A stretch of 58,223 bases of DNA from Armatimonadota bacterium (GTDB lineage: Bacteria > Armatimonadota > Zipacnadia > UBA1398 > JAKPQA01), in contig JAKPQA010000270.1 of the NCBI GenBank assembly GCA_029547025.1, positions 1-58,223 of the forward strand, read 5' to 3'. The notes beneath the pieces are model-generated. The model worked only from the letters and a program-made list of their open reading frames with translations, was not told the origin of the DNA and made no database searches. The position numbers and the translations under genes were made by a program. Below are positions 1 through 58,223 of the stretch, one piece after another (the first letter of the stretch is position 1; each line of letters starts with the position of its first letter).

Positions 1-19
1 CGTCGGCCATGCGGCCGAC

Positions 20-137
20 CGGGCCGGTCAGGGGCCCCGCGCCCTCCGGGCGCACCCCTGTGCGGCCCCTCCGCAAGACAGGGAAGTGCCGTGTACGGGC
101 CTCCCGCGCACCGCCCAGGCCTAAGTTACCGCCAATG
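20..137 (-). repeat. Left copy of a structured inverted repeat (possible ncRNA or leader)
   Basis: Read on the minus strand, this stretch starts right after the stop of the GH106-like gene. It has a conserved 18-nt block (120-137, CATTGGCGGTAACNTAGG), a variable middle, and a 54-nt block (20-73) that matches 58139-58192 in inverted orientation at 53 of 54 positions. The 54-nt block folds on paper into a three-way junction: GGGGCC pairs with GGCCCC and encloses the hairpins GCAC-AGGG-GUGC and GCCC-GGA-GGGC. The single mismatch between the two copies lies in the loop of the second hairpin. I do not recognise a known RNA family. It could be an ncRNA, a leader for a gene left of the window, or a dispersed repeat. 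Confidence 0.6.
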
Positions 138-141
138 CCCC

Positions 142-3100
142 CTACCCCTCCCAGTCGAACTGCACAAGCTCGACCGGGGCCAGGGCGAACCTCACGCGCT
201 CGTTGCTCTTGCCGGAGTACCCCCCCCAGCCAACACTGATGGCCCCGATCTGGTCGAGGTCCAGTCGGCCGTTGTTGTCCTTCGCCCACCCAGCCAGCGA
301 GAAGCCCTCGAACCAGACAAGCGACTCCTGCCAGCCCGGCTCCGATAGCGTGCGCCCCGCGGGCGCCAGATAGACCGCCCCGCCCCTCTCGTGCAGGAGC
401 ACCAGCAGCGCGGCGCCACAAGCGCCCTGGCCCTCGGGCACGTAGGTGCAGACCCTCACCGCGTCGAGACCCCGGAGGTCGGTCCCGGCCGGGAGCCGCG
501 CGCTGGCGATGCAGTGGCTGTCGGTACGGCCCTGCTGGATCGTGGCATCGATGAGGACGGTGCCCGGCCGGTCGCCGCCCATGACTGCCGGCGCCATTGT
601 GATCGAGCGCGTGACGTGCTCGGCGCCCGCCGCCTCGAACCGCACTTCGGCGCCGACGGCCTGCGAGAGCGGCGTCGAGCTGACCACCGCCTCAAGCGCC
701 CCCTGCGTTTCCCGCCTCGCCCGCGCCACGGCTCGGGGGAAGACGACGAAGGTAGCCCCATAGGGCTCCAGGGAGACCGACACGGACCGTCCGCCATCGG
801 CCTCAGAGGTCTCCGCAGCCGTCACCGTGCCCGTCGCCGGATCCCACAACTCGGCCTCACCGTCGGCCGCGAATGTGCAGCGGGCCCTTACGGCACTTGC
901 CGAGTCGTTGATCACGTAGTAGACCTCGCGCCCGTCGATGCTCCAGTGAGCATAGCGAAGCGCGCCGGAAGCATCGCCCGCGGAGAAGTCGCGCGCGAGA
1001 AGTCGATCGAGCAGCCGCGGCACCGCGGGGAGCAGCGCCTCGGGTACGAATGCGGCTACCCCGCCTGCCGCGTTGCCATGGGACACGATCGCTGGGCCTT
1101 CACCCGGGTCGTCGCGGTCCGCGAGGCCGAGCATACGGGCCGATAGCGCCCCAACGCGCGTATCACGCAGGCTCTGCGTGCTGTTCGCCGGGATGTCCCC
1201 GGCGCAGAGGACGATCCCGCCTCGGTCCCAGAACTCGCTGAGTCGCTGCCAGGCCTCGGTCGGAATCGTGTCGGTGGCGGCGAGCACCACCGCGCGGAAC
1301 CGCAACGGACCGGCCACGAGGACGCCGTCTTCGATTCCCGCTCCCGCAATGGCATGTGACGGGACCACCTCGAAGTCCCGCTGGCCACGGAAGAGCACGT
1401 TCTGGCATTCCTGCCACACGCGGTCGATGCGGTGCACCTTCGGCGAACGCGTGGCGCCGAGAGTCGCGGGTGTCATGTGAGCCCACACGCTCTCGATGGG
1501 GTACAGCACCGCCACATCAGTGATGGGCCGGCCGCCGGTGAGCATGGTGCCGCAGCGCCCGACGAACTCGCTGATGCGGCGCATCTGCGCTGTATCGAGA
1601 CCGGCCCACGAGTAGTCGGAGTTCGTCGTGTTCACGCCAGCGACATAGAGGCGGTTGCAGGTCCCCACGATGTCCGAAACTCCGACGGGCTCGATGGGGC
1701 TGGTGTTCCCTGCAGGCCGGTAGACCTGCGCGAAGTCCGATGTCTCCGACATGACGACGGGAGCGCCGTGCAGGTGCGCCACCGAGCCGAGCAGCTTCGC
1801 GATATGCCATGGCACGTTCGGCGGCGACGAAGTCAGGCAGTCAATGCCCGGATAGTCCAGCCGCTCGGCGCAGCGGTAGAGGTCGCCATAGAGGGCGCAG
1901 TGGCTGGCAATGCTCTCCTCCCACAGCAGGTGCCCGCCCGAGGGCAGGCCCACCTTGTGGCACCACTCCTGAATCTGCCCGAAGAACGAGTCGGCGACCC
2001 GCTGGGCGACATGGTCCCAGAAGTCGCACCGCGCCCGGTGGCCACCGGACCCGGCATCGGCGACCAAGGCCGGCAGCCACGGCAACAGGTCATAGCCCTT
2101 GGCGCGCTCAAAGGTCTCCGCGAAATCATCCGCCCACGGCACCGCCGCCCACTGCTGCTCCTTCAGGAACAACGACATCAGCGACGGCTCATCGGTGAAG
2201 GTCGCCACAAACAGGTCCTTGAGCTCCGGCAGGCGCCTCAGATACTCCTCGTGGGTCAGCTCGATGAAGCGCTTTACCGGGCGCGGATCCATGATGTTGA
2301 TATAGGGCTGCGCTCGAAACGCGTTCGAAACCGCGTGGGTGCCCTCGTGCAGGACGTTCTCGGCGAACACGAACACGTGCCACTCGCCAGCTGGCGGTGC
2401 CCAGCGAAGCGCGCCGTCGCGGATCGATCTCGACAGGTCAGTGGGGTCTTCGGCATCGATCCGCCCTGCCTCGACCGGACACGCCACCGCGAGCCGCACC
2501 TGGCCGGGTGGCAGGGGGAGATCGACGGTCTTGCCGTTGGTGGTCGTCTCGGCAATGTGCAGTCCCTTGGCCTGCCACTCGGGGTGCTCCTTGAGCACCA
2601 GGCCGCCGGCATTGCCGCTGGGGTATCCTTCCTCGTCGTAGAGCCACAGGGCCATGCCCAGTCTGTGGGCCAGCCGTGCGCCGTGGACGAAGGAGTCCCA
2701 CAACGCGTCGCTCTGCAGATACTGGTCGAAGGCGACGTGGCAGACCACGCCGCCGAAGCCCTGTTCGAGCAGCGTCGTGAAGAACGTCTCGTGCTGGGCC
2801 GGGTCGGCCGGCAGGCTGTGCACGATCTTGAGGATTCGCCGGTCGGCCGGCGGGTTGGCGAACCGCTCGCGGAGCCCTGCGCCCGATGGCTTCATGGGCA
2901 GGACCGGCCTCTCGACATACTCCGCGGGGAGAAGTGACACCGGGCCATGGCGGGTACCTTCCGGGCCGCCATGCGTGGTTCCATGATCCCCCGAGAGGCC
3001 CGGCACTCCCAGGACCCGCCACACCGAGTCGTCGACGTCCGGCTCCGCCCACCCGCCCTTCCCACACGTCCGCGCGAGGTCGGTGGAGACCCGCCACTCG

Positions 3101-3216
3101 CTTTCGAGGTTGCCGCCCGCAAGCGCCAGCTCTCGAACTCCGGGTTGACCCGGGCACGCCGCAGCCCACACGCACACCATGGCCGTGGCGACGATGCAAG
3201 TGCTACGGTCCGGCAT
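142..3216 (-). CDS. Secreted GH106-like glycoside hydrolase (alpha-L-rhamnosidase-like)
   Basis: This 1024-residue protein has a signal peptide (CIVATAMVCVWAAACPG) and a large catalytic region. WLYDEEGYPSGNAGG lies near residue 191, FTDEPS near 340 and GHLLWEES near 428; these motifs resemble the TIM-barrel family related to GH106 rhamnosidases. The C-terminal third looks like beta-sandwich or galactose-binding-like modules. The ATG at 3216 is preferred over an upstream TTG at 3240 because an AAGGGG-type ribosome site sits about 9 nt upstream and the signal peptide starts there. It is probably exported and removes terminal deoxysugars from plant-type or algal polysaccharides. The exact substrate cannot be read from sequence. 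The gene follows the esterase gene in the same direction. Confidence 0.7.
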   Translation of the reverse strand: MPDRSTCIVATAMVCVWAAACPGQPGVRELALAGGNLESEWRVSTDLARTCGKGGWAEPDVDDSVWRVLGVPGLSGDHGTTHGGPEGTRHGPVSLLPAEYVERPVLPMKPSGAGLRERFANPPADRRILKIVHSLPADPAQHETFFTTLLEQGFGGVVCHVAFDQYLQSDALWDSFVHGARLAHRLGMALWLYDEEGYPSGNAGGLVLKEHPEWQAKGLHIAETTTNGKTVDLPLPPGQVRLAVACPVEAGRIDAEDPTDLSRSIRDGALRWAPPAGEWHVFVFAENVLHEGTHAVSNAFRAQPYINIMDPRPVKRFIELTHEEYLRRLPELKDLFVATFTDEPSLMSLFLKEQQWAAVPWADDFAETFERAKGYDLLPWLPALVADAGSGGHRARCDFWDHVAQRVADSFFGQIQEWCHKVGLPSGGHLLWEESIASHCALYGDLYRCAERLDYPGIDCLTSSPPNVPWHIAKLLGSVAHLHGAPVVMSETSDFAQVYRPAGNTSPIEPVGVSDIVGTCNRLYVAGVNTTNSDYSWAGLDTAQMRRISEFVGRCGTMLTGGRPITDVAVLYPIESVWAHMTPATLGATRSPKVHRIDRVWQECQNVLFRGQRDFEVVPSHAIAGAGIEDGVLVAGPLRFRAVVLAATDTIPTEAWQRLSEFWDRGGIVLCAGDIPANSTQSLRDTRVGALSARMLGLADRDDPGEGPAIVSHGNAAGGVAAFVPEALLPAVPRLLDRLLARDFSAGDASGALRYAHWSIDGREVYYVINDSASAVRARCTFAADGEAELWDPATGTVTAAETSEADGGRSVSVSLEPYGATFVVFPRAVARARRETQGALEAVVSSTPLSQAVGAEVRFEAAGAEHVTRSITMAPAVMGGDRPGTVLIDATIQQGRTDSHCIASARLPAGTDLRGLDAVRVCTYVPEGQGACGAALLVLLHERGGAVYLAPAGRTLSEPGWQESLVWFEGFSLAGWAKDNNGRLDLDQIGAISVGWGGYSGKSNERVRFALAPVELVQFDWEG

Positions 3217-3299
3217 CGAGATCGCCCCTTCCACTCCCAATCGGGACGTCGGCCGGCGACAGGCGTTTCACTCGCGTGACCGTGGGTCCCGCCGACGCG

Positions 3300-5411
3300 C
3301 TACCATGCCGCGGAGACGGCCTCGGCCACGGCGGCTCCGCCGTCGGCCCCGCAGACCACCGTGGCGCCCCCCGCGATAGCCTCGGCGTACAGCGCGGCGG
3401 CCTCGGCCTGCGGCACGGGCGACCTCATGCTGTCCAGCAGGTTGGCGAGGATGCACTCGCACCCGCGCAGGGCCGCCACCACCTCGGGGAGGTCATAGTG
3501 CTTCAGCACACCGGGGATCATCAGGCTCTCACGCCAGGCGAAGGCGCCGTTCCTCGTGTACGAGCCGTAGTCCGACAGGCCCTCGAGGCAGATCAGGCGC
3601 TTCACCTCGGGCCTCAGTAGCGCCACGTGCAGCGCCACGACCGCTCCGATGCCCCGGCCGCCGACCATCAGACGGTCGGGATCCACGTCTGGCCGGTCCC
3701 GGAGTTCAGCGAACGCACACAGCGCGTCGCGAACGCGCAACCCCATGATCGGCCGAGCGTTGGCGATGGAGAGGTAGGTGAGGATGCGCTCGATGTCGTT
3801 CCACCCGGCCAGGTCGTACGCCGTGGGCTCCGGGCTCAGACTGCCCAGCCCGGCGACGTCGATGCTCAGAATGCGCGGCTGCTCCGGCGAACAGCTGGCC
3901 TCGAACATGCGCAGGGGCCTTGCGAGGAACCCGTCGTGCCGGAAGGCCGCCCACTTCCCCTGGTCGTCGATCCACAGCAGACCCGGCCGCGGCGATCGGT
4001 CCTCGACATGCGTGAACAGCACGCCGGGAACGTATCCGTCCGTGCCCCTGAGCGGCCGAATGCCGATCTCCCCCACCAGCGCATGCCAGCTGGTCTGGGG
4101 GTCGGATAGCCGGATGACGGCATGCGGCCGGGCATCCGGGTCCACCGCGAGCAGCCGCCGGGCCGCTGCGCGCATGCGCCCGAGTCGGCCGTCGCGCGGA
4201 GCACGCTGCCGCAGGGCCAGAAGGCGTTCGGCTTCGGCCCGGTTGATGGTGGCCATGTTCACGGCGGTGCTCGGGTGGCACATCAGGTTGGCGGGGTCGG
4301 TCAGAGGCACCTCGTCAGCCGTGAGCGGCAGCGCGTCGGCATCGATGCCCTTCAGCGCCCGGTTCATCCACCGGACAACCTCGTTGGCCATGGCCACCGT
4401 GTAGGCATGACCCGATTCCTGGTCGACGAACAGCCCGAAGTCACCCTTCGCATCGGCCGCCTCGTAGATGGCCTCGACATCATCGGCCACCTGTAGGACA
4501 GCCTCGTGCTTGAACACCTCGTCACCACGCCCCGAGACAATCAGGAGCGGCTTTGGCACCAGGGCCCCGAGGTAGTCCGCGAAGTCAACCATGCCCGAGA
4601 TGTACCCCGGCCCGAACTGCTCGGGGCAGCTCGTGTAGAGCCCATCCAGGTGGAGGGTCTCGTGGGTGGAGACGCAGCACACCGGGGCCACGAACCGGAC
4701 ACGCTCGTCGAGCATGGCAGTGAAGATGCTGGTCAGCCCGCCACCCGAGACGCCCGTCACCGCGAAACCGAGGCCGGCGTCCACATCGGGGCGCGTCGAC
4801 AGGTAGTCCATGCAGGCGATCGCGTCGGCCACGAAGTGCGTCTGCGACCAGAAGCCCGTGAGGTAGCCCAGGAACCCGTGAGTGAAGTGGTCGTTCCCGG
4901 GGCCCAGCTCGCCCGCGCAGCCCGGCGGATCGAAGGAGATGGCCACATAGCCGTTTCGAGCGAACACCTGAGCCGGCTGCTGGTAGCTCGGCCCCGTCTT
5001 GCTGCTGTGGCCGGTGGGGCACACCACGCCTGGATAGACCCCCGGCTCCCTCGGGAGGTAGACGCTCCCGTTAACTTCCCAACCGGGCAGCGACTCGAAC
5101 AGCACATTCTCGATGCGGTAGGTGTCGAACTCGTGCCGAGATACGACGCGAGCCTTCAGGTCACGCCCCCGCGCGAAGAGCACGGCGGGGAAGGGTTCCC
5201 GCACGACGCCAAGAACGCGCGCGCGCCATTCCTGCCAGTCGCGCTCCGGCACCAGCCGCCGGGCCGACGCGCCTGCCTCGAGGGCCTCGCGGCAGTCACC
5301 AACAACCTGCTCCTGCAGCCAGATCTCGGGCCGATAGGGAACCCGGTCACCGCGGCCGACGACACACGTGGCCAGCCCGAGTGCACTCATGGCTGTTAAC
5401 ATCGTGGCCAT
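3300..5411 (-). CDS. Tandem alpha/beta-hydrolase (acetyl-xylan-esterase/dienelactone-hydrolase-like), second domain degenerate
   Basis: This 703-residue protein has an N-terminal hydrophobic segment that may act as a signal peptide. The first alpha/beta-hydrolase domain (about 95-355) has a nucleophile elbow GVSGGG with Ser222, a candidate acid Asp297 (GRGDEV) and a candidate His335 (ESGHAY). This resembles the acetyl-xylan esterase and Abhydrolase_7 type of carbohydrate esterase. A second hydrolase-like domain follows (about 430-700). Its elbow reads GGRGIGA near 584-590, so the nucleophile position holds Arg and it is probably catalytically dead. The ATG at 5411 has GGAG 5 nt upstream. It likely removes ester decorations from glycans, alongside the downstream GH106-like enzyme. 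Confidence 0.7.
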   Translation of the reverse strand: MATMLTAMSALGLATCVVGRGDRVPYRPEIWLQEQVVGDCREALEAGASARRLVPERDWQEWRARVLGVVREPFPAVLFARGRDLKARVVSRHEFDTYRIENVLFESLPGWEVNGSVYLPREPGVYPGVVCPTGHSSKTGPSYQQPAQVFARNGYVAISFDPPGCAGELGPGNDHFTHGFLGYLTGFWSQTHFVADAIACMDYLSTRPDVDAGLGFAVTGVSGGGLTSIFTAMLDERVRFVAPVCCVSTHETLHLDGLYTSCPEQFGPGYISGMVDFADYLGALVPKPLLIVSGRGDEVFKHEAVLQVADDVEAIYEAADAKGDFGLFVDQESGHAYTVAMANEVVRWMNRALKGIDADALPLTADEVPLTDPANLMCHPSTAVNMATINRAEAERLLALRQRAPRDGRLGRMRAAARRLLAVDPDARPHAVIRLSDPQTSWHALVGEIGIRPLRGTDGYVPGVLFTHVEDRSPRPGLLWIDDQGKWAAFRHDGFLARPLRMFEASCSPEQPRILSIDVAGLGSLSPEPTAYDLAGWNDIERILTYLSIANARPIMGLRVRDALCAFAELRDRPDVDPDRLMVGGRGIGAVVALHVALLRPEVKRLICLEGLSDYGSYTRNGAFAWRESLMIPGVLKHYDLPEVVAALRGCECILANLLDSMRSPVPQAEAAALYAEAIAGGATVVCGADGGAAVAEAVSAAW

Positions 5412-5501
5412 TCCCTCTCCTTTCAGCTAGCGCCAGCCCTGGGTGTCATCCTGTGCGCGCCGCCGGTCGTTGCCCGCAAACCTGGGTCAGCAAGCGGCAG
5501 A

Positions 5502-5846
5502 GGGCGGAAACCGGTGAAAGCCACCTATTTCTTGAACTCTAGAAACGGGTGGTTGTCACGAATGGCACGCACTTAGGGTCTGCAACCACGCACACCAACC
5601 GTAGGCGAGGCTTCAGCCTCGCGCGAACTCGGCAACCACGCACACCAACCGTAGGCGAGGCTTCAGCCTCGCGCGAAGTCGGCACCCACGCACACCAACC
5701 GTAGGCGAGGCTTCAGCCTCGCGCGAAGTGGCTCTACAGGCCATTGTGAGCCGAGGATAAAGCCCCGGCTACAGAGGTGATGCGACATACGCCTCTGGCA
5801 TTGGGCTTAAGTGCGGACCATTCGTGGCTGTCACCGGTTTCCGCCC
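5502..5846. mobile_element. MITE-like non-coding element with imperfect terminal inverted repeats
   Basis: The left arm begins at 5502 (GGGCGGAAACCGGTGA, then AGCCAC) and continues at 5555-5578 (GTCACGAATGG, then CGCACTTA). The right arm (5803-5846), reverse-complemented, gives the same series as one continuous run. The left arm therefore carries an extra segment of about 35 nt (5524-5554). Between the arms lie three 50-bp tandem repeats and two further stem-loops (5752-5771; CAGAGG/CCTCTG at 5772-5797). No open reading frame of note is present, and no target-site duplication is obvious. The right arm ends 5 nt before the stop codon of the next gene. A transcription-terminating structured spacer is the main alternative. 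Confidence 0.5.
5582..5731. repeat. Three tandem 50-bp repeats, each with an 18-nt hairpin
   Basis: Units start at about 5582, 5632 and 5682. Each contains ACGCACACCAACCGTAGGC followed by the perfect hairpin GCGAGGC-TTCA-GCCTCGC. The copies differ at only a few positions, so the array is recent or maintained. The period of 50 and the lack of spacers differing in sequence rule out a CRISPR array. They sit inside the larger inverted-repeat element at 5502-5846. Confidence 0.85.
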
Positions 5847-5851
5847 GCCGC

Positions 5852-7786
5852 TCAGAAGATAATCTCCAGTATCTGCACACCAAACGGCGCGATCGCCACC
5901 GGGAGGTCGGTGCCCCCGATGCCCAGCCGGGTCCCGGCCTCGCCGCGCGCGCGGATCTCCTTGGGCACATCCGGCAGCGTGAACCGGGCGACGTGCTGAG
6001 CATCCTCGTCGTTCACGACGATCAGGTATGTCGTGTTGCCCTGCTGCCGCACCGTCCAGTGAAGCCAGTCCGCGGCCTGGGCCTTGATGGCTGGCGTGCC
6101 CTCGACCGACAACAGAATGGGCGTCATCTCCTTGATCTCCGCCGAGAGACGCTTCAGCCGCGCCCAGTGCTCGTCGAACGGCATGGCCGGGTCGCGCTTG
6201 ATGTCGAAGAACGAGTAGAACACGAGCCCGTTGGCGCCCTCGGCGATGCACTGCCATGCCATGCTCCGCAGCTCGTCGTAGGTCGGCGGCCTCAGCTTGT
6301 CGACGTCCGTCGGGCGGTAGCACGCCCAGTTGAAAGCTTGTGGCACCATCCACGCGGGCCGTGCGTAGCCCAGCGACGCTTTGGTCATCCGCGCCCATTG
6401 GCCCGCGGTGCGCGCCGGGCGGTCGGGTATGGGATACGGGTCGGTGCCGATCACATCATACGTCCGCGCGTACTGCGCGACCTGGTCGACCTGGTAGAGC
6501 ACCACCCAGGTCGGGTGATCGGGGTCGAGCTCCTCGAGCCACTGCTGGTGGGCCTCCAGCCGGTCGAGGTACTCCAGCGGCAGCTCATCGTTGAGGTACC
6601 ATGCCAACAGCGCAGGATGGCCCCGGAACTGGCGCACTCTGGCCTCGATGTACGGTCGCTCGTCCTCCGCCCTCTTGATCTCCGGCGGGCACCACTCGGT
6701 CCCGAAGTAGGCATCCTTGACCGTGTAGATGACCTTGAGCCCGAGCTGCTGAGCCAGGTCCATCTGCTCGCGTGTGGCGCCGCCGTAGGGCATGAGGCAG
6801 TTGAAGGCGCTGTCCGCATACGTGCGCAGGTCGGCCTCCTCGATGCCCGAGAAGTACATACCCAGCGGGAAGAACGGCTGACCGTTCACCAGCAGGCGGC
6901 TGTGATCGTCGATGCGGCATGTGCGTTTCCCCAGGTCGGCCGCGGGCACGATGCGGAACGAGAATCGCTCTTCCACCCGCGTCGACTCCGCACCACGGAT
7001 TGCCGCCGTCACCCGAGCCGTGTATGCACCGGGCTGCAGCCCTCGGGTCGGGAGCTCGACGAGGCACTCCGCACCGGCCGGTGTGTGGCCCGACTTGCGT
7101 ATGACCCGCCCCCTGGGGTCCCACAGCTCAGCGCCGATGGCCACCTGATCGGGCTCGATCGCGTAGTCGGCCAAGTTCAGCGCCACACGGACCGCGGCCG
7201 ACCTCTCCGTGGCGGCGAGCAGACCGCGGTAGTTGGGTCGCAGGAGCACCGCTGACATGATTGGGCCACGGTACTGCCGCACCTCGATGTCGTCCCACCA
7301 CGCCTCGCCGGTCATCTTCTGGCGGACATAGCAGGAAACCGTACACCGAGCGGCCTCGGGCGGGATTCGCGGCGTCTGCCCGACCTTGAGCGTCCAGTCG
7401 GTCGTACCCTTCACCCCGCCCGGGTAGTAGCCCCCCACCCATTTCCCGGACGCGTCGGACCACTCAAGACACACCGTGGCTCCGCTGTCGTCGCCAACCA
7501 GGTCCTTCGACTTGGCCCAAAACCGCAGCTCGTAACGCTTGCCGGGTTCCAGCGGGATCGTCTGCGTGCAGAGCACGTAGCGCCCCGGGTCGGCATTCGA
7601 GTAGTGCAAGGCTCGGCGGCCGGAGTGAACGACGGACTCGGCAGTGGAGTATACATCCCGCTCACCGGACCAGTCGGCCGGGACCCCGTCGCGCACGTCC
7701 TCGAAGCCCGGGTTCCGGACGAGGTTCGGCGGGCTGAACTCGCCCGCACCGGCCAGGATCATGCAGAGGACAGGAAGGCACAGCAT
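5852..7786 (-). CDS. Secreted carbohydrate-binding plus TIM-barrel glycoside hydrolase (GH2/GH5-like)
   Basis: This 644-residue protein begins with a short signal peptide (LPVLCMILAGAGE). A CBM4/9-type jelly-roll domain follows (about 18-170, opening NLVRNPGFEDVRDGVPADW), then a beta-sandwich (about 175-280), a TIM barrel (about 290-560) and a C-terminal beta domain. AWYLNDE at 395-401 fits an acid/base Asn-Asp-Glu at the end of barrel strand 4 as in clan GH-A. The nucleophile was not identified with certainty. The start lies 13 nt downstream of the beta-lactamase-fold gene, so the two are probably cotranscribed. The substrate is unknown; family assignment below clan level is uncertain. Confidence 0.65.
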   Translation of the reverse strand: MLCLPVLCMILAGAGEFSPPNLVRNPGFEDVRDGVPADWSGERDVYSTAESVVHSGRRALHYSNADPGRYVLCTQTIPLEPGKRYELRFWAKSKDLVGDDSGATVCLEWSDASGKWVGGYYPGGVKGTTDWTLKVGQTPRIPPEAARCTVSCYVRQKMTGEAWWDDIEVRQYRGPIMSAVLLRPNYRGLLAATERSAAVRVALNLADYAIEPDQVAIGAELWDPRGRVIRKSGHTPAGAECLVELPTRGLQPGAYTARVTAAIRGAESTRVEERFSFRIVPAADLGKRTCRIDDHSRLLVNGQPFFPLGMYFSGIEEADLRTYADSAFNCLMPYGGATREQMDLAQQLGLKVIYTVKDAYFGTEWCPPEIKRAEDERPYIEARVRQFRGHPALLAWYLNDELPLEYLDRLEAHQQWLEELDPDHPTWVVLYQVDQVAQYARTYDVIGTDPYPIPDRPARTAGQWARMTKASLGYARPAWMVPQAFNWACYRPTDVDKLRPPTYDELRSMAWQCIAEGANGLVFYSFFDIKRDPAMPFDEHWARLKRLSAEIKEMTPILLSVEGTPAIKAQAADWLHWTVRQQGNTTYLIVVNDEDAQHVARFTLPDVPKEIRARGEAGTRLGIGGTDLPVAIAPFGVQILEIIF

Positions 7787-7799
7787 CGCGGAGCTCCTC

Positions 7800-9104
7800 T
7801 CAGGTCGCGCCGAACGTGCCGAACAGGTCGTCTCCCGGCCAGCGCTTCACCGCGTCGGCTGCCATGTGCAGGGCCGGGTCGATCACTTCGACGTCCAGCC
7901 CTTCGGGGCAGGTTCGCTGGTTGAAGATCACCGCCCAGTTCAGGCCATCGTGCCGCCGCACGAGCAGCGAGTAGGTACCGGGCAGCGAACCATTGTGCCA
8001 ATGGTTGGCTCTGCCGTCGGCGGTGGGACGCACGAGCCACCCGTCCGCGTAGTAGGCCGCCTTGGCTGTGCCGTCCGCCTCGTACCCCGCCGGGCCGTCC
8101 GGCCTTGCGAAGAGCTCGGCCACGCTGGCCGGGGCCAGCACGGGGCACCGTTCCGGGTGGTCGAAGGCACACGCGAACCGCACCAGGTCGACGGCCGAAG
8201 CGATCCAGCCGCCGTGCGCGTCCATCGCCTCCAGGCAGAAGGTGCCGTAAGGCGCGGCCACTTCGTCCACGTCCTCGGTGAACACGTTGTCGCCGATCCC
8301 GGGGTCGTAGTACCGGACTTCGCCATCGGTTCGGCCCTCGAGCAGCGTTCGCCCGACGCGCATGCGTGTGATGCCAAGCGGCCCGAGGATTTCCTCACGA
8401 ACGTACTCCTCATATGAGTGCCCCGACACGCGCTCGATCACACGGCCCAAGAGGCAGTAGCCGAAGTTCGAGTAGACCTCACGCGTGCCCGGGTCGAAGT
8501 CCAGCGGCCGCCCGAGCATGCACCGGATGATGTCTTCTGGCATAGCCGGCGGCGCGATGCCGAGTTCGCGCGCGAACCGAAGCGGCATGAACATGGGGTC
8601 GTACCCCGTGTCGCGGTCCCACCCGCCCGTGTGGTGCAGCAGATGCCGGATGGTCACGTCGCGCCACCGCACGTCCGTCGAACCGCTGCCGGGCGGAGGC
8701 CCTACATCCACAACGTCGAGAACCCGGGTGTCCAGGGAGATCTTTCCCGGATACTGCTCGATGAGCCTGAGCACGGCCGCGCCCGTGATCGGCTTCGACG
8801 CACTGGCGATACGAAAGAGTGAGTCGGGCCGCACCGGCTCGCGCGCGTCTCGATCAGCCCAGCCGTATCCCGTGGCCAGGATCAGTCTCCCGTTGCGCGT
8901 CACTGCCAGGGCGGCGCCCGGGATTCCCCGAGCCCGGATGAAGTCGACCATCATGGTGTCGAAGGGCTCGAGCCCCGCGTAGGTCCGGGCGGGCGTCACG
9001 GGAATGGCGTCGTCGGCGTCCTGAGCCGAGGCCCAGGGCGCCGACGCGAGGAGGCAGAGCACCAGCCCCGCCCTACTTCTCGACAGCAAAGCGGATCCCG
9101 ACAT
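7800..9104 (-). CDS. Secreted serine hydrolase of the beta-lactamase fold (class C/esterase type)
   Basis: This 434-residue protein has a signal peptide (LVLCLLASAPWASAQ). It carries the three signature motifs of the beta-lactamase/transpeptidase-like family: Ser101-x-x-Lys104 (SASK), Tyr211-Ser-Asn213 (YSN), and His370-Asn-Gly372 (HNG) in the KTG position. Members include esterases, D-aminopeptidases and penicillin-recognising enzymes. Beside glycosidases an esterase role is more likely than antibiotic resistance, but this is inference. The start codon lies inside the 3' end of the upstream GH2 gene (32-nt overlap), which suggests translational coupling in the three-gene operon 11352-5852. 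Confidence 0.8.
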   Translation of the reverse strand: MSGSALLSRSRAGLVLCLLASAPWASAQDADDAIPVTPARTYAGLEPFDTMMVDFIRARGIPGAALAVTRNGRLILATGYGWADRDAREPVRPDSLFRIASASKPITGAAVLRLIEQYPGKISLDTRVLDVVDVGPPPGSGSTDVRWRDVTIRHLLHHTGGWDRDTGYDPMFMPLRFARELGIAPPAMPEDIIRCMLGRPLDFDPGTREVYSNFGYCLLGRVIERVSGHSYEEYVREEILGPLGITRMRVGRTLLEGRTDGEVRYYDPGIGDNVFTEDVDEVAAPYGTFCLEAMDAHGGWIASAVDLVRFACAFDHPERCPVLAPASVAELFARPDGPAGYEADGTAKAAYYADGWLVRPTADGRANHWHNGSLPGTYSLLVRRHDGLNWAVIFNQRTCPEGLDVEVIDPALHMAADAVKRWPGDDLFGTFGAT

Positions 9105-11352
9105 CGATGTACTGCCCGCCCGTCGTCTGGTGGCAGTGGACCGCGAGCATGTTCTGTCCCGGCTTCAACGCGTCCCGGAGCGCGTCGGTGGCCTCCCGTA
9201 AGGCGTAGTTGGTCGTGTAGCCACCCGCTGCCAGGATGCGCTTCCCGTTGATGAACACCTCAGCATCCTCATCATGATGGATCTCGAGCGCCGCCATTGC
9301 GCACTCGAGGCTATCCAGTTCGAAGCTGCGGCGCAGCCAGATGTCCCCCGTGTTCCACACCGTCCGCACGACAGACCCCGGCGTGCCCTCGGTGCCGAAG
9401 CCGCCCGGCCCCGTGGCCCATGCCGAGTCGTCGAAATCGGTCTCTGACCAGCTCTGTGGGGGGGCTTCGGTCGTGTAGCGCCAGGTCTGCGGCTCTTGCC
9501 GCGAGGAGGGCACTACGGCGCGCCAGTCGAGGACGCGGCGCACGGCACTCTCGCGCTCGTAGGCGGCTTCGCGCTCGTTGATGGCCCTCACCAGGGCTGG
9601 ATCGTACTTTGGAGTCCGATCGTATTTGTATATACCATTCTGCTCCTGCTCGACGTCGGTGAGCTGCGTATAGCAGAAGCCGAACATGTAGGGGTTATCA
9701 AGTAGCGCATCGGTCAGACCCCTATACCGCTCGATGAAGGCGTCGAGGGACGTGGTGGGTGAGCCGTAGCCCCAGGCTTCGTTTTGGCCCTCTCCTTCGA
9801 CGAAGCGGGTACCGCCATACTCACTCACGAAGTAGGGCTGACCCCGGTAGGCGCTGCGCGGATCCGACGCGTTGTTGTTCCACGGGTCCTGTCCCGTCGC
9901 GCGGAACATGGCGTAGGTGCTCGCCAGGCTCTCCGGGCTCTGGTCGTAGTTGTGCGAGTCATAGACATCCGTGGCTGGATAGAGGTGCACATAGCCGCTG
10001 GCATCGAGGAATGGCCGCGTCGGATCGATCGATTGGGTCACGGCGAGCAGGGCCTGGGCGAAGGCGTTGCCTTCACCACCACCCGTCTCGTTGAGCGGGC
10101 ACCAGCCCACGATGGACGGGTGGTTGCGGTCCCGATGCAGCACCTCTCGCCACTCCATAGCGACCTGGCCCATGGCTGCGGCACTGTCGTGGTCGACGCC
10201 CCAGTCTGGATACTCGCCCCACACGATGTAGCCCAGCTTGTCGGCCCAGTAGAGCAACCGCGGTTCGAAAACCTTCTCATGCAGCCGCGCCCCGTTGAAC
10301 CCCGCAGCCATCGAAAGCTCGATGTCGGCCCGCAGAGCCTCATCGCTCGGCGCCGTGTAGATGCCATCGGGGTAGAACCCCTGGTCCAGCACCAGTCGCT
10401 GGAACACCGGCTTGTCGTTGATGAGCATGCGGAACCCGTCGACATGCACCTTGCGGAAACCGAAGTAGCTCCGCACCCGGTCGATGTCATGCCCGTCCTT
10501 CTCGAGCACGATCTCCAGGTCGTAGAGATACGGCTTTCCCGGCTGCCACAGGTGGGGATCATCGACCTTGAGCAGTGCCAGCGTCGATCGTCCGCGAGCG
10601 GGCACCTCATCGTGGGCGACGGTGCGCGGGCCGGCGAGCGCCTTCAGCCGCAGCTTCACGCCCTCGCACGGGCCGTTCACTGTACCCTGGAAGGTCACTC
10701 GCCCCGTGTCCGAGTCCGGCACAAGGCAGAAGTCTGACAAGTACGTGGTTCCGACGGCCTCGAGCCAGACCGTCTGCCAGATGCCTGTGGTTCGCGTGTA
10801 GACACACCCGTAGCTATCGCGCTCGTGCGACTGCTTCCCCGTGGCTTGGAGGCCCGACCGGGTGTCATCGCGGGCGCAGACGACAACCTCGTTGTCGCCG
10901 GAACGCACTTGGTTGGTGATCTCGCACGCGAATGGCGTGTACCCGCCCTTGTGCTCGCCGACGAGAGTGCCGTTCACCCACACGCGCGCGTGCCAGTCGA
11001 CCGCGCCGAAGTGCAGCAACAGACGCTGGCCGGTCATCTCGCGGGGCACGCGGAACTCGCGGCGGTACCACACCTGCTTCATGAAATCCGTGTGTGCGAC
11101 GCCGGAGAGTCGGCTCTCCGGGCAGAAGGGGACCGTGATCGTGCCCTCCAGGTCGTGCCCGGTGGCCAGGCCGCGCTCGTCGCCGGTAAGCTCGTTGTCG
11201 ATCTCGAACTGCCACTGGCCGTTCAGGTTGAGCCATCCGGCGCGCTCGAAATCGGGCCGAGGGTGCTCCGGCCGCGGCACGGCCTCCTGGGCATGGCCGG
11301 CGGCGGCGATGGCGAGCGCCGTGGCGCCAAAGGCGATGCACTGATGCAGCAT
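9073..11352 (-). CDS. Secreted GH2-family glycoside hydrolase (beta-galactosidase/beta-glucuronidase-like)
   Basis: This 759-residue enzyme has a signal peptide ending AAAGHAQ. The GH2 order is visible: sugar-binding jelly roll (about 35-200, with WYRREF and GxxDWxxxVWVNG), immunoglobulin-like domain, and TIM barrel. The barrel has the acid/base Glu422 in WCPLNET and the nucleophile Glu511 in FVSEYGG. An extra C-terminal galactose-binding-like domain (about 615-759) carries ALEIHHDEDAEVFINGK. The ATG at 11352 is chosen over the TTG at 11361 because GGAGG lies 9 nt upstream of the ATG, whereas it would abut the TTG. It is the first gene of a leftward operon with the beta-lactamase-fold hydrolase and the CBM-TIM-barrel enzyme. 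Confidence 0.85.
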   Translation of the reverse strand: MLHQCIAFGATALAIAAAGHAQEAVPRPEHPRPDFERAGWLNLNGQWQFEIDNELTGDERGLATGHDLEGTITVPFCPESRLSGVAHTDFMKQVWYRREFRVPREMTGQRLLLHFGAVDWHARVWVNGTLVGEHKGGYTPFACEITNQVRSGDNEVVVCARDDTRSGLQATGKQSHERDSYGCVYTRTTGIWQTVWLEAVGTTYLSDFCLVPDSDTGRVTFQGTVNGPCEGVKLRLKALAGPRTVAHDEVPARGRSTLALLKVDDPHLWQPGKPYLYDLEIVLEKDGHDIDRVRSYFGFRKVHVDGFRMLINDKPVFQRLVLDQGFYPDGIYTAPSDEALRADIELSMAAGFNGARLHEKVFEPRLLYWADKLGYIVWGEYPDWGVDHDSAAAMGQVAMEWREVLHRDRNHPSIVGWCPLNETGGGEGNAFAQALLAVTQSIDPTRPFLDASGYVHLYPATDVYDSHNYDQSPESLASTYAMFRATGQDPWNNNASDPRSAYRGQPYFVSEYGGTRFVEGEGQNEAWGYGSPTTSLDAFIERYRGLTDALLDNPYMFGFCYTQLTDVEQEQNGIYKYDRTPKYDPALVRAINEREAAYERESAVRRVLDWRAVVPSSRQEPQTWRYTTEAPPQSWSETDFDDSAWATGPGGFGTEGTPGSVVRTVWNTGDIWLRRSFELDSLECAMAALEIHHDEDAEVFINGKRILAAGGYTTNYALREATDALRDALKPGQNMLAVHCHQTTGGQYIDVGIRFAVEK

Positions 11353-11521
11353 GGGACGCAACCTCCAGATAGTCGCACGTCTCGCTCTTAGTGGCTCTCT
11401 CGTGATTGGGCAGTAGCCTAAACGAATCCTCCCTCCGCGCCGGAGCTACCCTCCCCCGCCTTCCGCTGGTGTCGCCCGGTCTCTACACTGAACGCACCTT
11501 CTCAGTAAGGGACGGGCCACC

Positions 11522-12601
11522 TTGTGCGGGACAACGCCTGATGCAGTCAACGACTGGGCGCCACGTGTGCCACGCAGGCTCATCCGGGCGCTCTATGCAC
11601 AGTTCGCCGAGGGTGAGTGCGAAGCCAGCCTGCTACGCGCGGTCGGCTCCGGCCTCGCGGCCAGGGCCCGAGACGTCATCCGCGTCTCGACGGCAGTCCG
11701 CACGGGTGTGGTGCCCTGTCCGGCCTGCGGCGCCGGGGCCCAGCGGATGACGCGCCGCCTGTGCCGACCAGCGGAGGACACCCGCCCCGTGACATGTCCC
11801 GGCTGCGGCCTATCGACCGGCTGGCAGCGCCTGCGCGATAACCTCCGCGAGCACCCGTTCTGCCTCAAGTGTCACCAGCCCATGCAGTGGTCCTACGTCG
11901 ATGAGGCCATAGCGTGTCCAAGCTGCGGCGCCGCAACGCCCTTCCTCGAGTGGACCCGGCGACTTCGCGCGCGTCGCACCCTCCCGTGTCCCCGTTGCGG
12001 CCAGGGCATCCCCAAGCCCGGGCCAGTGTCTCGGTACGCTCACGCATCGCGCACGCCTGAGGAGGCGCACTGCGGGCAGTGCGGCGCCGTGCACGAGTGG
12101 CTCGCAGTGCGAGCACACTGGCGCAGCCACCCCATGTGCACATGCGGGGCGCGTCTGGAGTCCACCCGCGGCACGCTGGCCTGCTCAGCATGTGGCCGCA
12201 CCTGGTCCGCGGGCCAGTTCGCCGCTATACTCGCCCGTCGGCGCACCGGTCCTTGTCCCACCTGCGGGGCGCGCATCGCGCGCATGCCGGACGTGGTGCG
12301 CTGCGGCGCCTGTGGCCGCGAGTTCGCCTGGTCGCGCTTCCGGCGGGCCTGGCAGGGCCGCGGCCTCATGACCGGCGCCGGTGTGCCCGCCTGCGAGCGG
12401 TTCGTCAGCCGGTGGTCCCGAGCGTGCGGGCCGATGGAGCAGATGCTCGCCATCGACATGTTTCTGCACGAGCTGCACTATGGGCCGCTTGCGCCCCTCT
12501 TCGTCGACGGGGGCCGCCACGCCGTGCTGGCGATGCTCGACGAGTTTGCGGGGGTGGGGCCCTCCGGTCCGCCTACCCCAGCTCCGGATACCGCGCGATG
12601 A
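11522..12601 (+). CDS. Unknown protein with five tandem zinc ribbons
   Basis: This 359-residue protein has no signal peptide. It contains ten Cys pairs in order: CPAC, CPGC, CLKC, CPSC, CPRC, CGQC, CTC, CSAC, CPTC, CGAC. They form five four-Cys ribbons, each repeat about 45 residues. Each second knuckle is followed by a basic helix with a Trp and paired Arg (for example GWQRLRDNLREH, EWTRRLRARR, EWLAVRAHWRSH). The C-terminal 70 residues lack Cys knuckles and look alpha-helical (MEQMLAIDMFLHELHYG). I do not recognise the family. Nucleic-acid binding is plausible. The gene is divergent from the GH2 operon, and its 3' end overlaps the convergent DUF3863-like gene by 29 nt. The start is uncertain. 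Confidence 0.6.
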   Translation: MCGTTPDAVNDWAPRVPRRLIRALYAQFAEGECEASLLRAVGSGLAARARDVIRVSTAVRTGVVPCPACGAGAQRMTRRLCRPAEDTRPVTCPGCGLSTGWQRLRDNLREHPFCLKCHQPMQWSYVDEAIACPSCGAATPFLEWTRRLRARRTLPCPRCGQGIPKPGPVSRYAHASRTPEEAHCGQCGAVHEWLAVRAHWRSHPMCTCGARLESTRGTLACSACGRTWSAGQFAAILARRRTGPCPTCGARIARMPDVVRCGACGREFAWSRFRRAWQGRGLMTGAGVPACERFVSRWSRACGPMEQMLAIDMFLHELHYGPLAPLFVDGGRHAVLAMLDEFAGVGPSGPPTPAPDTAR

Positions 12602-13940
12602 TGCGTTCCTGGTCCTCGGGAGGCAGCTCGCGTAGCAACACGGGCTTGTCCTGAGGCCGTGTCTGCTTCTGGTTGATCTGCCCCATCAGGCTCCACCGTC
12701 GCGTTGCCTCCTGGGGTTCCCGGGCCGGAAGGTCGTACCGCGTGAAGTCGATGACCATCTCGGGCCCGTTGTCGCGCCAGCTCCTCAGCAGCGCCAGGCG
12801 GAACGCCTGGTTCATGAACCACCGGATCTCGAGGTCTGCGTCGGATCCACCGATACCCGTGCCCCTCTGCACGAAGCGGTAGTTCAGGCGCGAGTTGTCC
12901 GGATTCGCGCGGCGCCATGCCAGGCCGAACTCGCCCAGTGTTGGGCACTGGGCACCGGGCCAGCGCCGACGTACCTGGTGGAGCCATCTCTCGAGGCCGT
13001 CGAGTTGCCCGATCGACGTGACGAGGCTGACTTCCCAGCAGTTGGTCACCCACGCGAAGCCGTTCAGGTCGTGTCCAGCGTCGAAGTGCGCGGCGGTGGT
13101 AGCGACCATCTGTCGGACGCCCACCTCAGTCCCGTAAGCGCCCAGGGTCTCGATCGGCCCAACCCCCATGCGGCTGTTGAAGCCATCGCGGAACCCCTCG
13201 CGGCGGGCCGCCAGGAAGTCCGTGGTCCAGCCGTCGAGGCACACGCTATCGATGAAGTCCCCCGGTCCCTGGGCGGGCTTGCAGAAGTGCTCCGCCGATG
13301 GGAAGTACGGGTAGCAGATGGAGCCATCGCCGTCCTGGTTATCGATCGCATACTGGCTCCAGATATTGCCCTGGCACACATGGACGTCCTCGACATCGGC
13401 CAGGTGCCGCTGGTTGGCCGCGGCGAGGAAACCGGCTACCACGGCCGGCGGCCTGTAACCGCCACCGACGATGGCGGCTGCCATCTCGAGGCCCTCGTGG
13501 AGGTCGAGGCTGATCTGCTCACGGGTGCCGTAGGCGTTCGCGAAGAAACCACCGGGAATGAAAGTGACGTCATCCCCGTGTTCCACGTGGAACATCGCCA
13601 CGAGCTCGCGGATCGCCTGGTAGTTGGGGCGTGGATCCTGCAGGGCCCGCCAACTGAACGCCCAGGTCATCCGGCCGCCCGGCCACCCTCGGCCGAACGC
13701 CTCGCGCAGCGCGCGCACGGCCTCCGGCGTATGGACCTCCGACTCGTCGACACCCTCGGTTCGGTCGCGCGTCACCTCGATCTGGTTCACGCGGATCACC
13801 GAGTTGAACGTCAGGTAGCGACCGGCAAGCGCCGCAGGTGCCGGCTGGTCCATCGTCTCGCTCCCATCGGCTCTCTGGCTGCGAAGCGCGCCGGCCGCGA
13901 CGGCAGCCGAGGCCAGCCGCAAGAAGCTCCGTCGGTGCAT
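12573..13940 (-). CDS. Tat-exported DUF3863-like protein
   Basis: The start at 13940 gives MHRRSFLRLASAAVAAGAL, a twin-arginine type signal (RRSFL) with a hydrophobic stretch. The 455-residue protein then has RYLTFNSVIRVNQIEVTRD and a long polysaccharide-lyase or glycosidase-like region ending in MVIDFTRYDLPAREPQ. This looks like the DUF3863/DUF3864 family known from Bacteroidetes structures; the recognition is from memory of motifs. Many Trp, Tyr and Asp residues suggest a carbohydrate-active role, but catalytic residues are not identified. It begins 13 nt after the stop of the HZS-alpha-like gene, with which it is likely cotranscribed. Its 3' end overlaps the convergent zinc-ribbon gene. 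Confidence 0.55.
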   Translation of the reverse strand: MHRRSFLRLASAAVAAGALRSQRADGSETMDQPAPAALAGRYLTFNSVIRVNQIEVTRDRTEGVDESEVHTPEAVRALREAFGRGWPGGRMTWAFSWRALQDPRPNYQAIRELVAMFHVEHGDDVTFIPGGFFANAYGTREQISLDLHEGLEMAAAIVGGGYRPPAVVAGFLAAANQRHLADVEDVHVCQGNIWSQYAIDNQDGDGSICYPYFPSAEHFCKPAQGPGDFIDSVCLDGWTTDFLAARREGFRDGFNSRMGVGPIETLGAYGTEVGVRQMVATTAAHFDAGHDLNGFAWVTNCWEVSLVTSIGQLDGLERWLHQVRRRWPGAQCPTLGEFGLAWRRANPDNSRLNYRFVQRGTGIGGSDADLEIRWFMNQAFRLALLRSWRDNGPEMVIDFTRYDLPAREPQEATRRWSLMGQINQKQTRPQDKPVLLRELPPEDQERIIARYPELG

Positions 13941-13953
13941 CTGTTGATGCCCC

Positions 13954-16900
13954 CTACTGCTTCGGCACGACCCGGGCCGAGCCCCACGTGGCCATGTCCG
14001 CCGTATAGCCATCGCCAGCTTCGGTGACCACGAGCCGTAGTTCGCGCACGCCGTCGATCGGCACATCGATATCCCTGGGCCGGCTCAGACCGGCCATCGT
14101 GCCCGAGTCGAACAGGCATACGCCGTCTCCGTACACCCGGAATACCACCGAACCACCCGTCTCGGCGGCATAGCAAGTCGCCACGAACCGCGCGTACAGG
14201 CCCCCCAGGTCGTAGGCGATGTCGGATGGCGCGTGGGTCCCGATGCCCTTGCGGTGGGTCTTGGTGCCCACGCGGAGCGGATGGTCCTCAACGTCGCGGT
14301 TTCGGCGCGGGAGGTTGTCACCGTTGGCGCTCCAGCCCGCCGTGGCCGAAACCCACGGCAGGTCGCTCAGGTAGATCGCGCCATCGGGCGGTGCACCCGT
14401 CTCGGGCGTCCATGGTGGCGGCGTCGGGAGCGTGACCACCTGTGTCTCCGCCAGCGTGCCGCGCAGCGACACCAGGTCCTCGCGCGGGTACTCCCGGAGT
14501 TCCGCCCCGAGGCCCGTGAGGGCGCGGAGCAGCGCCTGGTAGTCCGAGTCATCGGTGCCGGCGAACACGGCCGGGGAGCATCGGCCCCATCCGCCCGCGG
14601 CGGGCGCCAGGGGCGCCATCAGGGCACGGCTCTTCGAGGCGTCGTGTCGGTTCACACTGAGCCACCAGGTGTCGCCACGCCCGTCGCCGTCACCGTGGCA
14701 CGAGGCGCAGCGGCGGCCGAACACCTCGGCCATCGGTTTGCGCACGACATCGCGGAAGATCGACCGGTTCGGATAGTAGCTGGTCTCGTAGCGGTCGTAG
14801 TACACGCCGTTGGCGTCGATCCACGCAGCCAGCCGTTGCCAGTCATCCGGGGCGAGCGTGACTCCGTGGTGTCCCGCATCGAGCAGTCTCGACAGTGGTG
14901 ACACTCGCGAGCCGTACGTGTAGGGCGGCTGCGCGAGCACGTCATCGGGATAGTCCCACCGCATGGCGTTCGCCACGGCCAGATACGGGACCAGTTCCTC
15001 GTAGGACACGCAGAACTGATCGGTCAGGTCATCGGTGAGGATTACACCGCTGCTACCGCGGTCGTAGGCATGGCACACCACACACCGAGCGTTCAGCACC
15101 GGCTGCACGTCGCGCAGGAAGCTGAGCGTTGTCTCCCCGCCCCACGGCGGCGGCGACGGATCGGCCGCCGGCTGGTGGCTCGCCACGGGCAGCAGGTTCG
15201 GAGGCGCCGTGTTCCGCGGCTCGTGACACCCGACACACGAGCGCACCTCCCCGGGCTTCAGGCAGACCACGCTGCGCATGCGCTGGATCTCCCGCTGGTC
15301 GGCATCGAGCACCTCAAAGTAGACGTTTCGGTTCGCGGGGATCCTGAAGTTGGCCGACCCGTCCGCCTCGAGCGGCACCACGCCGAGCACGCGCTTTACC
15401 GTGTAGATGGAAGTGGCGGCCGTCGTGACGACGCCGCCCCAGTGGACACCCTTCCGCGGCACGTCCTCGAGGACTCTCAGGTATCGCGGGCCGTCGCGGG
15501 GCACGCCCGTCAATCCAATGGACGCATCGGTAACCAGGAGCTGAGCCGTCGCGCTCGTGTCGGCCGTGTCCGGCGCCGCCGGGACCAGCGTGAGAGGCCT
15601 GTCGCTCGGCACGACCGGGACTGGCTCGGCGCACGAGATCCCGGGGTCCCGATAGACGAGCGCCAGGTTCCCGTGCCGGTCGCCCACGTACAGCGCCCAC
15701 GAGTTCTCGAGCCAGGGCTGCACGGTGGGCGTGTACGAGCACAGATACGTGGTCTCCGACAGCGGCACGGGATCGCTGTACCAGCCGAACTGTGAGTCGA
15801 GTGCCTTCTCTGCCGTCACCGGGACGCCGGGCGTGAGCAGCGTCAGCGGCGCGTCGCCATCGACGTCGATCCAGTTGTCGATGAGCCCCACGGCCCCGTG
15901 CGTCTGCCCGTGGTGCGCCGTGAAGAGCGCCATGATCTTGTGGCTGCCGGGCACCGGGCGGGGGAACATGATCACGTTTGGCACGAAGGTCGCGTTGCCG
16001 TAGCAAGGCGACACCTCGGTCCCGTCGGGCCGCATGGTGAACGGATTGTGGAGCGAGGTGACCGACCGTTCGTTGTACTCCCACCGGCTGTAGAGGATGC
16101 GTCCGTCGGGCAACACCGTGGGGTTGAAGTCGTTGAAGACGTTGAAGCTCAGTTGACGTGGAGACGAGCCATCGCCCTCCATCAGCCAGAGCGTGGGGGC
16201 GTGGCGGTCACCACCGCACATGACAAAGTGCTCCGATCGGTCCGACGTGAAGGCGATCTGCCCGCTCGGGAGGTAGAAGGGCTCGCAGTCGTTGTGGGTG
16301 CCCTCGGTGAGCTGACGAAGCTCGCTGCCGTCCGGGCGGCACTCAAAGACGTGATAGCTCTGCCCGCCATCCCACGCGTCGTTGCCGTTGCCAAACGAGA
16401 ACACCAGACGCTCGGCATCCCAGTGCATCACCAGGTCGCGGTAGATCCCCTCGCCGAGGCCGTCAACCACTGGCGTCACCTGCCCATCGGGCCGAACCGG
16501 CGACAGCCGGTAGATCCCGCCGCCCGGGCGGTTCGCCAGGTGATGCGCATCCATGAACGGCTGCTCGGAAACATACGGCTTGCGCTTGACGAACAGCAGC
16601 GAATCGAACCCCACCCGCGCCAGCAGCAGGCGATCTCGAAGCGCGCTTGCGCGCGCGAACAGATCGCGCCACCACTCCTTGGCGCCTCGGCCGGCCGGCA
16701 GCTCTACGGTCTGCGCTTCAAGGCCGGCCCACTCCCGCGCGCCGTCGGCGTCCGGCGTGTCACCGAGGACCTGGCCAATGCTCGCCAGGACCGCCGGAAC
16801 ATCCTCCACGTGCGTTAGCAGTGGAAACCAGTAGCGCTCGCCGCCGTGCTCGGCGGAGACGACGAGCATCTCCCCTCCCGGGCTGCTCAGCTCGACGGTG

Positions 16901-17568
16901 AACGTGATCTCCCGGCGCTCCCCGGCTCCGAGCGTTACGTCCTCGGACGCGACCGGCTCGTGTCTCCCCGGTGCCCGGCGTTCCAGCGTGAGCCGCACGG
17001 CAGCCGCCGCGTCCGACGCTGAGGAGAGTGCCACTTGCACCCTATTCCGGCCCATGCCGGGATCCCAGGGCCCCGACAGCTCCAGCGAGAAGGGCGCCGG
17101 TGCGGCGCGGAAGCGCGTCAGTTGGTCGAACCGGCGGAAGTAGGCGTGGTACCAATTGTCCTTCCCCCCGCCGCCGGGGTGCTTGTAGCCCACGATGGGC
17201 TCCATCAGCGGCGTTGCTTGGTCAGCCTTGGCGCCATCGGGCGCCGTGCGCGTCACGACCACATGGTCGCCATCTCGGCGGACACGCACGGAGCGACCGA
17301 GGTCCTCGGGGGGCACTAGCGTGAGGGGGATGGGATTGGCCCACTCGACGATCGCGCCATCGGGCACCGGAAGCGTCGGGATGCGCTGGTCCTCCGGCGT
17401 CTGCTGCTCCCACTCGGCGAGCAGCACCTCCCAACCCCGGATTGCCACCAGGGACTCGCGGAAGTACCAGTCCCGGAGGACGACCTCGGGCGAGCTCAGG
17501 CCCTGGCCTCCCGCGGCACATGCCAGCCCGCTCAGCACCACCAGGCGAGTCAGTGTGCTCACGTCCAC
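13954..17568 (-). CDS. Secreted HZS-alpha-like multiheme protein with beta-propeller repeats and NPCBM domain
   Basis: The GTG start at 17568 has GGAGG 6 nt upstream and yields a signal peptide (VVLSGLACAAGGQG). The 1204-residue protein has TolB/PD40-type propeller blades (GQIAFTSDRSE, GRILYSRWEYN), then a region like the middle domain of hydrazine synthase alpha subunit. CxxCH heme sites lie near residues 778 (CVGCHEPR), 829 (CVVCH) and 954 (CASCHGDGDGRGD). The C terminus (about 1095-1204) is an NPCBM galactose-binding-like domain (KGIGTHAPSDIAYDL). Hydrazine synthesis is not implied: the widespread homologues in polymer degraders have no proven function. It may be a periplasmic or surface redox protein bound to glycans. 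Confidence 0.65.
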   Translation of the reverse strand: MDVSTLTRLVVLSGLACAAGGQGLSSPEVVLRDWYFRESLVAIRGWEVLLAEWEQQTPEDQRIPTLPVPDGAIVEWANPIPLTLVPPEDLGRSVRVRRDGDHVVVTRTAPDGAKADQATPLMEPIVGYKHPGGGGKDNWYHAYFRRFDQLTRFRAAPAPFSLELSGPWDPGMGRNRVQVALSSASDAAAAVRLTLERRAPGRHEPVASEDVTLGAGERREITFTVELSSPGGEMLVVSAEHGGERYWFPLLTHVEDVPAVLASIGQVLGDTPDADGAREWAGLEAQTVELPAGRGAKEWWRDLFARASALRDRLLLARVGFDSLLFVKRKPYVSEQPFMDAHHLANRPGGGIYRLSPVRPDGQVTPVVDGLGEGIYRDLVMHWDAERLVFSFGNGNDAWDGGQSYHVFECRPDGSELRQLTEGTHNDCEPFYLPSGQIAFTSDRSEHFVMCGGDRHAPTLWLMEGDGSSPRQLSFNVFNDFNPTVLPDGRILYSRWEYNERSVTSLHNPFTMRPDGTEVSPCYGNATFVPNVIMFPRPVPGSHKIMALFTAHHGQTHGAVGLIDNWIDVDGDAPLTLLTPGVPVTAEKALDSQFGWYSDPVPLSETTYLCSYTPTVQPWLENSWALYVGDRHGNLALVYRDPGISCAEPVPVVPSDRPLTLVPAAPDTADTSATAQLLVTDASIGLTGVPRDGPRYLRVLEDVPRKGVHWGGVVTTAATSIYTVKRVLGVVPLEADGSANFRIPANRNVYFEVLDADQREIQRMRSVVCLKPGEVRSCVGCHEPRNTAPPNLLPVASHQPAADPSPPPWGGETTLSFLRDVQPVLNARCVVCHAYDRGSSGVILTDDLTDQFCVSYEELVPYLAVANAMRWDYPDDVLAQPPYTYGSRVSPLSRLLDAGHHGVTLAPDDWQRLAAWIDANGVYYDRYETSYYPNRSIFRDVVRKPMAEVFGRRCASCHGDGDGRGDTWWLSVNRHDASKSRALMAPLAPAAGGWGRCSPAVFAGTDDSDYQALLRALTGLGAELREYPREDLVSLRGTLAETQVVTLPTPPPWTPETGAPPDGAIYLSDLPWVSATAGWSANGDNLPRRNRDVEDHPLRVGTKTHRKGIGTHAPSDIAYDLGGLYARFVATCYAAETGGSVVFRVYGDGVCLFDSGTMAGLSRPRDIDVPIDGVRELRLVVTEAGDGYTADMATWGSARVVPKQ

Positions 17569-17605
17569 TGCATGCCTCCTCCAGACCCCAGCCACGAGCT
17601 CCGAC

Positions 17606-20440
17606 CTATGGCTCATCGGCCACGGAGCCGATGCGCACCGCGTGCTCGCCAAACCGCAAGTGCATCCCCTCGTGCGTCGTGGGCACGAGCCGCAGGTACT
17701 CGCCGAGTTGCTCGGGCGCGAACCCGTCGACGACGATCCACGAGCCCCGCCCGTCGGGCACGCGCATGGGCAGCGCCGCGGCCCGTGCCGCGACGCCCTC
17801 TGGGCACTGCCGTCTCGGCGCGAAGCACACTGCGCCTGCCCGCACCCGGCGACCTACTGCCTCGAGCGTTGGCCGCGGAAGATCCAGGCCGGCCAGGAAC
17901 AGTGTCTTCACGCCCTCGAGCGGCCCGTCCCCCACCCGATGGTCGTACACGGCCACGGGCATGCAGGGCATGGTGAAGCGCCAACTGCCCATCGGATAGA
18001 CGCTGCTGTTCGTGTTCACCGCGCGCGGATCGCTGGCCCCCTCTGTCAGCAACGACCACACCTGCATCCACTCGGCCGTCTCAGCCGTCGGCGGCAGGTT
18101 CTCGGCGCCGTAGAGTGTGTCCCAGTAGTAGCACGACGCCTGACCCCAGTCGCTGTCGGGGAAGTGGATGATGGCCACCTCGGGTGCGTAGTCGCGGTAC
18201 GCGTAAGGGCGCTCCGGCCGCTCCCGCAAGCGGTCGATGAACTCCCGCAGTGCCCGGCCGTGTCCGGTGACGTCATACACCTCGCCGCGCACACGGCACA
18301 TGGCAACGATCTGCTCCGAGTAGACGTGGTCCACACCCGCCTGATACGCGAGCTCTAGCGCCGCGCGGTACGACTCCACCGAGTGCCCCGGGAAGCGGTC
18401 GGTGTACCACAGGTCCGGGCTGAACCACAGGTCAGCGCCGTACTGCTTCGCCGCCCCCAGCGCCGTGGCCAGCACGACCGGGTGGATGTCTTCCTTGAGC
18501 AACTTCGGGCACAGCGTGACACCTGCCCGCGCCATGGGCTCCCACAGGGCGGGGAAGACGCTCTCCACGATCGTCCGCGCTCCGAGGGCCCGGTTCCGCT
18601 CCACCAGTTGGCGGGTGGCGGCCGTGAACGAGTGATAGGCCTCGAGGAGCGTCATTCCGGTAGTCTCGACGATGTAGGGCTTGCGGTGGTCGGTGTCCGG
18701 CAGCGCCGCGTAGGCGTTGCGGCAGAGCTGCATGTGCTCGCCCTCATCGTAGACGACGCCCTCGAACAGCCCGGTGGCCGCAGCCGTGCGTAGCGCGGGC
18801 TCCTCGAGGTCCCACCGGTGGCATCCACCCGGGGCGACGAACCGGTCGGTGCCATCTGGCGCCTTCGACTCGGGCGTCCAGTTGCACCACTCGTTGTTCA
18901 GCGCGAACCGCGTCCCGAGCGCCTGGCAGAGCGCGATCAGCTCATCGAACTCGCCGTTGTCGAGCTGCTTCGGGTTGAGGTGGAACTGGAGGAAGTTGGC
19001 GCCGAGATCCTGGATCTCGAACGGCAGTGCGGCCTGGTCAACGTACTCGAGGTCGATGCCCTGCAGCCCGGGGCACTGCGCTACGGGCGTCAGCGTGTCG
19101 AAGACGCTGCGGATACGAGCCTCCCCGGGGGCCAGGACGGCGAGGGCTGAGTAGCGGTGATCTGGTGGGTCGTCCCGATCGGTCGACGCCGACAGCCGAT
19201 GGAACCCCCGCGAAAGCGCCGGCAGCTCGAATCGCCCGATACCAGTGAAGCCGCGCCAGTGCACCCGGCACGCGACGCTGGCCTCCTCCTCACCCGACCA
19301 GCTCACGGCGCGCACCGTAGCGGTACGAACGCTCCGGGGCACCAGCGTCCACACACGGACCTCGCCTGCGACCGCGTCGCCGACGTGGCAGCGGTCGCCG
19401 GAGCGAAGGCGCACTTCGGTGCACGCGGATCGCCGCGGGCTCGTCGGTTCGTCGGGCCCGGTCAGGCTCGTCCGCACCCACGAGATCCACTCCACCGGGG
19501 GCATCCACCCGGGCGTGGCGCGGCCACTATCGGTGGACCATTCGGCCCCGGAGACCAGTCGGCCGATCTCTCGCCCGTCTCGCCAGGCTCGGAGATCGAC
19601 GGCCAGCGCGGGGCTGGCGGCCGGAGTGAAGTCGTAGTGCAGCACGAGGCCGTTGCCGTCAGACAGGGGCTCGACGGTGCTGCGGCGATACTCCCCGGTC
19701 CCGGCCTCGACCGACCAGGCCGAGGGGGACAGTCCGAGCTCACCATCGGGGCCCGAGAGTATGACGCCCGCGATCCGCACACTCCCGGCCAAGGTCTGGC
19801 TGGTGCGCTTCTGGTCGAGACGGATGCGCACGGCGACGACGTGGTCGAGGTCGCACGTCCCCGTGGCGCGCCACGCCAGGCGGTCCTGCGTGTCGAGCCG
19901 GATCTCGTGCCGCGCGGCCTGCCCGCCGCGGCCAAGCATCAGGTCCGGGTGGTCCCGCTCCGAGCAGAACAGCCCCGTCGTGTCGCCGTCGGCGTCCAGC
20001 AGTTCCACGTAGAGCCACTCGTCAGCCACGGCGCCCTGGGTCTCGAACGTGAGCTTCCTGGCCCGGAACGGCTGCGGGAGCTGCTGCCGCAGCCACAGCC
20101 AGGCGTTCTCCGGGGCTGGCGCGGCGTCATCCGCCACCTCTGCTATGATCTCATTCCGACCTCGATGAAGCAGCGGAGCGGCATCGTAGGTCTCCGCGTC
20201 CCAGGGCGTGTCGCCCACGCTCACGCCACGGCCGTTCACGATCAGGCGGTAGCGCCGATAGGCGGCGATGCGCAGCAAGGCGGTGTCGGGCTTCGCGGTC
20301 AGCTCCAGGGCACCGGCGAAGCGCGTCGGCTGGCCCGAGGGCGCAACCGACGGCGGGCGGATCCAGACCGGCTCGTCGGCAGCGAGCATGCATGTCGTTC
20401 CCACAACCCACAGTGACACTGTCACAGCACTAGCGGCCAT
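17606..20440 (-). CDS. Large secreted TIM-barrel-like protein, family not recognised
   Basis: This 944-residue protein has an N-terminal signal peptide. A rhamnosidase-N-like beta-sandwich follows (about 25-130, LIVNGRGVSVGDTPWD), then further beta-sandwich domains. A probable TIM barrel spans about 450-770, with FALNNEWCNWTPES, FEGVVYDEGEHMQLCR and ADLWFSPDLWYTDRFPGHS. The acidic pair in VVYDEGEH could be catalytic. The start has AAGGAG about 10 nt upstream, and the coding region overlaps the preceding URO-D-like gene by 11 nt, implying coupled translation. The association with URO-D, MFS and Gfo/Idh genes suggests sugar or glycoside catabolism. Confidence 0.55.
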   Translation of the reverse strand: MAASAVTVSLWVVGTTCMLAADEPVWIRPPSVAPSGQPTRFAGALELTAKPDTALLRIAAYRRYRLIVNGRGVSVGDTPWDAETYDAAPLLHRGRNEIIAEVADDAAPAPENAWLWLRQQLPQPFRARKLTFETQGAVADEWLYVELLDADGDTTGLFCSERDHPDLMLGRGGQAARHEIRLDTQDRLAWRATGTCDLDHVVAVRIRLDQKRTSQTLAGSVRIAGVILSGPDGELGLSPSAWSVEAGTGEYRRSTVEPLSDGNGLVLHYDFTPAASPALAVDLRAWRDGREIGRLVSGAEWSTDSGRATPGWMPPVEWISWVRTSLTGPDEPTSPRRSACTEVRLRSGDRCHVGDAVAGEVRVWTLVPRSVRTATVRAVSWSGEEEASVACRVHWRGFTGIGRFELPALSRGFHRLSASTDRDDPPDHRYSALAVLAPGEARIRSVFDTLTPVAQCPGLQGIDLEYVDQAALPFEIQDLGANFLQFHLNPKQLDNGEFDELIALCQALGTRFALNNEWCNWTPESKAPDGTDRFVAPGGCHRWDLEEPALRTAAATGLFEGVVYDEGEHMQLCRNAYAALPDTDHRKPYIVETTGMTLLEAYHSFTAATRQLVERNRALGARTIVESVFPALWEPMARAGVTLCPKLLKEDIHPVVLATALGAAKQYGADLWFSPDLWYTDRFPGHSVESYRAALELAYQAGVDHVYSEQIVAMCRVRGEVYDVTGHGRALREFIDRLRERPERPYAYRDYAPEVAIIHFPDSDWGQASCYYWDTLYGAENLPPTAETAEWMQVWSLLTEGASDPRAVNTNSSVYPMGSWRFTMPCMPVAVYDHRVGDGPLEGVKTLFLAGLDLPRPTLEAVGRRVRAGAVCFAPRRQCPEGVAARAAALPMRVPDGRGSWIVVDGFAPEQLGEYLRLVPTTHEGMHLRFGEHAVRIGSVADEP

Positions 20441-21476
20441 AGGTGCCGTACTCCTTCACGGTGTCGAACATCGCCACAACGTTCTCGACGGGCGTCTCCT
20501 CAAGGATCGTGTCGTGGCTCGCTCCCGCCACGTACCCGCCGCCGGGCATCATGATCTTCAGAACTTGCCGCGTCTGCTCTCGAACGGACTCGGGGGAGCC
20601 GTTGATGAGCACATGATGCGAGTCGATGGCGCCGTTGAAGAGGATACGGTCACCGAACTGCGCCTTCAGCGCGCGCAGGTCCATCCCTGCACACGAGGGC
20701 TGCACCGCATGCAGCCCGTCCAGTCCAGCAGCAACCAAGTCGGGGATCAGCGGCGCGATGCCGCCACAGCAGTGCAGCATCACCTTCAGACCATAGGCAT
20801 GGCCCAGGTCGACCAGGCGGGCCAGGTGCGGGAGGATGAACCGGCGGAACAGGTCTACGCCGAGCAGCGGTCCCGTCTGCCCGCCCAGGTCATTCCCGAT
20901 GAAGAAGATGTCGATGGCATCGGCCGCCGCGTCGAATATGCGCGTGCTGACGCCGGCGTAGTAGTCCACCATGTGGCGCATGAGCGCATCGACCAGCTCA
21001 GGCTCGTCGTACATGGCGTAGTAGAGCCGCTCCATGCCCAGCAGATCGATGGCGTCGTGGAAGAAGGGGGACCAGTCGCCGCCGAGGATGGCGTACTGCC
21101 TGCCGTAGGCTAGGGCCTCGGCCCGCACGTGAGACACGTCGGTCCACGCCGGGTCCGGCCAGGGATACTCGTGGATCTGCTGCAGCGTCGCCTCGGCAAG
21201 CGGGTGCGACATGGGCTGGCCATAGCCGAGTCCCTCCCGTTCGATGCCGAAGACGGTCCGGTATGTGGCGCCCGGGGAGAGCGGCTCCTCGGGGCCGGCA
21301 AATGGCGCGCGCACGCGGCGGAAGTCATCGCCGAACCGAATGCGCAGGCCCTCGTCGTCCAGCCCCAGCTCGGCCTTGGCCTTCTCCCAGAACTCCACCG
21401 ACGCGCCGCACCATGCAGGCACCCGGTCGGGCTCCTCGTGCTCGAATGCGGTCAGCACACGCTCTCTCGATGTCAT
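20430..21476 (-). CDS. Uroporphyrinogen-decarboxylase-fold protein (methyltransferase/MtaA-like), not heme-pathway HemE
   Basis: This protein of about 348 residues starts MTSRERVLTAFEHEEPDRVP, the typical opening of URO-D-superfamily proteins found in catabolic clusters of Planctomycetes and Armatimonadota. HCCGGIAPLIPDLVAAGLDGLHAVQP carries the zinc-type His/Cys signature used by MtaA/MtbA-like methyltransferases. The ATG at 21476 is preferred over a GTG at 21482, but neither has a strong ribosome site. A demethylation role on methylated sugars or a corrinoid partner reaction is possible. No corrinoid protein gene is next to it. The 3' end overlaps the next gene by 11 nt. Confidence 0.75.
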   Translation of the reverse strand: MTSRERVLTAFEHEEPDRVPAWCGASVEFWEKAKAELGLDDEGLRIRFGDDFRRVRAPFAGPEEPLSPGATYRTVFGIEREGLGYGQPMSHPLAEATLQQIHEYPWPDPAWTDVSHVRAEALAYGRQYAILGGDWSPFFHDAIDLLGMERLYYAMYDEPELVDALMRHMVDYYAGVSTRIFDAAADAIDIFFIGNDLGGQTGPLLGVDLFRRFILPHLARLVDLGHAYGLKVMLHCCGGIAPLIPDLVAAGLDGLHAVQPSCAGMDLRALKAQFGDRILFNGAIDSHHVLINGSPESVREQTRQVLKIMMPGGGYVAGASHDTILEETPVENVVAMFDTVKEYGTYGR

Positions 21477-21535
21477 CGGCACAAGCGGGGCAAGGGGCCC
21501 CCGCCGTCACCTCCAGCCCAGAACGGCGCTGGGCC

Positions 21536-22723
21536 TCAGCCTTCCGCCCTCGCCGCCTCGGGCCCTCCCGTTGCGTCTCCCCTCGGCAGCCCCACCAACA
21601 GCGCAACCGGGCCGGCGATGAGGAACCACATGGCAGACCCCAAACCCCACCGCTGGGCGGCAACTCCGAGGCCGAGAGGCATCAGTGACCCCAGCCACCC
21701 GCCCAGGTTGCTCACCGCCATCACGGTGCCGCTCCGCCCGGGCATCGTGCCGTAGAGCCTCGCCTTGAGGATGGCATACCACCCGGCGTTCAGCATGCCG
21801 AGCAGCCCCACGAGCACGAACTTGGCCCATGGGATCGGCATCAGCAGGAACCCTACGAACAGCACGAGCTCCACAAGGGCGCTCACGCGCAGGTAGGCGA
21901 GGCCATCCACCCGCTCCACGAGAGGGATCAGCAGCAGATCGCCGAGCAGGCCGGTCGTCGTCCACGCCGTGACAGCGACAGTGGCCTGCGCCGGGCTGAG
22001 CCCAACCACATCGACAAAGTAGAGCGCCAGAAGGCTGAAGAGCACATCCAGCATCAGGTTCGAGAACTGAAGCAGGAGCAGCCACCTGATGACATCGCCG
22101 CGCTTGAGCGCGGCGACGGCCTCCACCAGTCCGCGGCGGAGGCCTAGCTGCTCCTCGTCGCTCTGTCCGTCACGGTGGAAGGGCACGCGGACGCTGAGCG
22201 CCACCGCCGCGGCGCTGGCAACCGCGAGTGCGAGGAAGACGCCGCGCCAGCCGAAGCCGATCAGGCACGCGCCGCCGAGGATCAGAGGGCCGACGACGAC
22301 TCCGAGCGAGCCGGCTGCCGTCCACCGAGCCATGTTCTGGTCGCGCCGGTCGGGGGCCACGTCCATCAGCTCGGCCTGGGCCAGGTTCACGAACCCGCCC
22401 GATGCGGGGTAGTGCAGCAGGAGGGCGGCGAGCATCACGGGGAAACACCATGCCCCGGCCACGCCGGCCAGGGTGACCGCGAAGACCACGCCACCAGTCA
22501 GCACGATGGTCCGCCGCCAGCGGGTGTCGCCGAGGACGCCCAGGGCGGGCTCGACGAGGCTCCCGAACAGGTTGGGGATGCTCAGGAGGAGGCCGATCTG
22601 GGTGTAGCTCAGCCCCAGATCGCGGCGGATGAGGGGCCAGGCCGCCTCGTTAGCACCGTAGGTGAGCTCGTCGATGAACTCCACAAGCAGGAACACCCAG
22701 ACGATGCCGTTCAGACGTCTCAT
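21536..22723 (-). CDS. Major facilitator superfamily transporter
   Basis: This 395-residue, strongly hydrophobic protein has about twelve predicted membrane segments and two halves typical of MFS carriers. A loop sequence GVLGDTRWRR after the second helix matches the conserved MFS A-loop signature (GxxxDRxGRR) in degenerate form. It is the only permease in the window. Its position between an oxidoreductase and a URO-D-like protein suggests uptake or efflux of the small molecule that they process, probably a sugar derivative. The substrate cannot be deduced. It starts 35 nt after the oxidoreductase gene, so one transcript is likely. Confidence 0.8.
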   Translation of the reverse strand: MRRLNGIVWVFLLVEFIDELTYGANEAAWPLIRRDLGLSYTQIGLLLSIPNLFGSLVEPALGVLGDTRWRRTIVLTGGVVFAVTLAGVAGAWCFPVMLAALLLHYPASGGFVNLAQAELMDVAPDRRDQNMARWTAAGSLGVVVGPLILGGACLIGFGWRGVFLALAVASAAAVALSVRVPFHRDGQSDEEQLGLRRGLVEAVAALKRGDVIRWLLLLQFSNLMLDVLFSLLALYFVDVVGLSPAQATVAVTAWTTTGLLGDLLLIPLVERVDGLAYLRVSALVELVLFVGFLLMPIPWAKFVLVGLLGMLNAGWYAILKARLYGTMPGRSGTVMAVSNLGGWLGSLMPLGLGVAAQRWGLGSAMWFLIAGPVALLVGLPRGDATGGPEAARAEG

Positions 22724-22758
22724 CGTGCGACCTGGCCCGCTAACGGCACATCCGCAGA

Positions 22759-23892
22759 TCAGTCGAGCAGCACCGTCGGATCGCCGTGGATCGGCGGGAG
22801 CGGGTGCGGACGCACCGTGGCTCCGCCTTCTTGGGAGGACTCCATGACCGCGAAGGTGATCTCCAGCGCCGCCAACGCATCCCGGCCCGAGGCCCGCAGA
22901 TCCTCCTTGTGGACCCCGTTGGTGACGTCCTCAAGGAATGCGTGGATGCGGCGCGGGAAGGTCTGCCCGAAGTCCGTGATGCCCGAGTTCGTCACGATGC
23001 CGCTGCCCGCCGCGCCGGGGTCCATGTTCTCGGGCTTGCCTGCGCTGCCCGAGGCTGGTGCGGGCCAGTAGGTGATCTTCTCGATGCAGTTCTCGATGCA
23101 GAACGTGCCCTGCGTCCCGGCGACCTCGAGGCTCCACCAGCCGCCCAAGCCGAACGACGCATCGCCCCGCTGGCTCAACAAGTAGCCGACGCAGTCGTTC
23201 TCGTACCGCAGGTGAATGCTGGTGGTCGAGAGCATCTCCTCGCCGACTCTCCGGCGGAACCCGGGACGGTTCACGAACGCCTGCACGTGGGTGACCTCGC
23301 CGCAGAAGTAGCGCATCACGCTCAGCGGATGCGACATGAAGGCCTTCAGGTGGAACCAGGGCCAGCCGGCTATCTTCCGGGACTTGGGTGCCTGGTAGCC
23401 CTCCGGTTCGCCGCCATTGAAGCCCATCTTGTGCAGGCAGTAGACCAGCTCACCGATGGCCCCCGAGTCCATGTACTCTCTTGCCTTCTCGGCCGGCGGA
23501 GTGAAGTAGTGATTGAGGTTGCAGCCGAGGTACACGTCCTTCTCTCGAGCCTTGGCAACCATCTCGCGAGCCTCGTTGATGTCGTTCGAGATGGGCTTCT
23601 CTACCAGAACATGCTTGCCGGCTTCCATGGCTTCCATGGCCGGCTCGTAGTGCCAGCTCCCGTTCTCATACCCGCCCGTGCACACGTCAACGATGTCCAG
23701 ATCGGGCTCGCCGTCGAGCATGTCCTTGAGGCTGTTGTATGCCTTGCACCCGTACTTCTCGGCCCCGGCGCGCGCGCGCTCGGGGACGACGTCACAAATG
23801 GCCACCAGATCGGCCAGCGGATCGGCCTGATGCGAATCCGCGTGAGGCACCGCGATGCCCCGGAACCCGACGATACCCACCTTTAGAGCCAT
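22759..23892 (-). CDS. Gfo/Idh/MocA-family NAD(P)-dependent oxidoreductase
   Basis: This 377-residue protein has an N-terminal Rossmann motif (VGIVGFRGIA near residue 5) and the family EKP motif at 98-100 (VLVEKPISND) with its catalytic Lys. The alpha/beta C-terminal domain follows. It lacks a signal peptide and is cytoplasmic. A strong AGGAGGAG ribosome site precedes the ATG. Members oxidise or reduce sugars, inositols or sugar acids. As first gene of a leftward set with an MFS carrier and URO-D-like protein, it probably handles an imported sugar. It is divergent from the AlbA_2/ParA cassette across 167 nt. Confidence 0.85.
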   Translation of the reverse strand: MALKVGIVGFRGIAVPHADSHQADPLADLVAICDVVPERARAGAEKYGCKAYNSLKDMLDGEPDLDIVDVCTGGYENGSWHYEPAMEAMEAGKHVLVEKPISNDINEAREMVAKAREKDVYLGCNLNHYFTPPAEKAREYMDSGAIGELVYCLHKMGFNGGEPEGYQAPKSRKIAGWPWFHLKAFMSHPLSVMRYFCGEVTHVQAFVNRPGFRRRVGEEMLSTTSIHLRYENDCVGYLLSQRGDASFGLGGWWSLEVAGTQGTFCIENCIEKITYWPAPASGSAGKPENMDPGAAGSGIVTNSGITDFGQTFPRRIHAFLEDVTNGVHKEDLRASGRDALAALEITFAVMESSQEGGATVRPHPLPPIHGDPTVLLD

Positions 23893-24059
23893 GGTCGCTC
23901 CTCCTGTACCCGTTCACACGGAATGCGGCGAGTGTGCCACACTCGGTTCGTTGCGCCAAGGGCGTTGTTGGCGTACGGGGCCTGGCGACACGATGGCGCA
24001 AGGCGGCACGGAAGGGGTGCACCCGCCCGCTCTCGAATCATGCACTTTCGGAGGCGAGT

Positions 24060-25259
24060 ATGGACGACGCTGAGCTCGAGGTCCTGCTGACCGACGTGGA
24101 GTCGGACCGTGTCGAGCGAAAGGAGCGCTGGGCGGGAGACGCGCCAGAGAAGGTGCGGGAGGCTGTCTGCGCTTTCGCGAATGACCTGCCTGGCTCAGGC
24201 CTGCCAGGCGTCGTGTTCATCGGAGCCAGAGACGACGGGAGCCCGTCGGGCTGCGCTATCGACGACCAGCTGCTGCTTACGCTGTCTGACACCAAGTCCG
24301 ACGGGAGCATTCTGCCCCCGCCGTCCATCACGGTCCGGAAGAGGGTGCTTCTGGGCAGCGAGTTCGCCGTGGTCGAGGTCATGCCTTCGGACTGGCCGCC
24401 AGTACGCTACAAGGGGCGAGTGTGTGTCCGGGTGGGCCCTCGGCGTGGGTACGCGACTGAGGAAGAGGAGTCTCGGCTGGCCGAGCGCCGGAGGGCGAAG
24501 GACCTGCCGTATGAGCTGTGCCCAGCGGCGCTCGCCACACTCGACGACCTCGACCTTGGGCTCTTCGAGCGCGAGTACCTCCCATGCGCCGTCGCCCCCG
24601 AGGTGCTCGCCGCGAACCAGCGGAGCCCCGAACAGCAACTTGCCAGCTTGCGCTTCGTGCTGTCGACCGTCGATCCGCGCCCCACCGTGTTAGGCGTGCT
24701 GACCCTGGGCAAAGACCCTCCGAGGCATATTCCCGGGGCCTACGTGCAGTTCGTACGGTTCGATGGGCCGACCCTCAGCGATCCCATCCGGGCGCAGGCC
24801 GAGGTCTCTGGGCCGATGTCGCAGATGCTCCGCGTGCTCGACGAGCTGCTAGAGGCCCACGTGTCCGTCGCCGTAGACCTGGCCTCCGGGCGAACTGAGG
24901 CGCGGGCCCCGGACTACCCGATCTCAGCTCTGCGCCAGATAGCGCGGAATGCAGTTCTGCACCGCACGTATGATAGGTCCAATGCGCCCGTGCGGATCTC
25001 CTGGTTCGCGGACCACGTTGGGATCATCAGCCCCGGCGGCCCCTACGGCGTCGTCACGCGGGACAATTTCGGGACGCCCGGCGTGACTGACTACCGCAAC
25101 CCCAATCTGGCCAGGGTCATGCGAGATCTGGGCTACGTGCAGCGCTTTGGGGTTGGCATCGAAGAGGCCCGCCGCGCGCTCCGTGGGAATGGGAATCCTG
25201 AGCTTGAGTTCCAGGTGGAGGATACGTTTGTCGCTGCAGTGCTGAGGTGCCGTGAGTGA
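24060..25259 (+). CDS. AlbA_2 (Schlafen-type) DNA/RNA-binding protein with RecG-like HATPase C-terminal domain
   Basis: This 399-residue cytoplasmic protein begins at an ATG preceded by GGAGG at 5 nt. The N-terminal AlbA_2 domain (about 10-140) has VERKERW, AVCAFANDLPG and VFIGARDDGSPSG, the conserved E..K, A..N and GxxDDG positions. The C-terminal part (about 285-395) is the HATPase_c_4-type domain (ALRQIARNAVLHRTY, GVGIEEARRAL) seen in AlbA_2 proteins annotated as RecG-like regulators. Its stop overlaps the start of the ParA gene (GTGA), so translation is coupled. The role is unknown: transcription control or anti-phage defence are both possible. The cassette lies on the strand opposite to both flanking operons. 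Confidence 0.75.
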   Translation: MDDAELEVLLTDVESDRVERKERWAGDAPEKVREAVCAFANDLPGSGLPGVVFIGARDDGSPSGCAIDDQLLLTLSDTKSDGSILPPPSITVRKRVLLGSEFAVVEVMPSDWPPVRYKGRVCVRVGPRRGYATEEEESRLAERRRAKDLPYELCPAALATLDDLDLGLFEREYLPCAVAPEVLAANQRSPEQQLASLRFVLSTVDPRPTVLGVLTLGKDPPRHIPGAYVQFVRFDGPTLSDPIRAQAEVSGPMSQMLRVLDELLEAHVSVAVDLASGRTEARAPDYPISALRQIARNAVLHRTYDRSNAPVRISWFADHVGIISPGGPYGVVTRDNFGTPGVTDYRNPNLARVMRDLGYVQRFGVGIEEARRALRGNGNPELEFQVEDTFVAAVLRCRE

Positions 25260-26248
25260 GCGCCCCGATCATCGCGTTCTTCAACAACAAGGGCGGGGTC
25301 GGCAAGACGTCGGCTGTGTACCACCTCGCATGGATGTACGCCGAACTGGGCCACACGGTGCTCGCTGCCGATCTTGACCCTCAGGCAAACCTTACGGCGG
25401 CCTTCCTGGATGAGGACAGCCTGGAATCTCTCTGGGATGACCGCGACCGCCCGAACACCATCTACCGCGCGATTCGCCCGCTGATCCGCGGCACTGGCGA
25501 TGTCACGGCATCCGAGACGCTGGCGGTCGCCGATGGGCTCTCGCTGCTGGTGGGGGATCTAGACCTCTCGCTGATGGAAGATGACCTATCGGACGCATGG
25601 CCCGGGGCGATGGACGGCAGGGAGCGCGCATTCCGGGTTCTGGCGTCGTTCTGGACCGTGCTGCAGAGGTCTGCCGCGGATGCCGCCGCATCGCTTGTGC
25701 TCGTCGATCTGGGCCCCAACCTCGGCGCGCTGAACAGAGCAGCTCTGATCGCGGCCGACCATATCGTCGTGCCGTTGTGCGCGGATGTGTTCTCGCTAAG
25801 GGGCCTCTCGAACTTGGGCCCAAGGCTCCGGGAGTGGCGGGAGCAGTGGTCAGATCGCCGGTCTCGGTGTCCCACGGGAGCTCCGGAGATTCCGGAAGGC
25901 ACCATGCAGCCCCTGGGATACGTCGTGCTCCAGCATAGCATCCGCCTGGACCGGCCGGCGCGCGCGTACGAGCGATGGGTCGACCGCATCCCGACAGTCT
26001 ATGCAGAGGCAGTGCTCAACCAGCCCGGCGCGTCTGCCGACAGCTTCGCATCGGACCCCAACTGCCTTGGGCTACTGAAGCACTACCGCAGCCTTATGCC
26101 GATGGCGCATGAGGCCCGGAAGCCCATCTTCCACCTCAGGCCGGCCGACGGGGCCATCGGCGCACACATGCAGGGCGTGCTTGCCGCGCGTCAGGACTTC
26201 GAGATCCTTGCGCGCAGTATCGCCGAACGACGCGGATTGTGGAGCTAG
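25256..26248 (+). CDS. ParA/MinD-type P-loop ATPase
   Basis: This 330-residue protein has the deviant Walker A NKGGVGKT at 11-18, the Walker A' segment VLAADLDPQANLT, and Walker B-like VLVDLGPN near 150. This is the CbiA/AAA_31 type. Length and motifs fit a ParA-family ATPase. There is no adjacent ParB or centromere-like repeat, and the partner gene is AlbA_2/HATPase, so plasmid or chromosome partition is unlikely to be its role. The GTG start overlaps the previous stop by 4 nt. The gene ends 26 nt before a convergent LamG remnant. Confidence 0.8.
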   Translation: MSAPIIAFFNNKGGVGKTSAVYHLAWMYAELGHTVLAADLDPQANLTAAFLDEDSLESLWDDRDRPNTIYRAIRPLIRGTGDVTASETLAVADGLSLLVGDLDLSLMEDDLSDAWPGAMDGRERAFRVLASFWTVLQRSAADAAASLVLVDLGPNLGALNRAALIAADHIVVPLCADVFSLRGLSNLGPRLREWREQWSDRRSRCPTGAPEIPEGTMQPLGYVVLQHSIRLDRPARAYERWVDRIPTVYAEAVLNQPGASADSFASDPNCLGLLKHYRSLMPMAHEARKPIFHLRPADGAIGAHMQGVLAARQDFEILARSIAERRGLWS

Positions 26249-26274
26249 AGGCAGTACCACCACTGGCATGCTCT

Positions 26275-26520
26275 CTAGCCTCTCCCTCCCCACTTCGCCA
26301 TCAGGTGCGCACGCACGAGGTCCTGCTCATCCTGCGTGAGTACCCGAGTGTAGACGAGCACCTCCGAGATGAGCCCCGTGAAGTAGCTCCGGTAGTTCGG
26401 CGAGAAGCACCCGAGCCGCACGTGCTGTGCCCAGCGGTCACTGAAGCTCCACACGGCCTGGCGCGGCCCGCCCATCTCCATACCTGGTAGGCCGGCTAGG
26501 CCCGAGCTCCAGGGCCTCCC
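26275..26520 (-). pseudogene. LamG/concanavalin-like domain remnant, out of frame with the upstream gene
   Basis: The reading frame encodes MEMGGPRQAVWSFSDRWA and then ISEVLVYTRVLTQDEQDLV followed by RAHLMAKWG. This is the last strand and helix of a LamG-type domain as found at the C terminus of many secreted proteins here. It lacks the first three quarters of such a domain and has no ribosome site. The frame can be read upstream to about 26520, overlapping in another frame the 3' end of the beta-helix gene, which itself stops abruptly in a CBM9-like opening (VDGRLDDWPAAG). A frameshift or internal deletion that destroyed the end of a larger protein is the simplest explanation. Confidence 0.5.
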
Positions 26521-29326
26521 GCGGCCCCGCGGCGGGCCAGTCGTCCAGTCGACCGTCGACGCTCAGCGGGCCATCGAGCGCGGTGGCCAGACACAATGGG
26601 CGCTTCCGAGGCGGGCTCGCGTTGCTCGCATACGCATCCCCGGGGCGCGCCTGCGGCCGGTTCGTGGGCCCCGGAAGCACCATCGTGCCGGCACCGTAGC
26701 CCCGAGGCTGGATGCCGACACCGGTCCAGTCGATGGGCCTCCGGGCCTTCTCGAGACTCACGCCCGCGATGGCACCCGTCCCCCCCGGAAAGTTGGATCG
26801 CACGACGAGAAACAACGGCTGCCTTCCGCTGGCTGGTTCCAGCGACGTCACGAGCGGCCGATAGCCTTGGGCGCTACCCGTCGCGCGCGGGTAGAGCACA
26901 CCCACGAGGTCGCCCTGGGGCGTGCCCACGCGTAGCTCGTAGCGCACCTCGTCCTTCTGAAGCGCAATCTGGCCGCGATACTGCTCGAACCGGAAGTACT
27001 CGAACTCGCCCACCGGGCCGCCGTCGCCCGTGTGGAAGACAATGAACACATCGCGCGTCCCAGTCGCCTCAGTGCTGATCCCTCCAATCGCCTCCCGGTA
27101 GATCTGCACCGGCCAGCCCCGCGGGACGTCGGTCTGCGGCAGATCGACGCGCCCGGCCAGGGGGCCGTCGGCCGAGTCCAGGTGTACCTCAAGCCACCGC
27201 GGCTCCGTCCGGTCGGTTCCATAGACCACCCGCAAGCGCCGGTACCCCTCACCGAGCGGCACGCCGGCGAACCGCAACCACGCCCCATCGTGGACCGTGT
27301 GAACGAATGTCCACTGCCTACCGATCCGGGCCTCACTGCCGTCGTTGGTGGTCGCCTCGAGCACCAATGGGTCCGTCGCCTTCTGGTGCCGCGGCGCCTG
27401 GCGAGCGGACTTGTCCGTGTTCATGTCCTTCACGTCGCTCGCGAAAGGCACCACCGCCGACTGCCAGCCCTGGCCAAAGTCGACGTCGCCGAGCGGCACG
27501 ACGTCGCCGTCGGCTAAGCCGCGCGCCTCGGCCTTGAGCCACTTCCGTTCGAGCTGCGGCCACACCGGCAGTGGCGGCGGCCTGAAGAAGTCGTGGCCGA
27601 ACCGGAAGGGCTCCTCCTCCGGAAAATCCTCGGCCTTCAGCTCGGCACACGTGCGCTCGAAATTGGGGTGGAAGACATTGTCGCGCTCGCGGATGTCGAC
27701 ACACATGGTGTTGAACCAGAACCCGCGCTGTAATGAGCCCGGCACCGCCCACAGCAGGTTGTGGTGCACATCCACGTTGCAGGTGCCCGCATCGAGGTAG
27801 ACGATGCCAAGCACGCCGATGCGCATCGCGAAGATGTCGTAGCAGTCATGCATCACGTTGTAGGCCAGTTGTGTGCGCAGGCCATTGAGCGTTCCACCGC
27901 TGCAGTAATAGCCCGTCAACATGCCGGCGTCCCGGGTCTGCAACATGCCGTTGTAGAGGTGGTTCCCGACGAACAGGGTAGCCATGTAGTCCATGGGCCC
28001 ACGGGTGCGTGAGGCCAGGCTCGTGCCATTGCCGTGGATATTGAAGAAGTGGCGTCCGGCGTTCCGCATCGTGTTGTACGTGATCACGTGGCCGCCGACG
28101 AGGAGGCCCTCGTAGTCGCCGAAGTCCGACACCGCGTCGGTGATGGCGTTGAGATAGTGTGCGGTGTAGCTGACCTCGTCGATCAGGCAGTTGTGGATGG
28201 TGTGGTGGTACCCCCGCAGATGGAAACCGGCGCCCGCGCTGAAGCGCACGCTGCAGTTGAGGAACGCGTTGTCGTGCCCGCCGACGAAGATGCCCGTCTC
28301 GCCCGACTTGATGGTGTCGCGCCCGGGCTCTATCTGCCCGATGTCGTAGTGGTGGGTGTAGTGTGAGATGTAGCTCAGACTGCATCCATCGACCACGCAG
28401 TAGGCCGAGTCCTCCAGCCGCATCGACGCGGCCCGCACGGCGAATCCCTCGATGCGGATGTGCTCCCGCCCGCTCAGATCAAAGGCCAGCGCACGCCGCT
28501 TCGCCTCGATGGCCGACGGCTCGGTCCCCTCGGGCGGAATGAGGTACAGCGTGCCGTCCTGCCAGTGCCATTCACCCGCTCGGTCGAGGGCGTTCATGTG
28601 GCCGACGAGCATCCCCCGGCCCTCCTCCGGCGAGTAGCCGGCCGAGGCAAACCACCAGGTCCGGGTGCGGTCGCCGACAAGGATCTCGCCAGACTTGGAG
28701 CTCTCCACCACTCCCGTCTGCGCCGCCCAGCCCTCGTAGTGGATGCCGTAATAGAGCGCGCCCTTCCAGTAGTCATCGGGCTGGCCGTCGAGCAGCCTGC
28801 TGACGATGCGCCCGGGCTGCTCGGCCACTGTCTCCCTGGGGATCGAGAACTCACCAAATGTCGGCCAAAGCGGCGACAGGCCCGACACGTACATCCCGAG
28901 CCCCGGAGCGGGCTCATTCGGGTAGCGTGCCTCTATCAGCACCTGGTCACCACTGAACACCTGGTTTCGGCCCAGGCCCATGTTCCATGGCATGGGCGCC
29001 TTCCAGATGTCGCCGCGGTGCCGCTCCCAGCCGCCGATGGGCTCGCACCCGGTTACGACGACGCCCTTGCTCGTCGCCCGGAGCGTGATGGGCTTCCCGG
29101 CCTCCCCAGATCGAGGAAACGCCACGGCCTCGCGGTACACGCCCTCGTGCACAAGGCACGTGTCTCCGGGGCCAAGCCGGTTCACGGCGGCCTGGATGGT
29201 GCGCATCGCCCGACCCGGCGCGAGCCCGTCCCTTGAGTCGTCCCCGTCCGGCGAGACGTGGATCGTGGCACTCTGAGCCGCCACTGCCGACAGCGCCACC
29301 GTGGCCGCCAGCCAAGCCGCTCTTAT
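26438..29326 (-). CDS. Secreted right-handed beta-helix protein with truncated CBM9-like C terminus
   Basis: About 962 residues if begun at the ATA codon at 29326. A signal peptide (AAWLAATVALSAVAAQSA) leads to ATIHVSPDGDDSRDGLAPG, the usual opening of parallel beta-helix (pectate-lyase-like, DUF1565-type) proteins. HIRIEGF, CVVDGCSL and FLNCSVRF coils follow between residues 275 and 460. The C terminus begins a CBM9-like domain (LSVDGRLDDW) and stops early. No ATG, GTG or TTG fits the signal peptide: GGAGGT at 29335-29340 is followed 8 nt later by ATA. A GTG at 29299 would cut into the signal peptide. It starts soon after the flavoprotein stop at 29398. Confidence 0.6.
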   Translation of the reverse strand: MRAAWLAATVALSAVAAQSATIHVSPDGDDSRDGLAPGRAMRTIQAAVNRLGPGDTCLVHEGVYREAVAFPRSGEAGKPITLRATSKGVVVTGCEPIGGWERHRGDIWKAPMPWNMGLGRNQVFSGDQVLIEARYPNEPAPGLGMYVSGLSPLWPTFGEFSIPRETVAEQPGRIVSRLLDGQPDDYWKGALYYGIHYEGWAAQTGVVESSKSGEILVGDRTRTWWFASAGYSPEEGRGMLVGHMNALDRAGEWHWQDGTLYLIPPEGTEPSAIEAKRRALAFDLSGREHIRIEGFAVRAASMRLEDSAYCVVDGCSLSYISHYTHHYDIGQIEPGRDTIKSGETGIFVGGHDNAFLNCSVRFSAGAGFHLRGYHHTIHNCLIDEVSYTAHYLNAITDAVSDFGDYEGLLVGGHVITYNTMRNAGRHFFNIHGNGTSLASRTRGPMDYMATLFVGNHLYNGMLQTRDAGMLTGYYCSGGTLNGLRTQLAYNVMHDCYDIFAMRIGVLGIVYLDAGTCNVDVHHNLLWAVPGSLQRGFWFNTMCVDIRERDNVFHPNFERTCAELKAEDFPEEEPFRFGHDFFRPPPLPVWPQLERKWLKAEARGLADGDVVPLGDVDFGQGWQSAVVPFASDVKDMNTDKSARQAPRHQKATDPLVLEATTNDGSEARIGRQWTFVHTVHDGAWLRFAGVPLGEGYRRLRVVYGTDRTEPRWLEVHLDSADGPLAGRVDLPQTDVPRGWPVQIYREAIGGISTEATGTRDVFIVFHTGDGGPVGEFEYFRFEQYRGQIALQKDEVRYELRVGTPQGDLVGVLYPRATGSAQGYRPLVTSLEPASGRQPLFLVVRSNFPGGTGAIAGVSLEKARRPIDWTGVGIQPRGYGAGTMVLPGPTNRPQARPGDAYASNASPPRKRPLCLATALDGPLSVDGRLDDWPAAGPREALELGPSRPTRYGDGRAAPGRVELQ

Positions 29327-29397
29327 CCGTACCGACCTCCAACTTCCGTCAGCGAGTGAGTGGCCGCGGCGCCAACAGGCCAGTGACAGACTGACGG

Positions 29398-29973
29398 CTA
29401 CGTGTTGAGCTTCTTGAGCAGCCAGGCCATATTCCGCCCCAGGGTCTCCATCGTCCGCTGACCCTCTTCGTCGCTCTCGACTTCGCCCTTCTCGCGGCCG
29501 ATGGCCATGTTCCAGTAGATGGAGCCGGGGATGATCATCTGGGTGATTAGGAAGAAGTGGTTGATCGAATCGAAGGCATGGACGGCCCCGCCCCGCCGGA
29601 CCGCCACAACGGCCGCGCCGACTTTCCGCTGAAACAAGTCCCCGTTGGCCCGCGCCACGAGCCCGGCGCGGTCGATTAGCGCCTTGGTCTCGGGCGTGAT
29701 ATCGGCGAAGTAGGTCGGCGACCCCAGGATGATGCCGTCGGCCTCCAACATCCTCTCGATGAACGTGTTCGCCTTGTCGTCGGCGATGGCGCACCGTCTG
29801 TCCTTGTTCGTGAAGCAGTTGTAGCAGGCGACGCACCCATGGATGTGCTCGCCGCCGAGCTGCACCAGCTCGGTCTCGATGCCCTCGGCCTCGAGCTCGG
29901 CGAAGACCCGCCGAACCAGCCGGGCGGTGTTCCCATCCTTGCGCGGACTCCCGTTGAAGGCGACGACTCTCAT
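29398..29973 (-). CDS. Iron-sulfur flavoprotein / NADPH-dependent FMN reductase family
   Basis: This 191-residue flavodoxin-fold protein has the FMN phosphate loop [10 protein letters not shown] at 7-16 and the compact cluster motif C47-x2-C50-x2-C53-x7-C61, characteristic of Isf-type iron-sulfur flavoproteins. GSPTYFADI gives a second flavin-contact loop. It is cytoplasmic and probably transfers electrons in an anaerobic or oxygen-defence pathway. AAGGAG precedes the ATG. It starts 16 nt after the tex stop codon and is likely cotranscribed with tex. Confidence 0.8.
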
Positions 29974-29989
29974 GGTGGTGCTCCTTGTC

Positions 29990-32287
29990 CTACTCGCCGC
30001 GCCCACGCTTCTGCTCCTCGGCCTTCCTGAGGGCCTCCGTGAACCAGTTCGTGGGCTGTGGTTCTGGCACAGGCTGTGGTTGTTCGCGCCGGGGTTCGCT
30101 CCGACGGCGCCCCCGATCCTTCGGCAATGCCGGCGACGGCGCGGTGGAGATTGTACCACTTCGCATCGAGAGCGATATCCGCCGCCGCGCCAGATCCACC
30201 TCCAGCACGCGCACCCGGACTCTCTGGCCGACCCTGACCACGTGGTTCGGGTCGCGCACGAACCGGTCCGCGAGTTGGCTCACGTGAACGAGCCCATCCT
30301 GATGCACGCCGACATCGACGAACGCCCCAAATGCCGTCACGTTGGTCACTATGCCCGGCAGTACCATGCCCGGCCTTACGTCCTCGATCTTCACCACGCC
30401 ATCGGCGTACGCGAAGGCCTCGAACACCTGTCTCGGGTCCCTTCCGGGCTTGGCCAGCTCGGCAATGATGTCATGAAGTGTCGGCATACCCACCGGGCCA
30501 GACACATAGCGCGACAGGTCGATGCGTGCCCGCATGGACTCCTGGGAGAGCAGATCGGCCACTGTGCACCCCGCGTCGCGCGCCATAGCGTTGACAATGT
30601 GATAGCTCTCCGGATGCACGGCGCTGGCGTCGAGTGGGTTGTCGCCGCCCCGCACCCTGAGAAAGCCGGCCGCCTGCTCGAAGGCCTTCGGACCCAGCCG
30701 CGGCACAGCCATCAGCTGCTCGCGCGACCGGAACGGTCCGTTCTCGTTCCGGTGGTTCACGATGTTCTGCGCCAACTGGGGTCCCAGGCCTGACACGTAG
30801 GTCAGAAGCTGTTTGCTCGCCGTGTTCACATCGACGCCTACCGCATTGACGCAACTGACCACCACGTCATCGAGGGCTCGTCTCAGCGCCGCTTGGTCGA
30901 CATCGTGCTGGTACTGTCCGACTCCGATGGACTTTGGATCGATCTTGACGAGCTCCGCCAGGGGATCCATCAGCCGACGGCCGATGGACACGGCCCCGCG
31001 GACCGTCACATCCTGGTCGGGGAACTCCTCGCGTGCGACCTCCGAAGCCGAGTACACCGACGCGCCCGATTCGTTCACCACCACGACGGCCACGCTGTCC
31101 GGTAGGCCCAGTCCGCGAACGAAGGCTTCGGTCTCGCGGCTCGCCGTCCCGTTGCCGATGGCGATGGCAGCGGGTCTGAAGCGCTCCACGATGTCACGGA
31201 GCTTCGGCCCCGCCTTGGCAGCCTGCGGGCCGCTGTCGTGGATGTAGAACACATCGTGGTGCACGAGCTTGCCCTGCTCATCAAGGCACACCAACTTGCA
31301 GCCCGTCCGTAGGCCTGGATCGATGGCGACCACCCGCTTCTGTCCCAGCGGCGCTGTCAGGAGCAGCTCGCGGACGTTGGACGCGAACACACGGATGGCC
31401 TGCTCATCGGCACGCCGCTTGAGTTCGCCGCGGATCTCGGTCTCCATCGACGGTGCCAACAGGCGCTTGTAGCCGTCCTCGACGGCCAGAGCCACCTGTT
31501 CGGACGCGGGGTTCTGGCCCGTCACGAACTGGGCCCTCAACTGGCGTATCGCCGCGTCCTCGGGCGGGGCCACCGTCAACCGCAGGAAGCCCTCGTTCTC
31601 GCCGCGCATCATGGCCAGGATCCGATGCGATGGCGCGTTGGCGATCGGTTCGGTCCACTCGAAGTAGTCGCGGTACTTGGCCCCCTCATCGGCCCGGTCC
31701 CTGGCCACGCGGGAGCTGATGTTCGACTGGGTTGCGTAGAGCCGCCGCATGTTGCTCCGAGCCTGTTGATCCTCACTGACCCGCTCCGCGATGATGTCCC
31801 GGGCGCCGGCCAATGCCTCCTCCGCCGACGCCACACCCTTGTCTTCATCGATGAAGGTCGCGGCCTCTCTCAGCGGGTCCATGGCCTCCGTCTGCTCCAA
31901 TAGCGCCAGCGCCAGGGGCTCAAGTCCCCTCTCGCGCGCCACGGTGGCCCGCGTGCGCCGCTTGGGCCGGTAGGGCAGGTAGATGTCCTCGAGAACGGCC
32001 ATGGAGGGGGCGGCATCGACCTGCGCGCGAAGCTCGCTGGTCAGCAGTCCGCGTTCGTCCAGCGACTTGATAATGGCCGCGCGCCGCTTGTCGAGTTCCT
32101 CGAGCTGACCGAGCCGATCGCGGATGGCCGCGATCGCCACCTCGTCCAGGGCTCCAGTCACCTCCTTGCGGTAGCGGGCAATGAATGGAACGGTGGCGCC
32201 TTCCGACAACAGCGCCGCTGTCGACGAAACCTGGTGAGGAGCCACACCCAGCTCCCGCGCGATGATCAGGGAATGTCGTTCTGTCAT
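29990..32287 (-). CDS. tex: Tex family RNA-binding transcription accessory protein
   Basis: This 765-residue cytoplasmic protein has the full Tex layout: the Tex N-terminal helical region ([17 protein letters not shown]), the YqgF/RNase H-like fold ([23 protein letters not shown]), the helix-hairpin-helix part ([19 protein letters not shown]) and an S1 domain near the C terminus ([27 protein letters not shown]). Length matches the family. GAGGT precedes the ATG. It is a housekeeping gene and supports a chromosomal location for the window. It is divergent from the TIM-barrel gene at 32450. Confidence 0.95.
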
Positions 32288-32449
32288 AGATACCTCGGTC
32301 CACTATCGGGTCGGAGCGGCCCACGGAGCGACCGCGGAGTGCCATATACGAGGGCGCACCCGCGCCACCCTTCTCCCTCGTCCGCCGGAGGAGTGAGCCC
32401 GTGCGCGCCGGAAGTCCCGCGACACTCGCGCTCACGGAGGAGGAGCCCC

Positions 32450-35431
32450 ATGCCCGCGTACCGCCACCTGGCGCTGCTCGTCGTCACCGTCCTGGTCGCG
32501 CCTCTCGGTGCGCACGCGGCCGGCGAAGAAGGCGTCAAGGGCCCGTTCGACGTCCGCGCGCGCACCGGGAAGGCTCCTGACCCCTTCGCCCGATGCGTAC
32601 ACCCGTCGTCCGCCATCGGCGGCTGCGGCCCCGTGGGCCCACCCCTGACTCACCGGCTTCCCGGCGGCGGGTCGGAGTCTCGCCAGGTGTACCTCAGCCC
32701 GGAAGGCCACAGCTGTACCGTCGTCGAGCGATTCTCACCCACGCATGCCAGCGTCCGGTGGGACATTCGCGTCGAGGGACACGGCGAGCCGTGGTCGGCT
32801 CCGATCGAGACGCGCGTCCGCTGGGATGCAGCGCCCGGCGCGCGCTTCTGGGCGGCGTGGGGCGATCCGCGTCCCGGTGGCGGTCCCGGGTGGGCGGACC
32901 CGCTGGTGCCGCAGCCTCTGGCCGATCAGACATTCGTGTACGGCGGCACGGCTTTCACCGACCCCACCGTCGTCTCGCTCCCGCTTGTCACGCTGCTGGA
33001 CCCCGCTGCCGGTCGCGGGCTCAGCATCGTCCAGTCGCCTGAAGACACCCTCCGCCGCATGACGATTGCCATTTCAAGACAGGGCGAGGTGACGTTCTGC
33101 CATCTGGATCACCGCATCTCGGCCGCCGCGCCGGTACGCCTCTCGATCGACCTCGTCGTGCACGAGGATGATTGGCGGCCGGCTCTGGGCTGGCTCGCCC
33201 GGCGCTATCCCGCTTTCGTGGACCCGCCGAACCCCCGCGCTCACGATGTGGCGGGCCTTGGGGCCTACTCGTCGGAGGAAGGCGACCTCGACGCCGCGCG
33301 TCTGGCCGCCATGGGCTTTGGTGTCAACTGGAAGGCGAGCTTCGACTTCCCCTACATGGGCATGTTCCTCGCCCCCGTGCCCGCCTGGGTGGAGTGGACC
33401 TCATTCCTGGGCAGGGCTACCTCGGTCGCCAGCCTTCGGGACTACTCACGCCGGATGCGCCAGCAAGGCTTCCGCGTGCTCAACTACTTCAACGTCACCG
33501 AGTTCGGCACGCGTGTTGTCGATCCGCCCCCACCCCGCAAAGCCGGTACCGACGCTGACCTGTGGCGCGACGCCAACGACTTCCTCTACCACGGCCCGCT
33601 GCGCGATGCCATCCTGCCGGGCCCCGAAGGTAAACCCATATTCACCTGGGAAGCCGGCATCGCCATGGACCCCGGCGACCCGGCCTATCGCGACTTCCTG
33701 CTGGCCCAGGCGGATCGCCACATCCGACAGATCCCCCATAGCGATGGCATCTGTATCGACCGCCTGGATTGGCTCGCCCGGTACAACCCGCGCTTCGACG
33801 ACGGCGTGACCTGGGTCGACGGGGGGCCTGCACGATCGCTGTTCGCCAGTTGGGCCGAGCTGATGGCCAGGCTTGGACCCATGATGCACGCGGCCGGCAA
33901 GGTCATCTTCGTGAACCCGCACACGCGCCGGCTCGACCTCATGCGCCATGTGGACGGCATCTATGATGAGTTCGGCGACATGCCACACAGCCTCAACGCC
34001 TGTGGCCTACTTGGCTTCCGGAAGCCTGTGATGGGCTGGACCGCCTCCACCGCCTCTTTGCAGCCCGACCCCGATGCTGTGTTCCAGCGGCACCTGCACA
34101 TGGGCGTCCACCCCACGGCCCCGCTGCCGGGCAATGACCACACGATCCGGCCTGATCCGTTCACTGACCCGTACTACCTCGACTATGGCCCACTGTTCGA
34201 TGCGCTGCGGGGCCGTAGGTGGGTCACGGCCACTCACGCCATCGAGGTGGAAGGCGCTGTGGCGAAGGCGAACGTCTTCGCGATCGCCGGCGGCTACGCC
34301 GCGCCCGTCACCTTCGGTGGTACCGCGACGTCTGCAAGAGTCCGTCTGCGGAACCTGACCTGGCCCGGCCCGTGGTCGGCGGCGAGCATCGACGTTCTCG
34401 TCCCCGGCAGGACGGCACCCGTGCAGGTCGCCGTCACCCGCCGCGGTGACACGCTCGCGGTGGATGTGCCCCTGGTTCGCGGCTGCGGTCTCCTCCGGCT
34501 ACGCCACACCTGGGTCACGCCACGGCCCCGTGTCTTCATCACACAGACATCGGTCGCCATGGGTACCGGCATCGCCGGTGCGACTCTTCGCTACACGCTC
34601 GACGGCTCCCACCCAGACGCCCGGTCGCGGGTCTACGGTGGCCCTCTGGCCGTTCAGGCAACGACGACGGTGCGTGCTCGCGCTTTCCGGGGCGCCCAGG
34701 CTGTTGGCGACGAGGTCGCCGTGGAGTGCGTGAAGGTGCCACCACCGGCCCCAGCCATCTCGCCGGCGACTCGTGTGTTCGAGGGGCAGCTGCGGGTCAG
34801 CATCGGCTCCGAGCCGGCCATCCCCGGCGCCGCGATTCGCTACACGCTCGACGCCACCGACCCGACCCCGGCCTCTCCGGTGTACTCGGGGCCCATCGTG
34901 GTGGACGGCGATGCGGAGGTCCGCGCCCGGCTCTTCGTGTCCGGCGCCGATCCTGGCGCGGTCGCGGTCGCAGCGTTCCGCAAGTGCCCGCCGGAGCCGC
35001 CAGAACCGGATGTTCCCCTGGCCGCTCTCGCGCCGATCCGCAGCAGCCTTGGGTGGGGTGGCAGCATCCGCATCGACGCGTCGATCCAGGGGAACCCGCT
35101 CAGCATCGCCGGGAAGTTGTTTGCGCACGGCGTCGGCACCCACGCCCCGAGCGAGATCGTCTACGACCTCCCGGCGACCGCAAGGGCCTTCGTCGCCACC
35201 GTCGGCGTGGATGACGAGATGCGCGCCTACACGATGGCCTCCGTGGTATTCCAGGCGTTCGCCGACGGCGACCTGCTCGCCGCGACGCCTGTGCTCCGCC
35301 TCGGAGACGTGTGGCACCTCAACGTGCCCATCCCGCCCGGGCGGAAGCAGCTTCGCCTCGTCGTCACCGATGCGGGCGACGGTATGAACTGCGACCATGC
35401 CGACTGGGCCAACGCGGGGTTCGCGCGGTAG
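32450..35431 (+). CDS. Secreted TIM-barrel protein with chitobiase-C-like repeats and NPCBM domain
   Basis: This 993-residue protein has a signal peptide (LALLVVTVLVAPLGAHA) after an ATG with GGAGGAGGAG upstream. Beta-sandwich regions lead into a TIM barrel (about 260-600) with DGICIDRLDW, GKVIFVNP and VDGIYDEFGD, which resemble catalytic-face acids of uncharacterised glycosidases. Two CHB_HEX_C-like modules follow (RYTLDGSHPDARSRVYGGPL and RYTLDATDPTPASPVYSGP). The last 120 residues form an NPCBM domain (HGVGTHAPSEIVYDL) similar to the end of the HZS-alpha-like protein. It probably degrades or binds extracellular glycans; a family is not assigned. Confidence 0.65.
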   Translation: MPAYRHLALLVVTVLVAPLGAHAAGEEGVKGPFDVRARTGKAPDPFARCVHPSSAIGGCGPVGPPLTHRLPGGGSESRQVYLSPEGHSCTVVERFSPTHASVRWDIRVEGHGEPWSAPIETRVRWDAAPGARFWAAWGDPRPGGGPGWADPLVPQPLADQTFVYGGTAFTDPTVVSLPLVTLLDPAAGRGLSIVQSPEDTLRRMTIAISRQGEVTFCHLDHRISAAAPVRLSIDLVVHEDDWRPALGWLARRYPAFVDPPNPRAHDVAGLGAYSSEEGDLDAARLAAMGFGVNWKASFDFPYMGMFLAPVPAWVEWTSFLGRATSVASLRDYSRRMRQQGFRVLNYFNVTEFGTRVVDPPPPRKAGTDADLWRDANDFLYHGPLRDAILPGPEGKPIFTWEAGIAMDPGDPAYRDFLLAQADRHIRQIPHSDGICIDRLDWLARYNPRFDDGVTWVDGGPARSLFASWAELMARLGPMMHAAGKVIFVNPHTRRLDLMRHVDGIYDEFGDMPHSLNACGLLGFRKPVMGWTASTASLQPDPDAVFQRHLHMGVHPTAPLPGNDHTIRPDPFTDPYYLDYGPLFDALRGRRWVTATHAIEVEGAVAKANVFAIAGGYAAPVTFGGTATSARVRLRNLTWPGPWSAASIDVLVPGRTAPVQVAVTRRGDTLAVDVPLVRGCGLLRLRHTWVTPRPRVFITQTSVAMGTGIAGATLRYTLDGSHPDARSRVYGGPLAVQATTTVRARAFRGAQAVGDEVAVECVKVPPPAPAISPATRVFEGQLRVSIGSEPAIPGAAIRYTLDATDPTPASPVYSGPIVVDGDAEVRARLFVSGADPGAVAVAAFRKCPPEPPEPDVPLAALAPIRSSLGWGGSIRIDASIQGNPLSIAGKLFAHGVGTHAPSEIVYDLPATARAFVATVGVDDEMRAYTMASVVFQAFADGDLLAATPVLRLGDVWHLNVPIPPGRKQLRLVVTDAGDGMNCDHADWANAGFAR

Positions 35432-35537
35432 GCGATGGCGTCTGCGGGCTTGGCACGGTGGGCGTAGGGATGCTGCCTCCTGCGCTCGCCCTGGGGGAAC
35501 CCGTTGCGGTGCGTCCAGCCCGAACCCCGATCACCCT

Positions 35538-35563
35538 GAGAAGCGCCCATCTGGGCGCGTCTC
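35538..35563. terminator. Hairpin between convergent genes
   Basis: GCGCCCA-TC-TGGGCGC (35543-35558), extended by GAGA/TCTC, forms a stem of about 11 bp just after the TIM-barrel gene and before the stop of the convergent gene at 35588. It has no long T run. It may end transcription from both sides. Confidence 0.5.
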
Positions 35564-35587
35564 GACGGGCACCGGGAGCACCGCCTC

Positions 35588-36700
35588 CTAGCCTCCCAGC
35601 TCCGCCAACCGCGCCTCGATGGCCGCAATCCGCTCGGCCACTCTGGCCGAAGCCTGGGCTTCGTGGCCATCCGGGCCCGCCTCCGCGCTGATCTGGGCCA
35701 TTTGCTCGCGGTTCGCCTCCGCCGCCCACCCGTACCATTGGCACGCCTGCCTCCTGCGCTGGTTGAGGTCGTACCGCCGCGCAATGTAGTAGGACATCTC
35801 GGGAAGCGTCCGCGGGTCTGCCCCGTTGTGCCGGCACGCGTCCAGGAGCTCCACCAGTGGCACACCGGCCTTCTCGGGGAACCTCTCACTGACGTTCACC
35901 ATCCGCCCCCCCACCACGCTACTGATCTCGACCCACCGGGGCTGCTGGTAGTGTGCAAACTCACCGATAGCCTGGTCGCACAGGAACTCAACAGTCCCGT
36001 TGCCGTCCAGATCCCGAAGCCACACGTCGCTCTCCCCAAACACCACCCCCGCCGAGCGCGGGACACCGCCCTCGATCTCGATCACCTCGGCCCACGTGGG
36101 CAGCCAACTGGCCCCGACCATGGTGGCTCGCGCCACGATCTCCCTCCGCCCATCGCCGTCCACGTCGGCCGCGGCGAGGAGGAGTCCTTGAAAGACGGTC
36201 TCCGGCTCATCCGCCAGCCATGCCCAGCTCTCCGTGCCAGTGTCGGGCGTGAACAGCCGGATGGGGCCCAATGCCGCCGGCCGTGCCCCCGCCTCGGCAG
36301 AGCTGACGATCCAGGCGGACGGCTCGACGAAGCCCGCAGGCCCCTCGTCCGCCGTCGTCACCGGCGAGGGCGCTGCGACCATGATGGTGTCGCGCGCCCC
36401 ATCGCCCGTGACGTCCGCCTCGCACGACGACACAATGCACGACACGCTGGTGACGGTTACGCCGGCCGCCTCGCATCGTCTCAGTACCTCACCTGCCTCC
36501 GCATGCCGACACTCAGCCCCCCCGGGGAACAGCGTGCCCAGGTCCGCGGCAAGCCGCTCGGCGCCCCATCCCGAGCCGTGGGCCGCAAAGCATCCGGCCG
36601 GCCCGGCCGAGTACCGAGGTACCGTCTGCCCGGGAGAGGCCCAGCCACAACCGACACCCATCAGAGCCAGTAACCCCGCCCAACGAAGCGCGTGATCCAT
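35588..36700 (-). CDS. Secreted protein with FG-GAP/EF-hand-like repeats, function unknown
   Basis: The start at 36700 gives MDHALRWAGLLALMGVGCGWA, a signal peptide that may contain a lipobox-like GVGC. The 370-residue protein has short calcium-loop-like repeats (ADVTGDGARDTI, ADVDGDGRREIV, RDLDGNGTVEFL), typical of FG-GAP or integrin-like propeller blades and extracellular binding. The C terminus is helical and charged (AEANREQMAQISAEAG). No enzyme motif is visible. It is divergent from the methyltransferase-like gene across 267 nt and has only a weak G-rich ribosome site. Confidence 0.55.
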   Translation of the reverse strand: MDHALRWAGLLALMGVGCGWASPGQTVPRYSAGPAGCFAAHGSGWGAERLAADLGTLFPGGAECRHAEAGEVLRRCEAAGVTVTSVSCIVSSCEADVTGDGARDTIMVAAPSPVTTADEGPAGFVEPSAWIVSSAEAGARPAALGPIRLFTPDTGTESWAWLADEPETVFQGLLLAAADVDGDGRREIVARATMVGASWLPTWAEVIEIEGGVPRSAGVVFGESDVWLRDLDGNGTVEFLCDQAIGEFAHYQQPRWVEISSVVGGRMVNVSERFPEKAGVPLVELLDACRHNGADPRTLPEMSYYIARRYDLNQRRRQACQWYGWAAEANREQMAQISAEAGPDGHEAQASARVAERIAAIEARLAELGG

Positions 36701-36967
36701 ACGACCACCCCCACGTCGCGTTCGGCCATCACCTGCCAAGTACCTTCTGCCCGAGCCCCGTACGGTAGGGGATGCCTACGGTGGCCAACGATGGCAACAC
36801 GGCGGAGGGGGCTCGGCCAGGCAGCAACTCGATCTCGGGGTTCAGTGCGGTAACCCGGACCTCCTCTTCTAGCTTCTGGTTTCTGAGTTCCTCCGGTACC
36901 GCTGCCGTTCGACCTGCGCTTGACGCCATTCCTGCGAGACGTCAGCATTCGGCGAGTTCGTCGACTG

Positions 36968-37747
36968 ATGGCGCACGAGGCGCGAGAGTCGGGGTGTGTG
37001 GGTGTGGCAGGCGAGTTCCGCACGGCTGACTGGGACCAGTACCGCATGGACTACGGCGATCCGCACAGGGTTGTGGAGCCGCTGGAACGTGAGGTCGCCG
37101 TGGTTGGCGACGCGCTCGAGGCGCTGCGGGCCGCCGGTGCCATCCCACACACGGAGTATGACACTGCCCGGTTCCTGGCTCATCGCGAAGCCGTGGCGCG
37201 TGAGTTCGAAATACCTTGGACGGCCATCTCGCCCCGGATGCAGCGCCTGCTCTATGCCCTCAACGCCATCAGCCAACCCCGCGTGATGGTCGCTGCCGGG
37301 GTGTTCTGCGGGAACACGTTCATCTCCAATGCCGGGGCCGGCGTTGGGCCGGGAGCGTGCTACCAGGCCCATGCGCTCATCGGTGTCGAGATCAAGCCGG
37401 ATGAGGCCGCGCGCGCCGAGCGCAACGTCCGCCGGATCGACCCCACCGGCATCGCCAGAGTGCTCGCCGCCGACGCGCTGGACGTGGTCGCGAAGCTCGA
37501 GGAGCCCATCGACCTGCTCTACCTCGACGCCGATGGGCACAGGGGTCAAGGGAAGGGCATCTATCTCGAGATCCTGCTGGCTGCGCTCAGCAAGATGCCG
37601 GCCGGTTCACTGGTGCTCGCGCACAACAGCGTCAACGGCGGCGATCCTGTGCAGCCATACCTCGACTATGTCCGCAACCCGGCCAACTGCCGCGCCAGCC
37701 TCAACGTCATCTTGGACCCGGAGGGCCTGGAGGTAACGGTGCTGTGA
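36968..37747 (+). CDS. Class I SAM-dependent methyltransferase-like protein next to the RiPP genes
   Basis: This protein of about 259 residues (start uncertain; a TTG at 36920 is possible) has a Rossmann pattern: VMVAAGVFCGNTFISNAG near 107-124 in the SAM-binding position, HALIGVEIKPDEAARAERN for the acidic ribose-binding strand, and IDLLYLDADGHRGQGKGIYLEILLAAL. The latter resembles O-methyltransferases that use an Asp-metal site. The glycine motif is unusual. The gene converges on the first precursor peptide gene, 10 nt apart. A role in methylating the peptide is possible but unsupported beyond location. Confidence 0.55.
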   Translation: MAHEARESGCVGVAGEFRTADWDQYRMDYGDPHRVVEPLEREVAVVGDALEALRAAGAIPHTEYDTARFLAHREAVAREFEIPWTAISPRMQRLLYALNAISQPRVMVAAGVFCGNTFISNAGAGVGPGACYQAHALIGVEIKPDEAARAERNVRRIDPTGIARVLAADALDVVAKLEEPIDLLYLDADGHRGQGKGIYLEILLAALSKMPAGSLVLAHNSVNGGDPVQPYLDYVRNPANCRASLNVILDPEGLEVTVL

Positions 37748-37757
37748 TGCGGATGAG

Positions 37758-37997
37758 CTAGTAGTTGGCGTAATCCGCGTAGTTGGCGTAGTCGGGGTAG
37801 TTGGCATAGTTCGGGTAGTCCGCGTAGTAGCCCCCCAGGCATCCGGACAGCACGCCGGCACCGGCGACCAGTCCGGCCCCCAGCGCCGCCCTTGCCGCGT
37901 GGCTCAGGAATGCCCGTCTACAGATCGGGCTGAGCGCCTCCGCTGGTTGGGGGAGCCCCTCTTGTGGCGCCGCGACTCCAGGCCTCGCCTCGGCCAT
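37758..37997 (-). CDS. RiPP precursor candidate 1: Tat/lipobox leader and Tyr-x-Asn/Asp repeat core
   Basis: A 79-residue peptide. Residues 22-31 read LSPICRRAFL with Arg27-Arg28 as a twin-arginine signal. A hydrophobic stretch follows, then LSGC at 50-53, a good lipobox with Cys53. The core 54-79 consists of seven consecutive triplets starting at Tyr58: YAD, YPN, YAN, YPD, YAN, YAD, YAN, closing with Tyr79. Leader positions match precursor 2 exactly. Three-residue aromatic-x-Asn/Asp motifs are the known substrates of cyclophane-forming radical SAM/SPASM enzymes. The radical SAM gene lies upstream on the same strand. A weak GGAGAGG precedes the ATG. An unmodified surface lipoprotein is the alternative. 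Confidence 0.65.
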   Translation of the reverse strand: MAEARPGVAAPQEGLPQPAEALSPICRRAFLSHAARAALGAGLVAGAGVLSGCLGGYYADYPNYANYPDYANYADYANY

Positions 37998-38184
37998 CGC
38001 CGTTCATCCTCTCCCGGGGCAGCCAGCACAGTCCGCGGCGTCGGGATCTGCCGACGAACCCCTCCGTAACTCCACCAATTCTACACAGGAATGTCGCCGA
38101 TGGTTCCCGATTCCGCTATGCAGAGTGCATCCGCGGAAGTCGTCGAGGACCTCAGGACATGTCCTGCCCCCGGGCACTCCGGCC

Positions 38185-38490
38185 TCAGTAGTAGTTCGCG
38201 TAGTCCGCGTAGTTGGCGTAGTCGCCATAGTTCGCGTAGTTGCCGTAGTCACCGTAGTTGTAGTAGTCCCCATAGCCGCCATGGTCACCATAGTCGCCGT
38301 AACCAAAGTCGACATAGCCATACAGCCCCAGACAACCCGACAGGGTTGCCGCCCCAGCGACCACGCCGGTGCCGATAGCTGCTTTGGCGATCCGGCCAAG
38401 GAACGCCCGTCGGCAAATGGGGCTCAGCCCAGCCATCTCCGGATCTCGTGCCCCCTCAACCGATCGGGCTGGTTCGCGCTCGTCTGCCAT
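38185..38490 (-). CDS. RiPP precursor candidate 2: same leader, longer Tyr/Gly/Asp/Asn core
   Basis: A 101-residue peptide with the leader of precursor 1: LSPICRRAFL at 22-31, Arg27-Arg28, and LSGC ending at Cys53, at identical positions. The 48-residue core holds about twelve aromatic-x-Asp/Asn triplets (YVD, three YGD, YYN, YGD, YGN, YAN, YGD, YAN, YAD, YAN) and ends YY. The final triplets YAN, YAD, YAN are shared with precursor 1, suggesting duplication and repeat expansion. Glycine in the middle position of the N-terminal triplets recalls Gly-rich GRRM-type substrates. The ATG at 38490 is chosen because the leader then aligns. The gene starts 77 nt after the maturase partner. Confidence 0.65.
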   Translation of the reverse strand: MADEREPARSVEGARDPEMAGLSPICRRAFLGRIAKAAIGTGVVAGAATLSGCLGLYGYVDFGYGDYGDHGGYGDYYNYGDYGNYANYGDYANYADYANYY

Positions 38491-38567
38491 CGCTGCCCAC
38501 TCCCTCCACCGCGTGCGCTCTCCCAACTCGCAGTCGATATGCCCTCGGAGCGGATTCCCCTCCACGC

Positions 38568-39446
38568 CTACGACGTGCCGCGGCCGCATGGCGTTCCCAT
38601 GGGGTTTGTACTGCTGGTGGCCGACGCTCCGGCCTCGCGCGCCATCTTCGCCAGATGGGCCATCAGGCCCCGCCACACCTCGCAGCGCTCGTGGTCCTCA
38701 AGGCCGGGTGCAACCCAGAAGCCGCCACACCAAGGGAACGCCGCACAGAAGGCGCACTCTGCGCGCGTTCGGAACAGCGCACGCCGGTAGCCTTCGAGCT
38801 CGCGCCACAGTGCCGAGCCGCGCCAGCCTTCCAAGCCCTCACCACCAGCGCCGAACCACCGCTCGCGGCGGTCGAAACGGGCCGACAGTGTCGCCAAACC
38901 CTGAACGGAGATATAGATATTCCTTCCCACCACGGCCTCCTCGGCGTGCCATAGGTCACATGGCCAGCCGCCGGACACCGCCTGCGCCAGCGAGTGCCAC
39001 GGTTCCACGGGCGACTCGAGAGTCGGGCAGGTGATGTAGAAGTCCAGTGCCGCCGCCAGGTCGGGTCCCGGCCACAGGTCTAGGTCCGCGAGCCGGGCCG
39101 GAACACCCGCCTCACCGCAAGCCCGGAGACGCTCGAGCGCACTTTGGCCCGGCGGGATCTCGGCCGATGCGCACTCCCCCCGCGCCAGCACGGCAGTGGG
39201 GAGCGCGGCCGGTGGACCGGTGAGCGCCCGGATCGACAGGTCGCCCGGGTATTCCCGCAACGCGGGTCCCCATGGTGCGTCCTCGGGAAGGCTGACCCGC
39301 ACCGCGCGACCGACCTCCAGCGATGACAGCCAGTCCGCCGCGGCAAGCTCCGTCTCGGCCATCTCCAGCACAGCGCGGCTACCTTCCGGCAGTCCGAACC
39401 ACTCGCCCGGCAAGTCCACTAACGCTGTGGCGCGCCCCTCGCTCAC
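38568..39446 (-). CDS. SPASM-like partner protein without the radical SAM cluster motif
   Basis: A 292-residue cytoplasmic protein. The GTG start at 39446 overlaps the radical SAM stop codon (GTGA) and has GGAGG 7 nt upstream, so translation is coupled. It has no CxxxCxxC. The N-terminal two thirds may be a degenerate half-barrel. The C terminus has a Cys-rich SPASM-like end (CAFCAAFPWCGGFW, then ERCEVWRGL), typical of auxiliary cluster regions. Other SPASM-only partner proteins are known in peptide-modifying systems (GeoRSP type). A role as a recognition or electron-transfer partner of the maturase is inferred. No RRE-like domain was identified by eye. Confidence 0.55.
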   Translation of the reverse strand: MSEGRATALVDLPGEWFGLPEGSRAVLEMAETELAAADWLSSLEVGRAVRVSLPEDAPWGPALREYPGDLSIRALTGPPAALPTAVLARGECASAEIPPGQSALERLRACGEAGVPARLADLDLWPGPDLAAALDFYITCPTLESPVEPWHSLAQAVSGGWPCDLWHAEEAVVGRNIYISVQGLATLSARFDRRERWFGAGGEGLEGWRGSALWRELEGYRRALFRTRAECAFCAAFPWCGGFWVAPGLEDHERCEVWRGLMAHLAKMAREAGASATSSTNPMGTPCGRGTS

Positions 39447-40603
39447 TCGGCCGCCTCCTCGCACGACGACTCGCCGCTCGGTGCGACCAGTGCCGGCGGC
39501 CCGAGCAGCTCGCGCAGCCGCCCGAACAGGCGCTTCCTCGCCGCGCAGAAACCGGTCTCTCGTGTTAGGTCTCCATAGGCGATCAGTCCGTCGTTGGGGC
39601 AGCCCCCCCCGCAGAGCGCCCACCACTCGCAGTCCTGACACGGGCCGTGCAGAAGTCCCTCAGCCCGTCCGACCATCATGCTTCGCGCACGGCTCGCCAG
39701 GATGCTACCCAGCGGCTCTTCAAACAGGTTGCCAAACCGCCCTACCCCGCTGTCGATGCACCGACCGCAGCCGTAGACCGACCCATCCGGAGTGACGCCC
39801 AGATGGCTGTCCGAGCATCGCCCGCTGCAGTCGCAACACAGCCGCGACCGCTGCCCGCGCCAGGCTTCCCACCACTCGGCGAGCGGCGCCACCCGCGCGC
39901 GGCATCCATCTTCCCGCCATGCATCCAGGAGTTCCACCAGAAACTCGCCGTACTCGTCCGCCGTGAGCCCCAACGCGCCGTCAGCCGGGGCCGCCGCCCT
40001 CCCCTGAGCGTAGAGTGGGTTGAAGCGCGTCGATGCCCCGGGATCCCAGTTGCGGAAGTATCGATAGATCCTCGCGGCGTGGCCCAGGCTCTCCCGGTGG
40101 ACCACGTAGACCACGCCGTACCGGATGCCCGACCGCCGCAGGAGCTCGGTCGCCTCGAGCCAGCGCTCGTCGTAATCCACGCCGTCCCTCAGCCCGCGCC
40201 AGCCTGGAACCGGGTCGAACGACGTGCCCACGCGCGACCGCCCGAGCAGCTCGCGGAGCAGAGGGATCCACTCCGGCGTCAGCAGCGACAGGTTCGTCTG
40301 GATCGAGTTCGTGACCCGGTTCGCGTTGGCGCCGAACGCCTCGCGCTGCGCCTCGAGCACATGCCAGTAGAACGCTGGGCCCATGAGCATGGGCTCGCCG
40401 CCGTGCCAGAGGAAGTTCAGCCCATCGCCCCGCGCGGCACACAGCCACTCGGCGAAGGCGCCAAAGAGCGCAGGGAGTTGGTCAACACGCATGGGCGATG
40501 AGGTCTTGCCCGAATCCGCCGAGCAGTACCGGCACGTACCGTTGCAGGCATTCGTCGGCTTCACCACCACCAGCACTGGGCCGACACCTCCCTGTTCGCG
40601 CAT
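39443..40603 (-). CDS. Radical SAM/SPASM peptide maturase candidate (GrrM/anSME-like)
   Basis: This 386-residue protein has the cluster motif C20-x3-C24-x2-C27 (CNGTCRYC) and FLWHGGEPMLM near 64-74. IQTNLSLL follows, then a long SPASM region with CCDCSGRC, YGCGRC, CQDCEWWALCGGGC and a final GFCAARK. The layout matches enzymes that modify peptides or sulfatases. It starts a four-gene leftward set: maturase, partner, precursor 2, precursor 1. The triplet-repeat peptides suggest cyclophane formation. The alternative is an anaerobic sulfatase maturase, since two Cys-type sulfatases lie 6 and 13 kb away. The ribosome site is weak. Confidence 0.75.
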   Translation of the reverse strand: MREQGGVGPVLVVVKPTNACNGTCRYCSADSGKTSSPMRVDQLPALFGAFAEWLCAARGDGLNFLWHGGEPMLMGPAFYWHVLEAQREAFGANANRVTNSIQTNLSLLTPEWIPLLRELLGRSRVGTSFDPVPGWRGLRDGVDYDERWLEATELLRRSGIRYGVVYVVHRESLGHAARIYRYFRNWDPGASTRFNPLYAQGRAAAPADGALGLTADEYGEFLVELLDAWREDGCRARVAPLAEWWEAWRGQRSRLCCDCSGRCSDSHLGVTPDGSVYGCGRCIDSGVGRFGNLFEEPLGSILASRARSMMVGRAEGLLHGPCQDCEWWALCGGGCPNDGLIAYGDLTRETGFCAARKRLFGRLRELLGPPALVAPSGESSCEEAAE

Positions 40604-40726
40604 CCATCTCTAGGACGCTCGACACCGCCATCGGTGCCGTGACCACCCGAGCGAATGCCCGGGGCAGGCACTCGGTGTCCCCGCTTGGAACTACCCCGCA
40701 CTCTGCGTTTCGCTGGGGGGAACGAA

Positions 40727-43486
40727 ATGCGTGCCCGCTCTGCCCATGCCCGGCGGCTTCTGCTCGCGTGCGCGCAGTGTGTACTGGCCCCGTGTCTGCC
40801 GTCGATGGCTCAGACACCTGGCGATCCGCCGACCCTCTACGTCTCGCCCGATGGGCAAGATGCCTGGTCGGGTGCGTTGCCCCAGCCCGATGGCGCGGGC
40901 ACTGACGGGCCTTTGGCCACCGTGCATGCTGCGCGTGATACCATCCGCGCCATGCGCGAAGATGGCCGGCTCGCAGCCGGTGCCCGCGCTCGCGTTGTGC
41001 TGCGCGGCGGCACATACTGGCTGACCGAGCCCCTTGTTCTCGAACCGCGCGACTCTCATGTCGACTATGTCGCCTACCCCGGGGAGCACCCAGTTCTCAG
41101 TGGTGGAACATTGGTCGGCGGTCTCACCCGCGAAGCTGATGGCACCTGGGCAACCACGCTACCCGGCGTCGCCGACGGCAGCTGGTACCCCCGGCAGCTC
41201 TTCGTGGACGGCCGTCGTGCCACACGGGCCAAGTCACCCAACGAGGGGTTCTACTTCGTGCGTGACACGTTTCCACCCCCTGAGCCGCCCGGTCAGGAGC
41301 CCGATGAGAGCCGCACGGCCTTCCGCTTCGAGCCCGGCGACATCCGGCCCTGGGTTGACCTCGAGGATGCCGAAGTCGTTGTCTTCCACTCCTGGGAGAC
41401 CTCGCGCCACCATATTGCCTCCCTCGATGAGGACGCCCAGGTGGTTCGGTTCACCGGACCGGCCCATTGGCACTTCGGCTACTTCGGCCCCGAGCAGCGC
41501 TTCTACGTGGAGAACATCGCCGAGGCGCTCGACACGCCCGGCGAGTGGCACCTCGACCGCCGCACCGGCCGACTGCGCATACTGCCGGAACATGATCAGG
41601 ACCTTTCGGCTGCCGAGGTGATCGCAGCGCGCTTGCCGCTGCTCGTGGCCCTGACCGGCGACGCGGAGCTCGGGCTCGTGGTCCACGGAGTCCGGTTCGA
41701 TGGCCTTTGCTTCGCGCACCAGGACTGGACCCTCCCGCCCGGGGGCCACAGCGACGCCCAGGCAGCGTTCTCCGTGCCTGCGGCGGTGATGCTCGACGGC
41801 GCCGCCAACTGCCGCTTCGATGGCTGCGAGGTCGCCCACGTGGGCGGATACGGCCTCTGGCTCCGCCGAGGGTGCCACGGCAACACGATCACACGCGGCA
41901 GCTTCCACGACCTCGGGGCCGGCGGGATCCGGATCGGCGAGGCCCTTCCGGCGGCCGCCGATGCCGCCGAATCGCGCGCCAACACTGTCGAGAACAATCA
42001 CATCCACGACGGCGGCCATGTCTACGCCGCGGGCGTGGGCATCTGGGTCGCACAGAGCAGCCATAACCTCATCTCGCACAATGATGTCCACGACCTCAAC
42101 TACTCCGGCATGTCCATCGGCTGGAACTGGGGTGATGAGCCCAACCGCACGCGCGCCAACACCATCGAGTTCAACCACGTGCACCATGTGATGGGGAGTA
42201 TGCTCAACGATGGGGGAGCAATCTACACGCTCGGCGTGTCGCCCGGCAGTGTGATACGCGGCAATCTCCTCCACGATGTGTGGCCCTACAGCAATCTAGG
42301 ATGGGGCATCTACCTGGACGCCACCACTGCCGGCTACACGGTGTCGCACAATGTTGTCTACAACACATACTCGGGCGGAGTCATGTACAACAACGGCGGC
42401 CACGACAACGTCATCGACAACAACGTGTTCGCGTTCTCGGCCGCCGAGGCCCTATGGCCCTGCTTCGAGCCACGGCCGTGCGACTTCCGCCGGAACATCG
42501 TGTACCTGAGCCAGGGCGAGCTGCTGGTGCCGTTCGCCGAGCACTGGCTTCGGGATCGGATCGCGGCAGGCGAGTCACTGGGTGTGTGGGATGAGAATGT
42601 CTACTTCCGGACCGGCGCCCGGCCGCTGAAGTTCCTCGGCCGCGATTTCGCTGACTGGCAAGCGCTGGGGCTGGATGCGAGGTCACAGATCGCCGACCCG
42701 GAGTTCCTCGATGTGGCCGCGTACGACTTCCGGCTCGCCCCGACCTCGCCCGCTATCGCGTTGGGCATCGAGTCGATTGACGTCTCGAGCGTCGGCCTCT
42801 ATGGCGATCCCGAGTGGGTCCGTCAGCCCTCGTTGACACCCCACGAGCCTGTCGAGCTCTCTCGCATCGGCGGACGGGCGCGGCCGCAGTCCATTGGCGA
42901 CGGCTTCGAAACCCGCCCGCCTGGCTCGCGCCCCTCGAGAGCCACCGTCTCAGGGGAGCGCCACGGTGCCTCGATCCGTATCGCCGCCGAGGTGGCCGCC
43001 AGCGGCGACCAGAGCCTGGCCATCCGCGACGCCGCTGGTCTCGAGCTCCGTTGGGAGCCCCACTTCTACTACCAGCTGGACCTCACGGAGGGTATGGCCC
43101 GTCAGAGCTTCGACCTGTGGCTGGGGGCCGGCGGTGAGCTGTTCACCGAGTGGCGTGACGACACGGCCTATCCCGGGTGCGTCGGACCGAGCGTGGCCGT
43201 CAACTCGGCAGGCCAGGTCTCCGCTGGCGGGACGGTGCTCACCGCAATCCCTCTCGGCCAGTGGGTCCACTTCGACATCGAGTGCGCCCTGGGCAACGAT
43301 CCGCCGTCTCCCTTTGTGCTCACCGTAACCGTGCCCGGCGATGATGGGCCGCGCCGGTTCACCGATCTGCCGGTCCCAGGCGCCGACTTCCATGCGCTGC
43401 GGTGGGTCGGGTTCGTCAGCACCGCAGATGCCGACACCACGTCCTATATCGACAACGTGGAGGTCGATGCCGTGCCGGCCCCGTGA
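40727..43486 (+). CDS. Secreted right-handed beta-helix protein (GH120/pectate-lyase-like)
   Basis: A 919-residue protein with a signal peptide (LLLACAQCVLAPCLPSMAQ) after an ATG preceded by GGGGGGAACGAA. LYVSPDGQDAWSGALPQPDGAGTDGP opens the DUF1565/beta-helix family often found with xylosidase or lyase activity. Parallel-helix coils run through about 340-620 (CRFDGCEVAHVGGYGLWLRR, NTVENNHIHDGG, NTIEFNHVHH). The C terminus (about 735-919) is a concanavalin-like or jelly-roll domain. It is divergent from the maturase gene. Likely a glycan-cleaving enzyme of the cell surface; substrate unknown. Confidence 0.65.
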   Translation: MRARSAHARRLLLACAQCVLAPCLPSMAQTPGDPPTLYVSPDGQDAWSGALPQPDGAGTDGPLATVHAARDTIRAMREDGRLAAGARARVVLRGGTYWLTEPLVLEPRDSHVDYVAYPGEHPVLSGGTLVGGLTREADGTWATTLPGVADGSWYPRQLFVDGRRATRAKSPNEGFYFVRDTFPPPEPPGQEPDESRTAFRFEPGDIRPWVDLEDAEVVVFHSWETSRHHIASLDEDAQVVRFTGPAHWHFGYFGPEQRFYVENIAEALDTPGEWHLDRRTGRLRILPEHDQDLSAAEVIAARLPLLVALTGDAELGLVVHGVRFDGLCFAHQDWTLPPGGHSDAQAAFSVPAAVMLDGAANCRFDGCEVAHVGGYGLWLRRGCHGNTITRGSFHDLGAGGIRIGEALPAAADAAESRANTVENNHIHDGGHVYAAGVGIWVAQSSHNLISHNDVHDLNYSGMSIGWNWGDEPNRTRANTIEFNHVHHVMGSMLNDGGAIYTLGVSPGSVIRGNLLHDVWPYSNLGWGIYLDATTAGYTVSHNVVYNTYSGGVMYNNGGHDNVIDNNVFAFSAAEALWPCFEPRPCDFRRNIVYLSQGELLVPFAEHWLRDRIAAGESLGVWDENVYFRTGARPLKFLGRDFADWQALGLDARSQIADPEFLDVAAYDFRLAPTSPAIALGIESIDVSSVGLYGDPEWVRQPSLTPHEPVELSRIGGRARPQSIGDGFETRPPGSRPSRATVSGERHGASIRIAAEVAASGDQSLAIRDAAGLELRWEPHFYYQLDLTEGMARQSFDLWLGAGGELFTEWRDDTAYPGCVGPSVAVNSAGQVSAGGTVLTAIPLGQWVHFDIECALGNDPPSPFVLTVTVPGDDGPRRFTDLPVPGADFHALRWVGFVSTADADTTSYIDNVEVDAVPAP

Positions 43487-43592
43487 TGGCGCGGCAAGGG
43501 GCTGTGCGGCCCGTCGCGTCGAGTCGCCCGCCATGGGTGCCGTCCTGCTTCCCGCTGTTGTCACGCTGACGAAGCACCAACGAGGTGGTTGT

Positions 43593-44318
43593 GTGGAGGA
43601 GTCCGCCGTTATCCGGCTGGGTGATCGCGACGTCGAGTACCGCATCGTGCGGAGCCACCGATCGTCGCGCGTCCGCCTCAAGGTGGGGCCCGCCACCGGT
43701 CTGGTGGTCGTGGTGCCCGTGGCGTTCAACGCCCAGCGAGTGCCCGAGATTCTCGCCGGCGAGAAGGACTGGATTCTCAAGCACGTCCGGCGCGTCGAGG
43801 CCGTGGAGGCCGCACGTCCGCGGATTGCGCTGTGTGATGGCGGGCAGGTCATGTTCGGAGGCCGGCCCCTCACCATCCAGGTGCACCCCCGGCCGGGCGG
43901 TCTGGGCCCCACCGTCATCACTCGGTCCGATGACGCCATTCACGTCGCTCTTGCCCGCACGGACACGGCGCGGCTCGAGGAACTGCTCCTCGAATGGCTC
44001 CAAGGCCATGCACGATCCGCAATCCACGCGGCGATCCTCGATCTCGACCCCGACCGTCAGTTCCGCTTCGACCGTCTGTGCATCCGCGATCAGCGAACCC
44101 GCTGGGGCAGCTGCTCCAGCCGTGGGGAGCTCTCCTTCAGCTGGCGCCTGATCATGGCCCCGCCGGAGGTACTCCGATACGTGGTTGCTCACGAGCTTGC
44201 CCACATTCGTGAGCGTAGCCACTCCCGACGGTTCTGGAGTCTGGTGGGCCAGCTGGTGCCCGACTACGACGCCGCCAAGCGGTGGCTCCGCACCCACGGC
44301 GCCCACCTCGAGTTCTGA
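43593..44318 (+). CDS. YgjP/SprT-like zinc metalloprotease (M48-related)
   Basis: A 241-residue cytoplasmic protein. The zinc motif H200-E-L-A-H204 is followed by a third ligand candidate His210 (RERSHSRRFW). RTRWGSCSSRGELSFSWRL at about 168-186 is the family signature of YgjP-type proteins. The GTG start at 43593 is preferred because GAGGTG lies 5 nt upstream; an ATG at 43533 has no ribosome site. The function of the family is poorly known (putative metal-dependent hydrolase). The gene follows the beta-helix gene on the same strand after 106 nt. Confidence 0.85.
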   Translation: MEESAVIRLGDRDVEYRIVRSHRSSRVRLKVGPATGLVVVVPVAFNAQRVPEILAGEKDWILKHVRRVEAVEAARPRIALCDGGQVMFGGRPLTIQVHPRPGGLGPTVITRSDDAIHVALARTDTARLEELLLEWLQGHARSAIHAAILDLDPDRQFRFDRLCIRDQRTRWGSCSSRGELSFSWRLIMAPPEVLRYVVAHELAHIRERSHSRRFWSLVGQLVPDYDAAKRWLRTHGAHLEF

Positions 44319-44360
44319 CTGAGCCCACTGCGTGGCCGGCGGCCTCGTCCGGCACCGACC

Positions 44361-44391
44361 ATCTGTTATCTCTCATCTGCCATCTGCCATC
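44361..44391. repeat. Heptanucleotide tandem repeat (ATCTGYY-type, four units)
   Basis: ATCTGTT, ATCTCTC, ATCTGCC, ATCTGCC follow each other directly after the YgjP-like gene and cover the stop codon of the convergent GH42-like gene. A second heptamer series (CTCCCGA-like, three units) lies at 50847-50864 in the spacer between 50704 and 51004. Short heptamer repeats of this kind occur in intergenic regions of several phyla. Confidence 0.5.
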
Positions 44392-46688
44392 GAGCTTCTC
44401 GGCACACTCACGATGGCGTGCCCCGGCACCTCGACGGCTCGACCGCCGAGCTCGATCGCCCGCGCCTCGCTCGTGTGGTTGTACAGGAGCACATCGGTCG
44501 TGGTGACGGCCAGGTAGAGCCCGTCGCGCTTCCCGTCTGCCCGGGCCTCTTCGGTGAGAGGAGCCACGCCGAATGCCTCGGGGTCTCGAAGGAGGGCCTC
44601 CACTACCAGCGCAATGCCCTCACTCGCCGCACGGACTGCCTCGAGCACTGTCCCTCTGCCCACGCGGTGAACCGTGGCGACTTCCTCATCTTCGGGTCGC
44701 TCACCCACCGGTTCGACGGCCACATCGCGCAGCATCACTGCCAAGTGGCGCGTGTCCGGGCCTCCCCCCGCTTCCTGCGGCACCCACGTTCCACTCCGCA
44801 GACGGACGGCCACCCAACGCTCGGCCGTCGCCTCGGGTAGGTGGATCTCCAGGGTTCCCCGCCGGTTCGGCGGCACCTCACTGTGGAGCTCACCATCCAC
44901 GAAGACACGCACGACTCCAGGCACCTGCCCCACCCAGTATGGGAGCGTGATGCGGCACTCGGTCGCGGGCACAGGCACATGGAGAGTTACGTCTCCGCCG
45001 GTCCAGCAGACCGACCCGCCGGTACCCCACACCGAGTCGGGCTCAGGGCCGTGGAATACGCCCTCACGCCATGCAGAGGACTCGCTGGGCCCATCGGGTA
45101 GCTCCGGCACCGAGTACTCCGCATACCCATGGGCCGGGGTCGTGTGCCCGGCCGGGAACACCGGGTTGCCCTCAGGGTCGCGAGGCTGCCAGCCCCGCGG
45201 GACCACCACCGCCAGGCCGTCGTCGCGAACCGCCGCCTCGATGGCCGCCGCCGTGTCGGCCTCCACCACCGGCCCGGCCCCCCAGACAAGCAGCTTCAGC
45301 GGCTTCAGCGCGCCGTCGGCGACCATCAACTCGTCAACGTAGTCGATGTCGCACAGATCCCGTACGACAGTCCCTGCCCGGCCGAGGCCACCCGCAAGGC
45401 CCAAGTCCATCGACGTCCGCGGCCACAACAGCCCCGCCTCGACGACGGGCTCCCGCATCCTCGCCAGGAGATCCAGGTTTGCGCGGTACCGTTGGCCCCG
45501 GGCGCCGTCCGGCGGGTTGTCATAGTGGAACAACTCCCAGGCGCCGGCGGCCACGGCGTTGTAAATCCGCGCCACAATGCCGTCCTCCGACACCTCGCCA
45601 GCCGGCTCATAGCCGAAGTACGTGCCGTAGAGACGCGCGGCACTGCTGATGTGCCGCGTGATGTGGAAGTTCGCCGCATAGTCCGAGGCCTCGTTCGTGA
45701 TCCGCATCCCGGCCCCGTAGCGCGCGACCATCTTGGTCTGGGCCGACATGTCCGCGCCCAGCTGGGGCTCGGCCCCGCCGCCCGTGCAGAGCAGCACGGG
45801 GACCGTGGGAGCTAGTTCGCGTGTCGTTGACACCCACCACTCGGCATAGTCCGTCATCGACTGCATGTACCAGCGGATCATGTCCAGTCGCGCGCGGTCC
45901 GACCGGTTGACATCGGGCACGAAAGGCTCGACTTCGTCGAAGCCGGCCAGATCCGTCTGCCAGGCAGCATTCAGGTCAGCGATCGTCGCATACTTCGCAC
46001 TCATCGCCGCGCGGAAGCTCGCCCGTGCATACTCATCCCCGCACCACCAACCGAAGTGCTGGGGATACTCGCCATCCCAGATCTGAGTCCACGCGTTCCC
46101 ACCAGCCGTGAAGATCGATTCCCCAAAGACTCCGCTGATGCCCAGCAGTACAGCCTGCATGTCATCGTGAACGTAGTGAGCAAAGAAGCGCTCGAGCCAC
46201 GCCCGGACCAGCGGACGCAGGTGCGGGTTCCAGATCGACTGGTCGCGGGACACATGACCCGTCGCGATGTCCACCGCGAACACCGATCGGTCGGACTCCT
46301 TCAGCCACGGGGGTGTTGCGTAGGCCGGTCCGGCGACCAGGAAGGGCACCCACTTCAGGCCGTGCGCCTTGAACGCCGCGAGCTCCGCATCGTAGAAGCT
46401 CGGGTCAAACTCGCCCTCCCTGGGCTCCATGAGCATCCACTTCACGTAGGGCTCAAATGCGGTTACACCATGCTCACCGTACAGGTGACCGTACCGGGCC
46501 CAGTGTTCCTCAACGGCCCCGGTGTCACGTCGCAGCTCCCCCCGCTCGAGGAATGACGCACGGGCAGCCTCTGGGCTCACCACCTGCCAGCCCACATCAT
46601 TTCCGCACGTCACGACCATGGGGTCGCCGGCCTGGGGCCATTCGCCCGCCGGTAACACCAGACTCGGTGCCAGCACCAGGAACCACAT
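44373..46688 (-). CDS. Secreted GH42/GH14-like TIM-barrel glycoside hydrolase
   Basis: A 771-residue protein with a short hydrophobic N terminus and GGGAGGTAAAG upstream of its ATG. The barrel (about 40-400) includes [53 protein letters not shown] and [16 protein letters not shown]. This matches the clan of beta-galactosidase-type (GH42) and beta-amylase-type barrels, with candidate acids Glu in GVFGES and NEAS. A beta-sandwich C-terminal part (about 560-740) may bind carbohydrate. The stop codon lies inside a heptamer repeat at 44361. Likely exported. The exact family is uncertain. Confidence 0.6.
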
Positions 46689-46869
46689 CGCTTTACCTCC
46701 CGCTCCCCGGGCGGCTCTCGAGCCCCGGGTTGGTCCTGCCAGTTCTCGTGATCGCCGGCTGGTGCCTTCTCAGGCGAAGGCCGGCCCGAAGCGCCACAGG
46801 ACATCCGTTCGCGCCGACGAAAGGGGCCACGCTAAGCAACCGCGCACGCCGCGCCGATCGGAGGCTCCC

Positions 46870-48222
46870 ATGGATCGCCGCACGTTCCTCGGCACCGCCG
46901 CGAAGAGCTTGGCCGCCGCGTCGGTAAGCTTCACGCACCTGGCTCGGGCGGACTCCGCACGGGCGCGGCGCCGGCCCAACATCATCCTCATCCTCGCGGA
47001 CGATCTGGGCTATGGCGACCTCTCGTGCTTCGGCCATCCGACCCTGCACACGCCCCACCTGGACCGAATGGCCGCAGAGGGGATGAAGCTCACTCAGTTC
47101 TACTCCGCCGCACCGGTGTGCACGCCGAGCCGCGCCGCCTTGTTGACCGGCCGTCTGCCCATCCGCAGCGGCATGTATGGCGACCGCCGTGGCGTGCTGT
47201 TCCCGGACTCGGTCGGCGGCCTGCCCGACAGCGAAGTCACCATCGCCGACGCGCTCCGCGCGGCGGGCTACGCCACCGCGTGCGTGGGCAAGTGGCACCT
47301 GGGGCACCGCCCGCAGTACCTGCCCACCCGGCACGGCTTCGACGAGTATTTCGGGATCCCTTATAGCAACGATATGAAGCCCTGTCCTCTGCTGGATGGC
47401 GAATCGCCCATCGAGGAGCCCGCCGTGCAGACCACGCTCACCCGGCGCTACACCGAACGCGCCGTGCAGTTCATCGAGCGGTCCCGGCGGAGGCCATTCT
47501 TCCTCTACTTCGCCCACACGTTCCCGCACGTCCCCCTGCACCGGTCCACCGAGTTCGCCGGGACGAGTCTCCGCGGTCTCTATGGCGACGTGGTGCGGGA
47601 ACTGGATTGGAGTGTGGGCCAGATCCGTGCCACACTGACCCGCCTGGGACTCCATCGCGACACGCTGGTCCTCTTCACCAGCGACAACGGCCCCTGGCTG
47701 ACCCAGAATCAGCAAGGTGGCTGCGCGGGTCTGCTGCGCGGTGGCAAGGGCAGCACCTGGGAGGGGGGTCTGCGCGAGCCCACGCTCGCCGTATGGCCCG
47801 GCACAATACCCCCGGGCCGCGTCGCCATGGATCTCGGTACCACACTCGACGTGTTCCCCACATGCGCGGAGTTGGCCGGGGTCCCCGTGCCATCCGATCG
47901 GGTTATGGACGGTGTCAGCCTCGTCCCGGTGCTGACGGCATTCCGTCCTGGATCTCGCGACACCGTGTTCTACTACTCGGGATCCGAGCTCCGGGCCGTC
48001 CGGCATGGCAGCTGGAAAGCCCACTACGTGACCCACTCGGGCTACCGCGACGACCGGGAGGTGCATGATCCGCCGCTCTTGTTCCACCTCGATGTCGACC
48101 CCGGGGAGCGGTACGACGTGGCGAAAGAGCATCCCGCCATTCTGGACCGGATCGCGGCAGTGGCCGCGCTCCACCGTGCGGCCGCAGAAGTTGCGCCGTC
48201 GCAGCTCGACCTCCCGGCGTAG
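46870..48222 (+). CDS. Tat-exported Cys-type sulfatase 1
   Basis: A 450-residue protein. [20 protein letters not shown] is a twin-arginine signal. The active-site signature C84-T-P-S-R88 ([15 protein letters not shown]) is that of Cys-type sulfatases needing conversion to formylglycine. [14 protein letters not shown] supplies metal-binding Asp44-Asp45, GKWHLG the substrate-proximal Lys and His, and SDNGPW a further metal ligand region. GGAGG precedes the ATG. It desulfates glycans or other sulfate esters outside the cytoplasm. It needs a maturase (radical SAM type or FGE), not identified with certainty in the window. Confidence 0.9.
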
Positions 48223-48251
48223 CGTCTCCGGGCCGCCACAGTGCACAGAGG

Positions 48252-48291
48252 CGGTTCCGGGGCGTCCCGCGGACGGAGTCCCCGGGAACCG
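48252..48291 (+). terminator. Stem-loop after sulfatase 1
   Basis: CGGTTCCGGGG (48252-48262) pairs with CCCCGGGAACCG (48280-48291) with a single bulged G. No T run follows. It may end sulfatase 1 transcription before the ferredoxin-AKR gene. Confidence 0.45.
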
Positions 48292-48399
48292 AGCCGCCGT
48301 TGGCAATGCTGCGTGCTCAAGGAGGACGCCATCGCGGCATGTCCAATACGTGACGCTGTGTGCCGCAGTACCCCATGACCCTGTGAAGGGAACGAATGC

Positions 48400-49509
48400 A
48401 TGGACCATCAGCGTGTCACCCGTAGAGCTTTCCTCGCCAGGACGACGGCCGCCGGAGCCGGCCTCGCAGCCGCCATTGGTTTCGGGCTCAGAGGCGCTTC
48501 GGCCCAGCAGGAGCCCGAGAAGCGCAACATGCAGACGTCCATGACCTACAGGATGCTAGGGGACACAAATCTGTTAGTAAGCTGCCTATCTTTCGGCTGC
48601 ATCCAGCTCCAGGATGATCGTCTCGCCGTGCTCGATCTGGCCGTCGAGCGGGGCGTCAACACGGTCCACGTCAACCGCGGCTACAACGGCGGCCAGGCCA
48701 TCGCATCGCTCGGCAAGTTCCTCAAGGACAAGCGCGACAAGGTCTGGGTCATGCTCAAGAGCAACTCCCCAAACATCGATGCCGACTTGGAGACACTCCA
48801 GACCGACCATGTCGACATCCTGTGCGTGCATGACCTGAACCCCGAACAGCTCAGGGACCCGGCCATCGCCGACAAGTTCCAGAAGCTCGTCGACGCGGGC
48901 AAGACCCGGTTCCTGAACCTCACATCCCACTCGGATCCACAGCAGTGCATGGAATCGGCCGTGGACTGCGGGATGTATACCTCGGTGCTGGCCACCATCA
49001 ACCCGAGCAACCTCGATGCCTTCCGGCCCACGCTCTCGAAGGCGATGGATCGCAAGGTCGGCACCTTCACAATGAAGTGTATGCAGAATGCGGGGGGCGA
49101 AGGGCCGGCGCAGGTCACCCGGGCCATGCTCGCCGCGGGCGTGACGTCAGTCCTGAAGACCCTCAGCTCCAACGAGGAGGCCGAGGCGTTCCTCGGTGCC
49201 GTCGCTGAGGAGGTCGAGATCGCTCGCGCCGGTGCCGTGACCGTCGCTTCGGCCGCCGGATGCACCCTCTGCGGCGCCTGCACCAGAAGCTGCCCGCAGA
49301 ATGTGGCCATCCAGGACTTGCTGCGCAACTACGAGTACTACTGCGTCCAACAGGGCAAGCCCGCGATCGGCCGCGAGCAGTTCGCCCAACTACCCGCCGT
49401 CCGCACCGCCGCACACTGCGGGGACTGCGGCACCTGTGAGCGCGTCTGCCCGCAACGCTTGCCGGTCCGGCGCCTCATCCGCGAGGCCGATCGCGTGCTG
49501 CTCGCCTAG
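48400..49509 (+). CDS. Tat-exported aldo/keto-reductase-like ferredoxin protein 1, catalytic Asp replaced
   Basis: A 369-residue protein with a Tat signal (RVTRRAFLARTTAAGAGLAA). The AKR barrel (about 47-270) keeps Tyr95, Lys120 and His144, but the tetrad Asp position is His90 (GVNTVHVNRGYNGG). Two Fe-S-type Cys groups follow: CTLCGACTRSCP near 288 and CGDCGTCERVCP near 347, each one 4Fe-4S motif. This is the ferredoxin-fused AKR group common in uncultured anaerobes. AAGGGA precedes the ATG. It converges with a second AKR gene. The function is unknown; an electron-transfer role may have replaced NADPH-dependent reduction. Confidence 0.7.
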   Translation: MDHQRVTRRAFLARTTAAGAGLAAAIGFGLRGASAQQEPEKRNMQTSMTYRMLGDTNLLVSCLSFGCIQLQDDRLAVLDLAVERGVNTVHVNRGYNGGQAIASLGKFLKDKRDKVWVMLKSNSPNIDADLETLQTDHVDILCVHDLNPEQLRDPAIADKFQKLVDAGKTRFLNLTSHSDPQQCMESAVDCGMYTSVLATINPSNLDAFRPTLSKAMDRKVGTFTMKCMQNAGGEGPAQVTRAMLAAGVTSVLKTLSSNEEAEAFLGAVAEEVEIARAGAVTVASAAGCTLCGACTRSCPQNVAIQDLLRNYEYYCVQQGKPAIGREQFAQLPAVRTAAHCGDCGTCERVCPQRLPVRRLIREADRVLLA

Positions 49510-49530
49510 CGTTGCTGCGTCGTCGAAATC

Positions 49531-49565
49531 AGAGGAGCGGCTACCTCATCGGTCGCCGCTCCTCT
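49531..49565. terminator. Bidirectional hairpin between the two AKR genes
   Basis: AGAGGAGCGGC (49531-49541) and GCCGCTCCTCT (49555-49565) form a perfect 11-bp stem with a 13-nt loop, 22 nt after the stop of AKR 1 and 29 nt before the stop of convergent AKR 2. It is placed to end transcription from both sides. Confidence 0.7.
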
Positions 49566-49593
49566 CCATGTCCTTGCCGCAGATCCTGGCGCC

Positions 49594-50703
49594 CTACCCC
49601 AAGGCCGCATGCGTCTCTTTGAGCTGCTCGATGATCGGGATGTGCTGCGGGCACTTGGGTTCGCACTCGCCGCACTCCACACATGCGCTTGCCTGGAGGC
49701 GACACCGCTCATCGCCGGCCTCACGCTGCGTGGGCTTGTGGGCGTAGTGGGTCTTTGCATACTCGGTAAGCCCGTAGACACGATAATAGTTCATCAAACT
49801 AAAGTTGCCGGGAATGTCCACTCCATGCGGGCACGGCATGCAGTAGCGGCATCCGGTGCAGTAAAGCTTTGCGATCCGTTCGGCCTCCTCCAGCGCCGCA
49901 CGCACCTGTTCGCGCTCATCAGCCGACAGCATGTCGTCGCGCGATGCCGTCGCCACGTTCTCGTCGACCATCTGGATGGTGCTCATGCCCGAGATGGCCG
50001 TCGAGACCGCCGGATTCGAGAGCACGAACCGCAGCGCCAGGGCCGGAGTGCTCGCCGAAGGGCTCAGCGCCATTCTGGCGAGCTCGGGCGACAGCCCGGC
50101 CAGCCGGCCGCCCCCCACGGGGCCCATGGCGACAACGCCCATGCCCCTCGCACAGGCATGGTCGATGGCGTCGGCATACTGCAGGTCCAGCAGGTTGTAC
50201 TGCACGATCATCGCGTCGAAGACACCGGTGTCGATCAGTTTCATGACATTCTCGGGCGTGTCGTGCGAAGAGAATGAGAAGTACCGCACTAACCCTTCGT
50301 CTCGCGCCTGGGTGACCAGGTCCAAGACCTTGCCCTTTGGTGCCACGTGCTTCTCGAATGCTTCCCATTTCAGGTCGTGGAGGATCTGCAGCACGTCAAT
50401 GTAGCTGGTGTCCAAAGCCGTTAGCGATTCCTCGAACCGTTCCCGCCAGCCCTCAACCACGGGCTCGATCCAGCTCGGGACTTTGGTCGAGACGACGATC
50501 TGCTCGCGTCGGCCCTTCAGTGCCTTGCCGCACTTGGCCTCGCTGTTGGGGTAGCCCCGGGCGGAGTCCAGGAAGTTCACGCCCTGGTCGAAAGCCCGGG
50601 TGAGGACGGCCACGGCCTCGTCGGTATCCTCGGGCAGACGCATCGCTCCGAAACCGAGGGCCGACACCTCAAGGCCGGTCTTGCCAAATGGACGGTACAG
50701 CAT
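49594..50703 (-). CDS. Aldo/keto reductase with C-terminal 4Fe-4S domain (protein 2)
   Basis: A 369-residue cytoplasmic protein beginning MLYRPFGKTGLEVSALGFGAM, the standard AKR start. The catalytic tetrad is intact: Asp46, Tyr51, Lys74, His109. The C-terminal 4Fe-4S region has CTGCRYCMPCPHGVDIP and CVECGECEPKCPQHIP. AAGGTGG precedes the ATG at 50703. It may reduce a sugar-derived aldehyde or ketone using NADPH. It is unlike its neighbour protein 1 in lacking a signal sequence and in its intact tetrad, although the two share fold and length. Confidence 0.85.
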   Translation of the reverse strand: MLYRPFGKTGLEVSALGFGAMRLPEDTDEAVAVLTRAFDQGVNFLDSARGYPNSEAKCGKALKGRREQIVVSTKVPSWIEPVVEGWRERFEESLTALDTSYIDVLQILHDLKWEAFEKHVAPKGKVLDLVTQARDEGLVRYFSFSSHDTPENVMKLIDTGVFDAMIVQYNLLDLQYADAIDHACARGMGVVAMGPVGGGRLAGLSPELARMALSPSASTPALALRFVLSNPAVSTAISGMSTIQMVDENVATASRDDMLSADEREQVRAALEEAERIAKLYCTGCRYCMPCPHGVDIPGNFSLMNYYRVYGLTEYAKTHYAHKPTQREAGDERCRLQASACVECGECEPKCPQHIPIIEQLKETHAALG

Positions 50704-51004
50704 GCGCGCGTGCCACCTTCCGGAGTGGGGAATCCATGGAGTTACTGCAGCCTGCACCATCGCGCTTACGGGGTCCCATTCTACACGCATGCACCCGATG
50801 GCGATACCCGTTGGGCCCAAGCAGCGCCATGGCGTTGCCGGTCCTCCCCGACTCCTGACTCCGGATTGCTGATGTCGGGATTCCGCAGTTATAGCGTCTT
50901 CACCCAACCCCTCCGCCTCGCAGGGCATCCGGAATGCCGTGCCGATCGTCAATGGGTTCGTCGTCGGCCACCATGCCGCAACGCCGCAGAGGAGGTCTGT
51001 AGCC
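50704..51004. other. Divergent intergenic region
   Basis: About 300 nt between the AKR 2 gene and the secreted protein gene at 51005, probably with promoters for both. It holds a heptamer-like series near 50847-50864. No clear -35/-10 pair, RNA motif or coding frame was seen. Confidence 0.4.
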
Positions 51005-52090
51005 ATGTGTGCGCGCACCACCTGGTTGGCGCGACTCACCGCTGCTCTTGTCCTTGCGCTGCTCGTCGCCGGAGCGCCGCCAGGCTGGGTACAATCCGGG
51101 ACCCTCAGCCCCGCCGAGCTCGCAAAGGTCATCCTCGACGCCGCCAAGCTGCCCGGGCTCATCGAGGGCTACATCACTGAGGTCCAGGTCCTGCCACCCG
51201 GCCCGCCGCTGCCGCCACCGGCCAAGCCGGATGACCCCGTGCAGGTCTACGAGTTCCCACAGGATGAGGCATTCCAGATCGCCGGCCGGATCGTCCTGAT
51301 GACTATGACCTCGTTCCGCTGCGCCCCCGGGGCCTACCTAGTCGATGACACCCGCTTCCAGGTGACCTCAGAGGGCCCCGGTGCGACCCCAAAGCGCGAG
51401 CTCTACTGGTTCGACGGCGCCGGTGGCGAACGCTTCTTCATGCCGGGCTATGTGGCGCAGCATGTGGCACCGGGAGACGTGAGCGTCACGCCCGAGCCTG
51501 GGAGAGGACTCGACCGCCTGGAGTCTGCGTTGCAGGCCGACCTGGGCCTCGAGCAGGGACAGATCCGCCGCCTGCTCAAGCGCTGGGACGGGGCCGTCGT
51601 TACGGTCACACCGGGCATCACCCGCCTCGGGCTCGAGTGTGTCCGTGTGTCCTGCCGGAAGACCGATCCAATCCCCGTGGAGTGGGTGGAGTGGTTCGCG
51701 CCGAGCCGTTCCTACCACTGCGTCGAGCGCATCCAGCGGAGTCACCCGCTCAACGGGCACACGAAGTTCCACCAAATGCGGGTCGAGCGCTTCGCGGAGG
51801 TGATCGACGGCTACTGGGTGCCCGCCATGACCCGGTATACCGGCACCGACTTGGCACCCGATGGCGTGTCGGTAGTTGTCATCAACTCGGTCACGACGTG
51901 CACGGGCATCCGTACGCGTGACGCCGCCACTCTTGCGATGGAGCCGCTGTTGCCGAACGGCACCGCAGTCTACGAGGGGACCAATCGTTCCGTCATTGGC
52001 GATGACACGCGCGACCTGGAGCTGCAGCTCCGCTCCGGTCAGCTTCCGCCGGTACTGCCGGTACCCGACCTGGAGGCCGAGGGCCTATGA
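51005..52090 (+). CDS. Secreted protein of unknown function
   Basis: A 361-residue protein with a signal peptide (LTAALVLALLVAGAPPGWV). GGAGG lies 9 nt before the ATG at 51005. Sequences such as YGSWTG or other enzymatic motifs are absent; the middle (VTVTPGITRLGLECVRVSCRK, EWVEWFAPSRSYHCVERIQ) resembles LolA/outer-membrane-lipoprotein-sorting-like beta structure, but this is a weak impression. The C terminus is Pro-rich. The 3' end has been partly duplicated: 29 nt at 52005-52033 recur at 52108-52136. Confidence 0.55.
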   Translation: MCARTTWLARLTAALVLALLVAGAPPGWVQSGTLSPAELAKVILDAAKLPGLIEGYITEVQVLPPGPPLPPPAKPDDPVQVYEFPQDEAFQIAGRIVLMTMTSFRCAPGAYLVDDTRFQVTSEGPGATPKRELYWFDGAGGERFFMPGYVAQHVAPGDVSVTPEPGRGLDRLESALQADLGLEQGQIRRLLKRWDGAVVTVTPGITRLGLECVRVSCRKTDPIPVEWVEWFAPSRSYHCVERIQRSHPLNGHTKFHQMRVERFAEVIDGYWVPAMTRYTGTDLAPDGVSVVVINSVTTCTGIRTRDAATLAMEPLLPNGTAVYEGTNRSVIGDDTRDLELQLRSGQLPPVLPVPDLEAEGL

Positions 52091-52107
52091 GAGCGCCATC
52101 GGCGCTT

Positions 52108-52136
52108 ACACGCGCGACCTGCAGCTGCAGCTCCGC
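52108..52136 (+). repeat. Partial direct duplication of the preceding gene's 3' end
   Basis: ACACGCGCGACCTG-x-AGCTGCAG is found at 52005-52033 inside the gene at 51005 and again here, after its stop, with 28 of 29 bases the same. The offset is 103 nt, so the copy is out of frame with the gene. Confidence 0.6.
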
Positions 52137-52180
52137 GCCGTTCGACCAGGCCGCTGTGTGACCGATCGAAGCACAGGTAG

Positions 52181-53017
52181 CTAGTGATCGGCGGCCGATA
52201 TGAAGTCCAGTGCGGCCGGCCAGTCAACTGCGGTGACCGGGGTGTCATGCTCGCCTTCTGGCTGCTCGATGTACTCGATCGGCCGCTTCAGAGCGCGCAG
52301 CCTCTCGACCAGTGCCCGTGTACCATCGATGGGGATGAGCGTGTCCTTGGCCCCATGAATGATGTAGACGGGCATCGTCAGGTTCTCGGCATGGCGGGCC
52401 GCCGAGCGGCGGTCGAGCTCGGCCATGAGCTCGTGGCCGTCAATGGTGTAGTGGATACGAATGGCCGAGGCGATGTTCGCCAGCACCGGCTCGGCTGATG
52501 CGGATGCGAAGCGGTAGTAGGTCTCGATATCGCCGGCCGGGCAGAGGGCGACGACACCGTCAACCAGGTCAGGACGGACATGGGCGAAGACCAGTGCTGA
52601 GGATCCGCCCATGGAGCCACCGGTGACGTACACCGGCACGCCGGGCCAGCGCACCCTCAACGCCGTGATGAGCTCGGCCACGCCTTGCTCGGCCAGCGGG
52701 CCCATCCATGTGTTGCCGCCATACCAGGTGGTCACATACGCCCACTGACGGCGGATGCACTCGCGCCGGAGCTTGCCGAAGCAGTCGTTGTAGCTGCCCT
52801 CGGCCATGCCTTGGTACTCGTCGCCGTAGTGCCCGTGGAGGTAGAGGACGACAGCTTGGGGCGCCTCCGGAGTCTGGATCAGGTACGGCCAGCACGATCC
52901 GTCGGCCGTGCAGTTGAAGGTCTCTCTGGTGGGGGCGGGCAGCGCCTCAGGCGGTTGCGGTCGGGCGTCTGCCTGGAGCGTCAGGGCGGCGGAGAGCGCA
53001 AGTGTCAGTGGTGCCAT
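52181..53017 (-). CDS. Secreted alpha/beta-hydrolase (feruloyl/acetyl-esterase or S9-like)
   Basis: A 278-residue protein with a short signal peptide. The nucleophile elbow GGSMGG gives Ser135, with candidate acid Asp224 (GAKDTLIP) and His256 (EGEHDTP). LYLHGHYGDE supplies the oxyanion loop. AGGAGG precedes the ATG at 53017. The shape matches small polysaccharide deacetylating or feruloyl esterases and S9-type hydrolases; the substrate is not known. It is divergent from the pseudopilin gene across 162 nt. Confidence 0.75.
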   Translation of the reverse strand: MAPLTLALSAALTLQADARPQPPEALPAPTRETFNCTADGSCWPYLIQTPEAPQAVVLYLHGHYGDEYQGMAEGSYNDCFGKLRRECIRRQWAYVTTWYGGNTWMGPLAEQGVAELITALRVRWPGVPVYVTGGSMGGSSALVFAHVRPDLVDGVVALCPAGDIETYYRFASASAEPVLANIASAIRIHYTIDGHELMAELDRRSAARHAENLTMPVYIIHGAKDTLIPIDGTRALVERLRALKRPIEYIEQPEGEHDTPVTAVDWPAALDFISAADH

Positions 53018-53179
53018 CGATTGCCTCCTGGGGGCTGGCGGGAGCTTGGGTATGGTTCGCGACGGTTCCCTCTCGACCCTTCGAACACCGCCCCGGAGCT
53101 GAAGGGCTGACGATCCTGAGTGGCGAACTTGGATATGGCAGTCCGACATCGACGGCAGGACACGTAGGGAGGGCACACG

Positions 53180-53827
53180 ATGCGACGAGGCTTCACGCTG
53201 ATCGAGTTGCTGGTCGTTATCGCCATCATCGCCATCCTGGCGGCCATCTTGTTCCCTGTCTTCGCCAAAGCGCGAGAGAAGGCCCGCCAAGCCAGTTGCC
53301 TCTCCAACGTCAAGCAGATGTCACTGGCACTGGAGATGTACACGCAGGATGCCGACGAATGCCTGCCACCCATGCCCTGCGGCTGCAACTACGTCCCCGG
53401 CAACCCGCACTGCTGGTATCCCCGGATCCAGCCCTACATCAAGAACACTCAGGTCACCGTCTGCCCCAGCATCGGCACCATCGGCCGAAACGTGCCCTGC
53501 GGCGCCGAGATCCCGAGCCTCGCCTACGGGCTGAACCTCCAGTTCAGGAACTATCCGAATATCTCCCAATGGCCCGCGCCGGCCACGACCATGGCCATCG
53601 CCGACACGGGCAATGTCGGCAGCAATGGCAACCTGGACGAGTCGGGCTTCTTCTCCAACTGCGGCAACGAGGCCTACTCGGAGAACTGGCCGTCCACCTG
53701 TCCCTGGCGCCTGATCTGGCGTGCCCGCAACCGCCACAACGGGGGCCTCAATGCAGGGTTCCTGGACGGCCACGCGAAATGGATTAAGCTGTCGCAGTAC
53801 ACCAGCACCACCTATTATCTGCCGTAG
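53180..53827 (+). CDS. Type II pseudopilin/DUF1559-like prepilin
   Basis: A 215-residue protein with the prepilin leader MRRG and the cleavage site before [16 protein letters not shown], with Glu at +5 of the mature protein. [15 protein letters not shown] then [20 protein letters not shown] is typical of Armatimonadota, WS1 and Planctomycetes pseudopilins. The C-terminal H-x9-DG motif is present ([12 protein letters not shown]). Internal Cys residues are frequent in this group. It is inserted in the inner membrane and cleaved by a prepilin peptidase. GGAGGG precedes the ATG. It is the best taxonomic hint in the window. Confidence 0.9.
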
Positions 53828-53842
53828 CCCCGCCGGATGCCG

Positions 53843-53880
53843 ACGGCTCCTCCGGGGCGCGCTCGCGCTGGAGGAGCCGT
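53843..53880 (+). promoter_or_regulatory. 11-bp hairpin that covers the ribosome site of sulfatase 2
   Basis: ACGGCTCCTCC (53843-53853) pairs with GGAGGAGCCGT (53870-53880); the right arm contains the ribosome site of the sulfatase starting at 53884. It can also end pseudopilin transcription. It may lower translation of the sulfatase when folded. Confidence 0.6.
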
Positions 53881-53883
53881 TCC

Positions 53884-55200
53884 ATGCCGGGTCAGAACCA
53901 CCGTCCGCCGCGCCGGCCCAACATCGTCTACATCCTCGCCGATGACCTCGGCTGGGCCGATTTGGGCTGCACAGGCAGCCGCTTTCACCAGTCACCCCAT
54001 CTGGACCGGCTCGCGACGCAGGGCGTGCGCTTCGAAACCTGCTATGCGGCCGCGCCCGTCTGTTCGGCGACGCGGGCCAGCATCCAGACGGGCAAGTACC
54101 CGGCACGGCTTCACCTGACGGACTTCATCCCGGGCCACGGTCGGCCCTGGGCCCGGCTACGCGTACCCGATTTCCGCCAGCAGCTCCCGCTCGAGGAGAT
54201 CAGCCTGGCGCGGGCGCTGAAGCCGGCAGGCTACGCCTGCGCCAACATCGGCAAGTGGCACCTGGGTGGCCCGGGATTCGGGCCGGCCGAGCACGGTTTC
54301 GACCACGTGTTCAGCACCGGTGTCAACGATGACGACAAGCAGGTGAGTGCACTCACCGAGGACGCACTCGGGTTCATCCGCGCCCACCGGTACGAGCCGT
54401 TCCTCCTGATGCTCTGTCACTACACGGTGCACATCCCGCTCGAAGCCAAGCAGGCGCTCATCGCCAAGTACGCGGCGTTGGCGGAACCGGGAGCACCTCA
54501 GAGCAACCCGACCTATGCGGCAATGATCGAGGTGCTCGACGACTCGGTGGGCCGCGTCCTGGCTGAACTCGACACCCTGGGGCTGACCGATGACACCATC
54601 GTGCTGTTCGGTTCCGACAACGGCGGACTGGTCCATTGGTACATCGGAGATGGGCCCGAGGTGACCTCGAACGCGCCCTGCCGGGGCGAGAAGGGTACCA
54701 TCCATGAGGGGGGCCTCCGCGTGCCTCTCATCGTGCGCTGGCCCGGGCACACGCAGGTGGGCCGTGTGTGTGACGTGCCCGTGTCGACCATCGACCTGTT
54801 CCCGACGCTGATGGAGGCGACCGGCGTTCCGTACAACCACTCAGTCGACGGACTCAGCCTGATGCCCCTACTCACCGGTGCGGGCGGCATCGGACGCGAT
54901 ACTCACTACTTCCATTACCCGCATTACCACAATGACACACCCGCCGGGGCCATACGCCGCGGCGACATGAAGCTCATCGAGTTCTTCGAGGACAGCCATG
55001 TGGAGCTCTATGACCTGGCCGAGGACGTCGGCGAGACCCGCGACCTCGCTCGGGAACGACCGGATCTCGCCGAGGAGCTGCGGCAACAACTTGCTGAGTG
55101 GCGGGTGTCGGTCGGGGCGCAAATGCCGATGGTGAACCCGAGCTACGACCCGCGGCGGGCGCACGAGTGGGAGTCCTACCCGCCGCCGTGGTGGGAGTAG
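53884..55200 (+). CDS. Cys-type sulfatase 2
   Basis: A 438-residue protein with active-site C60-S-A-T-R64 (APVCSATRASIQTG), metal-binding ADDLGWAD, GKWHLGG, and the conserved SDNGG. No signal peptide is evident at the N terminus (MPGQNHRPPRRPNIVYILADD), unlike sulfatase 1, so it may be cytoplasmic or the true start lies upstream. The ribosome site is GGAGGAG inside a hairpin. It likely desulfates a sugar or aryl sulfate. Like sulfatase 1, it needs a formylglycine-forming maturase. Confidence 0.9.
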   Translation: MPGQNHRPPRRPNIVYILADDLGWADLGCTGSRFHQSPHLDRLATQGVRFETCYAAAPVCSATRASIQTGKYPARLHLTDFIPGHGRPWARLRVPDFRQQLPLEEISLARALKPAGYACANIGKWHLGGPGFGPAEHGFDHVFSTGVNDDDKQVSALTEDALGFIRAHRYEPFLLMLCHYTVHIPLEAKQALIAKYAALAEPGAPQSNPTYAAMIEVLDDSVGRVLAELDTLGLTDDTIVLFGSDNGGLVHWYIGDGPEVTSNAPCRGEKGTIHEGGLRVPLIVRWPGHTQVGRVCDVPVSTIDLFPTLMEATGVPYNHSVDGLSLMPLLTGAGGIGRDTHYFHYPHYHNDTPAGAIRRGDMKLIEFFEDSHVELYDLAEDVGETRDLARERPDLAEELRQQLAEWRVSVGAQMPMVNPSYDPRRAHEWESYPPPWWE

Positions 55201-55202
55201 TG

Positions 55203-55218
55203 CTGGAGTCGCCTCCAG
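55203..55218 (+). terminator. Short hairpin after sulfatase 2
   Basis: CTGGAG-TCGC-CTCCAG directly follows the stop codon at 55200. The stem is only 6 bp and no T run follows, so it is a weak terminator candidate. Confidence 0.4.
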
Positions 55219-55721
55219 CCGTCCGTACAACAGGGAGGACCCGTCTGGAGCGTTCCCACGTTCCGGCTCAGGTGGAGACGATCTCCACGGGCTCCGAGCC
55301 CTCTTCGACGGCCGGTAGGGGAACTACGACGGGTCCTCACGCCAGTTGAAGGTGTCAGTCACGCTCCACGCATCACCTTCTGGCCCGCACCCGAACCCGG
55401 CTGGACGCGTCCGCGGTCTGCCTATGGCACCCTGAGGTGCTCTCTGTTCTCCGGCGCTCTGGCCAGGAGCTGGTCGGCAGCACTACCCGCGGTCTCGCTT
55501 AACCCGATGCCGAGGACCCCGCGGCCACCGGGGCATCAGATTGGCGGCAGCCCCGCCACCTCGGCTTGCCGGGCCGGGCTAGCTCCCAACTGGGGAGCCC
55601 TCTATGGTCGAGTATACTGCGCCACATGCGGGCGTGCCACTGGCGTTGTCTGCCGGGCTGCGCGTGCTCATCCCCCCGGCGCCCGGGTAAGGTTCCCGCC
55701 ACGATCGGGATGGAGGCTGTC
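55219..55721. other. Long intergenic region with small stem-loops
   Basis: About 500 nt without a convincing gene. Stem-loops GTGGAGA-CGA-TCTCCAC (55272-55288), GGGCT-CCG-AGCCC (55289-55301) and GCTCCC/GGGAGC near 55584-55602 are visible. A TATACT at 55613-55618 might be a -10 box for the next gene, but no matching -35 was seen. It is more structured than the other spacers and could hold a leader RNA. Confidence 0.35.
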
Positions 55722-56720
55722 ATGTCAGCGATGCTCAGTGGAATGCACGCCGAGGGCGCCTGGCTGTCGTACCTGGGAGCGACGCGGAGCTGCCTGTCGT
55801 ATCTGGGTTCGCCGGCCACCCGAGCGTGGCTCTCGGGGGCCAGCGGCTATGCCTTCTTAATCCAGATGATGCCCGACGGGGATTCCGCGGGCCCCATCGG
55901 CTTCACCGGCCTGTGTGTCCACGGCTGCACAGGCGAGGTCGCGTCGGGTTCCGTGGTTCGCCTCCTCCAGAACGCGGGTTGCGCCAGTGAGGCCTTCTGC
56001 CACTGCCCGTTCGGCGGACGCGAGGGCACCATGGACTGGGCTCGAGACGAGGCATGGCGACTCGTTCGGTGTTCGGTCGATCGCGGTCTCCCGTGCATCG
56101 GCTTCGATGTGGACGGCGTCGATTTCGCGCCCATCTGTGGGTATGACGACCAGGGCTACTACGTGCTGCGTGCTGAGCCGGGAACAACGACGAGCGTTCC
56201 GTCGGGCCCCGTGCCATGGCAGTCAGTCGGCGCGACCATCGGCTGGGTCCGATTCGAGAGCGTCGCCCGCTGCGAGCCGGCGCCCGACGACGTGGCCGTC
56301 CGTCACGGGCTTCAGGCCGGGTATCACCGTGCCACGCATGGCAAGCCCATGGATGGCGGAGCCATGGGGCCGGCCGCGTTCGACCTGTGGGCCCAGTCGC
56401 TCGAGTCGGGCACCATCGGCTCACCGGGACACCGGTACTGCACCGCGGTCTACTCGGAGCTCCGCCGCGACGCGGTGGCTTTCCTCCGCGAGGCACGAGG
56501 ACGCCTGCCCGGCCGCGCCGATGCGCTGTTCGCTGAGGCCCTGGGCCACTACGAGTTGGTTTCGGAGCGTCTGAATGACGTACACGCCCTCCACCCGTTC
56601 GTCGACGGTGCGGAGACCACTCTCAGGTGCCCGGAAGCCGCCAGGTTGCTCCGTCAGGCCGGTGCGGCCGAGAGGCATGGCCTCTCGTTGCTGCCAGCGA
56701 TTGCCGACGCGCTGGGCTAG
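55722..56720 (+). CDS. Protein of unknown function (possible BtrH/papain-like fold)
   Basis: A 332-residue protein; the ATG at 55722 has GGAGG 5 nt upstream. No signal peptide or membrane segment is clear. The N-terminal half has repeated motifs (WLSYLGATRSCLSYLGSP) and IGFTGLCVHGCTG; the rest is mixed alpha/beta with GLPCIGFDVDGVDFAPICGYDDQGYYVLR, a pattern as in cysteine-peptidase-like BtrH-type proteins where the ICGYDD region would hold His or Asp. The catalytic pair is not certain. It is convergent with the sialidase-like gene. Confidence 0.5.
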   Translation: MSAMLSGMHAEGAWLSYLGATRSCLSYLGSPATRAWLSGASGYAFLIQMMPDGDSAGPIGFTGLCVHGCTGEVASGSVVRLLQNAGCASEAFCHCPFGGREGTMDWARDEAWRLVRCSVDRGLPCIGFDVDGVDFAPICGYDDQGYYVLRAEPGTTTSVPSGPVPWQSVGATIGWVRFESVARCEPAPDDVAVRHGLQAGYHRATHGKPMDGGAMGPAAFDLWAQSLESGTIGSPGHRYCTAVYSELRRDAVAFLREARGRLPGRADALFAEALGHYELVSERLNDVHALHPFVDGAETTLRCPEAARLLRQAGAAERHGLSLLPAIADALG

Positions 56721-56756
56721 CCGCCAGGGCTCACCCGCCTCGGCCGTCCTCGGGCC

Positions 56757-57923
56757 CTACTCCACCTTCAGCCGAAAGCTCACGACCTCGATCTGCTGGT
56801 CAACGCTGCCGTCGAAGGGGTCGTCGCTCCCACGGTGGCAGAAGCTGAGGATGCGCCCGTCGGGTACCTGCACGCTGCAGGGGTAGTAGAGCGTCCCCAG
56901 GCCCAGGTCCGTCCACGTCTGGCCGGCGTCGGCCGTCCACGAGATGTTGCTCGAGGCGATGTGAAGCACCACGCCCTCGCGCGTCGCCAACACATCCGGC
57001 TGGCCGCTGTGAGGGAAGGGCGCCGCGCCCTGGCGCTCGACCACGTACGTGCCACCCTCTGGCTTCAGCACCGTCTGCCAGCGCGGCGGCGGAGCGCTGG
57101 CCCGCTCGATCACCAGTAGCCGGCCGTCGGGCAGCTCGGCGGCGTCGGACTCCTCGGTGGGCGGCGAGGTGGCGTTGCTCGCGCGAACCACAATGGGCTC
57201 CGACCACGTGGCGCCATCATCGCTCGACAGCCACAGCACCGAGTCGATGTGCGACAGCCCCTGGGCCCAGTTCGTCACCTCGTCCGAGTAGGCGAAATAG
57301 CCCCCGGTCACCAGGATCCGCCCATCGCGCAGGACGTGCGCGCGCTTGGGGAGCGCGATCCCTTTCGCGGGGTCGACGAGCACGACGGGCGGCCCCCACG
57401 TCTCCCCGCCGTCCGTCGACCGCTGGACATAGCCCGTCTGCGGCACATCATAGAAGGGCAGGTACATGCCCCACGACGTGCGCAGCACCGTGCCGTCGGG
57501 CAGCGCGCAGTAGCCCTGCATCACACCGTTCATCGGCGTGTGGAAGGGCTCAGTCGCGACGATGTTCCACGTGAAACCGCCATCGGCCGAATCGAGCGTG
57601 ATGACCTGCTGCATCGTGCCCGTCATGTCGTACCCGGGCGACAGTCCGGGTGGGGGCCAGCCGAAGGTCTCCCGGAACGCCCTCGGCGCCATTGGGCGAC
57701 CCGTCAGTGGCCCCGTGGCCTGGTGGAAGGTCACGCGGATGGTGCCCTCCGGCGTGATCCAGGCCCCTACCCAACAGGTGTAGCCCTCTGCTTGTGGCGA
57801 GTGGTACACCATGCGGCGCTCGACGTCCGTCGCGCTCACAGTCATCGGTGCCCCTCCGGCGGCCGTGGTCAGGCCTGCGAGTAGTGTCAGCCCCAGCAGC
57901 GCGGGCCCGGAGTGTCTGGTCAT
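56757..57923 (-). CDS. Secreted sialidase/BNR-repeat protein
   Basis: A 388-residue protein with a signal peptide (ALLGLTLLAGLTTAAGGAP) if begun at the ATG at 57923; G-rich bases lie upstream. Four Asp-box motifs of the sialidase propeller are visible: SADGGFTW, STDGGETW, SSDDGATW and TADAGQTW. The catalytic Arg triad was not mapped. Homologues in this kind of genome often act on sugars other than sialic acid. It is probably exported. The 139 nt upstream of its start lie beside the right copy of the inverted repeat, which points outward. Confidence 0.75.
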   Translation of the reverse strand: MTRHSGPALLGLTLLAGLTTAAGGAPMTVSATDVERRMVYHSPQAEGYTCWVGAWITPEGTIRVTFHQATGPLTGRPMAPRAFRETFGWPPPGLSPGYDMTGTMQQVITLDSADGGFTWNIVATEPFHTPMNGVMQGYCALPDGTVLRTSWGMYLPFYDVPQTGYVQRSTDGGETWGPPVVLVDPAKGIALPKRAHVLRDGRILVTGGYFAYSDEVTNWAQGLSHIDSVLWLSSDDGATWSEPIVVRASNATSPPTEESDAAELPDGRLLVIERASAPPPRWQTVLKPEGGTYVVERQGAAPFPHSGQPDVLATREGVVLHIASSNISWTADAGQTWTDLGLGTLYYPCSVQVPDGRILSFCHRGSDDPFDGSVDQQIEVVSFRLKVE

Positions 57924-58062
57924 GGCGCCCCCCCCAGGAACGCGGATGAGGGCGGGTTCGGCAGAGCGAGTCATGTGGCCTGCCACAGGTCGTCGGCGCA
58001 GCCAAAGCGCTCTGACGGTCTTGGTCGGTCGGCCTGGCGGCCGGCCCGGGCCCATTGGGGGC

Positions 58063-58192
58063 CATTGGCGGTAACATAGGGCCCTGGGCCGGGCGGCTGG
58101 GTCTCGCGAAGGTCGCGCGGAACGCCCGCCTGGTCTTTCGGAGGGGCCGCACAGGGGTGCGCCCAGAGGGCGCGGGGCCCCTGACCGGCCCG
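58063..58192 (+). repeat. Right copy of the structured inverted repeat
   Basis: The plus strand carries the same blocks as the left copy: CATTGGCGGTAACNTAGG (58063-58080), CCTGGGC near 58083, a variable middle, and the 54-nt structured block (58139-58192). The variable middle is about 10 nt longer than in the left copy. Both copies point out of the window. Confidence 0.6.
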
Positions 58193-58223
58193 AGGTTGAG
58201 GCGTGCGGATCGGGCGCGTTGGG

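Follow-up and report, generated by a model that had tools for sequence, protein, structure and literature searches.

A candidate radical-SAM system for Tat-exported tyrosine-repeat proteins, conserved in Armatimonadota and deltaproteobacterial lineages

The window, the whole 58,223-nucleotide stretch of Armatimonadota DNA analysed here, carries on its minus strand a conserved radical-SAM/repeat-peptide system, the partner and precursors of which have no NCBIfam or Pfam model. Its four genes lie where the initial annotation had placed them and encode a radical-SAM/SPASM enzyme, its partner and two small repeat peptides, listed below with their principal elements. The gene anatomy, the recurrence of the maturase with its partner and a Tat-signal precursor, the repeat statistics and the clade of the enzyme are established here. 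We lean towards reading the cluster as a RiPP-type family not described before: a repeat protein destined for Tat export would be modified by the enzyme pair while still in the cytoplasm, and the products would most likely be Tyr(i)–X(i+2) cyclophanes.

37758–40603, minus strand: four-gene cluster of maturase, partner and two small repeat proteins
39443–40603, minus strand: radical SAM/SPASM maturase, 386 amino acids (CNGTCRYC and SPASM; Pfam)
38568–39446, minus strand: partner, 292 amino acids, GTG start (no Pfam or NCBIfam match; profile and Cys pattern)
38682–38756, minus strand: four-Cys segment of the partner, C-x2-C-x5-C-x14-C (from alignments with SPASM cysteines)
38185–38490, minus strand: precursor 1, 101 amino acids (leader homologous to the precursors of relative G001)
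38332–38412, minus strand: precursor 1 twin-arginine/lipoprotein-type signal, residues 27–53, RRAFLG...LSGC (from sequence)
38188–38322, minus strand: precursor 1 core, residues 57–101, 12 Tyr-x-[Asp/Asn] triplets (by count)
37758–37997, minus strand: precursor 2, 79 amino acids (from sequence)
37839–37919, minus strand: precursor 2 twin-arginine/lipoprotein-type signal, residues 27–53, RRAFLS...LSGC (from sequence and automatic detection)
37761–37829, minus strand: precursor 2 core, residues 57–79, 7 Tyr-x-[Asp/Asn] triplets reaching the C terminus (by count)

The partner and maturase genes overlap by 4 bp, and precursor 1 begins with the ATG at 38490, with GGAGGGAG approximately 10 bases upstream. 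A promoter or terminator consensus was looked for around the cluster and none was found. Transporter and protease are absent from the cluster, as would follow from export by the general Tat pathway combined with lipid anchoring.

The counts of 12 and 7 triplets given in the initial annotation are correct, and compare with 4.2 and 2.6 in shuffled cores, with none of 2,000 shuffles reaching either value, although these counts are inflated through duplication within the cores. Across the 6.3-Mb genome, a codon pattern for three successive Tyr-x-Asp/Asn triplets gave 12 matches, all inside the two precursor genes, and the reversed control pattern gave none. The nine-base units encoding the triplets are mutually different in 11 of 12 cases in precursor 1 and 6 of 7 in precursor 2, and period-9 DNA arrays match only 68–76%, so that the repeats do not represent a DNA microsatellite. 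Both this origin and chance were rejected in view of the codon diversity, the shuffled cores and the pattern counts across the genome.

Each core is preceded by a leader, which had been recognized from the outset, but the putative export signal that it carries had been overlooked. By inspection, both precursors contain an RR motif, a hydrophobic stretch and a lipobox Cys (CRRAFL...LSGC); as residues 27–53 are of twin-arginine and lipobox type, the leader is probably an export signal. A Tat-like signal with RR is present in all 15 Tyr-type precursors found in member genomes, and TatC scores over its cut-off in 10 of 10 of these genomes; the Tat/lipobox assignment is a consensus-level reading by eye, and the lipobox is absent in some relatives. 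Between the window and G001, the leader motif LSPxxRRAFL is kept, whereas the linker and core diverge. No family in NCBIfam or Pfam scored over its cut-off with the precursors.

In the mechanism that we infer, which extends to substrate pairing, the role of the partner, ring chemistry, the extent of modification and a function at the envelope, the maturase and its degenerate SPASM partner would act in the cytoplasm on the Tyr-x-X3 tails of both precursors. Once modified, the two proteins would be exported in the folded state by the general Tat pathway, be cleaved before the lipobox Cys and probably become lipid-anchored at the cell envelope. The most likely chemistry would be a C–C bond from each Tyr ring to the β-carbon two residues on, where X3 is Asp or Asn in the window and Asn, Asp, Glu, Arg, Lys or Ser in relatives, with three-residue cyclophanes closed along a stiff rod. 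The core pattern fits the aromatic-x-X3 motif of triceptides, as first proposed, and X3 carries a β-carbon hydrogen. Over the 15 cores, Tyr+2 is held by a residue other than Tyr 303 times, and 274 of these residues (90%) are D, N, E, R, K or S; at Tyr+1 the share is 139 of 294 (47%), a difference expected if i+2 is the crosslink site and i+1 is free. Against this reading, the cores of G389, a deltaproteobacterial relative, are rich in Tyr runs, with Tyr-x-[DNE] not above chance.

The enzyme pair might instead modify the repeats by another reaction, such as Tyr–Tyr or Tyr–O crosslinking, β- or α-carbon changes on Asp/Asn, dehydrogenation or epimerization, an alternative that we regard as somewhat unlikely. 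SPASM enzymes are chemically diverse, and TvgB converts a repeated TVGG core to poly-cyclopropylglycine (PMC9062424). Tyr itself occupies i+2 in 75 cases, and Cys cores occur in relatives. However, a polar-restricted i+2 next to a variable i+1 matches three-residue cyclophanes, and both Tyr–Asp and Tyr–Arg cyclophanes have precedents, a C3(Tyr)–Cβ(Asp) ring reported for YxdB and a C3(Tyr)–Cβ(Arg) ring for YhhB (PMC11002830).

The cyclophane reading places the cluster close to triceptide systems (XyeB/XncB, GrrM/OscB, FxsB, YhhB, YxdB), which likewise combine a SPASM radical-SAM enzyme with a small aromatic-x-X3 precursor; the window differs from them in its Tat-signal leader and degenerate SPASM partner. 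YxdB (WP_226048651.1) is likened to the window enzyme here through its reported Tyr–Asp crosslink. TvgA/TvgB and the H(Y)NR repeat clusters share radical-SAM modification of short tandem-repeat cores, but motif, accessory enzymes and export differ (PMC9062424). Repeating Tyr-Asn-Arg-x-(His-Asn-Arg)2 precursors are described in the same work (PMC9062424); these and the Tyr–Asp cyclophane reported for YxdB (PMC11002830) make it doubtful that the proposed rings would be far denser than in described triceptides, as had been suggested.

Clusters homologous to that of the window were found in a sister family as well as in several lineages of deltaproteobacteria. G001, from the same taxonomic order but a different family, has a maturase of 54% identity, the partner and two Tat-lipoprotein precursors with Tyr repeats. 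Seven deltaproteobacterial genomes (G291, G292, G293, G307, G345, G351 and G651) carry the full set at one locus. Between them, ten genomes that encode the Tyr-type enzyme hold the 15 precursors combining a Tat signal with Tyr repeats, and the small precursor gene is conserved beside the modifying enzyme across members. Homologous maturases lacking such peptides nearby, which the initial annotation had named as counter-evidence, do occur in part: in G389, the Tyr precursors lie on another contig than the maturase; one distant maturase locus yielded no precursor; and two distant relatives adjoin Tat-signal peptides built of Arg-Cys repeats. These two relatives indicate that the wider family is not bound to Tyr chemistry. 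A scan of genome contigs with the maturase as single-protein query gave no match. The Tyr-x-Asp/Asn codon pattern run over genome contigs gave at least 120 loci; among the matches listed, the only family members are L156, L045 and L090, and many of the other loci are simple-repeat open reading frames.

This distribution also bears on the possibility that the precursors are Tyr-rich lipoproteins of the cell surface that stay unmodified, with the radical-SAM pair acting on another target. Tyr/Asp-rich low-complexity surface proteins exist. Nevertheless, maturase, partner and precursor co-occur across distant lineages and gene orders, the enzymes still adjoin a Tat-signal repeat peptide where the repeat is Arg-Cys, and a single preset criterion, RR together with a stretch rich in Tyr, picked out precursors at 11 of 13 member loci but at 0 of 34 control radical-SAM loci, all of which makes an unmodified lipoprotein improbable.

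A bolder version of the crosslinking reading, which we put forward tentatively and would not yet expect to hold, is a widespread undescribed class of ribosomal peptides. In the cytoplasm, the enzyme and its degenerate SPASM partner would turn a Tyr-x-X3 repeat, or an Arg-Cys repeat in a sister branch, into a continuous crosslinked rod, which would then be exported via Tat and end permanently anchored at the surface, not released as a natural product. Tat would be needed because the rod would already be rigid. If true, radical-SAM peptide crosslinking would be joined to Tat export and envelope anchoring, a combination not found in our literature search. Repeats of Tyr-Asp, Tyr-Asn, Tyr-Arg, Tyr-Ser and Arg-Cys would then form a natural series within one enzyme family, a ready test of what determines the reaction, and the system might allow stiff peptide rods with dense crosslinking to be genetically encoded.

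The maturase matches Pfam Radical_SAM (3e-13) and SPASM (3e-6) and contains the SAM-cluster site CNGTCRYC, an HGGEP motif and eight SPASM cysteines (C257, C263, C279, C322, C325, C331, C335 and C353); CxxxCxxC and the SPASM set are complete, with cysteines invariant or nearly so across the family. Its AF2 model has a mean pLDDT of 84, with anSMEcpe (E 1e-21) and ChlB (1e-16) as top PDB folds. The best NCBIfam score is to DynA (NF041298; 152.8 bits, cut-off 450), followed by TIGR03942 (147.6 bits, cut-off 349.45). For the cyclophane families, scores in bits and their cut-offs are 97/425 for AmcB, 73/310 for GrrM/OscB, 63/445 for YhhB, 48/370 for FxsB and 26/450 for XyeB. Membership of a named cyclophane family was rejected, all scores falling far under the NCBIfam cut-offs of the models matched, and the chemistry therefore cannot be read from a family name. 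Compared with DynA/DarE (dynobactin/darobactin), the window precursors are long Tat-signal repeat proteins. TIGR04133 (rSAM_w_lipo), judging by the model name a radical-SAM/SPASM protein tied to a lipoprotein, gives the G001 maturase 33 bits against a cut-off of 425.

Anaerobic sulfatase maturases (TIGR03942) have the overall fold and cluster ligands in common with the maturase, and are its second-best NCBIfam match and, through anSMEcpe, its best PDB match, but a sulfatase maturase merely adjoining repeat proteins is hardly credible and was rejected on score (147.6 bits versus 398–445 for five true members from this genome and its phylum), on Gly (CGR) after the third SPASM Cys where true enzymes have the catalytic Asp (CDF/CDH/CDM), on HGGEP in place of QGGEP, and on the tree, in which the maturase and its relatives form their own clade (support 100/98), outside the sulfatase maturases, placement among which the initial annotation had named as counter-evidence.

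The partner had been noted as coupled to the maturase, and its presence is borne out; what had been missed is its nature, judged from sequence to be probably that of a degenerate radical-SAM/SPASM protein without CxxxCxxC. It keeps four invariant C-terminal cysteines (C231, C234, C240 and C255), a segment that we take, by the anSMEcpe structure, to be the second SPASM auxiliary-cluster (Aux II) site. The partner profile matches the C-terminal part of the maturase (probability 82%, E 1e-5). The AF2 model is modest (pLDDT 63) and its leading PDB folds, SPASM radical-SAM enzymes, are below significance, so it is chiefly from the profile match and the arrangement of cysteines that we draw this assignment. 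NCBIfam and Pfam searches gave no match at E up to 1, including to the GeoRSP SPASM partner. A weak partner match with internal stops in G124, a genome of the phylum (E 7.7e-4), was set aside. In a search of 331 genomes of the phylum of G293, G293 itself was the sole match, and partner homologs accompany maturases in other member genomes.

All four leftward genes described in the initial annotation are found on the minus strand, arranged as claimed (maturase, partner, two precursors); the observation holds and widens to a family.

Genes of the window cluster
39443-40603, minus: maturase, with CNGTCRYC, HGGEP and eight SPASM cysteines; Pfam Radical_SAM and SPASM over cut-off
38568-39446, minus: partner, GTG start, 4-bp overlap with the maturase
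38185-38490, minus: precursor 1, 12 Tyr-x-[Asp/Asn] triplets
37758-37997, minus: precursor 2, 7 Tyr-x-[Asp/Asn] triplets

The triplet counts agree with the runs of about twelve and seven claimed. Shuffled cores contain on average 4.2 (precursor 1) and 2.6 (precursor 2) triplets, and 0 of 2000 shuffles attain either real count. A genome-wide search for three consecutive Tyr-x-[Asp/Asn] codon triplets gives 12 matches, every one inside the two precursor genes, and a reversed control pattern gives 0. The nine-base triplet units are almost all mutually distinct (11 of 12 in precursor 1, 6 of 7 in precursor 2) and tandem identity is low at the DNA level, so the regularity is kept in the protein and not in the DNA. 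On the plus strand, a Methyltransf_24-type methyltransferase gene (36920-37747) heads toward precursor 2 and ends ~10 bases from its stop codon, with no sign of membership in the maturase cluster.

Partner searches of 291 genomes of the phylum gave one clear relative, G001, of the same taxonomic order but a different family, in which maturase, two precursors and partner lie together. Among the matches listed, a codon-pattern scan of genome contigs gave three deltaproteobacterial members (loci L156, L045 and L090), and enzyme searches from the deltaproteobacterial members gave genomes G307, G345, G351, G651 and G389, as well as a second G293 locus bearing the same three-part gene set as the window (the G410 contig is truncated). 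Precursors share the enzyme locus in every such member except G389, where two Tat-lipoprotein-type, Tyr-rich precursors sit on a separate contig. Since it was the enzyme that led to most of these loci, finding precursors there is an independent test. A single fixed rule detects them at 11 of 13 member loci versus 0 of 34 control radical-SAM loci, a contrast somewhat favoured by control flanks of mostly ~1.5 kb, since many member loci are longer. Of the two window precursors the rule detected precursor 2 only, as the mechanical ORF of precursor 1 begins too far upstream. Gene association gives the RiPP reading good support.

Residues 27-53 of both window precursors comprise RRAFL, a hydrophobic stretch and LSGC, by inspection a putative twin-arginine signal with lipobox; the initial annotation, whose repeats are borne out, lacked this feature. 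LSPxxRRAFL and LSGC align across the four precursors of the window and G001, even though those of G001 differ in their long Pro/Ala/Lys linker and have a core of Tyr-x-Glu/Asp type. An RR signal occurs in each of the 15 Tyr-type precursors examined (those with Tyr repeats), some with a lipobox-like Cys end and others with an AxA-type site, and all 10 member genomes encode TatC; we infer that the precursors would be exported by Tat.

The window maturase scores 152.8 bits against the DynA model (cut-off 450) and 147.6 bits against the sulfatase maturase model (cut-off 349.45); it also falls short of the cut-offs for the GrrM/OscB, FxsB, XyeB, YhhB and AmcB models. With 398-445 bits, five radical-SAM proteins of the window genome and its phylum exceed the sulfatase maturase threshold. 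The window genome itself encodes a true anaerobic sulfatase maturase (G000:C110:10645-11742, TIGR03942 398 bits), which offers a useful internal contrast. After the third SPASM Cys, those five proteins have Cys-Asp, whereas nearly all members of the window maturase family have Cys-Gly-Arg. In a maximum-likelihood tree, a branch supported at 100/98 sets the 12 Tyr-type enzymes apart; the enzyme does not fall inside the sulfatase maturase clade, a placement first raised as counting against the proposal. The maturase AF2 model (pLDDT 84) matches anSMEcpe, an anaerobic sulfatase maturase (E 1e-21), and resembles ChlB (1e-16), a radical-SAM enzyme whose structure was solved together with a precursor leader.

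The partner has no match in Pfam or NCBIfam. Its profile matches the part of the maturase that starts at the [VI][DE]PFHS region and takes in the SPASM end (probability 82%, E 1e-5), and its four invariant cysteines (C231, C234, C240, C255) presumably correspond to the second auxiliary cluster of the anSMEcpe structure. The partner AF2 model is modest (pLDDT 63), with SPASM radical-SAM enzymes as best PDB hits at a non-significant E of 0.013. In our reading the partner is a radical-SAM/SPASM protein that has degenerated, and its role may be electron relay or substrate holding.

Summed over 15 cores, Tyr+2 (Tyr excluded) is D, N, E, R, K or S in 274 of 303 cases versus 139 of 294 at Tyr+1, all repeat counts being inflated by within-core duplication. 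The Tyr+2 letter varies by genome: Asp/Asn in the window, Asn in G291 and G292, Arg/Asn in G307, Ser in G351 and Asn/Lys/Ala in G651; G389 cores are rich in Tyr runs, with Tyr-x-[DNE] not above chance. A restricted i+2 with a free i+1 is the pattern that a Tyr(i)-X(i+2) crosslink would produce, and YxdB and YhhB are reported to form Tyr-Asp and Tyr-Arg bonds of this kind, respectively (PMC11002830). Cyclophane-ladder chemistry is our best guess for the window repeats.

A partner search of the class to which G292 belongs turned up three distant loci. Homologous maturases without such peptides had been named as evidence against the proposal; most members have precursors, but in G679 the enzymes are present with no repeat peptide found nearby, and in G1078 and G605 the maturase and partner accompany Tat-signal peptides with Arg-Cys cores.

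Features of the distant loci
L223:4661-4960, plus: Tat-signal Arg-Cys repeat peptide beside distant maturase/partner relatives
L224:2435-2710 and 3007-3333, plus: the same type of peptide, likewise placed
L222:3926-7874, minus: G679 maturase and partner, together with a protein of 689 aa built from two radical-SAM-like halves

The G605 cores are RC/WRC runs and the G1078 core is (RRC)n; mixed codons argue against a plain microsatellite at L223. With the distant loci added to the tree, partner-bearing enzymes group together (100/97) and Tyr-type rows form no clear single clade (30% of bootstrap trees). What stays constant is thus a Tat signal, a short-period repeat and the enzyme pair; Tyr chemistry would be confined to part of the wider family.

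Most deltaproteobacterial clusters have a second radical-SAM gene, whose best NCBIfam match is viperin (41 bits, far under cut-off), and several maturases are fused with a glycosyltransferase-9-like domain (Pfam Glyco_transf_9, 4e-5) with Cys residues near its C-terminus, which may glycosylate the repeat protein.

Additional deltaproteobacterial features
L156:1667-2665, with equivalents at L173, L176, L177, L179, L180 and L181: second radical-SAM gene, motif CVRSCPYCFA or CNRNCPYCFA
L156:3350-5563, L173:4880-6988, L176:5696-7792, L177:5499-7601: glycosyltransferase-9-like domain with maturase
L179:8548-9438: glycosyltransferase-9-like domain as a separate gene beside the maturase

Both are absent from the window cluster, so neither is needed for core function. 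A limited literature search, with subscription journals mostly outside it, found nothing joining radical-SAM/SPASM with twin-arginine/Tat terms or with heptosyltransferase, a weak sign of novelty.

Loci L054, L076, L099, L130 and other pattern loci carry Tyr-Ser-Asp style repeats in apparent simple-repeat ORFs of Prevotella-type genomes, a caution for codon-pattern mining of repeat precursors. A Mesorhizobium loti ORF (L065:5573-5794, minus) has a Tyr-x-Asp stretch between His runs (HHHHHHGYYEDYSDYSDYPDYPDYWWHHHHHHH), and a search of its genome with the deltaproteobacterial maturase gave nothing at E 1e-10. At L175:3932-4654 (plus), a precursor of Tat-lipoprotein type, in which a long run of Tyr-Ser-Asp/Glu precedes two copies of a Cys-rich segment, adjoins an open-ended radical-SAM ORF running to the contig end.
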